A DNA stretch of 64,000 nucleotides. It comes from SAR86 cluster bacterium (GTDB lineage: Bacteria > Pseudomonadota > Gammaproteobacteria > Magnimaribacterales > Magnimaribacteraceae). Numbering within the stretch: the first letter of the stretch is position 1; every line of letters starts with the position of its first letter. The stretch spans positions 62,001 to 126,000 of the forward strand of contig JAQWNM010000009.1 in NCBI GenBank assembly GCA_029268615.1, read 5' to 3'. The notes beneath the pieces were generated by a model. The model was not told the DNA's origin, ran no database searches, and worked only from the letters and a program-made list of their open reading frames with translations. The translations under genes and the position numbers were made by a program. Below, piece by piece: positions 1 through 64,000 of the stretch.

Positions 1-157
1 CATTAAAAATGCTTCCCCAAAAGATTAAACCAAACCAAACTTTTCGCCAGTTTGCAATGTGCGCGAATAAAATCTCTACTAACTTACTTGTCATATGTAA
101 TTATATTAAACTTAACTATAATTTCTGAAAAGGTTTTAATCAAGAAGGGAGAAAGTA

Positions 158-694
158 ATGAAAGATCATCTAGAATTGGCGGCTGAAAAAATAGCCATTA
201 GCGATGTTGTCTACAAGTATTGCCGGGCAATTGATAGATTAGATCGAGAACTATTGGAATCTGTATTTCATGAAGATTCTGTTCACCATCACGGATCCTA
301 TGAAGGTCCATCTGCCCAATTTTGCGACTTTGCCTTCGACATTCTTTCCAAACTAGACCAATCTCAGCATTTAATCGGAAATATTCTCATCGAAGTTGAT
401 GGAGATTTTGCATGGTCTGAATCCTATTGGACGGCCTATCATCGCATTGCTAAAGGGCTTGAATCTGATGCAGGATTTATTGGAAAGCATGATGTCACCA
501 TTGATGAAGACGTGTTTGTTGGCGGTAGGTATATCGATAAATTCGAAAAAAGAAGTGGGGAATGGAAGATAATTAAAAGACAAGGGATTCATGACTGGAC
601 TCGATTTGAGCCGGCTTGTGATAAAGGCGAAGTAAACGATGAAGGCCCTAAAGGAATGCGTGACCGTAGTGATCCAGCCTACCAAAGAAATTAA
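158..694 (+). CDS. NTF2/SnoaL-like domain protein
   Basis: 178-residue protein of the NTF2-like alpha+beta fold (SnoaL_4 type). Recognisable are the N-terminal helix with the pattern of an acidic/aromatic 'YKYCRAIDRLD' segment (about residues 20-30), the following 'FHEDSVHHHG' strand entry and a C-terminal beta sheet ending near residue 145. The family includes ketosteroid isomerase, dehydratases and small subunits of ring-hydroxylating dioxygenases, so the exact reaction cannot be read from the sequence. The start is supported by a GGGAG ribosome-binding site about 8 nt upstream. It stands alone, convergent with the CobW gene. A second family member lies at 53322, next to steroid-type genes; the two are different in sequence. 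Function is inferred only at family level. Confidence 0.8.
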   Translation: MKDHLELAAEKIAISDVVYKYCRAIDRLDRELLESVFHEDSVHHHGSYEGPSAQFCDFAFDILSKLDQSQHLIGNILIEVDGDFAWSESYWTAYHRIAKGLESDAGFIGKHDVTIDEDVFVGGRYIDKFEKRSGEWKIIKRQGIHDWTRFEPACDKGEVNDEGPKGMRDRSDPAYQRN

Positions 695-735
695 GATTTA
701 ATATAATCTACTCTAATCAATATTAAACAAACCAA

Positions 736-1560
736 TTACGTAGATTGAAAGTTTATCGGTTTTGTTGAAATAAAAATCAGTCTAGTTTGCGTTTGATAAG
801 TGCAGGGAAGAAATTTACATCCACTCTTATTCATTTGCACTAACCATGATTTTTCTTGTCGATCTCTTATCCAGCCTTTTGCTCTATGTATATATGGATT
901 ACTCGACAAAAAGTCTTCCAGTTGGTCTTTATCAATTGATTCTTTAGAAATTAAGCTGCATGTTTTAAACGCGAAGTGATTTTTTTGAAAATTACCCACC
1001 TCTTTCTTTGAAAAAAAACTATCTTGTATGAATTCTGGATAATTTTGAATTTCTTGGTCCTTATAAATCTCAGAATTTAATTCTAACAACTTCTTCTGTA
1101 TGCCATCTTTATATCTATTTAATACTATTCTATCGGCTTGAATTAATTGATCTTTGACAGTAGTTTTTACATATTTATCATGCAATAAACTTTCAATACT
1201 TTGGCCATCAACAAGAGATAAGATGCCATTCAAAGAAAACCCTGGCCAACTAAGACCATAATTAGCAATTTTGACAGGTATAGCAACACCGCTTGCTTCC
1301 AGCAATACCCCTGATATATCTTTGTTTTTAATACTCTCTAGAGCCGCACCTGTGTCATCATTTAATTTGCAACACACACAGCCATTGGCAAGAGAATAGG
1401 TTAAGCCATCATCATTTTGGATTAAATCATAGTCTATAGCTAGATCCCCAAAATCATTCACAAGAATGCCTAAAGGAGATTTAGTTTCCTTCAAGACTTT
1501 ATTTATGAAAGTAGTCTTACCTGCGCCCAAATATCCAGCGACAATTGTTATGGGTATCAT
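736..1560 (-). CDS. CobW/COG0523-family GTPase, putative metallochaperone
   Basis: 274-residue G3E P-loop GTPase. It has the Walker A motif GAGKTT at residues 11-16, the family-defining metal-binding CVCC motif near residue 62 and an 'LEASGVA' switch segment. The guanine-specificity motif is weak (NRYKD rather than NKxD). The C-terminal CobW domain is short, making the protein smaller than typical 320-400-residue members. Its ATG overlaps the stop of the upstream amidohydrolase gene by 4 nt (ATGA), so the two are translationally coupled. COG0523 proteins deliver zinc or other metals to client enzymes; the inferred client here is the metal-dependent amidohydrolase made from the same message. 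The metal is not determinable from sequence. Confidence 0.88.
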   Translation of the reverse strand: MIPITIVAGYLGAGKTTFINKVLKETKSPLGILVNDFGDLAIDYDLIQNDDGLTYSLANGCVCCKLNDDTGAALESIKNKDISGVLLEASGVAIPVKIANYGLSWPGFSLNGILSLVDGQSIESLLHDKYVKTTVKDQLIQADRIVLNRYKDGIQKKLLELNSEIYKDQEIQNYPEFIQDSFFSKKEVGNFQKNHFAFKTCSLISKESIDKDQLEDFLSSNPYIHRAKGWIRDRQEKSWLVQMNKSGCKFLPCTYQTQTRLIFISTKPINFQST

Positions 1561-3224
1561 GATGATTTTATATCAAAGACCTTTCCTTCAAATACAGTGG
1601 CTTCAATTCTAATATCTTTAATGTCTATAGGATTTATTTCCAATGGATCTTCTGCAAGCACTGTAAAATCTGCTTTTTTACCTGCTCTAATACTTCCAAT
1701 CTCATGATCTAGACCTAAAACTCTAGCAGCATTTATAGTAATAGCCTCTAGGCCTTGTTGGGGAGTTATGCACTCCTCTTTTCCCATAACCTTGCCCTTC
1801 TCATTTATTCTATTTACTGCCACCCACATACTCATTAAAGGTTGTGCAGGCGCCATCGTAAAATCAGAATGGAATGTGGTTGTAATACCTTCCCTGAAGC
1901 TTGTCCCAATTCTTGCCATGGATGAAGCTCGTTCAAAGCCAACAGAATTATTGGCATAAATATTAGATAATTCATGAAGATAATAAACATTTGCAGAAAT
2001 ATTTGCTCCAAGCTTTGCCAATTTATGTACTTGTTCAGGGGTAGAAAATCCAAAATGTTCTATAGTAAAACCATGATTAAAACGTGGTCTTTCAAATTGC
2101 ATTTTTTCCAAGACATCAACTGCTAATTCCAAACCTAAATCACCAGTGACATGGACATGAATTGTATAACCTTTGTTCCAATAAACCCTTGTAGCCTCTT
2201 CAAATTGTTCTGGTGTACTTAACCACTCCCCTTGATGCCCATCTATATAGCCTGGATCAAGCAATTGAGCAACTTGGGAAAAAAATGCTCCATCAGTAAA
2301 TAGTTTTACTCGTTTTCGAAACTTTAATCTATGCTTATTCCGTTCAGGTAATTTAGCAATTATCGCTTCCGCCTCAGAAGTTGTTGTAGTTCCGGACAAG
2401 GCTATTGATTGGGCTACAAGCTCCACCCTAAAGGGTGTCTCTTTGTTATCATAAAGGGCCATTTGAGATTGGACTTCAGTTTCAAAGTCAAAAAGACCCA
2501 CCGCCATATCAGCAATAGTGGTTTGACCCCCAAAATGCACCACTTGCTTAAGTTTTGTAAGTCCTTCTTTAAATACTTCAGGTGCTAATATATAAGGATT
2601 TAACTTTTGAATGGCATAACCCAGACCCATTTCAAAGAATCTACCTCGCTCAAAATCAATTTGACTTAAATCTTTTACATCAGACTCTTTTATCCCTAAA
2701 AATTCTAACGCTCCATCGTTCATGCAAAGTTCATGAAAAGACCTATTCCAAACAATTAGAGGCCTCTCTGATTCAATGGTGTTTAATCTTGATTTAGATA
2801 TAGGTCCATGCCAAAGCTCATGATGACCCCATGTAATGAAAAGTTCTTGATGCGTAGGATTGACCATAGCCTCTGTTAAGCGTTGATCAAATTGATCTTC
2901 GGAAGTTGTTGCTGGAATAGTTCCCCAAGGCATCCTCCATTCCATGGCTGTAATGAAATGCATAGGTAGCAAAACTGCTGCCATAGAAGGATGAAGATGT
3001 GGATCTATGAGTCCAGGTACTATGATTAAATCTGTAAATTGATCATCGATAACATGATTGTTTCTACTTAACCAAGGTTGCATAGATTCTAATGTGCCTG
3101 TCTCTAAAATTTGGCCATTTCTTACAGCTACTGCATTAGCTCTAGGTAGTGATGGATTCATGGTAATTATACTCTTAGCCGTGAATACTTTAATGGGTTG
3201 ATCTTCTTTTATAGCTTTGCTCAT
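1557..3224 (-). CDS. Amidohydrolase family protein (YtcJ-like)
   Basis: 555-residue cytosolic metal-dependent hydrolase of the amidohydrolase_3 group. The N-terminal beta-sandwich is followed by the metal-binding DPHLHPS motif near residue 75, later conserved His residues ('HVHVTGD' near 355 and 'IEHFG' near 390), and the C-terminal 'GSIRAGKKADFTVL' segment typical of the superfamily. YtcJ-like enzymes hydrolyse amides, formamides or cyclic imides; the substrate here is unknown. It is first in a two-gene operon with the CobW GTPase (4-nt overlap) and is divergent from a P450 gene, with a perfect palindrome in the shared intergenic region. No signal peptide is visible. Confidence 0.88.
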   Translation of the reverse strand: MSKAIKEDQPIKVFTAKSIITMNPSLPRANAVAVRNGQILETGTLESMQPWLSRNNHVIDDQFTDLIIVPGLIDPHLHPSMAAVLLPMHFITAMEWRMPWGTIPATTSEDQFDQRLTEAMVNPTHQELFITWGHHELWHGPISKSRLNTIESERPLIVWNRSFHELCMNDGALEFLGIKESDVKDLSQIDFERGRFFEMGLGYAIQKLNPYILAPEVFKEGLTKLKQVVHFGGQTTIADMAVGLFDFETEVQSQMALYDNKETPFRVELVAQSIALSGTTTTSEAEAIIAKLPERNKHRLKFRKRVKLFTDGAFFSQVAQLLDPGYIDGHQGEWLSTPEQFEEATRVYWNKGYTIHVHVTGDLGLELAVDVLEKMQFERPRFNHGFTIEHFGFSTPEQVHKLAKLGANISANVYYLHELSNIYANNSVGFERASSMARIGTSFREGITTTFHSDFTMAPAQPLMSMWVAVNRINEKGKVMGKEECITPQQGLEAITINAARVLGLDHEIGSIRAGKKADFTVLAEDPLEINPIDIKDIRIEATVFEGKVFDIKSS

Positions 3225-3335
3225 TATTTTTCTTAGATTAGTAAATCATACTTTTGTCAAAGATAAAATATATATGAAAATGCCAGTTAATAATGCATCC
3301 ACTTGCAATCAATTAAATTTATTATTTTGTTTGTG

Positions 3336-3357
3336 ATATTAGTTATATAACTAATAT
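3336..3357. promoter_or_regulatory. Perfect 22-nt palindrome, probable operator of the P450 operon
   Basis: Two exact 11-nt half-sites, ATATTAGTTAT followed immediately by its reverse complement, lie between the divergent amidohydrolase and P450 genes. The palindrome ends 15 nt before the P450 start codon, just upstream of its AAGGA ribosome-binding site, a position where a bound dimeric repressor would block transcription. It is 112 nt from the amidohydrolase start. No regulator gene is adjacent, so the binding protein is unknown. As RNA it could also fold as a hairpin, but there is no loop and no U-tract, so a DNA operator is more likely than a terminator. Confidence 0.6.
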
Positions 3358-3372
3358 ACTGAAGGAATAGAG

Positions 3373-4686
3373 ATGAATAGTAAATTACCTAATCATGACT
3401 TAAGTGAAATGAAATGCCCAATGTCACTTAGTGATGTTGATCTATTTGCTCCAGGTGCTCAAGAACACTGGTATGAAGCTTATGAGATTCTTCATAACGA
3501 AGCTCCCGTCCACATAATCCCTGGAGAAGGCACTACTGCTGAGCATGATGCTTTTATTCTTTCCAAACATGAAGATATTTCTAGAGTTGTAAAAGATCCC
3601 GAACGCTTTCCACCTGGTACCATTCAACCGTTAAAAGAAATGGCTGAGGTTTCAGAAAAAGCTAGATCAAAAATGAATGCAATGTTGGTTTCTATGCTTA
3701 CGCTAAGGCCTAATATGGATCTTTGGAGGGCGCATAGACAAGAACTGACAGACCCTTGGGTAGGTCCTGGAGCTAAACGACACAAAGAAATGATCACCAA
3801 GACAGTCAATGAAGTCATTGATAATTGGATTAATAAAAATGAAATAGATTTTGTTAGTGAATTTGCAAGACCCATTCCTCAAATAGTTCTTGCTAATGTA
3901 CTGGGATTTCCTCTTGAAGATATTCCTCTCCTAGCGAAATGGGGTGAAGCTCAAGTCGCTCCATATGTATATGGTAAAGGACATATGAATGTATTATCAA
4001 AAGAGCAAGCTGACGAACAATTCAAACTCCTTGATGGTTTTAAAGAATATGTTCAAGAACAAGTAGAAGATAAACGGAAAAATCCAAAAGATGACATGAT
4101 TACTTTCTTAACTGAACTAACCTATGAAGCTTTGGGTAGAAAACTAACAGATCCTGAGATCAATGGTGTAGTTTACGCAATGGTTATAGGTGGCCTTGAA
4201 ACTACTCAATATGCTATTGAACAGCAAGCTCAACTTATATGCGAACATGAAGGACTATTCACTAAGTTAAAAAAAGATAGGGGTCTAATTAGGCAATTTA
4301 CTGAAGAAGCCATGAGAATGCGCTCTCCAACTCAAGGATTATCTACCAGAGAAACTAGTCAAGATGAAGTGTTCCAAGGAGTTAAAGTGCCTAAGGGCTC
4401 TATCTTGCATTTAAGATGGGCATCCGCTAACGTTGATCCTGACGAATTTGAATGCCCTATGGAACTTCGACTAGATCGAAAAGCGGTCACTAGACATCTT
4501 ACATTTTCAGCCGGCCCAAGAGTTTGTCCAGGAGCAGGAATATCTAGATTGGAACAAGTTATAGCATGGAATTGTATCTTTGATAGGCTAGATGAAATGA
4601 GTTATGCAAAGAATAATAGCTTTATGCATCAACCAGGAATCATGCTTGGCACGCTGGAATTAAATCTGAACTTTAAAAAGACCTAA
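3373..4686 (+). CDS. Cytochrome P450
   Basis: 437-residue bacterial class I P450 without a membrane anchor. The I-helix oxygen-binding motif is GGLETT (around residue 275), the K-helix ExxR motif is EAMR, and the heme-ligand loop is FSAGPRVCPGAG with the thiolate Cys at about residue 385. It will hydroxylate an organic substrate with electrons from a ferredoxin and reductase not encoded nearby. The start is supported by AAGGA 7 nt upstream. The gene directly downstream, 5 nt away, is an ABM-domain protein, suggesting a two-gene operon. It differs clearly from the P450 at 55988. Substrate not assignable. Confidence 0.93.
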   Translation: MNSKLPNHDLSEMKCPMSLSDVDLFAPGAQEHWYEAYEILHNEAPVHIIPGEGTTAEHDAFILSKHEDISRVVKDPERFPPGTIQPLKEMAEVSEKARSKMNAMLVSMLTLRPNMDLWRAHRQELTDPWVGPGAKRHKEMITKTVNEVIDNWINKNEIDFVSEFARPIPQIVLANVLGFPLEDIPLLAKWGEAQVAPYVYGKGHMNVLSKEQADEQFKLLDGFKEYVQEQVEDKRKNPKDDMITFLTELTYEALGRKLTDPEINGVVYAMVIGGLETTQYAIEQQAQLICEHEGLFTKLKKDRGLIRQFTEEAMRMRSPTQGLSTRETSQDEVFQGVKVPKGSILHLRWASANVDPDEFECPMELRLDRKAVTRHLTFSAGPRVCPGAGISRLEQVIAWNCIFDRLDEMSYAKNNSFMHQPGIMLGTLELNLNFKKT

Positions 4687-4691
4687 AAAAT

Positions 4692-5105
4692 ATGGCGACA
4701 TTACTAGCTCACATTAAGGTAGTTCAAGGAAAAGAAGAATTCTTTGAGGACTTGTCTAGGGAATTATTTGAAAAGACTCACACAAATGAAGATCAAGTAA
4801 TACATTATGAATATTGGCGAGGTCGAGATAGAGGTACTTATTATGCCCTGCTGGCATATCCTTCTTATTTAGATTTTATGCTAACCCATCAAATAACCGA
4901 TCATCATGAAGAAGTGACAGCAAAATATGATGGCGTAATTGATGATATTGATCTGGAGTGGATTGACCCAGTTGATGGAGCTTCAAAATTAGGGCCTACC
5001 GACATTCAGGAAGTACCATCGGACTCTCCTGAATTAGCCTTACAATATGACAAAGATCATGCAGTCCTCTTTCAAGAGTGGTGGAATTTATTGAGAAAGA
5101 AATAA
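4692..5105 (+). CDS. ABM/dimeric alpha-beta-barrel-like protein
   Basis: 137-residue small protein. The first ~75 residues match the pattern of the antibiotic biosynthesis monooxygenase (ABM) / ferredoxin-like dimeric barrel family: an opening beta strand 'LLAHIKVVQGKEE', an amphipathic helix, a 'HYEYWRGRDRGTYYALLAYPS' strand pair and an 'HHEE' helix. The C-terminal ~50 residues are acidic and unassigned. It follows the P450 by 5 nt and is probably co-transcribed, so it may act on the P450 product or as an accessory protein; this is inference from position only. Convergent with pxpC. Confidence 0.65.
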   Translation: MATLLAHIKVVQGKEEFFEDLSRELFEKTHTNEDQVIHYEYWRGRDRGTYYALLAYPSYLDFMLTHQITDHHEEVTAKYDGVIDDIDLEWIDPVDGASKLGPTDIQEVPSDSPELALQYDKDHAVLFQEWWNLLRKK

Positions 5106-5132
5106 CCTCTATATCTGACAGGCAATAGAAAC

Positions 5133-6035
5133 TTAAAATACTAGCTGTTTACTAGCTTCTTCAATTGTTATATTTATAAAAGAGATTTTATCGTTAGGCC
5201 TTAATTGCCCTATTATTGGATGATCAATTTCTGCTATCTGTAAAATCCTTGGATATCCTCCAAGAGTCTGAGCATCACATCCTAAAATTATAGGTAATCC
5301 ATTTTCTGGACATTGAATGGTGCCGGTATTTACTGGAGCACTAAGCATATGATACTTATTATCAAATTGTAAATTAATTCCTTTAATCCTTGTCCCCATC
5401 CTACTGGTATCATTAGTAACGAGGTAATTACTCTTAAAGATAGTTTCCTTGGATTCATCTGCAAGTAAATTAAATTCTGGCCCTACTAGCACTCTTATTT
5501 TCCATTCATTTTGATAAGAATGTACTTGATTTATATCTATGTTCTCTTCTCTAGAAAGAGTAAGTTCACAAGGTTGTGTTTTTAAAGTAAAGCCTGCTTG
5601 CAATGCTAGCCCATTAATACCTCCTAGCTGTGCAGGTAAATAAGTGGAGTAACTTTCTAGAAAAGAATTACAAATTATATCTTCTGAAAAAGCGATATAA
5701 CTTCTGCACCCGGTTGAACAATTGCTTAAAGAAAGCACATCATTCTCCTTCACTTTATAAGGCACATTGTTCTCAATAAAATTATTATTTATTCTAGACT
5801 CCATATTAGCTCCCGTTATAACAAAGGTAAGAGGTTTTAAAAACTTTAAAATAGGTCCTGTTAAAGTACATTCAAGTACTGGAGAATTAAGATTCTTCTT
5901 TAAAAGCTGGTTTGCAAGCTTCATAGAGAATTTATCAGCTGCTCCTGATTCTGGAACTCCCATATGCCGCCATCCTATTCTTCCCATATCTTGGACAGTT
6001 GTCTGCAAACCTGGAGAAATTATTTTAATAGTCAT
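5133..6035 (-). CDS. pxpC: 5-oxoprolinase subunit C (biotin-dependent carboxyltransferase-like)
   Basis: AHS2/KipA-family protein, about 300 residues from the chosen start. PxpC works with PxpA and PxpB to hydrolyse 5-oxoproline (pyroglutamate) to glutamate with ATP. The N-terminal segment 'SPGLQTTVQDMGR.GWRHMGVP.SGAAD' and the C-terminal 'LGGYPRILQIAEID' segment are hallmark family sequence. I take the ATG at 6035 because family homology begins there (MTIKIISPGLQ); the open frame extends to 6086 through residues with no family match. From 6035 it overlaps pxpB by 11 nt. Last gene of the pxpA-B-C operon. Confidence 0.9.
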   Translation of the reverse strand: MTIKIISPGLQTTVQDMGRIGWRHMGVPESGAADKFSMKLANQLLKKNLNSPVLECTLTGPILKFLKPLTFVITGANMESRINNNFIENNVPYKVKENDVLSLSNCSTGCRSYIAFSEDIICNSFLESYSTYLPAQLGGINGLALQAGFTLKTQPCELTLSREENIDINQVHSYQNEWKIRVLVGPEFNLLADESKETIFKSNYLVTNDTSRMGTRIKGINLQFDNKYHMLSAPVNTGTIQCPENGLPIILGCDAQTLGGYPRILQIAEIDHPIIGQLRPNDKISFINITIEEASKQLVF

Positions 6036-6732
6036 AAGACTCATTAACCTTAAAATTTTTAAATTCATCTTTATCAATAGGTTCAAACTTAACTTCCATC
6101 CCTGGCAGAATAATAAAAGGATTTTTCTTCTTTTGATTAAAAAGACTCAAAGGTGTTCTGCCTATAATCCTCCAGCCACCAGGACCTCCCAAAGTATAAA
6201 TACCAGTTCTATTACCTGCTATTCCTACAGATCCAGGAACTAAGTTAACTCTTGGCTTTGCTAACCTTTCTATCATCAACTCTTTTGGTAAGTCTCCTAG
6301 GTAAGCAAAACCTGGCGTGAACCCAATCATTTTTACTTTATAGGTAAGGCTAGAATGTAAATTTATAATATCCTGACTTGATAAAGAGCTTTGAATTTTT
6401 AAGTCTTGGAGATCATAGGCAAATTCTTCTGAATAACAAATAGGCACTCTTAGGACAGTGGCCTCTTTTTTTTCCTCTAAATAATTAAAATCTTTTATTT
6501 GTTTTTCTAAAGTCTCCTGAGATTTACCCTTGGAATTATTGAATAAACTGTATTTAACAATAAGAGAATCTTCACCTGAAACAACCTCTATCCAATGATT
6601 TGAATTCCTTAAGTATTCCGACAATGAGAAAAAAAAATGGCTCATCTCTATGCCGTCAACAATCTCGTATAATGAAATTAAGAAAATATTTTCTGAAAAA
6701 TCAGAAATTTTAAGTGAGGCTGAACTAATCAA
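6025..6732 (-). CDS. pxpB: 5-oxoprolinase subunit B
   Basis: 235-residue AHS1/KipI-family protein. The C-terminal half carries the diagnostic 'GFTPGFAYLGDLP' and 'PRVNLVPGSVGIAGNRTGIY' segments and the 'GGPGGWRIIGRTP' ending. The N-terminal ~100 residues are the variable dimer domain. It overlaps pxpA by 8 nt upstream and pxpC by 11 nt downstream, so the three subunits are translationally coupled. It forms the B-C part of ATP-dependent 5-oxoprolinase, which disposes of pyroglutamate arising from glutamine or glutathione damage or from scavenged peptides. Confidence 0.93.
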   Translation of the reverse strand: MISSASLKISDFSENIFLISLYEIVDGIEMSHFFFSLSEYLRNSNHWIEVVSGEDSLIVKYSLFNNSKGKSQETLEKQIKDFNYLEEKKEATVLRVPICYSEEFAYDLQDLKIQSSLSSQDIINLHSSLTYKVKMIGFTPGFAYLGDLPKELMIERLAKPRVNLVPGSVGIAGNRTGIYTLGGPGGWRIIGRTPLSLFNQKKKNPFIILPGMEVKFEPIDKDEFKNFKVNESYDY

Positions 6733-7498
6733 AAGAAATTTTTTGAATTTTGATATCTTCTTCTATCAGCATATTACTCACACCCTTTATAAGCTCTAAA
6801 GAATTTTGGTTGTCTCCATGGAAACACAATGTGTCTGCATGTAGGCTAATTTGTTGATTATTGTCGGTTGTTACTTTTTGATTAACTGCTATGTCTCTAG
6901 CCTGGTCGATTTGTTCTTCGATTGATTCCAAAATAGCGCCATGAGTTCTGCGATCCACAAGGCTATAATCCTCTCTGTACCGACGATCAATAAAACCCTC
7001 TGAAATGAAGGAAATAGATGTCTTCGCTACCTCATTTTCTAATAGAGAGTTCATTGGTCCGATAATGGCTAACTTCCGATCAATAGATTCAACAATATGA
7101 ATTAGTAAATTTGTAAGTTCTTCTTTTTTTGCTGTTTCATTATAAAGAGCACCATGAAGCTTAATGTGTCTTACTGGTATAGATAAATCATCAGCAATGT
7201 CTAAAAAATTTTGAATCTGTAGTCTTAAAGAAGTATCTAAATCTCCTAATGAGATATTCATTTTTCTTCTTCCAAAGTTTTCTTTATCTGGATAAGAAGG
7301 ATGAGGACCAACAGCAATATCATATTTATTGCATTCCTCGAGAATGAGCCTAATACTTATCTCATCGCCTATATGTCCGCCACAGGCCACACTGCAGGAA
7401 CTAATATATTTCAAAATTTTCAGTTCTTTAGTAAGTTGACTGTCATTTTGAAACTCTCCTAAATCCGCATTGATATCTATTGAATTTTTTGATTTCAT
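6725..7498 (-). CDS. pxpA: 5-oxoprolinase subunit A (LamB/YcsF family)
   Basis: 257-residue LamB/YcsF protein of normal family length (~250). Hallmarks are the N-terminal 'DINADLGE' with metal or active-site acidic residues, 'SCSVACGGHIGD' around residue 33, 'VGPHPSYPD..NFGRR' around residue 65, 'HIKLHGALYN' around residue 115 and a C-terminal 'LCFHGDN'. It is the catalytic or phosphoryl-transfer partner of PxpB-PxpC. First gene of the pxpABC operon, divergent from an MFS transporter whose start is 72 nt away; the transporter may import a related acid, but that is only positional inference. Confidence 0.93.
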   Translation of the reverse strand: MKSKNSIDINADLGEFQNDSQLTKELKILKYISSCSVACGGHIGDEISIRLILEECNKYDIAVGPHPSYPDKENFGRRKMNISLGDLDTSLRLQIQNFLDIADDLSIPVRHIKLHGALYNETAKKEELTNLLIHIVESIDRKLAIIGPMNSLLENEVAKTSISFISEGFIDRRYREDYSLVDRRTHGAILESIEEQIDQARDIAVNQKVTTDNNQQISLHADTLCFHGDNQNSLELIKGVSNMLIEEDIKIQKISFD

Positions 7499-7570
7499 AA
7501 GAAGAAGCCTAATTAATCTCGATTATTAAGATATTTAAGTAAATCATACCAATCAATGCTTTAATAAGTA

Positions 7571-8818
7571 ATGCCCGTAAGATTTAATATTGTTTTTCTT
7601 TCTGTTCTTGCCGTCTTCATTTGTTATATAGATAGAGTCAATATTTCTATTACCATCATTCCAATGGCTAAAGAATTAGGGTGGGACTATGAAAGAATAG
7701 GCCTAGTATCGGCTTCTTTCTTTGTGGGTTATATTGTGACTCAAGTTCTTGGAGGTTATTTATCAGACAAGTTTGGAGCGAAGCAGGTACTTGGATATGG
7801 ATTAATTATTTGGTCTATATTTACTATCTTAACACCCCTAGCTTCTTATATGAGTTTTACTTTACTCATTCTTGCCCGAATAGGAATGGGATTAGGAGAA
7901 GGTATAACCTTTCCTGCATGGCATAGTCTTTATGCTAGATGGATTCCTGTTGGAGAAAGGTCTAGAGCTGTCGCATTGACTAATAGTGGACTTTTCATTG
8001 GGACGGTTTTTGCACTTATCACAACACCTATAATTGTCATAAATCTTGGATGGGAGTGGGCTTTTTATCTCTTTGGAGGCATTGGGTTTATTTGGTTCTA
8101 CTTTTGGAATAAATATGTCACTTCAAACCCCAGAGAACATGCAAGCATATCTAAAGAGGAATTAAATTTAATAGAGGAAAATGCTCCTACAAATGAAGAA
8201 GCAAAAAATCCTCCGTGGAAAATTTTATTGACTAACAAAGCTTTATGGGCAATCGCAGTAGCTCATTTTTGCAGCAATTATTCACTCTTTGTATTTCTTG
8301 CCTGGCTCCCTATATTTATTAATCAAGGATTAGGAGTTGAATTTTCTTCTGTAGGCCTTCTGGCTATGCTCCCACACCTCACTTCTTTTATATTTCTAAA
8401 TATAGGTGGTTTTTTTGGTGATTTCCTTTTAAGCAAAGGTATCAAACTCTTAACAGTTAGGAAAGTTTGCAACACTTTAGGGTTTGGAGGAGCAGGTATA
8501 TGTCTTGCACTGGTTCCCTCCTTTGAAACAGTAGCTTCAGTAATAACTATTATGTGCATTGGAAATGCATTTTCTGGCTTCGCTGCAGGAGGATTTATAG
8601 TCAATCACGCAGATATTGGCCCTAAATACACTGGTACTTTAATGGGAATTACTAATATGATTGGAGCTATTCCAGGAATAATTGGTGTTTATTTATCTGG
8701 TCTAATTCTCAACGCAACTAATTCATGGGATGCAGTTTTTTATGTAGTTTCAGGTGTAATGTTCTTTGGTATGATTTTCTATTTCTTTTTTTCTAGTGTA
8801 GAAAAGCAATTTGACTAA
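7571..8818 (+). CDS. MFS transporter, anion:cation symporter (SLC17/ACS) type
   Basis: 415-residue integral membrane protein with about 12 hydrophobic segments. The loop 2-3 motif 'GGYLSDKFGAKQVLG' matches the MFS G-x-x-x-D-R/K-x-G-R/K pattern, and 'ARIGMGLGEGITFPAWHSLYA' is characteristic of the ACS/SLC17 branch that transports organic anions (hexuronates, phthalate, glutamate, phosphate). The substrate is not readable. Divergent from pxpABC, so a role in uptake of 5-oxoproline or a related carboxylate is possible. No good Shine-Dalgarno sequence precedes the ATG. Confidence 0.88.
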   Translation: MPVRFNIVFLSVLAVFICYIDRVNISITIIPMAKELGWDYERIGLVSASFFVGYIVTQVLGGYLSDKFGAKQVLGYGLIIWSIFTILTPLASYMSFTLLILARIGMGLGEGITFPAWHSLYARWIPVGERSRAVALTNSGLFIGTVFALITTPIIVINLGWEWAFYLFGGIGFIWFYFWNKYVTSNPREHASISKEELNLIEENAPTNEEAKNPPWKILLTNKALWAIAVAHFCSNYSLFVFLAWLPIFINQGLGVEFSSVGLLAMLPHLTSFIFLNIGGFFGDFLLSKGIKLLTVRKVCNTLGFGGAGICLALVPSFETVASVITIMCIGNAFSGFAAGGFIVNHADIGPKYTGTLMGITNMIGAIPGIIGVYLSGLILNATNSWDAVFYVVSGVMFFGMIFYFFFSSVEKQFD

Positions 8819-8822
8819 ACCT

Positions 8823-8900
8823 TGGTAGACACGAGTGGACTCGAACCACCGACCCCCACCATGTCAAGGTGGTGCTCTAACCAGACTGAGCTACGTGTCT
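8823..8900 (-). tRNA. tRNA-Val (GAC anticodon)
   Basis: Full cloverleaf on the minus strand. Acceptor arm AGACACG pairs with CGTGTCT, and the 3' CCA is encoded. The anticodon stem is CCACC/GGTGG with loop TTGACAT, giving anticodon GAC, which reads GUC/GUU valine codons. The T-arm contains GGTTCGAGTCC. Length with CCA is 78 nt. Confidence 0.95.
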
Positions 8901-9191
8901 AATGTTTGCAGGAAGAAATAGGTCTAATCAACTCTCTGAATCTTCTAAATAGAGTGAAAAAGAGTTAAATAATACCAATAATAAAATAAAGCTAGATTTA
9001 CTAATTTTCATAATACATATCCTTTTGTCTTCATTGATCTATTAAAATCAATATTACATTAAATCATTCATATTTTTCAAATACTTGTAAAGTTTAAGTA
9101 TCTTTAATTATTAATCTAATGTATTTTCAGGCTATATTTTAGGGTACTAAGTTATTAATTTAATTAAACGTCTCATAATAAAAGGATTGAT

Positions 9192-9659
9192 ATGAAAAAT
9201 AAATTTCCATATAAATGTGATGCAGTGACTGTTACTAATGAAATGTGTGATGTAAATGGTCATATGAATGTTGTTTATTATGCACATATATTTGAAGATT
9301 GTTGCAGCGAACTATATGCAGATATGGGCTTTACTGAAGACTACTTTAATCAAGGATTTTCAAGTTTTACCTTGGAGATGAATATTAGATATCTTAAGGA
9401 ATTGAAGGAAGGAGACAAGGCCTTTCCATACTTTAGATTAATAGATGTTGGCCCCAAATTAATCCATTACGGAGGAGTCATATTAACTGAACATGGAGAA
9501 TTATCTGCAACAACTGAAAATATGTTAGTGCATATTGATATGAAAGTTAGAAAATCATCTGCGATGCCCGAACACTTACTAAGTCATTTGATAAAAATGC
9601 AAGAAGAACATTCAAAAACAGGGGAATTAGATTTTGAATTAAGATTAAAAATTAAGTAA
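9192..9659 (+). CDS. Hotdog-fold acyl-CoA thioesterase
   Basis: 155-residue single hotdog domain of the 4-hydroxybenzoyl-CoA / betainyl-CoA thioesterase type. The active-site entry 'CDVNGHMNVVYY' (about residues 19-30) matches the D-x-N-G-H-x-N signature with the catalytic Asp and the start of the central helix. Length is normal. The ATG is preceded by AAAGGA. It stands alone between tRNA-Val and a convergent PHP-domain gene. It would hydrolyse an acyl-CoA to free acid and CoA in the cytosol; the acyl group is unknown. Confidence 0.85.
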   Translation: MKNKFPYKCDAVTVTNEMCDVNGHMNVVYYAHIFEDCCSELYADMGFTEDYFNQGFSSFTLEMNIRYLKELKEGDKAFPYFRLIDVGPKLIHYGGVILTEHGELSATTENMLVHIDMKVRKSSAMPEHLLSHLIKMQEEHSKTGELDFELRLKIK

Positions 9660-9703
9660 CTGAAAGGTCTAAATAAACTTTCTTTGCAGATAAGTCCAAC
9701 AAG

Positions 9704-9727
9704 ATATTTAATTTTTAAATTAAATAT
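9704..9727. terminator. A/T-only inverted repeat between convergent genes
   Basis: Perfect 11-nt inverted repeat (half-site ATATTTAATTT) with a 2-nt centre, between the thioesterase stop and the convergent PHP gene, overlapping the PHP stop codon. It contains no G or C and no adequate loop, so it would be a weak terminator in either direction. Position between convergent 3' ends is the main support. Confidence 0.4.
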
Positions 9728-10988
9728 TTATCTTGAAATTAATTATAGGATTTTTGTCCGGCTCTATAAGGGCATTAAGAACTAAAAAATCAAGCTTAAT
9801 ATCTTCTAATTGTTTTAAAGTTTTTACTTGAAGTTCCATTTCTCCTTCACTTGGCAATACTATTAAATTTGTATGCTTTATAAAAGAAAATGCCGATTGG
9901 TTTTGAATTTTTAGCTCAGCTGATGATTTATTCCTAATGGACACAGTCAATATTGATGTTTCTTGATTTACATCCATTTGCGTTCCTTCTCTGTAACCTA
10001 AAGATTCAATAGAAATCATTGATTCAAGTAAAGGTACTAGATTTTTTTCTTTGCCTATAAGAATATCTTTAAACCAAACTACTGTTCTGCCATTAAACAA
10101 TGCGTCTCTAATGGCAGGCTTTGTTCGTTCTTTAGCAAAAATAAGTGTGACCGGCCTATGCTCTCCTTTTCTAGTCTGATAATCCCATTCTATTAAATTA
10201 TGCACATCTGATGTTCCAATTAAAGTCAGGTTATTATTCAAACCAATCTCTAAAGCTTCTTCAGAAAAAGTATCTTCATTAACGATCTCTATTCCATGAA
10301 GTTGATTATTCTTGATAAACTCCTTATGCAAATCTGATAAGCGAGCAACCCCATCTGAGGCTTGAGAGGTCCACATTGGATGATTCCAGAAAACAAAGGC
10401 ACCTTGATTATTTGCTTCCAAGACGGCTTCTTCAACAGGCCATATGCTTGCAAGAGCATAATGATTGGCCATAGGCATATCCTGTTCCCTAAGGTCAAAC
10501 CCAAATCCCCCTTCTTCTATTAATTTTTGTGCTTTCTTTTCATTTCTTTTATCTAGATTTAAAAGTTTGTTTGAATCCTTTAAGAAAATAGCATTCATAT
10601 GCCCAGGAGGCATACTTCGGGTTATTTCTGATCCTGAAAGAACTATAAGATTACTAGTAGAAGAGGCCTCAACAGCTTCAAGATACGAAGCATTCCTATC
10701 TTTATTTGGTATGTATGCAATGTGAGGTTGATACTCTAAATGCTCAGTAATAGCTAATATATCCAAACCATTTCTTAAAGCTTCCTCAACACGCACATTG
10801 GGCCAAACATGGCCATCGGAAAATACTGAATGAGTATGCAGGTCAGAGACTAAGGTTATAAAACCATCGGTATTTGGAAAAATAATCTTTCCCTCTAATT
10901 CTTGATCTTTTGAAACACTTCGCACAGTGCCATGAGACCAGAGAGAATTACTTAAAATTAGTACCCATAAAATAACTAATCTGATCAT
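9720..10988 (-). CDS. Exported PHP-domain phosphoesterase (Sb-PDE-like)
   Basis: 422-residue protein. An N-terminal signal peptide (hydrophobic 'LVILWVLILSNSLW', then SHG) indicates export to the periplasm. The PHP metal-binding motif 'SDLHTHSVFSDG' is near residue 48, followed by 'ITEHLEY' near residue 80, 'GSEITRSMPPGHMNAIF' near 140, 'FWNHPMW' near 200 and 'GTSDVH' near 257, the His/Asp/Glu set of a trinuclear PHP centre. Domain content and length resemble the secreted Sb-PDE family of organophosphate phosphodiesterases. The C-terminal ~110 residues form a beta-rich domain. Probable role: release of phosphate from organophosphorus compounds. Substrate is inferred. Confidence 0.8.
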   Translation of the reverse strand: MIRLVILWVLILSNSLWSHGTVRSVSKDQELEGKIIFPNTDGFITLVSDLHTHSVFSDGHVWPNVRVEEALRNGLDILAITEHLEYQPHIAYIPNKDRNASYLEAVEASSTSNLIVLSGSEITRSMPPGHMNAIFLKDSNKLLNLDKRNEKKAQKLIEEGGFGFDLREQDMPMANHYALASIWPVEEAVLEANNQGAFVFWNHPMWTSQASDGVARLSDLHKEFIKNNQLHGIEIVNEDTFSEEALEIGLNNNLTLIGTSDVHNLIEWDYQTRKGEHRPVTLIFAKERTKPAIRDALFNGRTVVWFKDILIGKEKNLVPLLESMISIESLGYREGTQMDVNQETSILTVSIRNKSSAELKIQNQSAFSFIKHTNLIVLPSEGEMELQVKTLKQLEDIKLDFLVLNALIEPDKNPIINFKINI

Positions 10989-11029
10989 AAATTTATCTCA
11001 CCATATATATATTTCAATAGGCTTAAATT

Positions 11030-12013
11030 TCACTTTTTCATAGAGACATAAGCTCTGTCGGCAAAGGCTTTTGAAGCTGACATTCCGGTTGCACCATCAA
11101 AAGGACTGGATGGAAATAGATCTGAAGCTGGATCTACTGAGACCACTTCTTCTAACGTCATACCCTGATCTATTAACTTAGCAATTCTATCTCTTGCTGT
11201 TTCCATCTTAGAAACATACTCCTCTAAGTCTTGGATAGTTGAGACTTCTCCATGACCTGGCACAACAATTGTTTCTTCATTAATTATTTCCATTACTCTT
11301 CTTATAGAATAAATCATTCCATCAATCGTACCTCCATTTCCTGCATCTATGAAAGGAAGACCAGTAAGGTTAGCAACATCTCCCATATGAATGACGTTGG
11401 ATTCTTTAAAGTATATAAAACTGTCCCCTGTGGTATGAGCAGGACCAAAATGCATAACTTCTATAGTATGACCATTTAAATTTAAGGTCATTACATCTGA
11501 ATAAGTTATTCTAGGTATAGCTAATTGCTCATAAGGTTGCTGGGGCCATGCTATCCCAACCATATCAATATTAGCTCCTTGCCTAAAGTAATCCATAGAA
11601 TTCTCATGAGCAATAATATCTGCTCCTAAGGGACCAAAAGCTCTATTCCCTTCAGCATGATCAAAATGAAAATGAGTATTTATCACATAATCTACTGAAC
11701 TACCACCCATCTTCTCTATCTCTTTTAGAATTGTGTCATACACTTCTGGAAACTGACTATCAATTATTAAGACGCCATCCTCTCCTACAGATACAAGGAT
11801 GTTGCCTCCGTATCCAAAGATGACATTTAGGCCATCTTTTAGTGATTCAGTTTTTAATAAAGATGGATCAAATCCTAGCCACTGGAATTTCTCTAAAGTA
11901 AAATTTTGCTCATCCGTATACGCATTTAATTCTGGTACTGGTCCTAACTTACTATCAACATCACAAGAAGTCAGAAATATTATGAATGACATAATTGAAA
12001 TAATTCTTTTCAT
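11030..12013 (-). CDS. MBL-fold metallo-hydrolase lipoprotein
   Basis: About 327 residues from the chosen ATG, which has GGAG six nt upstream; an ATG 12 nt further out lacks this. The N-terminus is a lipoprotein signal with lipobox LTSC (Cys at about residue 17), so it should be anchored in a membrane and face the periplasm. The zinc motif 'THFHFDHAEG' (H-x-H-x-D-H), a later 'GPAHTTGD' His and 'VVPGHGEV' His complete a dinuclear metallo-beta-lactamase-fold site. Sequence around these motifs resembles MBL proteins of the B3/SoxH-like type, with no specific evidence for beta-lactam hydrolysis. Substrate unknown. Confidence 0.85.
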   Translation of the reverse strand: MKRIISIMSFIIFLTSCDVDSKLGPVPELNAYTDEQNFTLEKFQWLGFDPSLLKTESLKDGLNVIFGYGGNILVSVGEDGVLIIDSQFPEVYDTILKEIEKMGGSSVDYVINTHFHFDHAEGNRAFGPLGADIIAHENSMDYFRQGANIDMVGIAWPQQPYEQLAIPRITYSDVMTLNLNGHTIEVMHFGPAHTTGDSFIYFKESNVIHMGDVANLTGLPFIDAGNGGTIDGMIYSIRRVMEIINEETIVVPGHGEVSTIQDLEEYVSKMETARDRIAKLIDQGMTLEEVVSVDPASDLFPSSPFDGATGMSASKAFADRAYVSMKK

Positions 12014-12150
12014 ATTTAGCTCCATGTACTATAAAAATCTGGATTAATCGTAACTAATTTAACAAAAATTCTAAGCTAATAAGAGACTAAAATTACCCAG
12101 ATGAAAATACTATCTCATCATATTGATCATAGTTCAAATAATTGATAAAT

Positions 12151-12176
12151 ACCCTGCCCTTATTTCAGAGCAGGGT
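12151..12176 (-). terminator. Hairpin downstream of acyl-CoA dehydrogenase gene
   Basis: Seven-base arms ACCCTGC and GCAGGGT separated by 12 nt, starting 9 nt after the minus-strand dehydrogenase stop codon. It is much more GC-rich than its surroundings. The downstream tract in the minus direction (ATTTATC) is a poor U-run, so termination strength is uncertain. Confidence 0.5.
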
Positions 12177-12184
12177 TTATATTT

Positions 12185-13405
12185 TTAATTTATTGGATGC
12201 TTCTTTAGCTCTTCTTTAGCTACTGTTCTTCTATGCACTTCATCAGGACCATCAGCTAGTCGTAATGTTCTCATATGTGCCGCCATGCTTGCTAATGGGA
12301 AGTCTTGACTTACTCCACCTGCTCCATAAATCTGAATTGCTTTATCAATTAGCCTTTGAGCCACGATAGGCACATGGACCTTAATCTGAGCAATATCACT
12401 CCTAGCCTCTTTATTGCCTAACTTATCCATCTTATCAGCAGCATTTAAAGTAAGAAGACGAGATGTCTCAATATCAATTCTGCAATCGGCAATGACATCA
12501 AAATTTCCACCTAATTCAGCTAGAGGCTTTCCAAAAGCTACTCTAGATTGAGATCTTTCGCACATCAATCTTAAAGCTCTTTCCATAACCCCAATAGTTC
12601 TCATGCAGTGATGAATTCTACCTGGTCCTAATCTTCCCTGAGCAATTTCAAAACCTCTTCCCTCTCCAAGGATCATATTTTCCTTTGGAACTCTAACATT
12701 CTTAAACTCTATCCTTCCATGACCGTGGGGCGCATCATCATAACCAAATACATGCATCATTTGCTTAAGCTCTATTCCCGGTGTATCCATAGGGACTAAT
12801 ATCTGAGATTGTCGGGCATGTTTTGGATTGTCTGGATTTGTTACACACATAAAAATAAGAATTTTGCACCTGGGATCTCCAGCTCCTGAAGTCCACCACT
12901 TCTCTCCATTTATTACATACTCATCTCCTTCTAATACAGCAGAAGAAGAAATATTAGTTGCGTCAGAAGAAGCGACAGCAGGCTCAGTCATGGCAAAAGC
13001 TGACCTTATCTCACCCTCTAGAAGGGGTTTTAACCATTGATCTTGCTGCTCTGGGGTTCCATAGCGAGCGAGCACTTCCATATTTCCAGTATCCGGAGCA
13101 GAACAATTAAATATTTCTGAAGCAATACCAGAAGTCCCCATTAGCTCACATAGAGGAGCATAATCTAAGTTGCTCATACTTTCACCCATAGGATTCTCTG
13201 GTAAAAAAAGGTTCCAGAGTCCTTCTGATTTAGCAATCGCTTTCTTATCTTCTATAATTTTAGGTATCTGCCACCTATTTCCCTGTTCGGTAAATTCTTT
13301 CATTTGAGTTGCATAGATTTCCTCTGATGGATAAATATGCTCCTCAAGAAAAGAAGAAATTCTAAGTTGAAGCTCCTTCGACCTGTCTGAAAATTTAAAT
13401 GCCAT
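12185..13405 (-). CDS. Acyl-CoA dehydrogenase, ACAD10/ACAD11-like
   Basis: 406-residue flavoprotein with the full acyl-CoA dehydrogenase fold: helical N-domain, beta domain with '[16 protein letters not shown]' and '[13 protein letters not shown]', and C-terminal helices. Two details place it with the ACAD10/11 branch: '[10 protein letters not shown]' and the C-terminal 'LADGPDEVH', where Asp replaces the catalytic Glu of the medium-chain type. That branch handles unusual acyl-CoAs, including 4-hydroxyacyl-CoAs in animals. It is followed by a hairpin and faces a LysR gene across 156 nt, so LysR control is likely. Substrate not readable. Confidence 0.9.
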
Positions 13406-13455
13406 TATTTCTCCTTCTTAAATGATTTGTTAAAGTTTTAAATAAAATTACTATA

Positions 13456-13492
13456 ATAAGTTTTACAGATGGTTTCTATAAGATAAACTTAT
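13456..13492. promoter_or_regulatory. Candidate LysR-type binding site in divergent promoter region
   Basis: Eight-base inverted arms ATAAGTTT and AAACTTAT with 21 nt between them, placed between the divergent dehydrogenase and LysR genes. LysR regulators usually bind dyads in exactly this position. The spacing is longer than the classical 15-bp LysR box, so the assignment is tentative. Confidence 0.35.
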
Positions 13493-13561
13493 AACTCATA
13501 ATTAAATAAAGACAAAATAATAATACTCTTATAGCAAGGAGTCTAGAAAATTTCTTAAGAC

Positions 13562-14470
13562 ATGAACCTAAACAATGTTGACCTAAACCTTTTTATTGCT
13601 TTTGATATTATTTATACAGAAGGTAATCTTACGAAAGCAGGTAAAATTCTTGGTATAACTCAGCCCGCTGTTAGTAATGCTCTTTTAAGATTAAGAGAAA
13701 CTTTTAATGATGAATTATTCATTAGAACTTCAAACGGAATGACTCCAACTCCAGCAGCGCAGAATATTATATTAGATGTAAGGCAAGCATTAAGCCTCTT
13801 AAGAAATTCAGTGGCTGAATCAGAAAGGTTTGATCCTGTCACAGCAAAAACTCTTTTTCGTATAGCTATTGGAGATACTTCCGAATACAGATTACTACCA
13901 AGTCTTCTAAAAGAACTTGGAACCTTAGCTCCCGAAGTAGATATTGAGAGCTTTAGTGTACCCAGAAAAGAAACCCCAAGAGAACTAGCTGCTGGAAATA
14001 TAGATTTCGCCATAGACCCGCCTATACATAATGAGTCTTCTCTAAATCATTCAAAAATTTATGAAGATAAATATGTAATAGCTGTTAAAAAAAATCATCC
14101 TTTAGTTAAACTAAATAAAATAACTCTTGAGGATTATTTATCTCTTTCCCATATTCATATATCGAGTAGAAGAAAAGGCCTTGGACATGTAGATTTAGCG
14201 CTTGCAAAGATTGGCACAACTAGAAGGATAGTTTTAAGGGCTCAGCACTTCCTTGTAGCACCTTATATTCTAGATCAGAGTAATCTGGTAATGACCACCT
14301 CAAAAGGGTTTGCTCAATCCTTAAACTTAAAAACTCTAGAATTACCATTTAAAGTTCCTAAACTAGAACTGCATCTTTACTGGCATAGTAGCAGAGATGC
14401 GGATCCTGCTAATCGCTGGATGAGAAACTCTATTCTATCTGCTTACGGCAATATTTTTAAAAACAAGTAA
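13562..14470 (+). CDS. LysR-family transcriptional regulator
   Basis: 302 residues, the normal family length. The N-terminal winged helix-turn-helix spans residues 5-64 ('DLNLFIAFDIIYTEGNLTKAG', 'ITQPAVSNALLRLRE', 'DELFIRTSNGMTPT'), a NodD/LeuO-like variant. The C-terminal ~200 residues are the periplasmic-binding-protein-like effector domain. Divergent from the ACAD10/11-like gene, its most probable target, with a dyad in between. The effector is probably a metabolite or acyl-CoA from that pathway (inference). Confidence 0.93.
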   Translation: MNLNNVDLNLFIAFDIIYTEGNLTKAGKILGITQPAVSNALLRLRETFNDELFIRTSNGMTPTPAAQNIILDVRQALSLLRNSVAESERFDPVTAKTLFRIAIGDTSEYRLLPSLLKELGTLAPEVDIESFSVPRKETPRELAAGNIDFAIDPPIHNESSLNHSKIYEDKYVIAVKKNHPLVKLNKITLEDYLSLSHIHISSRRKGLGHVDLALAKIGTTRRIVLRAQHFLVAPYILDQSNLVMTTSKGFAQSLNLKTLELPFKVPKLELHLYWHSSRDADPANRWMRNSILSAYGNIFKNK

Positions 14471-14480
14471 AATTCAAATT

Positions 14481-14565
<85 letters not shown>

Positions 14566-14618
14566 TGAGGGTTTTATTATAATCAGAAAAAAAAATTATA
14601 TTACTATTAATATTAATT

Positions 14619-15275
14619 CTACATTTCGCTCTTAGGCTGAATTCTGTCAATTTTTGATTGCAACTCTAAAAACTTATTATTTATTTGGACTCTGTAAGAA
14701 TCAATAGACTCAATGGATAATTCAATATCTGATATCTGACTTTCAATTGCAGTTATATCTTGAGTTGATGATAGTTTGGCTAACTTAATATTGATTTCAT
14801 CTAATGCATTCAATAATCCTTTTAATTCTAAATTTCTAGTTCTATTCTTTGCTTGAATTGCCAGCAAATTTTTTTGCACAGAATCAAGGCTTTCTTTCAT
14901 AGAATTTAAATTCTCTGTTAATCCAACTATTGCTAATTTATTTTTCTTATTACTCAAGTCCCATAATTTTCTTATTTCTTTATCAATAGTTTTAAATTTG
15001 GTCTGAGATTCTTCATTATTTTGTTTTAAAGATAGAGAATCATTAAGTAGTTGAGTTTCAAATATATTTATTTTATCTATTAAATTTTGACCTGTTTCTG
15101 TTTGATTATCAGAAAAGGAATAAATCCAAAAAACTAAAAATAGACTAACAACTAGGTTAAGAACAACAAGATAAGTCATCATCATTCTTCCGCTAACTTT
15201 TATTGATCTTTGGCTGAACTCAGCTGCTCCTTTTGATCTTTGAGGTTTAATTCCAGTTTTTTTCTTTTCATTCAT
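14619..15275 (-). CDS. Single-pass membrane coiled-coil protein, function unknown
   Basis: 218 residues. A basic N-terminal tail of ~30 residues (KKK, PQRSKG, RSIKVSGR) precedes one transmembrane helix (about residues 32-53), then ~160 residues of heptad-rich, low-complexity helix with many Leu, Lys, Asn and Ser, ending RIQPKSEM. By the positive-inside rule the tail is cytosolic and the coiled coil is periplasmic. I do not recognise a family. It stands alone between tRNA-Leu and the acyl-CoA dehydrogenase pair. Low complexity makes any homology by eye unsafe; a role in envelope structure is only a guess. Confidence 0.75.
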   Translation of the reverse strand: MNEKKKTGIKPQRSKGAAEFSQRSIKVSGRMMMTYLVVLNLVVSLFLVFWIYSFSDNQTETGQNLIDKINIFETQLLNDSLSLKQNNEESQTKFKTIDKEIRKLWDLSNKKNKLAIVGLTENLNSMKESLDSVQKNLLAIQAKNRTRNLELKGLLNALDEINIKLAKLSSTQDITAIESQISDIELSIESIDSYRVQINNKFLELQSKIDRIQPKSEM

Positions 15276-15433
15276 AACGATTAAAATTAATTAATTTTTT
15301 TGAAGTATTGTATATTCATAGCTCATTAGATAATCTGTATAATAACTTTTTATTTTTAGTAGATGGTCAAAACCTTATTATTCTATAAAAATAAACTTTC
15401 TACATTAAAATTACATACTAAATAAGGACTAAT

Positions 15434-16546
15434 ATGAATTTTGAATTTTCACAAGAACAAGTACAGTTAAGAGACTCCGTAAGGAAGATGCTTGATAATA
15501 AAGAAGCCTTAAAGAAAGCTAGAGAAGTTTTGGAGGGCGAAAAATCTTATGATAAAGACCTTTGGAATTCATTGGTAGAGATGGGATTAACTGCTACGAC
15601 TATACCTGAAGAATATGAAGGCTTAGGCTTAGGTCATCTAGAGCTATGTGTGGTGGCGGAAGAATTAGGAAGAAGCTTAGCTCCTACTCCATTTTCGTCT
15701 AGTGTATATTTGGCAACAGAAGCTCTCCTTCTTTTAGGATCTGATGATCAAAAAAAAGAATACCTTCCTAAACTTGCTCGGGGAGAGATTATAGGTACTT
15801 TTGCACATTCCGAATCAAATACGTCTCCTACGGCCTCCAATATAAATACAGTTGTGAATAACGGTAAAATAAATGGAAAGAAAATTGCCGTACCTGATGG
15901 AGATGTTTCTGATTTTGCTATTGTCACTGCAGTTGAAGATGGCAAAATCGGTCTTTATGCAGTCAACTTAAAAAATGAAAAATCTCAAATAATTTCTCAA
16001 GATACACTTGATCCTAGTCGATCTCATGCTGAAATTTCTTTTGATGGCGCTGATTCAGAATTACTTGGTTCAACAGAGGAAGGTTGGGCAAACTTAAATA
16101 ATTTACTTGATAAAGCGGCAGTGCTATTTGCCTTTGAGCAATTAGGCGGAGCGGAAGCTTGCATGAATATGGCAAAAGAGTATTCTTTAGGTAGATTTGC
16201 TTTTGGAAGACCCATTGCTTCTTTCCAAGCTATTAAACATAAACTTGCTGATATGTTTGTGACTGTTGAATTGGCTAGATCTAATTGCTATTTTGGAGCT
16301 TGGGCTCTTAGTACGGACTCTGCTGAACTTCCAACTGCAGCTGCAACTTCTAGAGTAAGCGCTAGCCAGGCTTATCATGAATGTTCAAAAGAAAACATAC
16401 AAACACATGGAGGTATGGGTTTTACCTGGGAGTTTGACTGTCACCTGTTCTATAAAAGATGCAGACAACTAGCTGCAAATATTGGAAGTCAAGCTATCTG
16501 GAAAGACAAACTAATTAGCTCACTGGAAAGAGCTAACACACTATAA
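15434..16546 (+). CDS. Acyl-CoA dehydrogenase, probable non-catalytic subunit
   Basis: 370-residue acyl-CoA dehydrogenase-family protein. N-terminal 'MNFEFSQEQVQLRDSVRKML', middle 'TFAHSESN' and C-terminal 'ENIQTHGGMGFTWEFD' are typical. By eye neither known catalytic Glu position is filled: the isovaleryl-type position reads A ('DKAAVLFAFEQLGG') and the medium-chain position reads G ('IGSQAIW'). The next gene, 14 nt away, encodes a 409-residue partner that does have a Glu. This is the pattern of alpha2beta2 heteromeric dehydrogenases known from steroid catabolism (FadE26-27, FadE28-29 of Mycobacterium). Substrate unknown, but a bulky ring or side-chain CoA thioester would fit. Confidence 0.9.
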   Translation: MNFEFSQEQVQLRDSVRKMLDNKEALKKAREVLEGEKSYDKDLWNSLVEMGLTATTIPEEYEGLGLGHLELCVVAEELGRSLAPTPFSSSVYLATEALLLLGSDDQKKEYLPKLARGEIIGTFAHSESNTSPTASNINTVVNNGKINGKKIAVPDGDVSDFAIVTAVEDGKIGLYAVNLKNEKSQIISQDTLDPSRSHAEISFDGADSELLGSTEEGWANLNNLLDKAAVLFAFEQLGGAEACMNMAKEYSLGRFAFGRPIASFQAIKHKLADMFVTVELARSNCYFGAWALSTDSAELPTAAATSRVSASQAYHECSKENIQTHGGMGFTWEFDCHLFYKRCRQLAANIGSQAIWKDKLISSLERANTL

Positions 16547-16559
16547 AAGAGGAATAGAT

Positions 16560-17789
16560 ATGGACTTTAATGATACTACTGATGAGACAAAATTTAGAGA
16601 AGAAGCATTTAATTGGCTTTCTAATAACGCACCACTTAAAGAAAACCCAAAGGATACTTGGAAACCTGCTTCCGAAGAAGAAGGCTTAAAGGAAGCTAAA
16701 GCATGGGCAGCTAAATTGCACGAAGGAGGCTGGGCATGCTTGCATTGGCCTAAAGAGTATGGTGGAAGGGATGCTACTCCAATAGAAAGAGTTATCTGGG
16801 GTCAAGAAATCTCCAAGTTTAAGGTTCCTGGTGGATATTTTGAAATTGGCCAAGGAATGGCAGGACCAGTTATGATGATGTACGCTAATGAAGAGCAAAA
16901 GAAAAGATATCTTCCTCCTTTAGCTAAAGCTGAAGAAGTATGGTGCCAGTTATTTAGTGAACCTGCTTCAGGATCTGATCTTGCTGGACTTAAGACTAAA
17001 TGTGAAAAAGATGGAGATGATTGGATTATAAATGGTCAAAAAATTTGGACATCGGGTGCTCATTTTAGTGATTATGGAATAATAGTTACACGTAGCGATC
17101 CCAATGTTGCAAAACATAAAGGTCTCACTTATTTTTTCTTAGATATGAAATCTCCTGGTGTTGAAGTTAGACCCATAAAACAGATTTCTGGTGGAGCTAA
17201 TTTTAATGAAGTTTATTTTACTGATGTGAGAATTCCTGATGAACAAAGACTTGGAGAAGTTGGAGATGGCTGGAAAGTCTCTTTAACTACTCTCATGAAT
17301 GAAAGATTAGCAGTAGGAGATGCATCTGGTCCTGACTTTGAAGAAGCATTTAATTTAGCTCGTGGACAAGATCTAAATGGAAAATTAGCTATAGAAAATG
17401 ATTCTGTCAGGGAAAAACTTGCAGACTGGTATTGTCAAGCAAGTGGTTTAAAATTTGCAAAATATCGAAATATCTCCGCTCTATCTAGAGGTGAAACTCC
17501 TGGTCCTCAATCTTCCATTACAAAGATAGTAAGTGCTAATAAATTACAGGAAATAGCTAATTTTGGACTAGACCTCATGGATAATGCAGGAATCTTAAGA
17601 TCTGACGATAGGGATGCAGAGCAAAGCATGTATCAATATGGTTTTTATGGAGCAGCTGGTCTTAGAATAGCTGGCGGTACAGATGAAATCCTAAAAAATA
17701 TTATATCTGAGCAAGTTTTAGGAATGCCGCAAGATATGAGAGCTGATAAAGGAATTCCTTTTAATGAAATTCCAACAAGTACTAAATAA
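16560..17789 (+). CDS. Acyl-CoA dehydrogenase, probable catalytic subunit
   Basis: 409-residue acyl-CoA dehydrogenase. Hallmarks: 'WPKEYGGRDATPIE' in the N-domain, 'CQLFSEPASGSDLAGL' flavin-contact loop, 'INGQKIWTSGAH' strand, C-terminal 'GTDEILKNIISE'. The medium-chain catalytic position is Gly (AGGTDEI), but the segment 'LMNERLAVGDASG' puts a Glu at the isovaleryl/long-chain position, so this subunit should supply the base. Paired with the upstream gene as a probable heterotetramer. Its stop codon TAA (17787-17789) overlaps the presumed mnmC start region; see mnmC. Confidence 0.93.
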   Translation: MDFNDTTDETKFREEAFNWLSNNAPLKENPKDTWKPASEEEGLKEAKAWAAKLHEGGWACLHWPKEYGGRDATPIERVIWGQEISKFKVPGGYFEIGQGMAGPVMMMYANEEQKKRYLPPLAKAEEVWCQLFSEPASGSDLAGLKTKCEKDGDDWIINGQKIWTSGAHFSDYGIIVTRSDPNVAKHKGLTYFFLDMKSPGVEVRPIKQISGGANFNEVYFTDVRIPDEQRLGEVGDGWKVSLTTLMNERLAVGDASGPDFEEAFNLARGQDLNGKLAIENDSVREKLADWYCQASGLKFAKYRNISALSRGETPGPQSSITKIVSANKLQEIANFGLDLMDNAGILRSDDRDAEQSMYQYGFYGAAGLRIAGGTDEILKNIISEQVLGMPQDMRADKGIPFNEIPTSTK

Positions 17790-19615
17790 AGAAACTGCAA
17801 AAACTAGATTCCGTATTTATTAAAGAAACTGATCTTGAGTGGCGATCAGGGAACCCATTCTCTCTAGAATATATGGATTTATTCTTCTCTAACTCAGGAG
17901 GATTTAGCGAATCAAGGCACGTATATATAGATGGAAATGATCTAATAGATCGCTGGAAGAATTTAAAAGAAGGTAATTTTTTTACTATTGGCGAATTAGG
18001 ATTTGGTGCTGGATTAAACTTTTTATCCACTTGGAAAGCATGGTCTGAAACAGACTATAAAAATAAAGATTTATATTTTTATTCCATAGATAAGAATCCT
18101 TTAAAAATAGAAGATGCAAAACAAGTTATCTCTAAATTTAAAGAATTGAAATCTATTTCAGATATCTATTTTACTTCCTATCCCATCAACTGCAAAGGAG
18201 CCCAAAGAATCTCTTTTCCTGAATACAATATTCATTTAACTCTTCACTATTCAGATATTATAGATTCTATCTCCTCTATTAATTCTCATAAGGGATTCTT
18301 TGATGCTTGGTTTCTTGATGGATTTTCTCCTGATAGGAACCCAGAAATGTGGTCAAAAGAAATATTTAAAGTTCTTAAAAAGAAAAGTCATGCTAAAACT
18401 TCTTTTTCTACATTTTCATCTTCAAATAAAATTAGAAATCATCTATTGGAGCTTGATGCTACATTTAATTCTAAAAAAGGTTTCGCTAATAAAAAATACA
18501 TGACAAACGGAGTCTTTAATTCTAGGAATCAATCTAACAACTTTAAAAAAAAATCAGTTGCTATAGTGGGTGCAGGAATAGCTGGCTGTTCTCTAGCCCA
18601 CTCTTTGGTAAAGAGAGGTCATAAATGCACGATCTTTGATCAAAATAAAGACCTATGTGGAGGCGCTTCTGGGAATCTTGCTCTAATATCTTATCCTAGA
18701 CTTTCTGCGTTTGATTCTCCTTTTTCTAAATTTTCTGCTCAGTCATTTATTTACTCTACGCAATTCTATGAGAAGTTTGCATCCAAAGGTTGGCATAAAA
18801 CTGGAGTTCTTTTTTTAGATACAAATGACTTTTCAAAAAAAAGAATAGAGGATTTAATTCAAGAAAAAAAAGACAATAATCTTTATAGACCTATCTCAGC
18901 TGATGAAGCAAGCACACTGTCTGGAACAAATATCAATCACAATGGACTTTTTTTTCCGTCTGCAGGATGGATAGAACCAATTCAATTGTGCCAAGACTTA
19001 ATCAATGATCCAAATATTGAAGTCTTCTTAGAAGAAAAAGTTCTAAAAATTAGCCATGAAAATTTCATACATAATTTAATTAGCAATAAAAAGAATTATA
19101 ACTTTGACGAAATATGTTTATGTAACTCTTTCGAAGCTGAAAATCTAATTTCTATAAAAGGTACAAGGATTAAAAGGGGACAAATAACTTATATTCCGAC
19201 TAATAAAGATATTTCTAAGTTAAAAATGCCAATTTGTGGAAAGGGTTATATCTCTCCCTTAATTAATGATAAGCATTTAGTGGGAGCAACATATAGCGAT
19301 AATAAAGATATGATAGCTACAGAATCAGATTCTTTGGAAAACTTGCAAATACTTTATGATATATTTCCTGATATTCATCTAAACCCAAAAACTTCAGGAG
19401 AGAAAGTTGGGTTAAGGGCAACTACAATTGATCATCTTCCAATAGCAGGCAAATCTGATAACTTTTATTTAAATATAGGCCATGGCTCCAGAGGATCAAC
19501 AAGTGCACCACTATGCGGAGAATACATTGCCGATTTAATTACTGGCTCCCCTCTTCCTTTGGATATAGAAACAATGAATGCAATTTCAATTAAAAGATTT
19601 AATTCAAAAAGTTAG
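17786..19615 (+). CDS. mnmC: tRNA 5-methylaminomethyl-2-thiouridine biosynthesis bifunctional protein MnmC, non-ATG start
   Basis: Bifunctional enzyme completing mnm5s2U at tRNA wobble position 34. The N-terminal domain is the SAM methyltransferase ('GELGFGAGLNFL', then 'WFLDGFSPDRNPEMW'); the C-terminal domain is the FAD-dependent oxidoreductase ('VAIVGAGIAGCSLAHSLVKRG', 'GHGSRGSTSAPLCGE'). The first in-frame ATG is at 17873, but family homology starts upstream: codons 17837-17875 read LEWRSGNPFSLEYMD, matching the E. coli N-terminus. The frame is open back to 17786 with no ATG, GTG or TTG. 17786-17789 reads ATAA; an ATGA here would be a standard stop/start overlap with the preceding gene. 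I therefore set the start at ATA 17786 (609 residues); CTG 17795 is the alternative. Overlaps the convergent lipoprotein gene by 17 nt. Confidence 0.9.
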   Translation: MKKLQKLDSVFIKETDLEWRSGNPFSLEYMDLFFSNSGGFSESRHVYIDGNDLIDRWKNLKEGNFFTIGELGFGAGLNFLSTWKAWSETDYKNKDLYFYSIDKNPLKIEDAKQVISKFKELKSISDIYFTSYPINCKGAQRISFPEYNIHLTLHYSDIIDSISSINSHKGFFDAWFLDGFSPDRNPEMWSKEIFKVLKKKSHAKTSFSTFSSSNKIRNHLLELDATFNSKKGFANKKYMTNGVFNSRNQSNNFKKKSVAIVGAGIAGCSLAHSLVKRGHKCTIFDQNKDLCGGASGNLALISYPRLSAFDSPFSKFSAQSFIYSTQFYEKFASKGWHKTGVLFLDTNDFSKKRIEDLIQEKKDNNLYRPISADEASTLSGTNINHNGLFFPSAGWIEPIQLCQDLINDPNIEVFLEEKVLKISHENFIHNLISNKKNYNFDEICLCNSFEAENLISIKGTRIKRGQITYIPTNKDISKLKMPICGKGYISPLINDKHLVGATYSDNKDMIATESDSLENLQILYDIFPDIHLNPKTSGEKVGLRATTIDHLPIAGKSDNFYLNIGHGSRGSTSAPLCGEYIADLITGSPLPLDIETMNAISIKRFNSKS

Positions 19616-20117
19616 TCAGCATATTCCCTATTAAGTCATCAATAGATTCTTGGTCTTTAGAAACCTGATTCTTTTTAAATCTACTAAAGGCATACCAAAC
19701 AACTTCATTTGATTTTTTGTCATAAACTCGAATCGCTATTGCCTCTTTATCTATAGGATAATATCTAGTGTCTGTATCCCTCCAGCCATTTGGGGAATAA
19801 AAAAATTGTGAAGATTCATGACTCTTATTAATTTCTCTATTAGTGCCAACAAGAACCTTGATAATTAAATCTGGATCTTCAGATTTAGAAAAACCCTTAA
19901 AGTCTAACTCAGACTGAATGGAGCGCATGACTCTCTTAATTAAAATTGGATTTAAAGATATCTGAGAGGAATCATTCTTACCATCTATTGGTTCTATCAG
20001 GAAAGTCTTATACTTAGAGATGTCATATGAAGAATCAAAATCAGACTCTACAGAAGGAATTGACGCGCAAGCACTTGCAATAAGTAAAACAAAAGTTAAA
20101 TAGATATTTTTAGTCAT
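19599..20117 (-). CDS. DUF4136-like lipoprotein
   Basis: 172-residue lipoprotein. Signal peptide with lipobox ASAC (Cys at residue 17). The mature part starts with 'DFDSSYDISKYKTFLIEPI', contains 'SIQSELDFKGFSKSEDPDLIIKVLVG' and ends 'EVVWYAFSRFKK...IGNMLTNFL', the order of elements of the DUF4136 domain common in gammaproteobacterial envelope lipoproteins. Function of the domain is not established. Its 3' end overlaps mnmC (convergent). The transglycosylase-like lipoprotein gene lies 20 nt upstream, so both probably belong to the smc-zipA-ligA transcript. Confidence 0.8.
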   Translation of the reverse strand: MTKNIYLTFVLLIASACASIPSVESDFDSSYDISKYKTFLIEPIDGKNDSSQISLNPILIKRVMRSIQSELDFKGFSKSEDPDLIIKVLVGTNREINKSHESSQFFYSPNGWRDTDTRYYPIDKEAIAIRVYDKKSNEVVWYAFSRFKKNQVSKDQESIDDLIGNMLTNFLN

Positions 20118-20137
20118 AAGGTTATTTTATATTTAAT

Positions 20138-20746
20138 TTAAAAAAAGATGAAAAAACTTCTTCCTAGCTTTTTCTTACATCCCTGATATTGTGCATTATA
20201 TCTGTCTGACTGTCTTTGGACTTTATCTGCTACATTTAATAACCAAGGTTTCTTTCTATGATTTCCTTTTCTGAAACCCGACTTTCCTTCATGGTAAACA
20301 AGATAAAGTGATCTAGCATCTTTTAAAGAGATGCCCATACTTTTATGGGATTTATAATTATACCAACCTATAAAATCCACCGCATCCTCAAAGTCTCTTC
20401 TATCCCTGAACCAGCCTCCACGATCCTCTAAATACATTTCCCAAGTCCCATCTATGACTTGAGCATAGCCCTTGGCGCTCGTGGGCCTCTTCCAGGGAAT
20501 AAAACCTAAAAGCTTTGTTCTAGGCGGCTTAGCTCCTGCAATAAAGCTTGATTCTTGCTTTATAAATGCCATGGTTACAGGTATGGGCACTTTCCATCTC
20601 TCTTCTGTTTTCTTGGCAGCTTTGTACCAAGATTTCTTCTCTTTAAAAATCTCACAAACATTGGTTATATTTTTAGGGGGCAAGCTTGAACATCCAATAC
20701 CGATTATCAGGATAAAGGTTATAAGACTTATTAAATTTAAGTTCAT
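20138..20746 (-). CDS. SLT-type lytic transglycosylase-like lipoprotein
   Basis: 202-residue protein with a lipoprotein signal (lipobox GIGC, Cys at residue 19). The mature part has 'VPIPVTMAFIKQESSFIAGAKPP' with the catalytic-type Glu of the SLT/lysozyme fold (about residue 66), 'SAKGYAQVIDGTWEMY' (the GxxQ/GYAQ element) and 'YHEGKSGFR'. Such enzymes cleave murein glycan strands from the periplasmic side. The gene overlaps ligA by 4 nt and is translationally coupled to it. The C-terminal ~30 residues are basic and unassigned. Confidence 0.85.
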   Translation of the reverse strand: MNLNLISLITFILIIGIGCSSLPPKNITNVCEIFKEKKSWYKAAKKTEERWKVPIPVTMAFIKQESSFIAGAKPPRTKLLGFIPWKRPTSAKGYAQVIDGTWEMYLEDRGGWFRDRRDFEDAVDFIGWYNYKSHKSMGISLKDARSLYLVYHEGKSGFRKGNHRKKPWLLNVADKVQRQSDRYNAQYQGCKKKLGRSFFIFF

Positions 20747-22602
20747 TTTATTAAGTCATAATATTCACTTTCAGATAAAATCTTTATCCCTAGAGTCTTA
20801 GCTAACTCTAGTTTCTTTTCACCTACATTTTCACCAACAACCAATATATCTGTTTTTTTATTTACAGATGTCTGTATAGAAGCGCCCAAGGTGGATGCAT
20901 TTTCTTGCATACCTTCTCTAGAACTCTTCATTTTTCCAGTGAAGATAATTCTCTTATTACTAATTGGTGAAGAAGCTAATGCTTTAATGGAGTTAGTATC
21001 AGTCATTCTTAACTTAAATCTAAAATCTAATAATTTATTTATAGTTGCCCATAATTGATTAATCTCTTCTACAATTACTGGCGAAGCTATCGGCCCAAAA
21101 CCTGAAAGATTCTGAATCTCTTCAACCTTTAATTTATTTAATTCTGAAAGCGGAAAAGCCTTTAATAAACGTTTACTTTCTCCTATGCCCAGATACTGCA
21201 AACCAAATGCTGCCAAGAATCTCCAATCATCTATCTCTTCTTGTCTTGATCTTATTAATTGTTCAATTGCATTTGACGATTGTTTAGGGCCAAAACCAAG
21301 GTCTTCAAAGTCTTGTTTTTTCATGGAATAAATCTTTTCTAAGCTATCAAAACTGCCTTTATATAATTTTTCTATTGTTCTATTACCAAACAAATCAACA
21401 TTGCCCAAAATGTTAAAAAAATGAACTAAACTTGCTATCTGCTGCTCAGGACAATTTTTATGATCTATGCAAACTAAAAAGTCATTTTGCCAAATCAAAC
21501 TACTTCCACAACTCGGACAAGATTTAATCATTTTAAAATCTTTAGATTTCTTAATAACGTTGACTATCTTAGGAATAACCTCTCCGCTCCTTATGATTTC
21601 AATAACTGCCCCCTTACCCAGTCCTAGTTTCTTTATCATGCCTGCATGATGGGCTGTAACTCTCTTAATCTTTGCTCCTGAAAGTTCTGTTTCACTTACA
21701 TTCAAGACAGGTGTACACCTTCCAGTTCTGCCAAGCTGCCAAGAAATGGAAGCAACATTACAATTAGCTGTCTCTCCTTTTTCTTTATAAGCTATTTGCC
21801 AATTATAATGATGATTAGTTGACCCCATGAGTTGCTTTATTTCATCATCCAATACCTCCAATACTACTCCATCAGTAGGAAAATCAGAGACCTTAACTTT
21901 ATTCATTATTGAGTAAAAGTTTTCCATTAAGTCTTCTGAATTACCTTCCCAGCCAGTTAAAGAGGAATGAGGAATAAAGTGAACTGCTCCAGCTTTTAAA
22001 GCCTTTTGAGCTTCGTCATTTATTTTATCTGATCCTGCAATACCCACTATGACATTTCTAGGATGAGAAAATTTTTGAGATAGATGTTTGTTAAAAAAAT
22101 TTAAATCTAAAACAATCTCACCTAAGCCAGTATTCTTTCCTCCTATAGATTTAACTCCTTGTTTAAGAATTTTAGTAATATCAAAACCATATTCCCCATC
22201 TCCTCTTGTCAGCAATTTATTTTCTTCATAGTTACCTGCCATGCCATCAAGCTTAGCTGTAGCTTTAATTAAAAACTTCTGGTTTTTTGTGTTTTTCGCA
22301 AACTTGGTTACTCTAACCAAATACTTTTCTATATCTTCGATACTATAAGCTTTATCAATAGACAACATCTGTTGCGAATGTTGAACCTTCTTAGAAGAAA
22401 AAGTTTCTTCTTCTTCTTTTTCAATGTTTTCAAAATACTTATCATTTGGACTCAATGACTTTAAATGAATATAAATTCTGTCGTATTCTTCATCAGTTAT
22501 TTCTGGTGTACCTTGCCTGTAAGATTTATTAAAACCTTCTAACAATTCAATGATCTGATTTATCTCTAAATCATTTAAATCTAGATTACTTTCACGTTTC
22601 AT
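20743..22602 (-). CDS. ligA: NAD-dependent DNA ligase LigA, divergent
   Basis: 619 residues (E. coli 671) in the canonical smc-zipA-ligA position. Domains in order: Ia ('TPEITDEEYDR', residues 32-42), nucleotidyltransferase with adenylation motif AKLDG (Lys 117) and 'TRGDG' (132-136), OB fold ('GRTGRCTPV'), zinc finger (CPSCG...CIDHKNCP), helix-hairpin-helix repeats, C-terminal BRCT (about 540-619). Several normally invariant positions differ: motif IV reads DGVVLEV (Glu 249) where LigA has DGVVIKV; the NMN-contact Tyr-His pair of domain Ia is not preserved; 'GED' after TRGDG is GFD; PRNAAAGS is PRNVIVGI. Motif V Lys (AYK, 273) is kept. Either the lineage's replicative ligase has drifted mechanistically or this copy is specialised. 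Overlaps zipA by 11 nt. Confidence 0.88.
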   Translation of the reverse strand: MKRESNLDLNDLEINQIIELLEGFNKSYRQGTPEITDEEYDRIYIHLKSLSPNDKYFENIEKEEEETFSSKKVQHSQQMLSIDKAYSIEDIEKYLVRVTKFAKNTKNQKFLIKATAKLDGMAGNYEENKLLTRGDGEYGFDITKILKQGVKSIGGKNTGLGEIVLDLNFFNKHLSQKFSHPRNVIVGIAGSDKINDEAQKALKAGAVHFIPHSSLTGWEGNSEDLMENFYSIMNKVKVSDFPTDGVVLEVLDDEIKQLMGSTNHHYNWQIAYKEKGETANCNVASISWQLGRTGRCTPVLNVSETELSGAKIKRVTAHHAGMIKKLGLGKGAVIEIIRSGEVIPKIVNVIKKSKDFKMIKSCPSCGSSLIWQNDFLVCIDHKNCPEQQIASLVHFFNILGNVDLFGNRTIEKLYKGSFDSLEKIYSMKKQDFEDLGFGPKQSSNAIEQLIRSRQEEIDDWRFLAAFGLQYLGIGESKRLLKAFPLSELNKLKVEEIQNLSGFGPIASPVIVEEINQLWATINKLLDFRFKLRMTDTNSIKALASSPISNKRIIFTGKMKSSREGMQENASTLGASIQTSVNKKTDILVVGENVGEKKLELAKTLGIKILSESEYYDLIK

Positions 22603-23248
22603 TATTTACAGCTGATAAATTTTGTCTTTGTTCTTCTTGAGCTTTCTGTCTCATATGATCGATCATCTGCTTGGTAAGAATATTGCGACTATCATCTAGG
22701 AGATCAGTCTTGAAACTTTCCGAGAACCAAGTCGCAAAGCCCATCATGCGCTCAAATGATTCTACCGGATTAAGATTCTTTCTTGTATCTAACACTAAAC
22801 TCAGAAGTTGCGTTGATGATTGCTCATCTAACACTCCAGGTTTCATTCCATTAAGTAAAGAAAAATGAATATCTGATGCGGTCATGGAATTAAAAAAGAA
22901 ATAGCCTTTTTCATGATAAGTCATCCCTACAGTCTCTAACTCAGCCTTAAATAAGGATAATGTAAGTTCATTTTGCCCTTGTGACTTAAGATATAAAATT
23001 AATAATATACCTTCCTCTGACCTTTCTTGGTTTGCAATTTCAGTTTCGATTTCCTCTTCTTCGATAGACTTTGATAGATTAGAGGATTCTTCAATTTCAT
23101 TTTGTTTTAATTCCTGATCAATTTCTATAAAAGAACTCGCAAATTTAAGGTTATTTCTTCTTCTACGATTTGCTCTTCTAGTTATATCGACTATAACTAG
23201 TCCAAGAAAAAGGCCTATAAAAATAGTTAAAATCTCGCTCAAGTTCAT
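22592..23248 (-). CDS. zipA: Cell division protein ZipA
   Basis: 218 residues (E. coli 328). An N-terminal transmembrane helix (about residues 5-23) is followed by a basic RRANRRRRNN stretch, a short acidic linker (about 35-75) and the C-terminal FtsZ-binding domain (about 80-210), recognisable by 'LILYLKSQGQ', 'GYFFFNSMTASDIHFSLLNGMKPG' and the closing helices. ZipA tethers FtsZ to the inner membrane. The Pro/Gln-rich linker of enteric ZipA is almost absent, consistent with streamlining. Lies between smc (13 nt) and ligA (11-nt overlap). Its presence is itself a marker for Gammaproteobacteria. Confidence 0.88.
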   Translation of the reverse strand: MNLSEILTIFIGLFLGLVIVDITRRANRRRRNNLKFASSFIEIDQELKQNEIEESSNLSKSIEEEEIETEIANQERSEEGILLILYLKSQGQNELTLSLFKAELETVGMTYHEKGYFFFNSMTASDIHFSLLNGMKPGVLDEQSSTQLLSLVLDTRKNLNPVESFERMMGFATWFSESFKTDLLDDSRNILTKQMIDHMRQKAQEEQRQNLSAVNNET

Positions 23249-23261
23249 TTTGATTTATAAA

Positions 23262-25742
23262 TCAGGTCGTTACCATCTGCACGGCTTCATTCACATCAAC
23301 TGAGACTAACCTTGAGACTCCTGGCTCTTGCATAGTTACACCCATAAGATGATCACTTTTTTCCATTGAAATCTTATTATGCGTTATGTAAATAAACTGA
23401 ACTTTTTCAGACATTTCCACTACAAGATCTATAAATCTTGATGTATTTAAGTCATCTAGAGGTGCATCCACCTCATCTAACATACAAAAAGGTGCGGGAT
23501 TAAGTTCAAAAAAAGCAAAGACTAAAGCTATTGCAGATAAAGCCTTTTCTCCCCCTGATAGCTGGGAAACACTTGCATTCTTCTTACCAGGAGGACTTGC
23601 TATAATACCAACCCCTGAAGAAAGAAGATCTTCTCCCAGCATCACTAATTCTGCATGACCTCCCCCAAATAGTTTTGGAAAAAATTTAGATAAGCTGATA
23701 TTTAAACTATCAAAAGTATCTTTAAATGTAGTCTTAGTTTCTTTATCTATTTTTTGAATTGCTCCTTCTAAGGTTTCCAAAGCTGTAACTAATTCTTTAT
23801 TTTGCTCATCCAGATGTAACTTTCTCTTTTCTTCTATACCCGATTCCTCTACTGCAGCTAAATTTATTGCTCCTAATCGATTTATACCTCTTTCTATTTT
23901 ATCTATATTATCTCTTAAAGAAGTTTCAGTAGAGTTATCATCTATTAATTCCAGTAAAGTTTTTAAAATTAACTCACTCTCTATTAAATTCTTTTCTATA
24001 TTTTCTTTTTCTATTTTTGCTGCTTGAAGTTCTAATCGAAGGTCTTCTAATTTTTGCCTTTGGTAATTTGTATTCTGCTCCTGCTCAGCCTTAGTTCTTT
24101 CTAAAGATCTAATTGATTCATAATTTTTTTCTATTTCTGACCTAACTTTTAGCAAATCAGCCTCTATTGAAAGCCTTTTCTCTAACTTCTTATCTAGATT
24201 CTCTTGCAAGGAATTAACAGGCGCTAATAAATCAATAGACTCAGATTTTCTGAGCTCTAGTTTAGTAGAAATATTCTTTAAATCTGCATCAATATAATGA
24301 AGATTTGTGTTGACTGAGGCTAATTTTGCCTGGATATCCGCAAACTCTTTTGTCTTATAAAGTAAATCCTCTTTCTGAGCCTTATTTTCTTCTTCACTTT
24401 CTCTTAACAGATTATTTGTTTTTTCAATTAAAAGTGACGGTTCTGATTTTAGGCCTGATAACTCTGCTGAGATGACTTCTATTTTATTTTGAAGTTCTTG
24501 GACATTCTTCTCATCTAATTTGGATCCCAAATTATCTCTAAAGTTTTGATTGATATTAATAAAATCAGATATCAACGTATTTAATACAAGAAGCAACTTA
24601 TCCCATTCTAGTAGCAAATCTTTTGAGCCAGAGCCAATTAGGCTTTCTTGATTCTGACTCGAACTTAACTCTTCTATTTGGGGAGTCATTTCATTTAAAA
24701 CAGAAAGTAAATGCTCTCTTTCCTTGATCAATTCATCTGTCTCTAAATTCTTTAGATTCAAATTCTCTTTCAGCGATTCTATTTCAGAAATTAATTCTTT
24801 ATTCTTCTGCTTTTGTGTACTTAATTCTTGTTCATTACGCGATATATCTGATCCTGCTTCATAGAAGCTTTGCTGGATCTTATCCATAGTAGTTTGCAGC
24901 TCTAAGTTATTTGCTCTTAAAGTATCTATCTCGGCATCAGAAGAAATTTTTATTGTATTCACTTCTTCCATCTTGACTTGTTGGAGGCTTATCTCCTCTT
25001 CATGCTGAATTACCTTTTCATGAATAGACTTCCATTGAAAAGCTTTTAATATTCCACGAGCTTCATTTTCTTGTTTTCTTAGAATAGAGTATTTCTCAGC
25101 GGCTTTTGCCTGTTGTTTCAACTTTATGAGAATTCTGTCAACTTCATCTCTTAAATCCTGCAAACGATCTAAATTCTCTCTAGTTCTTTTTATCCTAGAT
25201 TCTGTTTCTTTCTTTCTTTCTAAGTACTTGGATATTCCAGCTACTTCCTCTATGTAAGATCTCATTTCTTCTGGCTTAGAACTAACTAATCTAGAAATCA
25301 TATCTTGCTCTATGATTGCATAACTCTTAGGTCCTAGACCTGTTCCCAAGAAAACATCAGTTATATCTCTTTTACGACAAGATGCAGAATTCAAAAAGTA
25401 ATTGGATTGACCATCTAATTCAACTGTTCTTCTAACAGATATTTCATTGTAACTAGAGTACTCCCCACCTATACGCCCATCTTCATTGTCAAAAAAAAGT
25501 TCTACAGAAGCCCGAGAAACTGGTTTTCTGCTAGATGAACCATTGAAAACAACATCTGCCATTGTGTCACTTCTTAGATTTCTTGCTGAGCTTTCACCAA
25601 GAACCCATCGAACTGCATCTATCACATTAGATTTTCCGCAACCATTTGGACCTACCACTCCCGTTAAGCTTGAAGGAAAGGCTATTGAGGTTGGATCTAC
25701 AAAGGATTTAAATCCTGATAGCTTAATTTGTTTTAACCTCAT
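23262..25742 (-). CDS. smc: Chromosome segregation protein SMC, short and hinge-less
   Basis: 826 residues against ~1150-1190 for bacterial SMC. Both head halves are intact: Walker A GPNGCGKS (31-38), N-head to ~165, C-head from ~620 with signature LSGGEK (728-733), Walker B CMLDEVDAPLDD (753-764) and 'ITHNKISME'. Between them are coiled-coil stretches of about 170-360 and 375-620. No segment resembles the ~150-residue hinge dimerisation domain; the arms are joined only by a Ser/Gln/Gly-rich stretch SSQNQESLIGSGS (361-373) and a short hydrophobic helix (376-394). Strong AAGGAGG ribosome-binding site. SMC normally forms an ATP-driven DNA-loop-extruding dimer through the hinge with ScpAB; ScpAB genes are not in the window. 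Confidence 0.92.
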   Translation of the reverse strand: MRLKQIKLSGFKSFVDPTSIAFPSSLTGVVGPNGCGKSNVIDAVRWVLGESSARNLRSDTMADVVFNGSSSRKPVSRASVELFFDNEDGRIGGEYSSYNEISVRRTVELDGQSNYFLNSASCRKRDITDVFLGTGLGPKSYAIIEQDMISRLVSSKPEEMRSYIEEVAGISKYLERKKETESRIKRTRENLDRLQDLRDEVDRILIKLKQQAKAAEKYSILRKQENEARGILKAFQWKSIHEKVIQHEEEISLQQVKMEEVNTIKISSDAEIDTLRANNLELQTTMDKIQQSFYEAGSDISRNEQELSTQKQKNKELISEIESLKENLNLKNLETDELIKEREHLLSVLNEMTPQIEELSSSQNQESLIGSGSKDLLLEWDKLLLVLNTLISDFININQNFRDNLGSKLDEKNVQELQNKIEVISAELSGLKSEPSLLIEKTNNLLRESEEENKAQKEDLLYKTKEFADIQAKLASVNTNLHYIDADLKNISTKLELRKSESIDLLAPVNSLQENLDKKLEKRLSIEADLLKVRSEIEKNYESIRSLERTKAEQEQNTNYQRQKLEDLRLELQAAKIEKENIEKNLIESELILKTLLELIDDNSTETSLRDNIDKIERGINRLGAINLAAVEESGIEEKRKLHLDEQNKELVTALETLEGAIQKIDKETKTTFKDTFDSLNISLSKFFPKLFGGGHAELVMLGEDLLSSGVGIIASPPGKKNASVSQLSGGEKALSAIALVFAFFELNPAPFCMLDEVDAPLDDLNTSRFIDLVVEMSEKVQFIYITHNKISMEKSDHLMGVTMQEPGVSRLVSVDVNEAVQMVTT

Positions 25743-25809
25743 GCATTCCTCCTTTTTTTAAAAGAGTTTGATTCAGCACCAAGAAATGATGTATTAAAAA
25801 GGAGCATTT

Positions 25810-25830
25810 TTATGCCTTCCATAAGCATAA
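25810..25830 (-). terminator. Weak hairpin after the ccm operon
   Basis: TTATGC and GCATAA arms with a 9-nt loop lie about 36 nt after the ccmI stop, in the 123-nt gap before smc. Arms are short and the U-tract is displaced, so this is only a candidate end of the ccm transcript. The same gap must hold the promoter of smc-zipA-ligA if that is a separate unit. Confidence 0.3.
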
Positions 25831-25865
25831 TTTTATTCTATTTGGCAATCTTTAACTATAGGTTT

Positions 25866-26543
25866 TTAAGTATTTAAGTTCTTAATTGCCGCTTTCAAAA
25901 CATTCTTTTCTTGAATATTTTCTAGAAACTCAATTGCCTTCTCCCATTCTTTTTTAGCTTTTTCTATTTCACCTGCCTGAATGTACCTCAGGCCATTTAA
26001 TGTCAAGGCCAAAGGTTCCTTTGGATTCTTGGTAAGTGCTAATTTTAAAATTTCTATTATTTCTTCTGTAAATATATTTTTGTTCAAGAAGAAAAGAACT
26101 TGGGCATATTCAGCTATTATATCTCCAGAAATAACCTCTATATTTCTATCTAAGATTTTCTTATAGGCCAAAGAAGAAATTAAATACTCATCTTCTAATT
26201 TAAATTTCTGTGACAATGCGTATAAATTTTCCAAAGCAATCTTCTCATTATTAACATAGGAAGAAACATCTCTTAGTAAATCATTTCTAAGAACTTCTTT
26301 TTCTGCTTGCTCAAATAATAAAAATTTATCAATTTTATTGGCTAAATGAGCTTCTTCTAACCTCCTAAACTCAAAAAAATATATTGAACCAATAATAGAA
26401 ACTAGAATAACACTCAATAAACTGGCTTTTAAATAAAGGTTCTGAACTCTTTTTAAAAGGAAAAGATCTCTATTAATCGTTCTAAGAATTAATAATAAAA
26501 AGATTAACCCAATTAATATTAATGAAAAAAGAATTATTAGCAT
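25866..26543 (-). CDS. ccmI: Cytochrome c maturation protein CcmI/CycH-like
   Basis: 225 residues. Two N-terminal transmembrane helices (about 1-20 and 40-57) flank a short cytosolic loop, then a periplasmic helical domain with TPR character ('EYLISSLAYKKILDRN', 'PKEPLALTLNGLRYIQAGEIEKAKKEWEKAIEFL'). This is the CcmI layout; CcmI holds apocytochrome c for the CcmFH heme ligation complex. It is shorter than the two-domain E. coli CcmH or 400-residue CcmI forms. Last gene of the ccm operon, 13 nt after ccmH. Confidence 0.82.
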   Translation of the reverse strand: MLIILFSLILIGLIFLLLILRTINRDLFLLKRVQNLYLKASLLSVILVSIIGSIYFFEFRRLEEAHLANKIDKFLLFEQAEKEVLRNDLLRDVSSYVNNEKIALENLYALSQKFKLEDEYLISSLAYKKILDRNIEVISGDIIAEYAQVLFFLNKNIFTEEIIEILKLALTKNPKEPLALTLNGLRYIQAGEIEKAKKEWEKAIEFLENIQEKNVLKAAIKNLNT

Positions 26544-26556
26544 GCTTCAAGAATTA

Positions 26557-26985
26557 TTAATCAGCTAATTTCTTTAAAGATTGTTCTTTCTTTATAAGAA
26601 AAACCACTATAAATATAACTATGCAAAAGAAGATAAAAGGGCCAAACCAAAGAATTATCGTTGAGTAAGTCAATGGGGGATCGTATGAAATATATTCCCC
26701 GTATCTATTTTTTAAATAATCTTTAATTTCAGAATCAGTTTTTTTAGCAATAATTAAGTTATATATAACTTGTTTTAAATCTAGGGAAATAGGTGAATTA
26801 GAACCTGCTAGACTAGAGCTCTGACATTTAGGGCATCTTAAATCTTGGGTCAAATTAGTAAACCTTGACGACTCTTCTTGAGAGAGGTTAGGGTAAATTT
26901 CTACTTCATTATCTGCTATCAATCCTGACAATAAAAATAAAAAGATAGCTACTAGTAAAATTCTTGTACTCATTTTACTTAGCAA
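26557..26985 (-). CDS. ccmH: Cytochrome c maturation protein CcmH (CcmL)
   Basis: 142 residues. Signal peptide or first TM (about 6-24), then the periplasmic thiol-oxidoreductase domain with the diagnostic LRCPKCQ motif (Cys at about residues 52 and 55), a three-helix bundle ending 'YGEYISYDPP', and one C-terminal TM helix (about 105-130). CcmH reduces the CxxCH disulfide of apocytochrome c. Overlaps ccmG by 11 nt. Confidence 0.93.
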   Translation of the reverse strand: MLSKMSTRILLVAIFLFLLSGLIADNEVEIYPNLSQEESSRFTNLTQDLRCPKCQSSSLAGSNSPISLDLKQVIYNLIIAKKTDSEIKDYLKNRYGEYISYDPPLTYSTIILWFGPFIFFCIVIFIVVFLIKKEQSLKKLAD

Positions 26986-27496
26986 AATGAGATCTAAACT
27001 TTTGATTCCATACTTCTTGGTCTAAAACACCTGCATGACGCAATACTATCTCTCCATTTTCATTCAATAAAAATGTCTCAGGTGCTCCGTATACACCCAT
27101 ATCTATGCCTAATTTACCATTAACATCATAAATATTTAATATAAATGGATCACCCTTTTCAATAAGATAATTCAATGCCTTATCTCTTGTATCTTTATAA
27201 TTGACTCCATATATAGGTATATTCTTTTTATTTCGTATCTCAAGTAAAAATGGATGCTCTACTGCACAAGCTATACACCAAGTAGCCCAAAAATTTATTA
27301 AAGCTGGGAAATCTTTCAAATCATTATTTGTTATATATGCCGTTCTATTATCTAAAGATAGATGTTCAAAAAAAGGAATCTTTTGACCTACAAGAGCGGA
27401 ATTCAACTCTTGCTTTTCTTCCTTTAGTAAGAAATACAAGTAACCCAACAAAATACAAAATAAAATAAAGGGCATTAAATTAAATAATTTTTTCAA
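26975..27496 (-). CDS. ccmG: Thiol:disulfide interchange protein CcmG/DsbE
   Basis: 173 residues with one N-terminal membrane anchor and a periplasmic thioredoxin fold. Active site is WATWCIAC (usual CcmG is WCxxC with PT or PS; Ile-Ala is less common). The CcmG-specific 'MGVYGAPETFLLN' loop after the cis-Pro region confirms the subfamily. Supplies reductant to CcmH and apocytochrome. Overlaps ccmF by 4 nt and ccmH by 11 nt. Confidence 0.93.
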   Translation of the reverse strand: MKKLFNLMPFILFCILLGYLYFLLKEEKQELNSALVGQKIPFFEHLSLDNRTAYITNNDLKDFPALINFWATWCIACAVEHPFLLEIRNKKNIPIYGVNYKDTRDKALNYLIEKGDPFILNIYDVNGKLGIDMGVYGAPETFLLNENGEIVLRHAGVLDQEVWNQKFRSHFAK

Positions 27497-29418
27497 TTTT
27501 TTACCTTAAATTGCTTAATAGAAGAGATTATCATCCCCAAAGAAATCAATATTGCACCTAACCATATCCATCTTACAAAATGTTTAATCTGAATTCTAAA
27601 AGACCAAGTGCCCTTTCCTAAATTATCTCCTAAAGTTATATAAACATCTTGAAAGAATCCTGGTTTGATTGCAGCTTCAGATGTGGCTTGTTTTGCAGAG
27701 GGATAGAACCTCTTTTCAGTTATTAGAAATGTTCTTTGTGTACTAGATAAATCTTTCATCTCTATGACTGCTCTTTCAGTTTCATAATTTTGTTTCTCAG
27801 AAATATTCACATCTTTTAACTTAAATTCATAACCCCCTAAAACATAATCATCATTTTTCGAAAGCTTAACTTCATTTTGCAATGAATAAGAGGTAACCAT
27901 ACCTATTCCAATTACTAGAACGGCTGTACCCAAGTGGGAGAATATAAGACCCATTCTATGCAAAACTATTTTTTTTAATCTACTGAAACCGAGATTCCTT
28001 AAAAAAGGATCAACTAAATTGCCTGAAATTATCCAACAAAATAGAATCCCGGCAATAAAAGCTCCAGATGTAACTTTTCCAAAAAATAAATAAACTAAAA
28101 GATAAAATAAAATAAACGCTATTATTGACTCTAAAATTATCCTTGTAATAAAACTTGTATCGCTAATTTTAGTCCAGCTCAAATACATCGCTAACCCCTG
28201 CAGGAGCGCCAAGCCTATAGCAAAAGGCAAGATGAGAATCTCATAGTAAGGAGCACCAACCGAAATCTGCTTACCTCCTGTAAACGCTTCATAAATCATA
28301 GGGAACAAAGTCCCAAACATTATAGATAAGGCCAAGATAACTAAGAGTAAATTATTAAGCAGTAATCCAAACTCTTTAGATAAAAAAGAATAACTTTTTT
28401 CCCTTCCTTCCGACTTATTCTTAAAAGCAAATATTAATAAAGAGGATAAAATAAAATAAGCAAAGATTAATAAAATAAAGACACCTCTTTCAGGATCAAG
28501 TGCAAATGAATGAACTGAAGTAAGAACTCCTGACCTAACTAAGAATGTTCCAAGTAAGCATGAAGCAAAAGCTAATATGGTTAATAATAGAGACCAACGA
28601 CTAAAAACACCTTTATTATGAGTAACTATTAAAGAATGAAAAAGAGCTACAGAAATTAACCACGGCACAAAAGCAGCATTTTCTACTGGATCCCAAAACC
28701 ACCACCCTCCCCAGCCAAGTTCATAATATGCCCACCAGCTTCCTAAACAAATACCCAAGGTTAAAAATGCACTTGATAAAAGGGCCCAAGGTCTTATTAA
28801 TCCAGCCCACAATGTGCTTTTATAGCCTATCAGCATAGAAGCGATGGCCATTGAAAAAGGAATAGATAGACCAGAATAACCAGCATATAAAAGCGGAGGA
28901 TGAATAGTAAATGCAAAATCCTGAAGCAATGGATTGAGTTCAATGCCCTCCAATGGAGAAATGGGCAATATTCTTTCAAATGGATTAGAAGTAAATATAG
29001 TAAATGCTAAAAAAGAAAAAATTATTTGGCATAGCACAATGATAGTCATGCATCTAAATAATTCCCCTTGGGCTTTGCTCTTAAATAAATAAAATACCGA
29101 CCATAGACATAAAATACTTATCCAGAGGATTAAAGATCCTTCATGAGCCCCCCAAGTGGCAGTCAATTTATAGTAGAAGGGCAAATTAGTATTGGAATTC
29201 ATGGCTACATAAAGTAAAGAAAAATCATCTACATAGAATGAATAGATCAGAATTAAAAAACTAAGAAAAGTAAAAACTGAAGTAGCTAATAAAAGCGATT
29301 TATATGTTGATATTAATAGCTCATCTTTTTTTATTATTCCATATACAGGAATTAAAGAACCCGCTAAAGAGAAGACTAAAGCACTAATAAGAAAAATATG
29401 TCCAATTTCAGGAATCAC
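27493..29418 (-). CDS. ccmF: Cytochrome c heme lyase subunit CcmF
   Basis: 641 residues, ~14-15 transmembrane helices. The WWD heme-handling domain 'ELGWGGWWFWDPVENAAF' lies near residue 230, flanked by conserved His in 'TWGAHEGSL' and 'FTIHPPLLYAGY'. The C-terminal periplasmic domain (about 520-620) is the poorly conserved partner region. CcmF with CcmH and CcmI ligates heme from CcmE to apocytochrome c. Overlaps ccmE by 11 nt. Confidence 0.96.
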   Translation of the reverse strand: MIPEIGHIFLISALVFSLAGSLIPVYGIIKKDELLISTYKSLLLATSVFTFLSFLILIYSFYVDDFSLLYVAMNSNTNLPFYYKLTATWGAHEGSLILWISILCLWSVFYLFKSKAQGELFRCMTIIVLCQIIFSFLAFTIFTSNPFERILPISPLEGIELNPLLQDFAFTIHPPLLYAGYSGLSIPFSMAIASMLIGYKSTLWAGLIRPWALLSSAFLTLGICLGSWWAYYELGWGGWWFWDPVENAAFVPWLISVALFHSLIVTHNKGVFSRWSLLLTILAFASCLLGTFLVRSGVLTSVHSFALDPERGVFILLIFAYFILSSLLIFAFKNKSEGREKSYSFLSKEFGLLLNNLLLVILALSIMFGTLFPMIYEAFTGGKQISVGAPYYEILILPFAIGLALLQGLAMYLSWTKISDTSFITRIILESIIAFILFYLLVYLFFGKVTSGAFIAGILFCWIISGNLVDPFLRNLGFSRLKKIVLHRMGLIFSHLGTAVLVIGIGMVTSYSLQNEVKLSKNDDYVLGGYEFKLKDVNISEKQNYETERAVIEMKDLSSTQRTFLITEKRFYPSAKQATSEAAIKPGFFQDVYITLGDNLGKGTWSFRIQIKHFVRWIWLGAILISLGMIISSIKQFKVKN

Positions 29419-29839
29419 TTCTAGATTTCAAAGTTTTTTGAACTTCCGGTGGCATATAATTTTCATCATGCTTAGCTAAAACCTCAAATGCCTCTAACGT
29501 TTTCTCTTTTCCCACAACACCTTTAACAACTACTCCTGAATTCTCTGAAAATAGATTAGGTAATATGCCTGAATACGTTACTAAAATAGATTTATTAAAA
29601 TCAGTAATAACAAAAGAGACTTCAAGCTCGTCGGGTACCCGGACAAAACTCCCTTTTTTAACCATTCCACCTGCTCTTATTTTTGCCCCTTCCTTCAAAT
29701 TAGAATCATGGAATTGTGAAGGAGAATAGAATAAATCAATATTTCTGCTTAATGCACTTAGAACAAGAGAAAGTGCGAGAGATGAGCCTATGAGGATGAT
29801 AGAAATTACATAAATTCTTTGTTTTCTTAAAGGGTGCAT
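29408..29839 (-). CDS. ccmE: Periplasmic heme chaperone CcmE
   Basis: 143 residues: N-terminal TM anchor (about 9-30) and a periplasmic OB-fold ending in the heme-attachment motif LAKHDENY, with the covalent heme ligand His 124 and Tyr 128. 'GGMVKKGSF' and 'VTYSGILPNLF' are also family-typical. Its ATG shares one base with the stop of ccmD (TGATG). Confidence 0.96.
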   Translation of the reverse strand: MHPLRKQRIYVISIILIGSSLALSLVLSALSRNIDLFYSPSQFHDSNLKEGAKIRAGGMVKKGSFVRVPDELEVSFVITDFNKSILVTYSGILPNLFSENSGVVVKGVVGKEKTLEAFEVLAKHDENYMPPEVQKTLKSRSDS

Positions 29840-30003
29840 CAGAAATTACTTAACTTAGTTTCCTCAAAATCTTTCATAAGTCTTTTGAACCGAAAAAAAG
29901 GAACTAAAATATTTAAAATAATAATAATAATGAAAATACCTAAAACGCTATAAACATAATAGCCGTATCCATTTAATATAAATAAATCTGTAATTAAGTT
30001 CAT
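29839..30003 (-). CDS. ccmD: Heme exporter protein CcmD (54 residues)
   Basis: Small gene found by reading the gap between ccmC and ccmE on the minus strand. The 54-residue product begins MNLITDLFILNGYGYYV, has one TM helix (about 15-36, Ile-rich) and a basic, then acidic cytosolic tail (FRFKRLMKDFEET). 'GYGYYVY' at the membrane edge is typical of CcmD, which helps release holo-CcmE from the CcmABC complex. Its ATG overlaps the ccmC stop by 4 nt and its TGA overlaps the ccmE ATG by 1 nt, so coupling is tight on both sides. Confidence 0.93.
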   Translation of the reverse strand: MNLITDLFILNGYGYYVYSVLGIFIIIIILNILVPFFRFKRLMKDFEETKLSNF

Positions 30004-30770
30004 GATATTTTTTCTAATTTATTTTGGAAATAAAGGCCAACCCACCTAGTATCTCTTTCTCTATAAAGAATTTCTACTCTTAACCTTTGAATAAGCATAA
30101 AAATATAAATGAAATAAAACCCAATAACACAAATGGCTAAAGGTATATACATCTCAGGACTCATGGAAGGTGAGGAAGTTAATGAAAAAGTAGAGGGCTG
30201 GTGAAGAGTTTGCCACCAATCTACTGACTTTTTAATTATTGGAATAATGGCAATTCCAACAATAGATAAAAGGGAAATACTTTTATCTCCTTTCAATTGA
30301 TTATCAGAAAAAGAATACAGGCCTATTATTGAAGCATAAATAAAGAAAAGAAGTAAAGTTGAAGTAAGCCTAGCATCCCATACCCACCAAGTACCCCAAG
30401 TAGGATATCCCCATATAGATCCACTGATTAAAGCTAAGAAAGTAAAACTAGCACCTATAGGAGCTGCTGACCTCACCAACATACCAGCGATCTTAACTCT
30501 CCAGACAAGGTTTAAAAAACCAAAAATTGACATAGTGATTAGCACTGATTCAGCTAAAATTGCAGACGGAACATGGATATAAATAATCCTATAAACTTCA
30601 CCTTGTTTATAATCGGGGGGCGAAAAGAAAATACCCCAGATAAGACCAAATGTTAAAATTAGAAAAGCAAATAAACCAAACCACGATACGTATCTTGTTG
30701 TCGAATTAAAAAATCCGGGTGTTGAGCCCATTTTAATAAACCAAGACTTTATTTTTTTCCAACTATTCAT
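30000..30770 (-). CDS. ccmC: Heme export/handling membrane protein CcmC
   Basis: 256 residues with six TM helices. The WWD motif reads 'WGTWWVWDARLTS' near residue 130, with flanking His residues in 'YIHVPSA' and 'TLHQPS'. CcmC presents heme to CcmE. Overlaps ccmB by 8 nt and ccmD by 4 nt. Confidence 0.96.
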   Translation of the reverse strand: MNSWKKIKSWFIKMGSTPGFFNSTTRYVSWFGLFAFLILTFGLIWGIFFSPPDYKQGEVYRIIYIHVPSAILAESVLITMSIFGFLNLVWRVKIAGMLVRSAAPIGASFTFLALISGSIWGYPTWGTWWVWDARLTSTLLLFFIYASIIGLYSFSDNQLKGDKSISLLSIVGIAIIPIIKKSVDWWQTLHQPSTFSLTSSPSMSPEMYIPLAICVIGFYFIYIFMLIQRLRVEILYRERDTRWVGLYFQNKLEKIS

Positions 30771-31449
30771 AATTTAATCTAATGGAAGCGGCAATTGCTA
30801 AAGATAATCCAGGTATTCCAATTGCTAATATTGAACCTAAATACATAAGATAAACAACATAGTCTTGGTTATTAATGGAAGCCTCTACACACGCAGTGCC
30901 TAAAATTAATATTGGAATAGAAAAAGGTAAAACAATTATAGCACTTAGGATAGCATTCTTTCCTAAAGACAAAGAGCCGCCTAAAGCCCCAAGAAGGCTA
31001 AAAAGAAGTGATCCTATAGAAAGACTTATCAATAAAACTGAAATATTTTCATAGGAGAAATATAGAAATAAACTTGCCAATAAAGAACAAATTACTATTG
31101 GTGCTCCAGCTACTAACCAGTGACAAAACACTTTTGCTAGGACTATTAAAAATAAGGGCTCGCCGCTAATCAAGATTTGTTCCAAAGTACCATCGCTATA
31201 ATCACTATTAAAAATTCCCTCAATAGCCAGTAACGAGGATAACAATGCCGCTATCCAAATAATATTTGATGCCATTAAATTAAGTTGATTTGGTTCTGGC
31301 CCAAATGCAATAGGAAAAAGAGTAATAATAGTTAAGAAGAAAATTACTGGCGTTATAAAACCTACTAGCTTCCTACTAGAAATCAAAAGATCACGCCTTA
31401 TGATCAATAAAAACCAATCAAAACTAGATGTTAAAGAACTATGCTTCAT
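30763..31449 (-). CDS. ccmB: Heme exporter permease CcmB
   Basis: 228 residues, six hydrophobic segments, starting 'FDWFLLIIRRDLLISSRK' with the N-terminal amphipathic helix normal in CcmB, and containing 'ALLSSLLAIEGIFNSDYSDGTLEQILIS', a strongly conserved stretch. Forms the ABC complex CcmABCD that releases holo-CcmE. Overlaps ccmA by 11 nt. Confidence 0.95.
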   Translation of the reverse strand: MKHSSLTSSFDWFLLIIRRDLLISSRKLVGFITPVIFFLTIITLFPIAFGPEPNQLNLMASNIIWIAALLSSLLAIEGIFNSDYSDGTLEQILISGEPLFLIVLAKVFCHWLVAGAPIVICSLLASLFLYFSYENISVLLISLSIGSLLFSLLGALGGSLSLGKNAILSAIIVLPFSIPILILGTACVEASINNQDYVVYLMYLGSILAIGIPGLSLAIAASIRLNYE

Positions 31450-32038
31450 ATTGGCTTAAATTTATTATTTTATTTTCTGTATTGAAAGGTCGGTGCCCTG
31501 TAACAATGAAAGAAGAGCCCATATTGTTTAAATCTTCTACTATCTTAGAAAATAGAAGAATAGATGGGTCATCCAATGCTGTAAGAGGCTCATCTATGAT
31601 ATATAAAGGTTTAATGTTCAAGATCCATCTTGCCATAGCCACCCTTCTTACCTGCCCTACTGAAAGATCAGAGCAGAATCTATTAATATAATCTAGCATC
31701 TCAACCCTCTCTAAAGCTTCTTTGAGAGAAAAAATATCTCTCTTTTCAGGCATAAATAATCTTAAATTCTCTAATACAGTCAAATTATTCTTTACTGCCA
31801 AAAGATGACCTTGATAAAAACACTGAGGGTAGAACAAAGATTGGATCAACTCTCCATGCCATCTTATTTCGCCATCAACTTCTGGTACCAAACCAACTAT
31901 AGCCTTTAGTAAAGTAGTCTTACCTGAACCATTTTCTCCTATAACCTCAATATTTTCTTCACTATTTAAATGAAAATTTATATCCTGAAAAATATTAATT
32001 TCGGATAGATTGCATCCTAGGTTAGAAACTTCGAGCAT
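31439..32038 (-). CDS. ccmA: Cytochrome c biogenesis ATP-binding protein CcmA
   Basis: 199-residue ABC ATPase. Walker A GENGSGKTT (about 34-42), signature LSVGQ (about 122) in place of LSGGQ, Walker B LYIIDEP, followed by 'TALDD' and switch His in 'IVTGHRP'. First gene of the nine-gene ccmA-I operon that runs leftward to 25866; divergent from hisI across 151 nt. Confidence 0.95.
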   Translation of the reverse strand: MLEVSNLGCNLSEINIFQDINFHLNSEENIEVIGENGSGKTTLLKAIVGLVPEVDGEIRWHGELIQSLFYPQCFYQGHLLAVKNNLTVLENLRLFMPEKRDIFSLKEALERVEMLDYINRFCSDLSVGQVRRVAMARWILNIKPLYIIDEPLTALDDPSILLFSKIVEDLNNMGSSFIVTGHRPFNTENKIINLSQYEA

Positions 32039-32189
32039 AAATTTTAGAAATTATAAAAAAGAAAAGATTATTTTAACAAAATAAGTAAGAAATCTAAATG
32101 TATGGTACATATTTTACTGTAAGGTACAGGTTTATATTCCTTATTATCATTAAAATAATTTACAATAACTAAAATTACTTAATATATAC

Positions 32190-32657
32190 ATGTCTAAATT
32201 ATTCTTAAAAAGATCAGATGTGGAGTTCGTAGAGGAAGGAAACGGTCTCGCTCCTAAATTCAATGATGATGGCTTAATACCTGTAGTTGTTATAGATTTC
32301 AAAAGTAAAGACCTGCTGATGCATGGGTATATGAATCGAGAAGCTTTAAAATTAACGATAAATGAGGGTATAGCTCATTACTGGAGCAGGAGTAGAAAAA
32401 AGCTATGGCGAAAAGGGGATACAAGCGGGATGATCCAGAAAGTTAGAGAAATTCTAATAGATGATGATCAAGATGCTATTTGTCTAAAAGTTCAAGTAGA
32501 AGGGCTTGGAGCGAGTTGTCATGTAGGGTATAGGTCATGCTTTTATAGATCTATTGAAAAGACTAGCTCTGAAGTTTTACTAAAATTTCTAGAACATAAA
32601 AAGGTATTTGATCCTGAAGATATTTATCCTGGAGCAGAAAATCCTACTAAATTATAA
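32190..32657 (+). CDS. hisI: Phosphoribosyl-AMP cyclohydrolase
   Basis: 155 residues, somewhat longer than the usual ~130. Third step of histidine biosynthesis. Clear family sequence: 'LMHGYMNREALKLT', 'HYWSRSRKKLWRKGDTSG' and the zinc Cys segment 'GASCHVGYRSCFYR'. There is no fused HisE (pyrophosphohydrolase) domain. Located away from any other his gene, which is common in streamlined genomes. Ends in a 14-bp inverted repeat shared with the convergent carboxylase gene. Confidence 0.96.
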   Translation: MSKLFLKRSDVEFVEEGNGLAPKFNDDGLIPVVVIDFKSKDLLMHGYMNREALKLTINEGIAHYWSRSRKKLWRKGDTSGMIQKVREILIDDDQDAICLKVQVEGLGASCHVGYRSCFYRSIEKTSSEVLLKFLEHKKVFDPEDIYPGAENPTKL

Positions 32658-32687
32658 GATTAAGTAACTAGTTTTAATCTTATAATT
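32650..32687. terminator. Bidirectional terminator-like hairpin, hisI / carboxylase
   Basis: Perfect 14-bp inverted repeat (AATTATAAGATTAA and its complement) with a 10-nt loop. It spans both convergent stop codons, so each gene's last codons form an arm. As RNA it is a stable A/U hairpin on both strands, the likely shared 3' end. Confidence 0.6.
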
Positions 32688-34227
32688 GATTTACTTGGAT
32701 GCATTTAACTCTTAATTGAGATTGAATCCTTTCAGCCCACTCAGCTAAATAAGTTCTAGTATCTCTAGGATCAATAATTTCATGCACTGAAAAACTTTCA
32801 GCTCTTGCAAAAGTATTTTGTTGAGAATTAAGAGCATCCTCTATCTCTTTTCTTTTTGCTTCAGGATTTACTGACTCTGAGATTTCTTTTTTAAATGCTA
32901 CGGCTACCCCTCCCTCTATAGGAAGAGCTCCAGATTCAGCTGATGGCCATGCTAAAACATATCCATCTGGACCATAATGAGCGGCTGCTGCTACTCCATA
33001 AGATTTTCTAATTATTACTGAACACCATGGGATTGTTGATTCTGTTACTGTTAATACAGCTTCGGTTCCATGCAAAATAGTAGCTTCTAGCTCAGCTTCA
33101 GGACCAATAAGAAAACCTGGTTCATCTACTAAGCTTACAACTGGAATATGAAATGTGTCACAGGTTTTAATAAAACGACTAGTTTTTTGGGCTCCTTTTG
33201 AGGACATTGAACCAGCATAAAAATTAGAATCATTGGCTAAGATACCGACTGAATACCCATTAATCCTCGCGAATCCTGTGATAATGCCCTGTCCAAAATA
33301 TCTAGTTATCTCAAAAAAAGAATCATGATCGAATATCTTTTCTATGACTTCTCTCATTTCATATGACTTTTTCTTATCCTTTGGAATGATAGCTAGTAAA
33401 TCTTCTTCTTTTCTATTGACAGGATCATCAATTATCTTTTGGGAGGACAATTCGTAAATATTTTGAGGCATATAAGACAAAAATCTAGATATTTGATTAA
33501 AAGCATCTTCTTCTGTATCAGCTACATTGTCTGTTACCCCATTCATCCTATGAATATTAGATCCACCTAATTCTTCTTTTGTTAATTTTTTTCCAAAAGC
33601 TCTTTCCACAACAGCTGGCCCTGCAACTAATATTTGGGAAGTTCTTTTAGTCATTACTCTAAAATGAGAAGCTACAAAACGTGCTGCAGGCAATCCTGCA
33701 ACAGGGCCTAAGGCAGCCGACACTACAGGAATAACTTTTAATGTATCTGCAACAGACTTGAACCTAGATTTAGAAAAAACTGCATCTCCTCCAGAACTTC
33801 TTCCCTTCTTAGAAGGGCCTGCCACAGAGCCTCCTCCCCCTTCATGTAATCTAACTAATGGAAGCTTATAATTGAGAGCTAATTCTTCAGTGTAAACACT
33901 TTTTCTGAGACCTGCAGGATTCGGAGAGCCTCCTTTTACTGTAAAGTCCTCTCCAGCTATAACTATTTGATTACCATTTATCTTACCGAACCCTAAAATA
34001 AAATTTGCTGGCGTAAAAGCCTGTATATCACCTTTATCATCAATATCCGAAATACCAGCAATCTTTCCCTGTTCTTGAAAAGATCCTTTATCCAGAAGTT
34101 TCTCAATCCTCTCCCTCAAAGATAAACGACCTTTAGCATGTTGAAGATCTACCGCTTCTTTACCGCCTTGCTTTGTTGCAAGTTTTTTTCTTATTTTTAT
34201 TCCGTCAGTTTCTTTTTTCCAATTCAT
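32680..34227 (-). CDS. Acyl-CoA carboxylase, carboxyltransferase (beta) subunit
   Basis: 515 residues with tandem crotonase-fold carboxyltransferase domains, the normal length for PccB/AccD5-type subunits. Recognisable: 'LRERIEKLLDKGSF' near the N-terminus, 'LHEGGGGSV' and 'GPVAGLPAARFV' in the N half, 'GFARINGYSVGILAND' and 'FIKTCDTFHIPVVSLVDEPGF' in the C half. It transfers CO2 from carboxybiotin to an acyl-CoA (propionyl-, 3-methylcrotonyl- or similar). No biotin carboxylase subunit is nearby. Propionyl-CoA is an expected product of the steroid side-chain and ring genes in this window, which makes a propionyl-CoA role attractive but unproven. Confidence 0.9.
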   Translation of the reverse strand: MNWKKETDGIKIRKKLATKQGGKEAVDLQHAKGRLSLRERIEKLLDKGSFQEQGKIAGISDIDDKGDIQAFTPANFILGFGKINGNQIVIAGEDFTVKGGSPNPAGLRKSVYTEELALNYKLPLVRLHEGGGGSVAGPSKKGRSSGGDAVFSKSRFKSVADTLKVIPVVSAALGPVAGLPAARFVASHFRVMTKRTSQILVAGPAVVERAFGKKLTKEELGGSNIHRMNGVTDNVADTEEDAFNQISRFLSYMPQNIYELSSQKIIDDPVNRKEEDLLAIIPKDKKKSYEMREVIEKIFDHDSFFEITRYFGQGIITGFARINGYSVGILANDSNFYAGSMSSKGAQKTSRFIKTCDTFHIPVVSLVDEPGFLIGPEAELEATILHGTEAVLTVTESTIPWCSVIIRKSYGVAAAAHYGPDGYVLAWPSAESGALPIEGGVAVAFKKEISESVNPEAKRKEIEDALNSQQNTFARAESFSVHEIIDPRDTRTYLAEWAERIQSQLRVKCIQVNQL

Positions 34228-34233
34228 ATTTTC

Positions 34234-34310
34234 TGGTGTCCCGTTCAGGATTTGAACCTGAGACCTCCGGATTAGGAATCCGGCGCTCTATCCAACTGAG
34301 CTAACGGGAC
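34234..34310 (-). tRNA. tRNA-Arg (CCU anticodon)
   Basis: Minus-strand cloverleaf of 77 nt with encoded CCA. Acceptor GTCCCGT pairs with ACGGGAC; anticodon stem CCGGA/TCCGG with loop TTCCTAA gives CCT (arginine AGG codons). T-arm GGTTCAAATCC. The 3' end lies 7 nt before the carboxylase start codon on the same strand, so the two may share a transcript. Confidence 0.96.
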
Positions 34311-34344
34311 AGTTGTAAATTATTTCTATTTTACTTATTCTGAG

Positions 34345-34373
34345 TTGATAAAAAATATTTATTATCTTATAAT
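34345..34373 (+). promoter_or_regulatory. Sigma-70 promoter of the riboswitch-controlled sulfhydrylase gene
   Basis: A -35 element TTGATA (34345-34350), 17-bp spacer and perfect -10 TATAAT (34368-34373). The expected start site, about 34380, falls exactly at the first base of the riboswitch P1 stem, which strongly supports both calls. Confidence 0.8.
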
Positions 34374-34376
34374 TTT

Positions 34377-34432
34377 CTCAGCACCGATTTGAATCAGCTT
34401 GCGGGTGCTTTATAAATACAGCTAAATAGAGT
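34377..34432 (+). promoter_or_regulatory. SAM-II-type (SAM-II/SAM-V) riboswitch aptamer
   Basis: Compact H-type pseudoknot aptamer for S-adenosylmethionine. P1 stem AGCACC (34380-34385) pairs with GGTGCT (34404-34409). Loop 1 contains the conserved GATTTGA and CTTGC elements, and the 3' part contains ATAAAT followed by GCTAAA and a purine-rich end, the same order as in the SAM-II crystal-structure RNA. SAM-V shares this core, so the two classes are not fully separable by eye. It precedes an O-acetylhomoserine sulfhydrylase gene, an expected SAM-repressed target. Confidence 0.9.
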
Positions 34433-34442
34433 TCTCTTTGAT

Positions 34443-34475
34443 AAACCTGTTTAGTGAAAGCTGCAGGTTTTTTTT
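34443..34475 (+). terminator. Intrinsic terminator in the riboswitch leader
   Basis: Arms AAACCTG (34443-34449) and CAGGTTT (34464-34470) around a 14-nt loop, followed by a run of eight T (34468-34475), all upstream of the start codon. The loop contains TTTAG and AGCTG, which can pair with CTAAA and CAGCT of the aptamer's conserved 3' part. This gives a plausible switch: ligand-bound aptamer frees the terminator, unbound RNA forms the alternative pairing. Confidence 0.7.
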
Positions 34476-34491
34476 ATTTAAGGAGATTATT

Positions 34492-35790
34492 ATGGCTTAC
34501 GAAGGAAAGAATATTGAAACTATCGCTCTACATGCGGGATGGAGAGCTGATGAAAATACAGGATCTGTTGCTGTCCCTATTCACCAAACAACAAGTTATC
34601 AATTTGAAAGCACAGAAAAGGCTGCAAATCTATTTGCTTTGTCAGAACTGGGTAATATCTATACTAGAATCATGAACCCAACTACTGCGGTTCTTGAAGA
34701 AAGAGTAGCAGCTATAGAAGGAGGTGCGGCCAGCCTTGCCACGGCATCTGGACAAACAGCTTCAGCTTATGCAATTCAAAATTTAGCTTCTGTGGGAGAT
34801 AATATTGTATCTTCTTCTCATCTATATGGAGGAACTTATAATCAATTTAAAAATAACCTCTCGGCTATGGGTATTGAAGTAAGATTTGTTGATCCAACAG
34901 ATCCTGAAAACTTTTCAAGAGCAACGGATGATAAAACTAGAGCATACTTTGGAGAGACTTTACCAAACCCAAAATTACAAGTTTTACCAATAAAAGAAAT
35001 AGCTGATATAGGAAGGCCTCTCGGTATCCCTCTAATTGTAGATAATACTGCCGCTCCTATAATTTGTAGACCTTTTGACCATGGAGCCTCTGTTATAACT
35101 TATTCAACTACAAAGTATATAGGCGGTCATGGAACATCTATTGGAGGGCTAATAGTAGATGGAGGAAATTTTGATTGGGAAAAAGCTGGATCTGATAGAC
35201 AGCCTAATCTTAATACTCCTGATGCTTGTTACAATGGAGTTGTTTGGACAGAGGCTATTAAACCTTTAGGTCCAATAGCTTACATTATGAAAGCTAGAAC
35301 AACACTACTTAGAGATCTTGGAGGAGCCATGAGTCCTTTTAATGCTTGGATGTTCATTCAAGGTCTAGAAACGCTGCCTTTAAGAATGCGAGAACATACT
35401 AAGAATGCATTAAAAGTTGCAGAGTTCTTGTCAACAAATAATAATGTTGCTTCTGTTACCTATCCAGGCCTTATGGATGGTAGAAGTAGAGAATTAGCAG
35501 ATAGTTATTTATCTGGAGGCTATGGAGCTTTAGTTGGATTTGAACTTCCTGGAGGGGTAGAGTCAGGAAAAAAATTCATTGATTCTTTAAAACTTTTATA
35601 TCATGTTGCGAATATTGGAGACGCAAGATCCTTAGCAATTCATCCTGCTACCACAACTCATAGCCAGTTATCACCTGAAGAACAGCTTGAAGCTGGAGTA
35701 ACTCCAGGATATGTTAGATTATCAATTGGTATAGAAAATGTGGAAGATATTATCTCTGATATTGAACAAGCATTAAATGCTGCTTCTTAA
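34492..35790 (+). CDS. metY: O-acetyl-/O-succinylhomoserine sulfhydrylase
   Basis: 432 residues from the ATG at 34492, preceded by AAGGAG; the longer open frame starts with TTG inside the terminator and is rejected. Cys/Met-metabolism PLP enzyme: 'HQTTSYQFESTEKAANLFA' at the N-terminus, 'ATASGQTASAYAIQNL', 'VDNTAAPIICRPFDHGASVITYSTTKYIGGHG' with the PLP Lys in STTKY, and 'SLAIHPATTTHSQLSPEEQ'. These match MetY/Cgs-like O-acetylhomoserine sulfhydrylases that make homocysteine directly from sulfide. Controlled by the SAM-II-type riboswitch and terminator. metZ (O-succinylhomoserine) is the alternative name. Confidence 0.9.
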   Translation: MAYEGKNIETIALHAGWRADENTGSVAVPIHQTTSYQFESTEKAANLFALSELGNIYTRIMNPTTAVLEERVAAIEGGAASLATASGQTASAYAIQNLASVGDNIVSSSHLYGGTYNQFKNNLSAMGIEVRFVDPTDPENFSRATDDKTRAYFGETLPNPKLQVLPIKEIADIGRPLGIPLIVDNTAAPIICRPFDHGASVITYSTTKYIGGHGTSIGGLIVDGGNFDWEKAGSDRQPNLNTPDACYNGVVWTEAIKPLGPIAYIMKARTTLLRDLGGAMSPFNAWMFIQGLETLPLRMREHTKNALKVAEFLSTNNNVASVTYPGLMDGRSRELADSYLSGGYGALVGFELPGGVESGKKFIDSLKLLYHVANIGDARSLAIHPATTTHSQLSPEEQLEAGVTPGYVRLSIGIENVEDIISDIEQALNAAS

Positions 35791-35911
35791 TAAATTATTA
35801 CGCTAAAGTTATAAAATTAATTTTCAAGAAATATATTTAAGTTTATTTTAGAGACAGAAATATATTAGCTATATATAATCTTTATCTCAATTCAGCATTT
35901 AGGAGAAATAC

Positions 35912-37339
35912 ATGAAAACACATCATCAATTTTACATAAATGGTAAGTGGGTAGATCCTTCAGAAGGAGTCAAGTCACTTGATGTCATTAATCCATCTAA
36001 TGAAGATGTTATTGGTCAAATTTCATTGGGTTCAGCAAAAGATGTAGATCTAGCTGTTAACGCAGCAAGACAAGCTTTTGAAGGTTTTAGTGAAACTTCT
36101 GTAGAAGAAAGACTTGCATTACTAGGTAAAATTCTTGAAGTTTATCAATCAAGATATGACGAAATTGCTGAAACAATATCTCAAGAAATGGGCGCTCCTC
36201 TTTCTCTTTCTAAAGCAGCTCAAGCTGCTACAGGCCTAGGTCATTTTGCTCAAGCTATAGAGATTTTACAAGGTTTCAATTGGGAGGAGACTCGAGGAAA
36301 AACTGTTATTAGAAAAGAACCCATAGGAGTAGTAGGAATGATAACTCCATGGAATTGGCCTATAAATCAAATATCCTGCAAGGTTGCTCCTGCATTAGCT
36401 GCTGGATGTACTATGGTTCTAAAGCCTACAGAAATTGCTCCTTTAAACGCAATTTTATTTGCTGAAGTTCTTGATGAAGCAGGAGTGCCAGCTGGAGTCT
36501 TTAATCTCATTAATGGAGATGGCCCGACAGTTGGAGAAGCTATGTCTTGTCATCCAGAAATTGATATGATGTCTTTTACAGGTTCTACTAGAGCAGGAAT
36601 CAGTGTTGCAAAAGGAGCAGCAGACACAGTCAAAAGAGTTTCCCAAGAGTTAGGAGGTAAGTCTCCAAATATCATTCTAGATGATGCAGATTTTGCTGCT
36701 TCAGTAACTGGCGGGGTAAATCACTGTTTCTTAAATAGTGGTCAATCTTGTAATGCACCAACTCGAATGTTAGTTCCAGAAGCTCGTCACGAAGAAGCAA
36801 AAGAATTAGCTAAAACTGCAGCTGAAAATACTAAAGTAGGTGATCCTTTCGGAGAAGATACATCTATAGGCCCAGTAGTCAGTGATACACAATTCAATAA
36901 AATTCAGGGTCTAATTGAGAAAGGAATTGCTGAAGGTGCTGAATTAGTCTCAGGAGGTACAGGTAAACCTGACGGGTTAAATTCAGGGTATTATGTTAGG
37001 CCAACTGTTTTTGCTAATGTTAATAATGATATGACCATAGCAAGAGAAGAAATATTCGGACCAGTACTTTCTATACTTCCTTACAAAAATGAACATGAAG
37101 CAATCAAGATAGCTAATGATACTGATTATGGCTTATATGGTTATGTTTCTGGAGAATTAGAGCACGCCAAGGAGGTAGCAAATAAGATAAGAAGTGGTAG
37201 TGTAGCTATAAATGGAGCTCAATCAGACATGGCTACTCCATTTGGTGGCTATAAGCAATCTGGAAATGGAAAAGAATGGGGCCCTTTTGGATTTGAGGAA
37301 TTCTTAGAAACAAAAGCTGTCATTGGCTATACTAGTTAA
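35912..37339 (+). CDS. NAD(P)-dependent aldehyde dehydrogenase
   Basis: 475-residue aldehyde dehydrogenase. Start supported by AGGAGA 7 nt upstream. Landmarks: 'GVVGMITPWNWPINQI' and 'MVLKPTEIAPLNA' (cofactor), 'FTGSTRAG', catalytic Glu in 'SQELGGKSPNI' and Cys in 'NSGQSCNAPTR', 'REEIFGPVLS' near the C-terminus. The 'NSGQSC' type is common in broad-specificity enzymes oxidising aliphatic or aromatic aldehydes. Ends at a strong terminator. It stands next to the steroid-type operon and could oxidise a side-chain aldehyde, but nothing in the sequence fixes that. Confidence 0.93.
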   Translation: MKTHHQFYINGKWVDPSEGVKSLDVINPSNEDVIGQISLGSAKDVDLAVNAARQAFEGFSETSVEERLALLGKILEVYQSRYDEIAETISQEMGAPLSLSKAAQAATGLGHFAQAIEILQGFNWEETRGKTVIRKEPIGVVGMITPWNWPINQISCKVAPALAAGCTMVLKPTEIAPLNAILFAEVLDEAGVPAGVFNLINGDGPTVGEAMSCHPEIDMMSFTGSTRAGISVAKGAADTVKRVSQELGGKSPNIILDDADFAASVTGGVNHCFLNSGQSCNAPTRMLVPEARHEEAKELAKTAAENTKVGDPFGEDTSIGPVVSDTQFNKIQGLIEKGIAEGAELVSGGTGKPDGLNSGYYVRPTVFANVNNDMTIAREEIFGPVLSILPYKNEHEAIKIANDTDYGLYGYVSGELEHAKEVANKIRSGSVAINGAQSDMATPFGGYKQSGNGKEWGPFGFEEFLETKAVIGYTS

Positions 37340-37341
37340 AT

Positions 37342-37369
37342 AAAAAACCGCTGTAAGGCGGTTTTTTTT
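37342..37369. terminator. Strong bidirectional intrinsic terminator
   Basis: AAAAAACCGC and GCGGTTTTTT arms with a 6-nt loop, T-run on the plus strand and A-run (T on minus) at the other side. Serves the rightward aldehyde dehydrogenase and the leftward 13-gene-plus operon that ends at 37368. Confidence 0.92.
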
Positions 37370-38324
37370 AAGCTAAATTTAGTAAATCTTTATCCTCTAA
37401 ATATCTCTTAAAATTATTTGCAAATAAATCTAATAACCTTTGAGAACCTTTTGGAGCCCATGCTGAGTCATGAGGGGTTATATAGCAATTATCTATCTTC
37501 CAAAGAGGGGATTCTTTGCTTAAAGGTTCAGGGTAAGTAACATCTATTGATGCAGCGGCTATTTGTCCTTTAATTAAAGCCTGGGCGAGGTCCTCCTCAT
37601 TTACACTCTCTCCTCTTCCTACATTGATAAACATTGAACTTGGTTTCATTAACTTAAATTTATCTTTTGAAAAAATTTTATTGGTCTCAGGACTGTCTGG
37701 CAAACAATTTACAATAAAATCACTTAATTTCAGCATTTCGTTTATTTCAGAGGGGTCATATAATTTATCTAAATCAGCTGATTCTGTGTTTGTACGTTTG
37801 GTAGCGTAAACAGTCATTCTAAAAGCTTTTGCTAATCTCGCGATTTCCTTGCCTATACCCCCAAATCCAGTTATCCCAATAGTTAAATCTGTTAACTCGC
37901 CTGTCAAAAGAAGAGGCTTCCAAAGTAAATCATGTTGTTGCTTATTATGTTGATCTAAACCTTTAACCCACCTAAGCATTTGAGCAAAGACATAAGATGC
38001 TATAGGTATTGCATGCACTCCTCCTGCATAAGAAAAATTATTTGAATATTTAATTAATTTCTGAGCTACCTCGCTTTCTACACCTGCCCAACTTCCTTGT
38101 ATAAAATCACAACCTTGCATTGAGGGTAAGAAATTTTTACTGTATTCAGGATTCCTAATACACTTTGCCATGACGTCATAAGATACAAAAGTAACTTGGG
38201 GCTTTCCTTCTCCTTGACTTAATAATCCATTAGAATCAATTAATAAGATTTCATGCTCAGAAAGCAGCTGATCAAAAAAAGATCCTGATTCATTGTAGAT
38301 AAATTCACTAATACAAACTTTCAT
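37368..38324 (-). CDS. D-2-hydroxyacid dehydrogenase family protein
   Basis: 318 residues. Rossmann NAD(P) motif 'GITGFGGIGKEIARLAK' (G-x-G-x-x-G), catalytic Arg in 'NVGRGESVNEEDL', Glu in 'DVTYPEPLSKESPLW' and His in 'ITPHDSAW'. Substrate-domain N-terminus is divergent. Reduces a 2-oxoacid such as glyoxylate or hydroxypyruvate, or acts on a pathway 2-oxoacid. It is the last gene of the leftward steroid-type operon, 6 nt after the acyl-CoA ligase. HsaD-type chemistry yields 2-hydroxydienoate (2-oxoenoate) products, so an involvement there is conceivable. Confidence 0.88.
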   Translation of the reverse strand: MKVCISEFIYNESGSFFDQLLSEHEILLIDSNGLLSQGEGKPQVTFVSYDVMAKCIRNPEYSKNFLPSMQGCDFIQGSWAGVESEVAQKLIKYSNNFSYAGGVHAIPIASYVFAQMLRWVKGLDQHNKQQHDLLWKPLLLTGELTDLTIGITGFGGIGKEIARLAKAFRMTVYATKRTNTESADLDKLYDPSEINEMLKLSDFIVNCLPDSPETNKIFSKDKFKLMKPSSMFINVGRGESVNEEDLAQALIKGQIAAASIDVTYPEPLSKESPLWKIDNCYITPHDSAWAPKGSQRLLDLFANNFKRYLEDKDLLNLA

Positions 38325-38330
38325 GATTTA

Positions 38331-39875
38331 TTAAAGTTTACGTAACTTATATTTCATCACTTTACCAGATGCATTTAATGGCAAAGTTGAAACAAAAGTT
38401 ATTTTTCTTGGAACTTTATAATTAGCCATATGAATTCTGCACCATTTTATTAAATCAACAGCTTCTAAGAAACATCCTTCTTTTAAAACTACAAATGCTT
38501 TTGCTACCTCTCCAAGCCTTTTATCTGGAATACCAATTATGGCAGATGATGAAATATCAGCATGAGATGCAAGGATATTCTCTATTTCAGCTGGATAAGT
38601 ATTAAATCCTCCAACGATAAACATGTCCTTACTTCTATCTGTGATACTCAGATAACCTTGTGCATTAATAACGCCTATATCGCCTGTATGAAGCCAACCT
38701 TCCTCGTCTACTGTATCCATAGTTTGTTTTGGTTCTTCATAATACCCCTTCATAACGTTATAGCCCTTGACATAAATATCTCCAGGTTGGCCTAAAGGCG
38801 AAACTTTTCCTTCATTTGTGATACATTTAACCTCAACCCCATCAATTGGTACCCCTGATGTATTAGCTATTAATTCTGGAGTATCTCCAGGATTACACAT
38901 ACTTACTACCCCAGTGGATTCAGTTAATCCATAGGCAGTTAAGACTGTATCTATTTTCATTACTTCTCTCATATCATTGATCAACTGAATAGGTATTGTG
39001 GCAGCTCCTGTTACTGCTAATCTTAAAGATGAAATATCAAAAGACTTAAAATTCTCTGCATCCATAATGGACTGATAAAGAGAAGGAGGTCCTGGCATCA
39101 CGCTAACTTTATCTTTTTCTATTCTTTCTAAAACAGATTGAGGATCAAAAACTTGATGGGGTAAAATGAGGGCACCACGCATTAAACAAGCAAGCCATCC
39201 AGCTTTATAGCCAAAAGTATGAAAAAAAGGATTAACAATGAGGTATCTGTCTTCTGAATTAAGGCCTACATGTCTACTCCAATTTTCAAAAACTTTAAGA
39301 TTCTGCTTTTGAGTTACCATCACCCCTTTTGGACTGCCTGTAGTTCCTGAAGTGAAAATTATATCAGCAACCAAAGAACCATCATTCTCTAGATCTAGAG
39401 ATTTATTTTTAGGAAGATTAAGTTGCTTAAATTCATTCCATGAATCTTTCCCAGACTCCTCATCTAGGAAAATTATATACTGAAGATCGGGCAGATTCTC
39501 ATCTCTTATCATCAAAGAATAATCAACCCCTAGAAAATTATTCACCGTAAATAAAACCTTAGCTTTAGTCTTTTTCAGTATATAGCTTGCTTCAACACCT
39601 TTGAAACGAGTGTTTATAGGAACTAATATAGCCTTAACCATTTGAACCGCTATAGCTGCTATTATCCACTCAGTTCTATTTGGTGCCCAAATACAAATCC
39701 TATCGCCAGGTTCCACTTTTAAAGCCAAAAGTGATTCTGCTGACTTCTTACAAATTTCTTCAAGTTCAATATATGTTACAGAAACGTCGTTATCTTCTAT
39801 AGCCTCTTTATTGCCATAAAATGATGATGCCAATGTGACAAGTTCCGGAAGGGATTGTGCCTCAAAAGGTTTCAT
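38331..39875 (-). CDS. Acyl-CoA ligase (FadD3-like)
   Basis: About 514 residues from ATG 39875; an upstream GTG at 39884 is possible. ANL-family adenylating enzyme: P-loop 'IFTSGTTGSPKGVMVTQKQ', 'LTAYGLTESTG' A5 motif, 'GWLHTGDIGVINAQGYLSITDRSKDMF' A7-A8 and C-terminal 'NASGKVMKYKLRKL' with the catalytic Lys. Length and overall sequence resemble FadD3, which activates the C/D-ring remnant (HIP) of steroids, and its position in an Hsa/Ksh-type operon fits. Related fatty- and aromatic-acid ligases cannot be excluded. Confidence 0.88.
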   Translation of the reverse strand: MKPFEAQSLPELVTLASSFYGNKEAIEDNDVSVTYIELEEICKKSAESLLALKVEPGDRICIWAPNRTEWIIAAIAVQMVKAILVPINTRFKGVEASYILKKTKAKVLFTVNNFLGVDYSLMIRDENLPDLQYIIFLDEESGKDSWNEFKQLNLPKNKSLDLENDGSLVADIIFTSGTTGSPKGVMVTQKQNLKVFENWSRHVGLNSEDRYLIVNPFFHTFGYKAGWLACLMRGALILPHQVFDPQSVLERIEKDKVSVMPGPPSLYQSIMDAENFKSFDISSLRLAVTGAATIPIQLINDMREVMKIDTVLTAYGLTESTGVVSMCNPGDTPELIANTSGVPIDGVEVKCITNEGKVSPLGQPGDIYVKGYNVMKGYYEEPKQTMDTVDEEGWLHTGDIGVINAQGYLSITDRSKDMFIVGGFNTYPAEIENILASHADISSSAIIGIPDKRLGEVAKAFVVLKEGCFLEAVDLIKWCRIHMANYKVPRKITFVSTLPLNASGKVMKYKLRKL

Positions 39876-39896
39876 GAGAGACACTTAGTATTTGAC

Positions 39897-40736
39897 TTAA
39901 AATTGTCGTTTTGCCATATCAAGACCTGAAGGAACTTCTGAACGATCAAGATAAAATTGATTATACCATTTACGTAATCTATGAAGGGGCCCATCTCCTG
40001 AACACATCAAGGGATTCTCAACATAAACTTTGTTGTGCCATATATCTACATCTTGTCCAAATGCCAATAGGTTTGCATCTACATAAGCTTGGACAATTGC
40101 TAAATTCTCTTCTTCAGAGGCTTTGGGATCTTTTTTAACCATAACGCCAAATTGAATTAAGAAATTAGAATGATTAATTGGTAGATGGGAGACTAATAAT
40201 CTACTTGTTGCTACCTCTGTTTTCATCATTGTGACCATATAAGCTGGACCTGTATATATGGCTTCAGACCAGAGTCCTCCGCCTAAGACCTCAGACTCCC
40301 CTGTCATAATTTGAGTATAATTAACTCCTTTAGCTTCATTTGAAAATTCAACTGCTGGACAACCATGGACTGGTCCAAAATGCCCTCTATCAGCCATATT
40401 ATCAATGAGTTCTCTGCAATTATTTTTTATATGATATTGTTCCATTCCCCAATCAGACCAAGTGTCATCTTTACATTCTGCCAAGGGTGATATCTGATAA
40501 TCAGGAGATTTTTTTTCATGATCATACCAAGTAAATATAAGTTTATTCTCTTCACAGGTAGGTAATTCTATTCCATCTAATTCAGAAATTATCTTATGTT
40601 CGGTCCGTAGAATATTTATATGTGAGCCAAAACATGGAATAGATTTAGGTTCATTTAGAAGAAAATCCCTAGCATGGCCTATCACATACCAACCCCTTGC
40701 ATATCTTAAAGGTAAAGAATTCATCTTCGTATTCAT
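39897..40736 (-). CDS. KshA-like Rieske oxygenase catalytic subunit lacking the Rieske cluster
   Basis: 279 residues. The C-terminal ~180 residues are a KshA-type mononuclear-iron domain: 'NMADRGHFGPVHG' (Asp 116, His 119, His 124) and, near the end, 'GQDVDIWHNK' with the third iron ligand Asp, then 'NPLMCSGDGPLHRLRKWYNQFYLD', a C-terminus characteristic of 3-ketosteroid 9-alpha-hydroxylase oxygenases. Residues 10-80 keep both edges of a Rieske domain ('ARGWYVIGHARDF...' and 'KLIFTWYDHEKKSP') but the part holding the CxH and CxxH cluster ligands is deleted. The intact Rieske domain is encoded by the gene just upstream, whose TAG is separated from this ATG by one base. Predicted to work only as a complex with that protein. 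Confidence 0.88.
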   Translation of the reverse strand: MNTKMNSLPLRYARGWYVIGHARDFLLNEPKSIPCFGSHINILRTEHKIISELDGIELPTCEENKLIFTWYDHEKKSPDYQISPLAECKDDTWSDWGMEQYHIKNNCRELIDNMADRGHFGPVHGCPAVEFSNEAKGVNYTQIMTGESEVLGGGLWSEAIYTGPAYMVTMMKTEVATSRLLVSHLPINHSNFLIQFGVMVKKDPKASEEENLAIVQAYVDANLLAFGQDVDIWHNKVYVENPLMCSGDGPLHRLRKWYNQFYLDRSEVPSGLDMAKRQF

Positions 40737-40737
40737 T

Positions 40738-41187
40738 CTAAATTTCTAGTAGACTTGCTTCATTAATAGGACTTTTTCCGTCCTTATCATACCAAATATA
40801 AACAAAACCACTATCTTCTTTGCTCGCCCAGCTTTTTGCTTCTGCATCATTCGGAATATCTTTAGAATATGGTATTTCATTACATTTTCCATCTTCTCCC
40901 CATCTCCAACCATGAAACGGACAAGTCACTCCCTTTTCTGATAATTTGCCACAAGATAGATCTGCCCCCATATGTAAACAATAAGCATCTAAAGCTACTA
41001 TCTTGTTAGATGAAGATCTCCAAATTACTAATTTTGATGGGAAATTTTCAATTGAAAAAAGATTGCCTTCATAAAAATTTTTTGATGAACCAACTTTGTA
41101 CCATCCAGATTCATAATTTGAAGCATCTTCTTTCATCTGTGAAGGAAGAGAATCGACTAAATCTAATTTTTTTAAGTCAAGAGGCAT
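40738..41187 (-). CDS. Stand-alone Rieske [2Fe-2S] protein, KshA N-terminal-domain type
   Basis: 149 residues. A complete oxygenase-type Rieske domain: '[12 protein letters not shown]' start, cluster ligands Cys 70-x-His 72 and Cys 89-x2-His 92 in '[11 protein letters not shown]' and 'CPFHGWRW', then '[13 protein letters not shown]' and the closing '[13 protein letters not shown]'. The 'HMGADLS' and '[15 protein letters not shown]' wording is that of KshA rather than of soluble ferredoxins. The protein then stops where KshA would continue into its iron domain. It overlaps the aldolase gene by 11 nt and is 1 nt from the catalytic subunit gene. Predicted to pass electrons to that subunit. Confidence 0.9.
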
Positions 41188-42205
41188 CTTTTTGTTTTAA
41201 TAAATCTAATGCAACGTCTACGATCATATCCTCTTGACCTCCGACCATTTTTCTTCTTCCTAGTTCTACAAGGATTTCTCTGGCATCTAATCCATAATTT
41301 TCTGCCGCAGTCTCAGCATGACGTAGAAAACTTGAATAAACTCCTGCATATCCTAAAGATAGAGTTTCTCTATCGACTCTTACAGGTCTATCTTGTAAAG
41401 GTCTAACTAGATTTTCGGCAGCATCCATAAGAGCATACAAGTCACAACCATGTTGCCAACCCATTCTGTCAATAGCTGCTATAAAGACCTCTAAAGGAGC
41501 ATTACCAGCTCCAGCTCCCATTCCTGCCAAAGAGGCATCAACACGCTTTGCTCCATTCTCCACTGCAATCATAGAGTTAGCCACACCTAAAGATAAGTTA
41601 TGATGGGCATGCATTCCTAAAGCAGTATCGGATGAAAGAACCTCTTTAAATGCAATGAATCTAGATTCAACATCTTTCATATTTAATGCGCCACCTGAAT
41701 CAACAACATAAACTGTTTGTGCTCCATAGTCTTCCATCATTTTAGCTTGCTGAGCTAATTCATCTGGGCCAATCATGTGAGACATCATAAGAAAACCCAC
41801 CGTATCTAGCCCTATTTTCCTAGCATATTCAATGTGCTGTTTGGACACATCTGCCTCGGTGCAATGAGTTGCCACTCTTACAGTATGCACTCCAACATCC
41901 TTAGCCCATTGTAAATTATCAACTGTAGCAATCCCGGGCAAAATTAAAGTAGTCAATTTAGCTCTCTTTACCGTATTAGCGACAGCTACTATCCATTCTT
42001 CGTCTGTATGAGCTCCAAAACCATAATTAAAACTAGACCCTGATAAGCCATCTCCATGAGCTATCTCTATTGCATCTACCCCAGCCTCATCTAAGGCCCT
42101 TGCTATTTCACAACATTGCTCAATACTATAAGAATGCTTAATGGCATGCATACCATCTCTTAGAGTCACATCTTGTATATAAATCTTGTCTTTAATCGGG
42201 TCCAT
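41177..42205 (-). CDS. hsaF: 4-hydroxy-2-oxovalerate aldolase (HsaF-like)
   Basis: 342 residues, DmpG/MhpE/HsaF family, class II pyruvate aldolase with a TIM barrel. '[18 protein letters not shown]' (catalytic Arg and metal Asp), '[18 protein letters not shown]', '[12 protein letters not shown]', '[15 protein letters not shown]' with metal His pair, then the C-terminal communication domain. Cleaves 4-hydroxy-2-oxoacids to pyruvate and an aldehyde that is channelled to the partner dehydrogenase (next gene upstream, 5 nt away). The hsa name is chosen from context. Confidence 0.92.
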
Positions 42206-42210
42206 TTCTG

Positions 42211-43134
42211 TTAATTTAACTTTAACGCAGAAATTTTCTCTGCTGTACCCAATGCAGCTGAAGTCATAATATCAAGATTTCCTGCATATTCAGGTAAATA
42301 GTGTCCCGCTCCGGTCACCTCCAAAAATACTGAACTCTTAATGCCCTCAAATTGACCATAACCAGGAATCTTACAGGGATTATTTGATCCAAATCTTTCA
42401 AATTGAATTTCTTGTTTTAATTTATATCCGGGAACATATTCTTGAACCTTCATCACCATGGACTTAACTGAATCTATAATTAAGTCTTCGTCAGTTATAT
42501 CGGAGAGGCAAAAAACAGTGTTTCTCATTAGCATTGGCGGCTCAGCAGGGTTTAAAATAATAATAGCTTTCCCTTTCCTAGCTCCGCCTACTGTTTCAAT
42601 GCCTTTAGCAGTAGTTTGGGTAAATTCGTCAATATTAGCTCTAGTTCCTGGTCCAGCGGACCTAGAAGAAACAGAGGATACAATCTCAGCATATCTAACG
42701 GTAGATATTTCATTAATAGCTGAAACAATGGGTATTGTGGCTTGGCCGCCACAGGTAACTAAATTGACATTTGGTTCATTTAGGTGCTCTTCCATATTAA
42801 CAACAGGCACTGTATAAGGGCCAATAGCTGCTGGAGTTAAATCTATAAGTTGTTTACCATCTTTTCTCAAAACCTGATCATGTTCTGCATGAGAAGAAGC
42901 TGAAGTTGCGTCAAATACCATTTTTACATCTTCATATGATTCCAATTCAATAAAACCAGAAATTCCTTTTGAAGTTGTTTGTACGCCTCTATCTCTAGCT
43001 ATTTTGAGACCTTCTGAATTTGGATCAATACCTACGACAGAAACTAACTCGAGGGAGTTAGAAGTATCTAAGATTTTAAACATAAGATCTGTACCTATGT
43101 TACCCGAACCTATAATAGCTACTTTTGTTTTCAT
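42211..43134 (-). CDS. hsaG: Acetaldehyde/propionaldehyde dehydrogenase, CoA-acylating (HsaG-like)
   Basis: 307 residues, normal length for DmpF/MhpF/HsaG. '[18 protein letters not shown]' NAD motif, '[16 protein letters not shown]', catalytic Cys in '[13 protein letters not shown]', '[20 protein letters not shown]' and '[26 protein letters not shown]'. Partner of the aldolase: converts the channelled aldehyde to acyl-CoA (propionyl-CoA in steroid breakdown, acetyl-CoA in aromatic breakdown). Confidence 0.94.
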
Positions 43135-43142
43135 ATAAGAAA

Positions 43143-43985
43143 CTATCTAAGCAGAAAAGCTAAAACCGTACTCTCAAATTCGTCCTTTTTTTCTATCATT
43201 GCCCAATGACCACAATTTGGGAGAATATGAGATTCACAATTTGGTATCAATCTCATTGGAATCAATATTTGATCCAGAGGAGTTACTCTATCATCCCTTC
43301 CACAAATTAATAATGTTGGTGCCTGAATTGAAGAAAGGTGAGCAATTCTATTGGCAGCTTCAGGTCCTCTAAAATTTTCTGCCATAGCATCCAAGCTAGA
43401 TTTAGCATATATTTTCTTTGAAGTTTCGAGCTGAATTGGATCTATTGCTTGATTATATCTAGACTCTATTAATTCATCTGTCACAAGATCTTTATCAAAA
43501 ACCATTGATTCTAGCCACTGCTTAATTCTTGGTTTTGAAGGTTCTTCAACAAACGCAGAGAGTAAATTTATTCCCTCTCCAGGAAAGGGAGAAAAAACAT
43601 TCATCCCTAAACCTCCAATAGATACAAAACTTTTAACTCTACCTCCATTGTTTGCAGCTATTAAAGCTCCAAGCATACCCCCTAGAGAATTACCTATAAT
43701 ATGGGCACTTTCTATATTCATCTTATCTAGAAAACTAATAATACTTCCAACAGAGGATCCTATAGGGTCTCCTTCTATTGGATCGCTTTTACCGTATCCA
43801 GGTAAATCAATGACTATACATCTAAAATGATTAGAAAAAGTTGGTAAATTATCTTCAAAATTAGCTAATCCCGACACCCCTGGACCAGAACCATGAATAA
43901 ACAAAATAGGATCGCCTTCTCCAGTTTCTACATAATGCATCTTACCGTAATCAAGTTCTAGAAATTCACTTGTTAAGTTATTCAT
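43143..43985 (-). CDS. hsaD: Alpha/beta hydrolase, meta-cleavage product hydrolase type (HsaD-like)
   Basis: 280 residues. Oxyanion '[15 protein letters not shown]', nucleophile elbow 'IGNSLGGML' (Ser 100), Asp in '[14 protein letters not shown]' and His in '[12 protein letters not shown]'. 'GSGPG.SG..NF' is diagnostic of carbon-carbon hydrolases such as BphD, MhpC and HsaD. Its neighbours (extradiol dioxygenase, HsaF, HsaG) place it after ring cleavage, splitting the meta-cleavage product into a 2-hydroxydienoate and an acid. Confidence 0.9.
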
Positions 43986-44007
43986 AATTAAAAATCATAG
44001 TTATATT

Positions 44008-47000
44008 TTAGTTAGATTCAACCTTATCATTAATCGAGACATGTTTATCATAAACAATTTCTGATGCAGGTATTTTATTAGACAAGAATCGATCAAGGAG
44101 TTGGTTTTGTTCTTTTAAAGCTATTTCTAAATTCTTTTCTTTAACTACGTCAAATCCCCTTATTAATTCAGGGATTGAGGCTATTTCTATGGCTAAAGAA
44201 TAATTATCCTTATTGAGTTTACTCATAAGAAGATCCAATGTTTTTTCATAATCCGAAATTATTTTTCTTTCTAATTTCCTATGTTGAGAGATTCCCATAA
44301 AGTCGAAAGGAGTTCCTCTCAAAAACTTAAAAAGTTTAAGTACTTTAAACAAATAATAAGTAGAAGCTGGTAACTGTCTCTTAGGGTACCTGCCAGTTTT
44401 AGGATCTTTTCCACCAAAAATTGGGGGAGCTAGACTATATTCCAGTTTAAAATCTCCTTCAAACTGATCTTCTATAGTTTTACGAAATGTCTCACTAGTA
44501 TGAAGTCTTGCAACTTCATATTCATCTTTATAAGCTAAAACTTTAAAATAATACTTAGCCGCAGCGATAGATAAATCTTCCTTTCCCTTAGAAAATCTTT
44601 GCTCCGTTGCATGTACTTTTCTTACAAATTCTTCATAACGATTTGCGTATTTAGAATCTTGATATTCTGTCAGAAAGTCTTTTCGAATTTCAATTAAATC
44701 ATTTAAATTTGGTAATTTATCTTCTTCAATTTCATTATTTCCAGAGGAAGCCTTTTCTTTAACTAGTTCTATGTTAACGGCAGCTAATCTCCCCCAAGAT
44801 AAGCTATCCTTATTCATCTCAATTGCAATACCATTAAGTTCAATGGCTTTTTCTATAGCGGGTAATGAGATGGGCATCAAACCTTTTTGCAAAGCATAAC
44901 CAATCAAAAATAGATTAGCTGAAATTGCATTTCCCATTAATGAAGAAGCTAATTTTGTTGCGTCAACAAAATCTAATAGCTTATTATTAGATACGTCCTT
45001 TAAGGATTTCTTCATTCTTGCTGCAGATAAATCTAGATTAGGATCGCTTGCAAAAGCACTAGTAGGTGCAACATGACTATTCACCATAATATTTGTAGTT
45101 AATGGATTTATCTTTGATATTGATTCCAATCCTGTAGTAACTACTATATCGCATCCTAGAATAAGGTCAGCTGAACCAGAAGCGATACGAGTTGCATGAA
45201 TGTCTTCAGGATCTTTAGATACCCTCAGGTGACTAGTTACTGGACCATTTCTTTGAGCAAGACCTGCTACATCTAAAGTAGAAGCCCCTTTTCCTTCAAG
45301 ATGAGCTGCAGTACCTAGAAGAGCTCCCAAAGTTATTACGCCCGATCCGCCAATACCTGTAATCAGAATATTATATGGCTTCAAAGGGTTTACGACTTCA
45401 GGAACAGGAATACCTTGAACATAGTCACTTATATTAAAATTTTCATCGCTAGTAGAAGATTCTTCTCCTTTCTTACGAAGATTACCTCCAATTACAGTAA
45501 TAAAACTTGGGCAATATCCTTTCTTACAAGAAAAATCTTTATTACAAGAGGATTGATTAATACGTCTCTTTCTTCCAAATTCAGTTTCTAACGGCTCTAT
45601 GGCTATGCAGTTAGATTGAACGCTACAATCCCCGCAACCCTCGCAAACTAGAGGATTAATAAATATCTTTTTATCAGGCTCTTCTGCTAGGCCTCTCTTT
45701 CTTCTTCTTCTTAGCTCAGTAGCACAGTATTGATCATAAATTATGACTGAAACTCCGGGAATTAATTTGAGTTCATTTTGAATTGAATCCATTTCGTCTC
45801 GATGATGGATAGTTACACCTGGAGCAAAGAAGCTATTGCTTGGGTATTTATCTGGATAATCTGATACGACTACAACTTTATTAGCTCCCTCAGCATGGAC
45901 CTGCCAACTCAATTTATCAACACGAACTTTACCGGTTATTTCCTGCCCGCCTGTCATTGCTATAGCATCATTTACAAGTATCTTATAAGTAATATTTGCT
46001 CCAGAAGCTACTGCAGATCTAACTGCTAGAGTTCCTGAATGATAGTAGGTTCCATCTCCCAAGTTTTGAAATAAGTGTTCTGTGTCAGTGAATGGCGCTA
46101 TGCCAGTCCACATAACACCTTCTCCTCCCATTTGACTTAAAGTTTGCGTATTTCTTTCTGGCATAAACGTAGCCATACCATGACAACCTATTCCTCCAAA
46201 AGCTATACTTCCATCTGGAACTTTAGTAGAAGTGTTATGAGGGCATCCAGCACAAAAACTAGGCAGTCTAAATAAATGAGAATTACCTGAACTTTTTAAA
46301 GAATCCATAAGGGAGACTATTTCTGAAATCTTTGTTTCAATTGACAGATCTTTTCCTAAATTAAGTAACCTTTGACCTATAACTAACGCAACGGAATTTG
46401 GAGAAAGTTCTCCTTCGCTTGAAATTAAAGGAACGCCATACTCATCATTCTTACCCACTAATCGCGGTCTATTACTATTGTTAAAAAGTATTTTAGCTAT
46501 CTGGTCTTCTATTATTGACCTTTTCTCTTCTATAACGAGCACCTCTTCATGTCCCTCTATGAATGAACTAATTTTTTTTGGCTCTAAAGGCCATACCATC
46601 CCTACCTTATAAAGAGAAATACCTTTTTCTTGGGCAAGTTGCTCATCAAGGCCCAGTTCTTCTAAAGCTTGTCTTACATCTAAATAAGCCTTGCCAGTTG
46701 TGACTATTGCTAACCTTTTCTTTTTAGAAAAAATAACTTTATCTATATTATTATTACGCACAAATGCTTGTGCTGCTGGTAATCTAACTTGAAAAAGGCG
46801 AGGTTCAGATGCTGCGGGCATAAAACCCCACTGAATATGAATATTTTCTTCTGGTAATTTATGATCTTGAGGGATTATGATCTTAAATCTTTTTTGATCT
46901 ACATCTACCGAAGCAGCACTTTCTACAGTATCAGTTATACATTTCATTCCAACCCAGCATCCTGCATACCTAGACATTGCCCAACCCAAAATACCAAAAT

Positions 47001-47547
47001 CTAAGTAATCTTGAACTGTAGCTGGATTTAGGACAGGCATCCCAAAATGAATAAATGCGTGATCACTTTGATGAGCTGTTGTTGATGACTTTGCCCCATG
47101 ATCATCTCCAGCTAAAGCAAGAACACCCCCGAATTTAGAAGATCCTGCATAATTAGCATGCTTAAGAGCATCTCCTGATCTATCAACCCCTGGACCTTTA
47201 CCATACCAAATCCCAAACACACCATCATATTTTGGATTCTCTACAAGATTGCTTTGTTGAGACCCATGAACGGCGGTAGCTGCTAAATCTTCATTTATTC
47301 CTGGCTGAAAAACAATGTGATTTTCTTTCAATAAATCACTAACACTATTTAATGCATGATCATAACCACCCAAAGGAGAGCCGGTATAACCTGAGATATA
47401 GCCTGCAGTATTCAAATTATTTGATAAATCAATTTGACGTTGCATCAAAGGTAGTCTAACTAAGGCTTGCGTTCCAGTTAGGAATACTCTTCCTTCATTT
47501 AGTAGAAAACGATCTTCAAGTTTATAATGTTTATTTATCTCATTCAT
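44008..47547 (-). CDS. Fused 2-oxoacid (indolepyruvate-type):ferredoxin oxidoreductase
   Basis: 1179-residue single-chain enzyme of the IorAB-like fusion type. Order: N-terminal pyrimidine-binding domain ('TGTQALVRLPLMQRQIDL', 'GSPLGGYDHAL'), TPP domain ('CAGCPHNTSTKVPDGS', 'GDGTYYHSG', 'NDAIAMTGGQ'), a Cys-rich cluster stretch ('NPLVCEGCGDCSVQSNC', 'CNKDFSCKKGYCPSF'), then the gamma domain ('LITGIGGSGVITLGALLG', 'GLAQRNGPVTSHLRVS') and a ~200-residue C-terminal extension. It oxidatively decarboxylates a 2-oxoacid to an acyl-CoA, reducing ferredoxin. In this operon a 2-oxoacid from ring cleavage is the likely substrate; no HsaE-type hydratase gene is seen. Start overlaps the VOC gene stop by 4 nt. 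Confidence 0.9.
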   Translation of the reverse strand: MNEINKHYKLEDRFLLNEGRVFLTGTQALVRLPLMQRQIDLSNNLNTAGYISGYTGSPLGGYDHALNSVSDLLKENHIVFQPGINEDLAATAVHGSQQSNLVENPKYDGVFGIWYGKGPGVDRSGDALKHANYAGSSKFGGVLALAGDDHGAKSSTTAHQSDHAFIHFGMPVLNPATVQDYLDFGILGWAMSRYAGCWVGMKCITDTVESAASVDVDQKRFKIIIPQDHKLPEENIHIQWGFMPAASEPRLFQVRLPAAQAFVRNNNIDKVIFSKKKRLAIVTTGKAYLDVRQALEELGLDEQLAQEKGISLYKVGMVWPLEPKKISSFIEGHEEVLVIEEKRSIIEDQIAKILFNNSNRPRLVGKNDEYGVPLISSEGELSPNSVALVIGQRLLNLGKDLSIETKISEIVSLMDSLKSSGNSHLFRLPSFCAGCPHNTSTKVPDGSIAFGGIGCHGMATFMPERNTQTLSQMGGEGVMWTGIAPFTDTEHLFQNLGDGTYYHSGTLAVRSAVASGANITYKILVNDAIAMTGGQEITGKVRVDKLSWQVHAEGANKVVVVSDYPDKYPSNSFFAPGVTIHHRDEMDSIQNELKLIPGVSVIIYDQYCATELRRRRKRGLAEEPDKKIFINPLVCEGCGDCSVQSNCIAIEPLETEFGRKRRINQSSCNKDFSCKKGYCPSFITVIGGNLRKKGEESSTSDENFNISDYVQGIPVPEVVNPLKPYNILITGIGGSGVITLGALLGTAAHLEGKGASTLDVAGLAQRNGPVTSHLRVSKDPEDIHATRIASGSADLILGCDIVVTTGLESISKINPLTTNIMVNSHVAPTSAFASDPNLDLSAARMKKSLKDVSNNKLLDFVDATKLASSLMGNAISANLFLIGYALQKGLMPISLPAIEKAIELNGIAIEMNKDSLSWGRLAAVNIELVKEKASSGNNEIEEDKLPNLNDLIEIRKDFLTEYQDSKYANRYEEFVRKVHATEQRFSKGKEDLSIAAAKYYFKVLAYKDEYEVARLHTSETFRKTIEDQFEGDFKLEYSLAPPIFGGKDPKTGRYPKRQLPASTYYLFKVLKLFKFLRGTPFDFMGISQHRKLERKIISDYEKTLDLLMSKLNKDNYSLAIEIASIPELIRGFDVVKEKNLEIALKEQNQLLDRFLSNKIPASEIVYDKHVSINDKVESN

Positions 47548-47954
47548 AAATTATCATCTTGCATTAACTCTACCAGATTACCATCGGGATCCTCTATTAT
47601 AGCAACGGTTACTCCCTCTCTAATCTCTCTTGGTGCAGTCTGCACAGTATGATTATTATTAGTACAGTTTTCTACTATTTCTAATAAATTTTTTATATTA
47701 AGAGTGCAATACCTATAACCTGAGGATATAGTAAAATCTCCCTTTGGACTTTCATTCTTAGGAGAGTTTTCTAATACAAGAATTTTAATTTGGCTCAATC
47801 CACATTTAAATTTATTCACCACACCTAAACTAGGAAATGGAACTTCTCCAACCTTTTCAAAACCTAAAACCTGAGAATAAAAACTCAACATAGGCATTTC
47901 ATTATGTGTCACTAATCCGATATCTAAAGCCTCTTTACTTAATTCTACTTTCAT
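47544..47954 (-). CDS. VOC (glyoxalase/dioxygenase fold) protein
   Basis: 136 residues, a single vicinal-oxygen-chelate module: 'LVTHNEMPMLSFYSQVLGFEKVG' at the start and 'EGVTVAIIEDPDGNLVELMQ' at the end with the terminal Glu metal ligand. The N-terminal metal His is present (THNE). Such proteins act as isomerases, glyoxalases or epimerases. It lies between the HsaC-like dioxygenase and the oxidoreductase; a role as methylmalonyl-CoA epimerase-like or pathway isomerase is possible but not shown. Confidence 0.8.
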   Translation of the reverse strand: MKVELSKEALDIGLVTHNEMPMLSFYSQVLGFEKVGEVPFPSLGVVNKFKCGLSQIKILVLENSPKNESPKGDFTISSGYRYCTLNIKNLLEIVENCTNNNHTVQTAPREIREGVTVAIIEDPDGNLVELMQDDNL

Positions 47955-47963
47955 ATTTAACCT

Positions 47964-48947
47964 CTAAGATTCTTTTTCTAAATCAGCGCTTACTTCTTCA
48001 ACTGATTCCATAATTCCATGATGACCCCAAGTATCACCTTCAACAAACTGATTCGGAGTCCATTTATTATCATCAATTATCTTTATTACCTCGGTTCCTA
48101 TTTCTACATCCCAACCATTTGGACTTTTCATATAAAAACTAAAAGCTCCATCATTAATATGACGTCCTATGCTAGCCGATATAGCTATGCCTGAAGCCAC
48201 TGCCCTATCATAAGTGATGCCAACTTGGTCTATAGATTCAACCTCAAACATTAAATGATGCATGCCATTCACATCGCCATACCTAGCTAAAGCAACACTG
48301 TGATGTCTTGGATTACACCTCATAAACCAAGCTCCATTTCCTCCCATATAACTAATATAATCAGTTAATTTAAATCCAAATATTTTGGTATAAAAATCGT
48401 AAGTACCAATTCGATCAGCTGCATACATCATGACATGTCCAAAGCCCAACCTTCCAGCAATAAACTGCTGATTAGGCACAGGTGAAGTAAAGTTATAATC
48501 TATTGTAGGTTCAAAAAAAATCTCTACTAGATTACCAGATGGATCTTTGCACTTTGCCAGACCTGTAACACCTCTCAGATTAGCCTCTTCTTCTGTTCCT
48601 AACTCTACTGATATTTTGTGCCTCTTTAAATCTTCAATTGCTTCTATAAGTTTAGTCTCACTTTCAACCTCGAAACCCATGTATAAAATTCCTTCATTAT
48701 CTTGATTTGGATGAATTCCTAATCTCCATTGATGATCATCCATCTTCAAATAAACGGAACCATCATCTGCAATTCCTTTTCCACCACTTGCAATCTTAAA
48801 GTCTGGATCCATGCCTCCAGGCATGCCCCAACTCTCACCTGGCACGGCTCTTGCGGGCATCATCCCAAGAATCTCAGTGCCAAATTTTAACCATGCTAGA
48901 GGGTCTTTTGATCCTATTCCTATATAACCTAAAGATTTGATTTCCAT
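47964..48947 (-). CDS. hsaC: Extradiol ring-cleavage dioxygenase (HsaC/BphC-like)
   Basis: 327 residues, two VOC repeats as in type I extradiol dioxygenases. The N module opens 'IKSLGYIGIGSKDPLAWLKFGTEILGM'. The C module carries the Fe(II) ligands His 171 (GHVMM), His 230/231 (GMHHLMFE) and Glu 282 (VEIGTE). 'CNPRHHSVAL' supplies second-shell His. The C-terminal 'WTPN...WGHHG' resembles HsaC/BphC tails. Opens a catechol such as the A ring of 3,4-DHSA. A short acidic tail follows. ATG preceded by AGGAG. Confidence 0.92.
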   Translation of the reverse strand: MEIKSLGYIGIGSKDPLAWLKFGTEILGMMPARAVPGESWGMPGGMDPDFKIASGGKGIADDGSVYLKMDDHQWRLGIHPNQDNEGILYMGFEVESETKLIEAIEDLKRHKISVELGTEEEANLRGVTGLAKCKDPSGNLVEIFFEPTIDYNFTSPVPNQQFIAGRLGFGHVMMYAADRIGTYDFYTKIFGFKLTDYISYMGGNGAWFMRCNPRHHSVALARYGDVNGMHHLMFEVESIDQVGITYDRAVASGIAISASIGRHINDGAFSFYMKSPNGWDVEIGTEVIKIIDDNKWTPNQFVEGDTWGHHGIMESVEEVSADLEKES

Positions 48948-48960
48948 TTATTTCTCCTAG

Positions 48961-49686
48961 TTAACTTAAGTTAGTAAGTTTGTTAATTAGTTCTCTTTCA
49001 TTTTTGATAGCATTATCAATGGAAGCTTTATACCCAAAGTTTAGTGATTCTTTAGCAAAAGAGAGTGCCGTTAAAGAACTTTTATCTATTTTATCTGCAA
49101 TCTCAATTAAATCTTCTATTAGACCTTCTTCAGATGATAACTTGTTTATAAGTCCTAAAGAATAGGCTTCATTTGCATCAATTTTAGCTCCAGTGAAGAC
49201 AAGCTCTTTGGCCTTAGCTAAACCAAGAATATTTGTTAAGAAATGACTACTACCAAGACCTGGAAGGATACCCAACTGCGTAAAAGGAAAGCTAAAACTA
49301 GCTTTGTTAGAAGCTATTCTAAAATCAAAAGGTAAAACCATTGTTACTCCAATACCAACTGCTAAACCATTGATAGCAGCTATCAAGACCTTCGAGGAAT
49401 CTGCAAGCTCCTTAGCAAACTCTGCAATGAATTCATCTTCTCCAAGTTTAATACCTTTTTCACTTACCTTTTCATTAACTAAATAATCTTTGTCTGCACC
49501 CGCACAAAACCCTCTTCCGTTGCCTGTTATTGCAATGGATTTAATATTAGGGTCTAAAATAGATTTACGATAAGCATCTATAATTTCATCCCCCATGTCA
49601 GGAGTATAAGCATTTAGTTTCTCAGGTTTATTTAATGTAATAATTGCTAAACTTCTTACTGTGGTATATGAGATTTCTTTGTACAT
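48961..49686 (-). CDS. Enoyl-CoA hydratase/isomerase family protein
   Basis: 241-residue crotonase. 'IITLNKPEKLNAYTPDM' at the start, oxyanion segments 'SIAITGNGRGFCAGAD' and 'IAAINGLAVGIGVTMVLPFD', 'FTQLGILPGLGSS', where the usual catalytic Glu of hydratases after 'G.P..G.' is less clear. Such divergent crotonases in steroid clusters include ring hydrolases such as EchA20. Lies between the HsaC-like gene and another crotonase; exact reaction unknown. Confidence 0.88.
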   Translation of the reverse strand: MYKEISYTTVRSLAIITLNKPEKLNAYTPDMGDEIIDAYRKSILDPNIKSIAITGNGRGFCAGADKDYLVNEKVSEKGIKLGEDEFIAEFAKELADSSKVLIAAINGLAVGIGVTMVLPFDFRIASNKASFSFPFTQLGILPGLGSSHFLTNILGLAKAKELVFTGAKIDANEAYSLGLINKLSSEEGLIEDLIEIADKIDKSSLTALSFAKESLNFGYKASIDNAIKNERELINKLTNLS

Positions 49687-49697
49687 AATTAACGAAG

Positions 49698-50483
49698 TTA
49701 CTTAACAGATTTCCAGTTAGGTTTTCTTTTCTCAATAAAAGCCTTCCCTCCTTCTTCAAAGTCTGGATGCAAATTCTGTTCTGAAATTAAATCCCATGCT
49801 CTATTTAGAGCTTCTGACATCCCCATCTCTTTAGAATTCCATATTGCTTTCTTTGTTTTCTCTAAAGCAGATGGAGAGTTTCCTTTAATCATATCAGCTA
49901 TTTCAAAAGCTCTATCCATCAATAGCCCCTGATCTACAACTTCCCCAACCAGACCTATTGCAAGAGCTTTTTCTGCATTCATTCTTTCGTTGCCTCCTAC
50001 CAAAGACATTCTGAGAACTGACTCTAAAGGTACTTTTCTGCTTAGACCTACTGGCTCTAGTCCCGCCACCAAACCTACCTTCACATGAGTATCAAAAAAC
50101 GTGGAGTTACTAGAGCATAATATAATATCGCTATCAGCAATAAAATGAAGTCCCCCCCCGCAAGTCATTCCATTAACCGCACATATAACTGGTTTCCAAA
50201 TATCATTTTGCAAAGAAGTCCATTTTATGGAATCTAAGCTTGCCTTTCCATGCTCATCATCCATAGTTGGAAGATCTGCTAAATCAGCACCGGTACAAAA
50301 AGATTTTTCTCCTGATCCGGTTATAATTGCTACCACTGCATCAGAATCATTATCAAACTTATGCCATACTTTTGGTAATTCCTGAGACATAACGCTATTA
50401 ACTGCATTATATTGCTGAGGTCTAGACAGAGTAATTAAAGCCACGTTATCTTTAACTTGATACTGAATTGTTTTTAAGTCCAT
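49698..50483 (-). CDS. Enoyl-CoA hydratase/isomerase family protein
   Basis: 261 residues from ATG 50483, where family homology begins ('IQYQVKDNVALITLSRPQQYNAVNS'). The open frame extends to 50573 but into the neighbouring SDR gene, so that start is rejected. Crotonase motifs 'VAIITGSGEKSFCTGADLADL', 'ICAVNGMTCGGGLHFIADSDI', 'VKVGLVAGLEPVGLSRKV', 'AIGLVGEVV'. Predicted beta-oxidation-like hydration or isomerisation of a pathway enoyl-CoA. Confidence 0.9.
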   Translation of the reverse strand: MDLKTIQYQVKDNVALITLSRPQQYNAVNSVMSQELPKVWHKFDNDSDAVVAIITGSGEKSFCTGADLADLPTMDDEHGKASLDSIKWTSLQNDIWKPVICAVNGMTCGGGLHFIADSDIILCSSNSTFFDTHVKVGLVAGLEPVGLSRKVPLESVLRMSLVGGNERMNAEKALAIGLVGEVVDQGLLMDRAFEIADMIKGNSPSALEKTKKAIWNSKEMGMSEALNRAWDLISEQNLHPDFEEGGKAFIEKRKPNWKSVK

Positions 50484-50508
50484 ATGATCCCCGTAAGTGT
50501 TAATTAAT

Positions 50509-51396
50509 TCATTCGGGCGGTTTAATGCCCGCATGGAAAGGATAAGGCTTGGAAAGCATACCCAAATTCCCAAATTCTGGTAATAATTCTCTCAATAGAC
50601 TTTCTTCTATATCTTCTACAGACCAACCTTCCTCCTTCATAAGAGTTTTCCCATAATGCGGTTGTATCATTAAAGCTAACCTTTGTCCTCCACATCCAAA
50701 TATTTGTCCGCTAACTGCGAAAGCTTTGTCACTCGAAAGAAATGCAACTAAAGGACCATTTAAAGTTGGATCTATATAGGAATAATCACCATCAGCATTT
50801 GCACTTTTACTAAAAGTATCAGACATTCTTGTTGTCCCTAAAGGACCTATCGCATTTACTCTTATTCCATATTTAGCTAATTCTATAGCCCATGTATAAG
50901 TCATAGAAGCAATTGCACCTTTTGCTGCAGAGTAATTTGTTTGCCCAAAATTACCAAAATGTGCACCCGACGTTGTATTTACTATAGATCCTCCTTTGCC
51001 GTGATTCTTCATTATGATAGAAGCTGCTTGAGAGCACCAAAAAGTTCCTTTTACATGAATATTCCAAACTGAATCAAAATCTTCATCACTCATCTTTAGA
51101 AAAGTCTTATCTCTCAAGATTCCAGCATTATTTACCAAAACATCAAGGGACTTGAAGTGGGAAACACATTCATTAATTAAACTCTCTGCACCTTTTCTTG
51201 AAGAGATGTCCTGTGCACTTGTTTTAGCTATACCTCCTAAATCATTTATCTCCTCAGCAACTTTCTTTGCTTCTTCTAAATCTATATCATTTATTAATAC
51301 TGAAGCACCTGACTTAGCTAGGTGTAAACAGTGACCTCTTCCTATTCCCCTTCCTCCTCCCGTAACTATCGCTATTTTTTTATCTAGTAAATTCAT
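50509..51396 (-). CDS. Short-chain dehydrogenase/reductase (hydroxysteroid/3-hydroxyacyl-CoA type)
   Basis: 295 residues. NAD(P) motif 'VTGGGRGIGRGH', 'NNAGIL', catalytic Ser in 'NTTSGAHFGNFGQ', Tyr-x3-Lys 'YSAAK'. The 'LLDKKIAIVTGGGRGIGRGHCLHLAKSGA' opening and the ~50-residue C-terminal extension are similar to the SDR type that accompanies steroid operons (17-beta-HSD-like or 3-hydroxyacyl-CoA dehydrogenase). 25 nt before the crotonase gene. Confidence 0.88.
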   Translation of the reverse strand: MNLLDKKIAIVTGGGRGIGRGHCLHLAKSGASVLINDIDLEEAKKVAEEINDLGGIAKTSAQDISSRKGAESLINECVSHFKSLDVLVNNAGILRDKTFLKMSDEDFDSVWNIHVKGTFWCSQAASIIMKNHGKGGSIVNTTSGAHFGNFGQTNYSAAKGAIASMTYTWAIELAKYGIRVNAIGPLGTTRMSDTFSKSANADGDYSYIDPTLNGPLVAFLSSDKAFAVSGQIFGCGGQRLALMIQPHYGKTLMKEEGWSVEDIEESLLRELLPEFGNLGMLSKPYPFHAGIKPPE

Positions 51397-51421
51397 GCTA
51401 AATCGCTTAATTAAATCCCCA

Positions 51422-52540
51422 TTAATCTAATAAAATATTTGAAATTCTTTCTTCAAGGTATCGCCTATCCCATAATGAATTCTGAAGATGTTTAGCCCTT
51501 CTAAAAAATAATTGAGGATCTGCTTCAGAAGTAAATCCAAGTCCGCCATAGATCTGAATTGTAGTAGCTGAAACATCTCTAAAAGTTTGACATGTTTGCA
51601 TCTTAGCCATAGCCGATAATCTTTCTATATCCATATTTTCATCTTTAGCCCAAGCGGCCTGATAACAGAGTAATTTATTAGCTTCTACCTCAACTAAGGC
51701 ATCAGCTAAATAATGTGCTATTGATTGAAAACCTCCAAGAAGTTGACCAAAAAGCTCTCGTTCTTTAGAATATTCCACGGCCAGATGCAAAGCCTGCTCA
51801 GAGCCTCCACTTGCCTGAGCAGCCAGTAAGATAAGGCAATCATTCACAGTTGAATTCCATGCATCTATTAAAGCTTGGCCTTCAGCCAACATCATGGATT
51901 TATCAAGTTTTACTCTATCAAAATTTACTTCGTGCAAATTTTCTCCTGCATGATTAGGTTGATAATTTAAAGAAATACCTTCTAAGTTCGTATCTATCAA
52001 AAAGGCTGATAGGTTGCTATTGCTATTTTTACAAAGCAACACCATTTTATTAGCTGAACTTGCATAAGGAACCATTTGTTTTTTTCCAGTTATAAAAAAA
52101 TAATCATCTTTTGACTGAACCTCCATATTTATTCCTTCTTTAGCAAAACTTGAACCCTTTTCTAGCCAAGCAACAGTCAAGATAGAGTCCCCAGTAGCGA
52201 TTAATGGAAGTATTTCATCTTTTTGTAAATCATTTCCTAATTTAGAGACTAGGGTAGCTCCATGACAACAACTAATAAAATGAGGGGAAAAAGACAAGTT
52301 TCTTCCAAATTCTTCATAAACAATTAAAGATTCAAAAAGATTCATTCCTAGTCCTCCATGCTCTTCTTGAATATTCATTCCTGTTATTCCAAGATCTATT
52401 AACTGCTGCCAAAATGATTCAGAATAACCTGGCTCTTTTCCTTCTACAGATCTTATCTCTAGTAAATTAGAGAATTGAGCACACATCGCACTCACCGAAT
52501 CTCTTAGTAAAACTTGGTCTTGGTTAAAGTCTAAATCCAT
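51422..52540 (-). CDS. Acyl-CoA dehydrogenase, probable non-catalytic subunit
   Basis: 372 residues, acyl-CoA dehydrogenase fold ('LDFNQDQVLLRDSVSAMCAQF', 'GLGMNLFESLIVYEEFGRNL', 'TIQIYGGLGFTSEADPQLFFRRAKHL'). As in the protein at 15434, no Glu is visible at either catalytic position (isovaleryl-type position reads C in 'NDCLILLAAQASGG'; medium-chain position lacks it). This suggests the beta-type partner of a heteromeric FadE; candidate catalytic partners are at 53820 (divergent operon) and 58788. Second gene after the TetR regulator, 18 nt gap. Confidence 0.88.
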   Translation of the reverse strand: MDLDFNQDQVLLRDSVSAMCAQFSNLLEIRSVEGKEPGYSESFWQQLIDLGITGMNIQEEHGGLGMNLFESLIVYEEFGRNLSFSPHFISCCHGATLVSKLGNDLQKDEILPLIATGDSILTVAWLEKGSSFAKEGINMEVQSKDDYFFITGKKQMVPYASSANKMVLLCKNSNSNLSAFLIDTNLEGISLNYQPNHAGENLHEVNFDRVKLDKSMMLAEGQALIDAWNSTVNDCLILLAAQASGGSEQALHLAVEYSKERELFGQLLGGFQSIAHYLADALVEVEANKLLCYQAAWAKDENMDIERLSAMAKMQTCQTFRDVSATTIQIYGGLGFTSEADPQLFFRRAKHLQNSLWDRRYLEERISNILLD

Positions 52541-52558
52541 TAGATTACTAGGCTTAGT

Positions 52559-53164
52559 TTATTTGCCTAATAAGCCTCTCAGTGCTTTTTCAACAAATTG
52601 ATCTATGAAGGCAGGAGTGATCTTCGTTTTTGAGTAAAAAACTGAAGCTAAGAGAGGACCCACTACAACCATCTCAGCAATTTCTAAATTTGTGGCTTTA
52701 GGTAATTCTCCTCTCTGAATAGCCTTTTCTAGGACTGCCCTTGCAGGATAGTAACGCTGCTGAATCCATTCAGATAGTTCTTCTGAGAGTTCTTTATCAT
52801 TGACCATTTCACCAGTTAAAATCTGAAGAACCGGTAGAACATTTGTTTTAGTAAACAAAAAAAGTAACTGAGATATTAAGTCTCTTAAATCCCCTTCCAA
52901 ATTACCAGTATTTGGTATGATTAATTCTTCAAGAGTCTTAAAAGCATCTATAACTAAATATTTCTTCGATGACCAGCGTCTATATATTGTTGCTTTACTA
53001 ACTTTCGCCTCTTGAGCTATTTTTGTAGTGCTTAAATTAGAATAACCGAACTCAGTCAAGTGATTGAGAGTAATGTTTATAATAACTTCATCTCTTGTTA
53101 TGTCACGAGGCCTTCCAAGCTTACCTCTGGATTTTGGCTCTTCTTTTGTTATTCCTTTACTCAT
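52559..53164 (-). CDS. TetR-family transcriptional regulator
   Basis: 201 residues. N-terminal basic arm (KSRGKLGRPRD), then the TetR helix-turn-helix 'GYSNLSTTKIAQEAKVSKATIYRRWSSKKYLV' (about residues 38-70), C-terminal ligand domain (TetR_C-type, 'LQILTGEMVNDKELSEE'). First gene of the long leftward steroid-type operon and divergent from the NTF2/FadE/MaoC operon, so it is the probable repressor of both, sensing a pathway CoA thioester as KstR and KstR2 do (inference). A 19-nt dyad lies in the divergent region. Confidence 0.92.
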   Translation of the reverse strand: MSKGITKEEPKSRGKLGRPRDITRDEVIINITLNHLTEFGYSNLSTTKIAQEAKVSKATIYRRWSSKKYLVIDAFKTLEELIIPNTGNLEGDLRDLISQLLFLFTKTNVLPVLQILTGEMVNDKELSEELSEWIQQRYYPARAVLEKAIQRGELPKATNLEIAEMVVVGPLLASVFYSKTKITPAFIDQFVEKALRGLLGK

Positions 53165-53281
53165 GATATTGTGCTTAATTTAATGCCTCCAATATTCAAA
53201 ATTAGAGAAAGATCTGCTTAACTCTAGGATATATTGAAATTATAATACGAAACTTTGAGTATCGCAATTATATAGTATATG

Positions 53282-53300
53282 TTGTATGATTATTATACAA
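53282..53300. promoter_or_regulatory. Candidate TetR operator
   Basis: Near-perfect 19-nt dyad with arms TTGTAT and ATACAA; inside the spacer two more pairs match, with one mismatched pair, giving eight of nine. It lies 22 nt before the start of the NTF2-like gene and 118 nt from the TetR start, in the divergent promoter region, where an autoregulating TetR dimer would bind. Confidence 0.5.
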
Positions 53301-53321
53301 AATATAACTTAAGGTGTCTTT

Positions 53322-53786
53322 ATGGTCAGTGCGGATGAATTTATTGTTTTGCAGGACAGAATTGAGATTCAAGAGACCTCAATAGCTTATACTTTTGCTT
53401 TAGATTCAAGGAACTGGGAACTTCTTAAAAATATCTTTACGGAAGATGCCACAGCAATATATGGAAGTGATGAAATTGGCTTAAAAATTTCATGTTCTTC
53501 TCGACAAGAAATTATAGAAATGTGTCAAAATAGTCTAAATGGTTGCGGTCCTACTCAGCATCTTTTTAGTAATTTTAGAATTAATTTGAATGGAAATATT
53601 GCTTCTTCTGTATGCTACGCACAAATTGGACATGTTGGAAAAGAACCCAACCAAAATGAATACTGGGAAATATGGGCAGAGTATCATGATAACTGGACAA
53701 AAATAGATAAGGGATGGAGAATAAACGATAGAAAAATGATAGTTACTCAAGAGTTTGGTGACAGAGAGAAAGTACTAGGTCCTTAA
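53322..53786 (+). CDS. NTF2/SnoaL-like domain protein
   Basis: 154 residues, SnoaL_4-type NTF2 fold: 'RIEIQETSIAYTFALDSRNWELLKNIFTEDA' opening helix pair, 'GCGPTQHLFSNFRINLNGN' strand with the conserved His, 'WEIWAEYHDNWTKIDKGWRINDRKM' terminal strands. The fold is shared with ketosteroid isomerase and with dehydratases; I do not see the KSI catalytic arrangement clearly. First gene of the rightward operon with FadE and two MaoC proteins. Confidence 0.82.
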   Translation: MVSADEFIVLQDRIEIQETSIAYTFALDSRNWELLKNIFTEDATAIYGSDEIGLKISCSSRQEIIEMCQNSLNGCGPTQHLFSNFRINLNGNIASSVCYAQIGHVGKEPNQNEYWEIWAEYHDNWTKIDKGWRINDRKMIVTQEFGDREKVLGP

Positions 53787-53819
53787 GTTACTTAACTAAT
53801 TTTATTTTAACTCTATAAA

Positions 53820-55007
53820 ATGAACTTTAATTTTAATCAAGACGAACAAAACTTTATTTCCGAAGTGAAAGAATTTATTTCTAAGGAAAAAAAGAAACCC
53901 AATGCCCACATAGTTTTTGCTCCTAATAGAGAGGCGGATGCTGTAACAAAAGTTGATAGCCCTGAAAGAAGAGCCTTTATGAAAACATTATCTAAAAAAG
54001 GATATTTAGGGATGTCATGGCCAAAAAAATATGGTGGGCAAGAAAAACCTGAAATATATGATTATTTACTAGGAGAAGAATTGGCTTCGGAAGGAGCCCC
54101 TACACCTGGTAAAGGAGTTGGTTCTATAGGTCAAACAATAATTAGGCAGTGTTCTGAAAAATTAAAAGATGAATTCTTGCCTAAAATACTGAATGCTGAG
54201 ATAGAGTTTGCCCTTGGTTACAGTGAACCAAGTGCAGGTTCAGACTTAGCCTCTCTAAAACTAAAAGCTGAAAGAAAAGACAATGGATGGTTATTGAATG
54301 GTCAAAAAATCTGGACTTCATCTGCCCATTTTGCTGAGTGGTTGTGGTTAGCAGCCAGAACTGATACATCCCATAAGCATAAAGGAATAAGCGTATTCTT
54401 AGTCCCTATGGATGATCCTGGAATAACAGTTCATCCCATTAAAACTGTAGGAGAACATAAAACAAATACAGTATTCTTAGAAGATGTTTGGGTTTCTGAT
54501 GATTATGTAGTTGGTGAAATCAATAAAGGGTGGACGTATATTTGTGAAGCGCTCAATTATGAAAGATTTACTTTTTATACAGTAGGTCCTTTGGAGAGGA
54601 AATTAGAACTCCTTATTAATCTGATAAAAGAGAATAAAAGAGATCAAATATTTCTCAAAGAATACCCGGACATTAGACAAAATATTGCGTCTTTAGCTAC
54701 TGACGTAGAAAGAGCCAAAATGTTACAGAGAAAAGTACTTTGCGAAGCCTTAAAGGAAGAAGTGCCAACTTCAGAAGCTGCTATGTTTAAATTATTTAGT
54801 ACTGAACTTCATCAAAAAATAGCAAATCTAGCTATGGATATTTTGAGTTGGGAAGGACTTTTCCATAAAGATGGAAAAGATGCAATTGAAGATGGTAAAT
54901 GGGAATGGTCATATAGAGGCACCTTAGTAGACACAATAGGAGCTGGAGCTTCTGAGATTCAGAAAAATACGATAGCAAAAAAAGCTTTGAATTTACCTCT
55001 TAAATAA
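53820..55007 (+). CDS. Acyl-CoA dehydrogenase, catalytic type
   Basis: 395 residues. 'SWPKKYGGQEKPEIYDYLLGEELASEGAP', 'FALGYSEPSAGSDLASL', 'NGQKIWTSSAHFAEW', 'GASEIQKNTIAKKALNLP'. Medium-chain catalytic position is Gly, but 'LNYERFTFYTVGPLE' provides Glu at the isovaleryl-type position. This resembles FadE29/ChsE-type catalytic subunits. Stop codon directly abuts the ATG of the MaoC gene (TAAATG), so it is coupled to the hydratase pair, as in the mycobacterial igr operon where dehydrogenase genes precede chsH2-chsH1. Confidence 0.9.
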   Translation: MNFNFNQDEQNFISEVKEFISKEKKKPNAHIVFAPNREADAVTKVDSPERRAFMKTLSKKGYLGMSWPKKYGGQEKPEIYDYLLGEELASEGAPTPGKGVGSIGQTIIRQCSEKLKDEFLPKILNAEIEFALGYSEPSAGSDLASLKLKAERKDNGWLLNGQKIWTSSAHFAEWLWLAARTDTSHKHKGISVFLVPMDDPGITVHPIKTVGEHKTNTVFLEDVWVSDDYVVGEINKGWTYICEALNYERFTFYTVGPLERKLELLINLIKENKRDQIFLKEYPDIRQNIASLATDVERAKMLQRKVLCEALKEEVPTSEAAMFKLFSTELHQKIANLAMDILSWEGLFHKDGKDAIEDGKWEWSYRGTLVDTIGAGASEIQKNTIAKKALNLPLK

Positions 55008-55517
55008 ATGCATTCAATACCTGAGAAAGTAAAAAACTGGATAGGAAAAGTAGTAGTAACTGAAACAGAAGTCATAACAGTTGAAAGAGGTTTATGGCAA
55101 AATTATTGCGCTGCTATAGAGGATGGTAACGATCTTTATTGGAACTCTGAAGTTGCGCTAGAATATACAGATGGACTTATCTCACCTCCGGGGATGCTAC
55201 CTTCATGGTCTGCCAGCAATGAATGGGAGCCAAACCAAAAAGACAGAAATAGACCAATGGAACTTCATTTTTTACTCAAAGAAGCATTAAATCTTGAATT
55301 AGGAATAGTTGCTGGTATTAAGTTTAAATACTTCGAGCCTGTAAGATCTGGAGATAAAATAACTTCGGAGCAAAAACTTATGTCTGTGAGTGAACTAATG
55401 GAAACAAAATTGGGTCTAGGTAGAAAATGGAATATAGACGTAATATACACAAATCAAAACAAAGACTTGGTAGGCCTTCAATCAGTTAGAATGATGGCTT
55501 ACACAAAAAATAAATGA
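55008..55517 (+). CDS. MaoC-like hydratase subunit (FAS1-type N-terminal hotdog; ChsH2-N-like)
   Basis: 169 residues, one hotdog domain of the MaoC_dehydrat_N type: 'IPEKVKNWIGKVVVTETEVITVERGLWQNYCAAIEDGNDLYW' then 'SPPGMLPSWSASNEW', 'FEPVRSGDKITSEQKL'. It lacks the hydratase-2 D-x-x-P-x-H motif, so it should be the non-catalytic or substrate-shaping partner of the next protein. In Mycobacterium the equivalent ChsH2 is fused to DUF35; here it is not, and DUF35 is a separate protein at 57196. Four-nt overlap (ATGA) with the next gene. Confidence 0.82.
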   Translation: MHSIPEKVKNWIGKVVVTETEVITVERGLWQNYCAAIEDGNDLYWNSEVALEYTDGLISPPGMLPSWSASNEWEPNQKDRNRPMELHFLLKEALNLELGIVAGIKFKYFEPVRSGDKITSEQKLMSVSELMETKLGLGRKWNIDVIYTNQNKDLVGLQSVRMMAYTKNK

Positions 55518-55984
55518 ATATAAATGAAATAGAAGTGGGGTATAAACTTCCAGTATTCACTTCTAAAACTTCAGTAAAATCTATCCAAATGGGTGCTATT
55601 ACTAGTAGAGACTGGCAACCATTACATAGAGATCAGACTTGGTCTAAAGAAGTAGGAAAATTACCAGATATTATAATGAATAACTATACTTATTCTGGCT
55701 GGTTAAGTAGATATATAACTGACTGGGCTGGTCCTAGCAGTAGGATAGGTGAGTTAGATTTTAAAATGATCACTCCTATCATTCCTAATGACCTAATGGT
55801 GTTTCAAGGTGAGATAACCAAGATATCTAAATGTAATAAAAATATAACTTGGTTCTTTATAGATATTTCAATATTAGTGCAAGATAACAAGGTAACTGAT
55901 TCAAGTGCAAAAGTTGCCATTCCACATAATAATAATCCTGTAAATAGTCCTTGGAAACTTAAAAAAGAAGACTGGAATCCTTAA
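55514..55984 (+). CDS. MaoC-like hydratase subunit (ChsH1-like)
   Basis: 156 residues, hotdog domain with the hydratase-2 catalytic motif in the form 'SRDWQPLHRD' (Asp and His of the D-x-x-P-x-H dyad). 'YTYSGWLSRYITDWAG' is the central-helix region seen in ChsH1. With the preceding protein it should form a heteromeric enoyl-CoA hydratase for a bulky, steroid-type side-chain enoyl-CoA. Convergent with the P450 gene, 3 nt between stop codons. Confidence 0.85.
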   Translation: MNINEIEVGYKLPVFTSKTSVKSIQMGAITSRDWQPLHRDQTWSKEVGKLPDIIMNNYTYSGWLSRYITDWAGPSSRIGELDFKMITPIIPNDLMVFQGEITKISKCNKNITWFFIDISILVQDNKVTDSSAKVAIPHNNNPVNSPWKLKKEDWNP

Positions 55985-55987
55985 GGT

Positions 55988-57190
55988 CTAGGATGGATCA
56001 AATTCTATAGGCACATGCCTATACCCTTGCAAAAACTCACTAAAGGTCCTCTCAACTTCTTCTTCTATTAATTTAAATTTAGGAATAGCAGATAGAATCT
56101 CTTCAATAATAACTCTTCCTTCAAGCTTAGCTAGATGTTGACCGAGGCATTTATGTGGACCATGACCAAAATTGACACTCCTCTTGGGTATTGGTCTAGT
56201 TACGTCGAATTTATCAGGATTATCAAATTCCCTTTCATCCCTGCCAGCTGATTGATAAAGATAGATCACGGAATCTCCTTTTTTCATTTCTTTTCCATGT
56301 AACTCGATATCCTTATTTAATTTTCTACCTAAAATATTAGTTGGGTGATCATATCTTACGCACTCTTCAAAAGCATTAGGAATTAATGAGAAATCATTTC
56401 TTAATATTTCAAGTTGATTTGGGTCCTGATTAAGATAATAAAATAAATTAGCTATGTTATAAGGTACTGTATCTGCTCCAGTTATTATTAACATACTGGT
56501 GTTACCCATAATTTGTTCATCACTCATCCATAGATCTTCTCTGACTTGCTTATTTATCCATGCATTGATATGACTTGGAGAAGGCGGCGTATCCTCCCTC
56601 CATTCTGCAGCCAATTGCAACATTAACCCCATACACTGACCAAAAGCTTCCTGCCCTCTAGGAGTAACTCCCATAATTTCAGGGTCTCTTTCGTAAAATA
56701 TATCAATTAATTCTCGCGCCTGGAGAGCGGTCTTTCTTTCCAGTCCAATCATATCTGTGATGCTAAATAAGGCTACTTTCCTTGCAATCTCATGAATATC
56801 CAGTTTTCCTAATTTCAATGATGCTTTTAACTCTTCTTGAGTCAATACACGAATCTTATCTTCTAATTCAGCAATAGATGATTGTGTATATCTATCAGCA
56901 ATAGTGTTTCTATAATCTCGGTGATCGGCGCCATCATTTGAAGGTATTGATACACTCCCAGGTCCCGAGTCTTCTCCTAATAACAATGGTGGCGGTGAAG
57001 TACCTTCTACGGACGTATAATCTTTATATGAGCCTAGATGAGCATTCCAAATATCTTCAAAACGACTTAAGGCCCAAGTGCCCCCAAAGTCATCCATGCG
57101 ATGTACAGGGTCTTCATCTCTCATTAACTTATAAATTGTCCATGGATCATTCCAGAATTCCTTCGAGTAGGGGTTATAGTTAATTTTCAT
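55988..57190 (-). CDS. Cytochrome P450 of the steroid-type side-chain operon
   Basis: About 400 residues from ATG 57190; a TTG at 57214 would overlap the DUF35 gene and is less likely. I-helix 'ITGADTVPYNI', ExxR 'FEECVR', heme loop 'FGHGPHKCLGQ' with Cys about 348, followed by 'HLAKLEGRVIIEE'. Soluble, class I. It is the last gene of the operon TonB-crotonase-SDR-FadE-Ltp2-DUF35-P450. By context it could be the counterpart of CYP125/CYP142, which oxidise the sterol C26/C27 end, but subfamily cannot be fixed by eye. Confidence 0.92.
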   Translation of the reverse strand: MKINYNPYSKEFWNDPWTIYKLMRDEDPVHRMDDFGGTWALSRFEDIWNAHLGSYKDYTSVEGTSPPPLLLGEDSGPGSVSIPSNDGADHRDYRNTIADRYTQSSIAELEDKIRVLTQEELKASLKLGKLDIHEIARKVALFSITDMIGLERKTALQARELIDIFYERDPEIMGVTPRGQEAFGQCMGLMLQLAAEWREDTPPSPSHINAWINKQVREDLWMSDEQIMGNTSMLIITGADTVPYNIANLFYYLNQDPNQLEILRNDFSLIPNAFEECVRYDHPTNILGRKLNKDIELHGKEMKKGDSVIYLYQSAGRDEREFDNPDKFDVTRPIPKRSVNFGHGPHKCLGQHLAKLEGRVIIEEILSAIPKFKLIEEEVERTFSEFLQGYRHVPIEFDPS

Positions 57191-57195
57191 ATGAA

Positions 57196-57636
57196 TTAAG
57201 TTATAAGTGTCCAATAAGGTAAGGCAACATCATCCGCCATTTTTTCGAAACTAACTTTTACCTCATCATTTATATCAAATTTTACCTCTTCTAAGCTCTT
57301 GATGTCGCCATGTTCTTTTGTTTTTAATCTACCTATCATTCTTATTGATGGATACTCTTTTAGAGCAACTAATGCGACTATATAGGGACTAAGCTCTTCA
57401 AAAGCTGGTAATAATGGCGGTCTAGGAACCACAAAAGAATATATTGTACCTTCTCCAGAACACTTTTTCCAAACCGAAGAAAGAGAATTACAATAAGGGC
57501 ACATTGGCCTAGGTGGGAACCTAGGCTCATCACAAGATGAGCAATGTTGAACTACTAATTTTGATTCTAATGTTGATTTCCAAAAGATTTCATCATGAAC
57601 ATCATCAGTACCTGGCAAAGGAATATTTTTAATCAT
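57196..57636 (-). CDS. DUF35 / OB-fold zinc-ribbon protein, aldolase partner
   Basis: 146 residues. N-terminal helix ('HDEIFWKSTLESKLVVQHC'), zinc ribbon with two CxxC pairs ('CSSCDEPRFPPRPMCPYC') and C-terminal OB fold ('GEGTIYSFVVPRPP', 'PYIVALVALKEYP', 'FDINDEVKVSFEK'). DUF35 proteins pair with thiolase-like enzymes; in the ChsH2-Ltp2 system the DUF35 domain is required for retro-aldol removal of the last three side-chain carbons. Here it is 2 nt from the Ltp2-like gene, supporting that pairing. Confidence 0.9.
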   Translation of the reverse strand: MIKNIPLPGTDDVHDEIFWKSTLESKLVVQHCSSCDEPRFPPRPMCPYCNSLSSVWKKCSGEGTIYSFVVPRPPLLPAFEELSPYIVALVALKEYPSIRMIGRLKTKEHGDIKSLEEVKFDINDEVKVSFEKMADDVALPYWTLIT

Positions 57637-57638
57637 GA

Positions 57639-58784
57639 CTAATCTCCTTTCAAAAGAATTGCCGCATTAGGTGTTGCATCACATGTTGTGACCAAAGAAA
57701 GCTTAGCATCTTTTACCTGTGAAGTAGACGTGCCTCTTATCTGACGTACACCTTCAACCACTAGATTCATCCCATGCAAATATACTTCAGACATACCCCC
57801 TCCTGATGTGTTTACTGGAAGCAAACCATCTAAATCTATTCCACCTTCAGAAATTATTCCTAATGCCTCACCCTGTCCACAAAACTGATATGCCTCCAGT
57901 GAAAAGGGGATCATAGGAGAAAAAGCATCGTAAAATTGAGCAACATCAATATCGTTAACTGAATAATCTGACTGTCTGTAAAGATTTTTAGCTGTAGTAT
58001 AAGAAGAGCTTATCAAAGGGTTAGAGCCATGGTAATCTGTCATAAGTTGATGCTGGTCAGACATTCCCTGTGAATAAGAGTGAATATAAGCAGGCTTTTG
58101 TTTTAATTTATTGGCTCTTTGTTCTGAGACTATGACGACCGCTATAGCACCATCACTTTCTAAACAATTATCAAACAAACATAAAGGATCTGAAATCATT
58201 CTTGCTTCCATATAATCATCAAACGAAAGTTCTTTATCATGCATCAAGGCTTTTTCATTATTGTTGGCATATTTTCTCAATGAAAGAGCTATATGAGCCA
58301 TGTCTTCTCTGCTATAAGAGTATTCATGTAAATACCTTCTCATAAGCATAGAACTTTCATCGGCAGGCCTAACAAGTCCAAAGGGTCTTGACCACTTCCA
58401 ATGATCATACATTCTTTCTTCTGCATGTGACCACATTCTGCTGGAAGGATCTCCCCTTTTTCTTGACCTCCAGACTACACCTACTTCTGAAATTCCACTG
58501 GCAATAGACATTGCTACTTGACCTATAGCTGCACAACTAGCTCCTCCTCCATAAGGTGCTTCGCTCCAGTAATGCATTTCGCCAAAGCCTAAATTTCTAG
58601 CTATCTCAAAGCCTTCCGTTTCTTCAAAAGTGTAACTGCCTAAAGAATCCACTTCCCTGGGTTCAATACCCGCATCATCTAAAGCGCTCTTAATAGCTTT
58701 GCAAGCTAGAATTAACTCTGTATCTTTAGACTTCTTTTCAAATACTGTTTGTCCTATTCCAACAATAGCTGTCTTGTCTTTCAT
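57639..58784 (-). CDS. Thiolase-like steroid side-chain aldolase (Ltp2-like)
   Basis: 381 residues, non-decarboxylating thiolase fold of the SCP-x/lipid-transfer group. 'TAIVGIGQTVF' opening, 'SEAPYGGGASCAAIGQVAMSIASG', 'VAQFYDAFSPMIPFSLEAYQFCGQGE', 'LPVNTSGGGMSEVYLHGMN'. Length and wording fit Ltp2, which with DUF35 cleaves the steroid C17 side chain releasing propionyl-CoA and a 17-ketosteroid. Whether the Cys in ASCAA corresponds to the thiolase nucleophile or is non-catalytic as in Ltp2 needs an alignment. 4 nt before comes the dehydrogenase. Confidence 0.87.
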   Translation of the reverse strand: MKDKTAIVGIGQTVFEKKSKDTELILACKAIKSALDDAGIEPREVDSLGSYTFEETEGFEIARNLGFGEMHYWSEAPYGGGASCAAIGQVAMSIASGISEVGVVWRSRKRGDPSSRMWSHAEERMYDHWKWSRPFGLVRPADESSMLMRRYLHEYSYSREDMAHIALSLRKYANNNEKALMHDKELSFDDYMEARMISDPLCLFDNCLESDGAIAVVIVSEQRANKLKQKPAYIHSYSQGMSDQHQLMTDYHGSNPLISSSYTTAKNLYRQSDYSVNDIDVAQFYDAFSPMIPFSLEAYQFCGQGEALGIISEGGIDLDGLLPVNTSGGGMSEVYLHGMNLVVEGVRQIRGTSTSQVKDAKLSLVTTCDATPNAAILLKGD

Positions 58785-58787
58785 GAA

Positions 58788-59954
58788 TTATTTTCTTGGC
58801 AACTTTAGCCTATTGGCTATATTATTTTTTTGGATTGCCGAAGAACCGCCTATAATTGGCATTGCTAACATGTCCCTTACATATCTTTCCATATCAAAAT
58901 CACGAACATATCCGTAAGCTCCTAGAACCTTTTGACATGTAAGTACTATATCTAATGCTGTTTCTGTGACGAATAGTTTGGCCATAGACATTTGTACTGT
59001 GCCGTCTTCTTCCTGATCGGCTAACCATGCTCCTTGATAAGTCATTAGTTTACAGGCTTCTAGGTTAGTTTTTACTTCTGAAAGCATATGTCGTACTGAT
59101 TGATTATGACAAATAGGTCTACCAAATTGAATTCTCTCTTGGGAGTATTGCCAAGCGTCTTCTACAGCTGCTCTAGCAATGCCTAAAGCCAAAGCTGCAA
59201 CTTCAATCTTTTCAACCTCTAGACCTGAACTTATTATTTTACTCCAGCCATTATTCCAACCCTCCTCTCCACCAAATATATTTTCTTTAGGGACTCTGAC
59301 ATTATCAAAAGTTACATCACATGTTCCGCCTACCCCTTTTTGTCCTAAAGTTTTTTGTGGTTCTATGGTGATACCGTCTATCGATGGAGGGATAAGAATT
59401 ATAGAAAGATTTTTATGTCTTTCTTCTTCGGGTCCTGTTCTTACAATTGTATAAATATAATCCGTTATCAATGCACCTGAACACCATCTTTTAGATCCGT
59501 TGATTACAACTTCATCACCTTCAATTTTTGCAGTAGTTCTCACACTTGCTACATCACCACCTACATCTGGTTCACTAATTCCGTAAGAAAAAAGTAATTC
59601 TCCAGAAGCTACTTTAGGTAATAAATCAGATTTCTGCTTTTTACTTCCTGATTCCACTATATTAAGTCCTGCATAACACGCACAAAAGATAAATCCAGAA
59701 GCCATACCTATGCTCCTAGTAGCTAACTCTTCTATAGTAGCTATAGTTGCCAACATATCTCTTCCATTGCCACCATACTCCTCTGGCACAGTTAAAGTGG
59801 TTACACCAAGATCAACAAGTTTTTTAAAAACATCTCTAGGGAAATAGTCATCTTGATCCCATTGATTAACCTTATCTCTAGGCATTTCTTTATCAATAAA
59901 TTGTCTCAAAGTTGATCTAAGCATCACAACATGTTCTGGCTCTTTAAATTGCAT
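58788..59954 (-). CDS. Acyl-CoA dehydrogenase, catalytic type
   Basis: 388 residues. 'TVPEEYGGNGRDMLATIATIEELA', 'FSYGISEPDVGGDVASV', 'INGSKRWCSGALITDYI', 'LGAYGYVRDFDMERYVRDMLAMPIIGGSSAIQKN'. Glu at the isovaleryl-type position in 'LEVEKIEVAALALG'; the medium-chain position is Gly. CaiA/isovaleryl-like overall. Could pair with the Glu-less subunit at 51422 or act as a homotetramer. Two nt after the SDR gene stop. Confidence 0.92.
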   Translation of the reverse strand: MQFKEPEHVVMLRSTLRQFIDKEMPRDKVNQWDQDDYFPRDVFKKLVDLGVTTLTVPEEYGGNGRDMLATIATIEELATRSIGMASGFIFCACYAGLNIVESGSKKQKSDLLPKVASGELLFSYGISEPDVGGDVASVRTTAKIEGDEVVINGSKRWCSGALITDYIYTIVRTGPEEERHKNLSIILIPPSIDGITIEPQKTLGQKGVGGTCDVTFDNVRVPKENIFGGEEGWNNGWSKIISSGLEVEKIEVAALALGIARAAVEDAWQYSQERIQFGRPICHNQSVRHMLSEVKTNLEACKLMTYQGAWLADQEEDGTVQMSMAKLFVTETALDIVLTCQKVLGAYGYVRDFDMERYVRDMLAMPIIGGSSAIQKNNIANRLKLPRK

Positions 59955-59956
59955 TG

Positions 59957-60658
59957 TTACTCAATAGCTCCTAAGTTTGTGTGAAGAATAGTTCCGTTGA
60001 CGACCGGATTTTGAGCACAAAAAAGAATTGCACTGGCTATCTCGCTCGGCTCTATTAATCTCTTTTCACTTGTGTCCTGAGCCATCCCTTCTAATGCCTC
60101 CTCGCTTCCACCTACATAATCTCTCAACATCTCAGTATTAGTAGAGCCAGGACAAACACAAGCTGAATGTATAAATTTACCATCTAAGTCTTTAGTGGTG
60201 CTTTTCATAAGACCTACCATTGCATGTTTTGAAGTTACATACGAACTCATCTGAGGAACTGCCTTAGTAGCAAGAGAAGACCCAACATATACTATAGAAG
60301 AACCCTTATTCATTAAAGGAATTAGCAAAGTATTTAAAATAACAGGTGAAATTAGATTTATTTCTAAAATATTCCTAAAAGAATTGGCTTCAATAGACTC
60401 TACATTATCTCCTGTCATTAAACAGGCATTATGGACTAAACTAATCTGATTCATGCCTTTGCAAGATGATAATAAATCTTCAGAGATCTCTTTTTCCCAG
60501 TTTTTTTGACTTAAATCTACCTTTATATTGTGAACTGAGTCTAAACTTGATTGGGATCTAGATAAATTAATTATTTTATAATCAGATTTATAAAATAATT
60601 TTGAAGTTGCAAGCCCTATCCCTCTACTTCCACCTGTTATAACTAACGCCTTATTCAT
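59957..60658 (-). CDS. Short-chain dehydrogenase/reductase
   Basis: 233 residues. NAD(P) motif 'VITGGSRGIGLATSKLF', 'LVHNACLM' in the NNAG position (Asn kept, altered context), catalytic Ser in 'YVGSSLATKAVPQ', Tyr-x3-Lys 'YVTSK', 'VCPGSTNTEML'. Possibly a 3-hydroxyacyl-CoA or hydroxysteroid dehydrogenase of the side-chain pathway, by context. Confidence 0.9.
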   Translation of the reverse strand: MNKALVITGGSRGIGLATSKLFYKSDYKIINLSRSQSSLDSVHNIKVDLSQKNWEKEISEDLLSSCKGMNQISLVHNACLMTGDNVESIEANSFRNILEINLISPVILNTLLIPLMNKGSSIVYVGSSLATKAVPQMSSYVTSKHAMVGLMKSTTKDLDGKFIHSACVCPGSTNTEMLRDYVGGSEEALEGMAQDTSEKRLIEPSEIASAILFCAQNPVVNGTILHTNLGAIE

Positions 60659-60693
60659 AGAAAAAAAGAGAGGGCATTCTTAAATAATTTTAA

Positions 60694-61488
60694 TTATTTC
60701 TGTATAAACTTAGGTTTTTCTTTTTTAGAAAAAGCTTCAAGTGCAATCTTATGATCTTCCATAAGTTGTGTGACATTTTCAAAGGCAGCAGATCTATCAA
60801 TTATTGAATTCGCCATAACTTTCAACCCTGCGTTTATAGAAGTCTTAGTCCACCTTATAGCATACTTTGCCCCGTCTCTGAGTTGTTCAGCTAAAGCTTG
60901 AACAGAGTCATCAATCTCCTCTTCTGACACAACCTCAGTGATTAAACCCATATCACATGCTGCTTCTGCTTTTATTTGCTCTCCAGTTAATAAGTATTTT
61001 CTTGCTCTTGCATAGCCTATTAATTGAGGCCAAATTACACAACCTCCATCTCCTGCTACCAGACCAACATTAACGTGAGGATCTGCAAATTTAGAGCGAG
61101 GAGTTGCATAAATAAAATCACAAAATAGTGCTAGAGAACATCCTAAGCCTATTGCAGGTCCATTAACTTTAGCAATAATTGGTTTCTCCATATCGAGCAT
61201 GGTATTTTGTATCTTTCTATCATGAGCAATTGTATAGGAGGTCGCTAGTGGGTCTCCATGTACCCTTAAAAGCCATTTTAAATCCCCTCCAGCGCAGAAT
61301 GCTTTTCCTGCTCCTGTTAAGATAATAATATCAACTTCATCATCAAATTCTGCATCTATAAAGATGGTAGAGAAATCCATATGCATATCTTCGCTTACAG
61401 CATTCAAGTCATCTGGTCTATTAATCGTTATAGTTAAAATACCATCTTTTTTATCAATTTTTAAATCCTTATATTTTGAGTAATCCAT
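60694..61488 (-). CDS. Enoyl-CoA hydratase/isomerase family protein
   Basis: 264-residue crotonase. 'ILTITINRPDDLNAVSEDM', 'IIILTGAGKAFCAGGDLKWL', 'IAKVNGPAIGLGCSLALFCDF', 'DPHVNVGLVAGDGGCVIWPQLIG' where hydratases have a catalytic Glu in 'G..P..G', 'KAEACDMGLITEVV'. Related to the crotonase at 49698 (both have 'VKVGLVAG/VNVGLVAG'). Second gene of the TonB operon, 28 nt after the receptor in transcription order. Confidence 0.9.
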   Translation of the reverse strand: MDYSKYKDLKIDKKDGILTITINRPDDLNAVSEDMHMDFSTIFIDAEFDDEVDIIILTGAGKAFCAGGDLKWLLRVHGDPLATSYTIAHDRKIQNTMLDMEKPIIAKVNGPAIGLGCSLALFCDFIYATPRSKFADPHVNVGLVAGDGGCVIWPQLIGYARARKYLLTGEQIKAEAACDMGLITEVVSEEEIDDSVQALAEQLRDGAKYAIRWTKTSINAGLKVMANSIIDRSAAFENVTQLMEDHKIALEAFSKKEKPKFIQK

Positions 61489-61516
61489 AACTTATTCCTT
61501 GATTTTTGATGTAAGA

Positions 61517-63838
61517 TTAAAAGTTCAATCTAAGAGAAACTCCATATTCTCTAGGTCTAGTATAGGCAGCTTCTGCATGGCCAAAAGAGGATATGTTAGA
61601 AGTTCCACCTTCTATAACTCTTTCATCACTAAGATTGGTTCCAAAAAGAGCTACTTCCCAATTTGATGAGGATTCATATGATATTCTGGCATTAACCATT
61701 TCATTTTCTTCTATTAACAATTGAGATGTATTCTGAATATCAGCAAAACTCTCGTCCTGATTACTATAATCTAATCTAAAAGTAGTCATACCATTTAACA
61801 GGGGTGCTGAATATATCAAGCTCAGGGCTGAAGTATTTTCAGGAGAATTTGCCTGCTGCGTATTTAAAGTAATTTCAGGCGAGGTACCAGGATATAAATT
61901 TGTAATCTCAAAATCAGTATTACCAAAAGAAGCCCTTAAGGAAAGATTTTCAGTAACTACTGCTTCAAGCTCTAATTCATAACCATCTATTTCTGCTTCA
62001 GCTGCATTACCTACTAGAAGTTCTAAGGTTCCTGTAGCTTCATTAAATCTATTTACAGAAAATTGAAGATCTTTGTAGTCACTTGAATAAAAAGCACCAT
62101 TTACCCTCAATCTTCTATCAAATAATTCAGATTTAAAACCAATTTCTGTACTTTCAACATATTCTGGGCCAAAAGGAGCTGCAGTAAAGCCTCCTACAGG
62201 TCTTGGATTAAAGCCTCCACTCTTAAAACCTTCAGAAAAGGAAACATATGCCATTAAATCTTCAGTAACTTGATAATCAATCGCAAACATGGAAGTTGTT
62301 TCTTTCCAGCGTGCTACATTGGTTACCGCCTTAAGAATATAAGTTTTACTAGCTTCCTTATATTGATTTCCAAAAACAGTTTTCTCTTCGTCTGTAGTTC
62401 TTACTCCAGCAGTAAGATTTAACTTATCTGTTACAGCATAGGTAAGTTGAGAATAAAAAGCTGTGCTTTCAACATCCACCACATTTGTTACGTCAATTGC
62501 AATATCTAAGGCAACATTTATTGGATTTCCTTTACATCCAGGCGCTATCCAAGGGGGAGCGCAAGGAGTACCAGCTAACTGTCCAGGAAATGTCTCAAGA
62601 ACTTGGTACATGCCAGGGCCTTGGAAGACATCATTATGATCATAGTAAGACTCATCAAAATAGAAAGCACCTGCTATCCAAGAAAGATTTCCATTTTGTC
62701 CACTAAACTGGAACTCTTGACTAGTTTGATCCTGATCTTGCTTATCAAAAGTTGAGGAGAAATTAACACCTGCTATATCACCATCACGACCAAATTGAGC
62801 TTCCATATCTCTTCTTGATGTTATAGATTTAAAAGTTGACCATCCTAAATCGCTTTCTATAGTGAGGTTCATGCCACTAACTTTTAGTTCGTTAGGAAAG
62901 GTTCCTGCATAAGTCTTATCTGGATCTCCAGTAATCATATCAGGTAATAGTAATTGACCAGTAGGAATCCCTACTAGACCTAGCCATAATCCACCCAAGC
63001 CTGCTCCAGCTCCAGGATTAAGATAAATTAGACCATTAACTGATTGATCATCCTTACGATCAGTATTGTCCATAGTAAAGTCTACAGAAGTATCATCTGT
63101 TGCTTGCCATGAAAAAGCGGCTCTAAATGAAGTTGAATCTTTTCCTCCTAAATCACTTGCTTTCTTCTTGGTAGCATAATTAATTGCCTCACCCCATGCT
63201 CCTCCATCTTGAATAGAAAGTGAAAATTGAGCTGAAAATCCTGGAGATAATGCCATATCATATGAACCCTTAATATCTCTTCGTGAATTGGTTCCCAAAG
63301 TTACATCAATATACCCAGCATCTTCTCCAGTTGGTTTTTTTGAGATTAAGTTTATTGCACCACCTATGGTATTCTTTCCAAAAAGAGTTCCTTGAGGTCC
63401 GCGGAGAATTTCTACTCTCTCTAAATCTACTAACTCCATAGCTGCTCCCACTGCCCTTCCAAAGTAAACTCCATCTAAATATATGCCAACAGCAGGATCT
63501 AAATGCGGAAGAAATTCCGTTTGACCTAAACCTCTTATATTAATTGCTGCACTATAATTACCAGCTCCAGCAAAACCATTTGTTCCAATGCTAACATTAG
63601 GAGCAAAGCCACTTAAATCAACTAAATTAGTTAGCCCCTTGGCCTCTAGTTCATTTCCAGTAAACGCTGTTACCGCTACTGGCGTATCTTGCAAGTTTTC
63701 TTGTTTTTTTCTAGCGGTTACAACTATCTCTTCTAAAGCTCCGCTAGCATTTTCTGCTGCGAACAATAGAGTTGGAGAGCTAAAAAAACTAATAGTATAA
63801 ATTAAAAATACTTTAGTAACTTTATTTAAATTAATCAT
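61517..63838 (-). CDS. TonB-dependent outer-membrane receptor
   Basis: 773 residues. Signal peptide (about 1-27, ending LLFAAEN), TonB box 'EEIVVTARKK' (about 36-45), plug domain ('DTPVAVTAFTGNELEAKG', 'VEILRGPQGTLFGKNTIGGAINLIS'), then a ~600-residue 22-strand barrel ending in the outer-membrane signature aromatic 'GVSLRLNF'. Belongs to the large proteobacterial group of receptors often tied to hydrophobic or steroidal substrates rather than siderophores. First gene of the leftward side-chain operon, so it probably imports the substrate that the operon degrades (inference). Confidence 0.95.
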   Translation of the reverse strand: MINLNKVTKVFLIYTISFFSSPTLLFAAENASGALEEIVVTARKKQENLQDTPVAVTAFTGNELEAKGLTNLVDLSGFAPNVSIGTNGFAGAGNYSAAINIRGLGQTEFLPHLDPAVGIYLDGVYFGRAVGAAMELVDLERVEILRGPQGTLFGKNTIGGAINLISKKPTGEDAGYIDVTLGTNSRRDIKGSYDMALSPGFSAQFSLSIQDGGAWGEAINYATKKKASDLGGKDSTSFRAAFSWQATDDTSVDFTMDNTDRKDDQSVNGLIYLNPGAGAGLGGLWLGLVGIPTGQLLLPDMITGDPDKTYAGTFPNELKVSGMNLTIESDLGWSTFKSITSRRDMEAQFGRDGDIAGVNFSSTFDKQDQDQTSQEFQFSGQNGNLSWIAGAFYFDESYYDHNDVFQGPGMYQVLETFPGQLAGTPCAPPWIAPGCKGNPINVALDIAIDVTNVVDVESTAFYSQLTYAVTDKLNLTAGVRTTDEEKTVFGNQYKEASKTYILKAVTNVARWKETTSMFAIDYQVTEDLMAYVSFSEGFKSGGFNPRPVGGFTAAPFGPEYVESTEIGFKSELFDRRLRVNGAFYSSDYKDLQFSVNRFNEATGTLELLVGNAAEAEIDGYELELEAVVTENLSLRASFGNTDFEITNLYPGTSPEITLNTQQANSPENTSALSLIYSAPLLNGMTTFRLDYSNQDESFADIQNTSQLLIEENEMVNARISYESSSNWEVALFGTNLSDERVIEGGTSNISSFGHAEAAYTRPREYGVSLRLNF

Positions 63839-63938
63839 TGAAATTTCCCCTTATTTACGTTTGTTAAAATATATAGTACACAAAATTTGTCTATTACAAA
63901 ACAGAAAGTTTCGATATTATTTCAACTCTGACTACTAA

Positions 63939-64000
63939 CTATAAATTCAATTCTTTTGAATATTTATCTTGCAACTTGTATTTCTGAATTTTGCCTGAAG
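63939..64000 (-). CDS. C-terminal end of an acyl-CoA ligase (partial, off the right edge)
   Basis: The last 20 codons of a minus-strand gene enter at the right edge and end in TAG at 63939-63941. The readable peptide is SGKIQKYKLQDKYSKELNL, which is the A10 motif (x-SGK-I/V-x-KYxL) that ends AMP-forming acyl-CoA ligases, with its catalytic Lys. It is upstream of the TonB receptor on the same strand, about 100 nt away, and so may belong to the same catabolic unit, activating a side-chain carboxylate. Only the tail is visible, so subfamily is unknown. Confidence 0.75.
   Translation of the reverse strand, partial: SGKIQKYKLQDKYSKELNL

Follow-up and report, generated by a model that had tools for sequence, protein, structure and literature searches.

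Hinge-less SMC proteins in the SAR86 order, and separate hinge loss in SAR11

The only SMC protein found in the 1.77 Mb genome of a SAR86 cluster bacterium has no hinge, and the hinge is absent throughout the SAR86 order. The gene lies in a window of 64,000 nucleotides (the whole stretch of DNA that was analysed). SMC is the chromosome-organising motor of nearly all bacteria and normally pairs via the hinge, which is regarded as common to all SMC complexes and underlies the ring-entrapment model as well as several models of DNA loop extrusion. Our reading, to which we give a probability of about 0.6, is that the protein is a genuine single-copy SMC that still serves as the Smc-ScpAB ATPase, its subunits being paired by the kleisin, the heads and contacts between the arms. 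SAR86 and SAR11, both among the best known bacterial groups of the surface ocean, offer natural SMC-kleisin systems, with no hinge left in any of the complete genes examined. The ATPase, the joint, the kleisin, the kite subunit and the loader remain in these systems, which show what an SMC can lose.

The smc gene and its heads

The smc open reading frame (23262..25742; all features in the window lie on the minus strand) starts with ATG, is intact and encodes 826 residues. As the original prediction had claimed, both head halves are present, and every ATPase motif could be located. The N-terminal half (residues 1-170; 25233..25742), delimited by Walker A and the predicted model and with a mean column conservation of 94% in the window protein's family, carries the Walker A motif GPNGCGKSN (residues 31-39; 25626-25652). 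The C-terminal half (residues 661-826; 23265..23762), placed by its ATPase motifs and the model, carries the signature LSGGE (residues 728-732; 23547-23561), the Walker B motif FCMLDE (residues 752-757; 23472-23489) and the D-loop LDD at residue 762; the Q-loop is likewise present. These ATPase motifs are invariant across 42 aligned relatives. The protein scores 802.2 bits, in two stretches, with the NCBIfam model TIGR02168 (SMC_prok_B), versus an equivalog cut-off of 567.35. Rad50 models give at most 34.8 bits against cut-offs of 700-1087, and no MukB model was among the domain-model matches.

Two arms lead away from the heads. The N-terminal arm helix (residues 170-364; 24651..25235), as modelled by AlphaFold2, is collinear with full-length SMC up to residue 362. 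In the C-terminal arm (residues 433-660; 23763..24446), confident homology to full-length SMC starts at residue 505, which corresponds in the profile alignment to residue 841 of the 1162 aa Pseudomonas protein. The collinear homology of residues 1-362 and 505-826, together with the long predicted helices, points to an antiparallel coiled-coil arm with a joint. In the AlphaFold2 model, the C-side helix is broken at residues 589-592, 600-605 and 623-629 in a manner resembling the SMC joint, which in B. subtilis comprises residues 188-253 and 922-1011 (PMC5526789). The retained part of the window SMC, as modelled, includes the head-proximal joint, and the breaks at about 589-629 are consistent with this.

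Absence of the hinge

The hinge model PF06470 (SMC_hinge) has no match in the 826 aa protein at E values up to 1, nor anywhere in the window's 1.77 Mb genome. This by itself is weak evidence, since PF06470 also misses genuine hinges in several full-length gammaproteobacterial SMCs, for example in the genome G213 (open frame of 1165 aa). A custom hinge HMM, made from 79 full-length gamma- and alphaproteobacterial SMCs, and a profile-profile alignment with 73 full-length gammaproteobacterial SMCs were therefore used as well. With the custom HMM, SAR86 SMCs score at most 7.3 bits, versus 35-218 bits for hinge-bearing gammaproteobacterial proteins and 89-113 bits for alphaproteobacterial ones; the G213 protein is among those scoring at least 35 bits. 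In the profile-profile alignment, residues 1-362 pair with high confidence with residues 1-362 of the full-length protein, and 505-826 with 841-1162. Between these blocks, 478 residues of the full-length SMC (the distal parts of both arms plus the hinge) stand opposite 142 in the window SMC; the hinge region has zero confident column pairs. A divergent hinge overlooked by PF06470 can thus be rejected, the custom HMM and the alignment being empty as well.

The length deficit is 336 aa relative to the 1162 aa Pseudomonas protein, close to the approximately 340 residues that the original prediction had given as missing. By sequence, then, the central hinge domain that belongs to SMC_prok_B is absent from the window SMC. 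The original prediction had also named the observations that would overturn it, namely a hinge match, a second full-length smc in the genome or a full-length smc in close relatives; none of the three was found.

Hinge loss across the SAR86 order

Is the short protein a peculiarity of one genome? The original prediction needs correcting on this point: the loss extends to the whole order, has occurred independently in SAR11 and is probably found in two further families as well. PF06470 has a match in none of the 199 SAR86-order genomes; across the class, 285 of 369 genomes have one. The window SMC, used as a query, is matched in 57 of 61 relatives, either by a whole short protein or by pieces of it. 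Complete SMCs from the order (n = 51, from four families and including single-contig genomes) are uninterrupted open reading frames of 727-995 aa. The families f1 and f3, nearest in architecture, match end to end with 47-61% identity; f2 and f4 have SMCs of 727-736 aa, and one genus has 995 aa. A 727 aa SMC labelled "uncultured SAR86 cluster bacterium" (L205) falls inside the SAR86-order clade of the tree.

The gene is also maintained by selection. Among 35 close pairs within the window SMC's family, dN/dS (ratio of medians) is 0.008-0.010 for the heads, 0.07-0.08 for the arms, 0.105 for the distal C-terminal arm and 0.12 for the tip, so that the hinge-less smc is under purifying selection, including its tip. 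An assembly deletion, a misbinned contig or a decaying pseudogene might be suspected because the window's genome is a draft in 18 contigs. However, each of the 51 complete SMCs, drawn from four families and in part from single-contig genomes, has the same architecture, the reading frames are intact and purifying selection is strong. Such an artefact has practically no chance of being the explanation; order-wide conservation and dN/dS rule out a deletion or pseudogene.

The 995 aa SMC belongs to the SAR86 genus g14 (L067:2358-5342 and L068:2505-5489). It is also hinge-less, and segments of arm, tip and joint are repeated in it: residues 1-590 of L067 match 1-574 of L066, and residues 490-994 match 192-731 of the same protein. 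From these repeats, the g14 arms were apparently lengthened by internal duplication after the hinge had been lost.

Gene order and partner proteins

Downstream of smc by 13 bases lies zipA (22592..23248; PF04354 ZipA_C, 60.9 bits), followed by ligA, encoding the NAD-dependent DNA ligase (20743..22602), which completes the smc-zipA-ligA order. The same order is found in SAR86 relatives and in hinge-bearing gammaproteobacteria. The assignment of the gene as the smc of this locus rather than a stray paralogue is thereby borne out, the protein being the sole SMC of its genome.

The partners are in place too. In the window's genome, scpA (G000:C1 67375-68001, minus strand) adjoins scpB (G000:C1 66851-67333, minus strand). 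Each of the two genes was found in 57 of 61 SAR86-order genomes; outside the order, scpA was detected in 15 of 16 SAR11 genomes as well as in all five genomes from the gammaproteobacterial families f145 and f42. Among the genomes sampled for parB, the gene was detected in 17/18 from SAR86, 10/10 from SAR11 and 5/5 from f145 and f42. With scpA, scpB and parB kept, the remainder of the Smc-ScpAB-ParB system is retained.

These partners bear on the suggestion that the protein no longer serves as a condensin and has become a monomeric or loosely paired repair clamp like RecN, SbcC or Rad50. Its short, hinge-less arms do resemble those of RecN and SbcC in outline, and Foldseek searches with the predicted model, which returned only SMC-like heads and coils, included Rad50 among many SMCs. 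On the other hand, the SMC_prok_B score of 802 bits stands against at most 35 bits for Rad50 models, the arms of all hinge-less SMCs retrieved lack CXXC, scpA, scpB and parB are kept, and the genome has no other SMC that could fill the condensin role. A clamp of this kind is accordingly most improbable. The original prediction had put it on a level with pairing through a residual helix and pairing through the heads and ScpAB. The three are not equally likely: heads plus ScpAB is the most likely mechanism, and the RecN/SbcC-like monomer is disfavored by the retained partner genes, the SMC rather than Rad50 score and the lack of CXXC.

The arm tip

In place of the hinge, the arms of the window SMC end in a tip (residues 365-432; 24447..24650) with no similarity to a hinge. 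AlphaFold2 predicts helices at residues 170-364, 372-404, 411-431 and 433-588, with low-confidence loops between them; pLDDT falls to 47-63 in places within the tip, and the pTM is 0.35. The hydrophobic helix that the original prediction had placed between the arms is real: the segment DLLLEWDKLLLVLNTLISDFI (residues 375-395; 24558..24620) is the most hydrophobic 21-mer of the arms, with 62% ILMFVWY, and is a candidate for contact between two tips. Conservation is lowest in the tip (0.39-0.54 in f1), whose sequence varies between families. The distal segment of the C-terminal arm directly after it reaches 0.71-0.79 in f1. A zinc hook can be ruled out, since the arms of all SAR86, SAR11, f145 and f42 SMCs retrieved lack CXXC.

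Could the tip helices constitute a new dimerisation domain, two tips packing as a helical bundle and closing the ring much as the zinc hook does in Rad50? The hydrophobicity of residues 375-395 exceeds what a two-stranded coil needs, and f1, f2 and f3 all peak near the tip (0.48, 0.43 and 0.50, respectively, versus 0.43, 0.38 and 0.48 elsewhere in the arms). The model adds two predicted helices there, and in f1 the adjoining segment of the C-terminal arm is well conserved. However, the margins in f2 and f3 are small, and enrichment at the tip is absent from SAR86 family f4 and from all SAR11 groups, which rules out a hydrophobic tip as a general feature. Poor conservation and divergence between families also count against a dedicated domain, as does the SAR11 model, an unbroken, plain hairpin whose turn takes up three residues (390-392) and is flanked by pLDDT values above 80. 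We consider a new dimerisation domain rather unlikely as the explanation, with perhaps a modest chance of being correct. For the window SMC's own family, a dedicated tip domain is possible and tip-mediated pairing plausible. With f4 and SAR11 lacking the hydrophobic tip, pairing by the tip cannot be the common solution. Dimerisation through the residual helix, as originally proposed, would thus fit SAR86 families f1-f3 and, judging from their sequences, would not be general.

Alternatively, a separate protein might bind the arm tips and join them in trans, for which hydrophobic tips would provide a binding site in those lineages that have them. Such a joiner would not be a detached hinge, since PF06470 has no match in the 199 genomes of the order, and no candidate gene stands beside smc, which has only zipA and ligA downstream. 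We regard a joiner in trans as very unlikely.

How could an SMC without a hinge work?

The preferred reading, an Smc-ScpAB ATPase paired without a hinge, would involve the following sequence of events and contacts. No later than the ancestor of the SAR86 order, the hinge would have disappeared together with the outer portion of each arm; the arms so shortened would now close via a short helical tip. Within a Smc-ScpAB complex that ParB loads, the SMC would supply the ATPase activity. ATP-dependent engagement of the heads would join two SMC subunits, while the ScpA kleisin and the ScpB dimer would bridge the two heads. Side-by-side contacts between the arms would add to the pairing, presumably aided in the window SMC's family by the hydrophobic tip.

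We infer that the hinge-less complex is dimeric, is paired in this way and organises the chromosome; for pairing without a hinge, the inference draws on two sets of results from B. subtilis. First, this species grows normally on rich medium when its Smc hinge is swapped for the zinc hook of Rad50, an unrelated structure, so that dimerisation rather than the hinge fold matters there (PMC5344682). Second, a contribution of contacts between the arms to the dimerisation of hinge-less Smc has been proposed (PMC5526789). The claim that loss of the hinge is normally fatal therefore needs a qualifier (PMC5344682). Arm length is critical in B. subtilis Smc (PMC5344682).

Comparison with known systems

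The window SMC shares with the Smc of Smc-ScpAB (TIGR02168; B. subtilis, Pseudomonas) the ATPase heads, the neck and joint, collinear proximal arms, ScpA and ScpB as partners, ParB and the smc-zipA-ligA order. It differs in having neither hinge nor distal arms, about 480 residues being reduced to 142. The Smc(Zh) chimera of B. subtilis, in which Smc lacks the hinge fold and works, is similar in that respect; however, it is engineered and has the Rad50 zinc hook as a dimerisation domain (PMC5344682). In Rad50 and SbcC, too, an antiparallel coil ends in ABC heads and has no SMC hinge; however, they pair by a CXXC zinc hook that the window SMC lacks, and its scores are far under the Rad50 cut-offs.

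The only precedent that turned up in the open literature is a clade of hinge-less SMCs described from marine actinobacteria, for which questions of paralogy and lineage are open (Sussfeld et al. 2025; PMC12153180). Like the window SMC, these proteins are marine, consist of heads and coiled coil with no hinge and no CXXC, and are reported not to co-occur with a regular SMC (PMC12153180), just as the window SMC is the sole SMC found in its genome. In contrast, the actinobacterial clade branches with actinobacterial SMCs (PMC12153180), whereas the window SMC is found among those of gammaproteobacteria, in an order of Gammaproteobacteria, at the native smc-zipA-ligA locus and together with scpAB and parB. 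What is new relative to this precedent is the occurrence of order-wide, single-copy and syntenic hinge-less SMCs with full sets of partners, and of independent losses. SAR86 and SAR11 are not mentioned by Sussfeld et al. 2025 (PMC12153180), and no report of hinge loss in either group was found in the open-access literature. One survey of SMC proteins was seeded with hinge sequences (PMC5344682), so hinge-less SMCs would not appear in it.

SAR11 and other lineages

A scan of genome contigs brought up Pelagibacteraceae SMCs of about 800 aa. In a survey of Pelagibacterales, matches were obtained in 136 of 147 genomes, and those that are complete correspond to open frames of about 800-890 aa. All 45 complete SAR11 SMCs (of 46 SAR11-labelled complete proteins, those placed in the tree's SAR11 clade or obtained through the Pelagibacterales survey) are hinge-less, with 798-881 aa and at most 2.1 bits with the custom hinge HMM; the SAR11 hinge-less SMCs are L226, L228, L273-L315 and L321. 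Other alphaproteobacterial SMCs listed are about 1150-1270 aa. The SAR11 protein resembles the window SMC in size, in lacking a hinge, in keeping ScpA and ParB and in its small genomes, and differs in its alphaproteobacterial descent, its separate hinge loss and the plain hairpin predicted for its tip.

In a tree of the heads, which included no actinobacterial sequences, SAR11 groups with alphaproteobacteria (100/100) and SAR86 with gammaproteobacteria, and the AU test rejects a topology that unites the SAR86 and SAR11 sequences (p = 7.7e-46). The two groups cannot, then, have shared a single hinge-less gene through horizontal transfer, and on this phylogenetic evidence the two losses are independent. 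The remaining one of the 46, an 817 aa hinge-less SMC from a MAG labelled Pelagibacteraceae (SP38; L235:6001-8451), sits on a long branch apart from SAR11; perhaps the MAG belongs to the HIMB59/AEGEAN-169 lineage, in which case the hinge may have been lost independently there as well.

Within the class, genomes that have an SMC but no PF06470 match have complete open frames of 1127-1264 aa, except in f145 (open frames of 930-950 aa) and f42 (940-947 aa), two families with genomes of 1.0-1.1 Mb that are probably also hinge-less. Their SMCs (L323-L325 from f145 and L326-L327 from f42; 927-944 aa) have longer arms than those of SAR86, and the LigA gene adjoins smc. Constraining SAR86, f145 and f42 together is not rejected (AU p = 0.40), so that one to three losses within Gammaproteobacteria are possible. 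Taken with the head tree, the AU tests indicate that Pseudomonadota lost the hinge at least twice and possibly four times or more.

A wider proposal, which we put forward tentatively and with appreciable doubt, is that hinge loss is recurrent in streamlined ocean bacteria (SAR86, SAR11, the two further gammaproteobacterial families and the marine actinobacterial clade), where Smc-ScpAB would function with its two arms open at the top, and the cells would need neither a closed SMC ring nor pairing by the hinge to organise their chromosomes. The need for ring closure becomes directly testable in these lineages, which provide a natural test with small proteins (727-881 aa in most groups); SAR11 includes cultured strains. 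A small genome alone does not predict the loss, since the hinge is present in several gammaproteobacterial genomes of 1.0-1.4 Mb (G412, G510, G544 and G228). In a single-contig 1.0 Mb genome from family f31 with no parB match, a hinge match lies within an open frame of 656 aa (G370:C1:454753-455034); this smc is possibly decaying.
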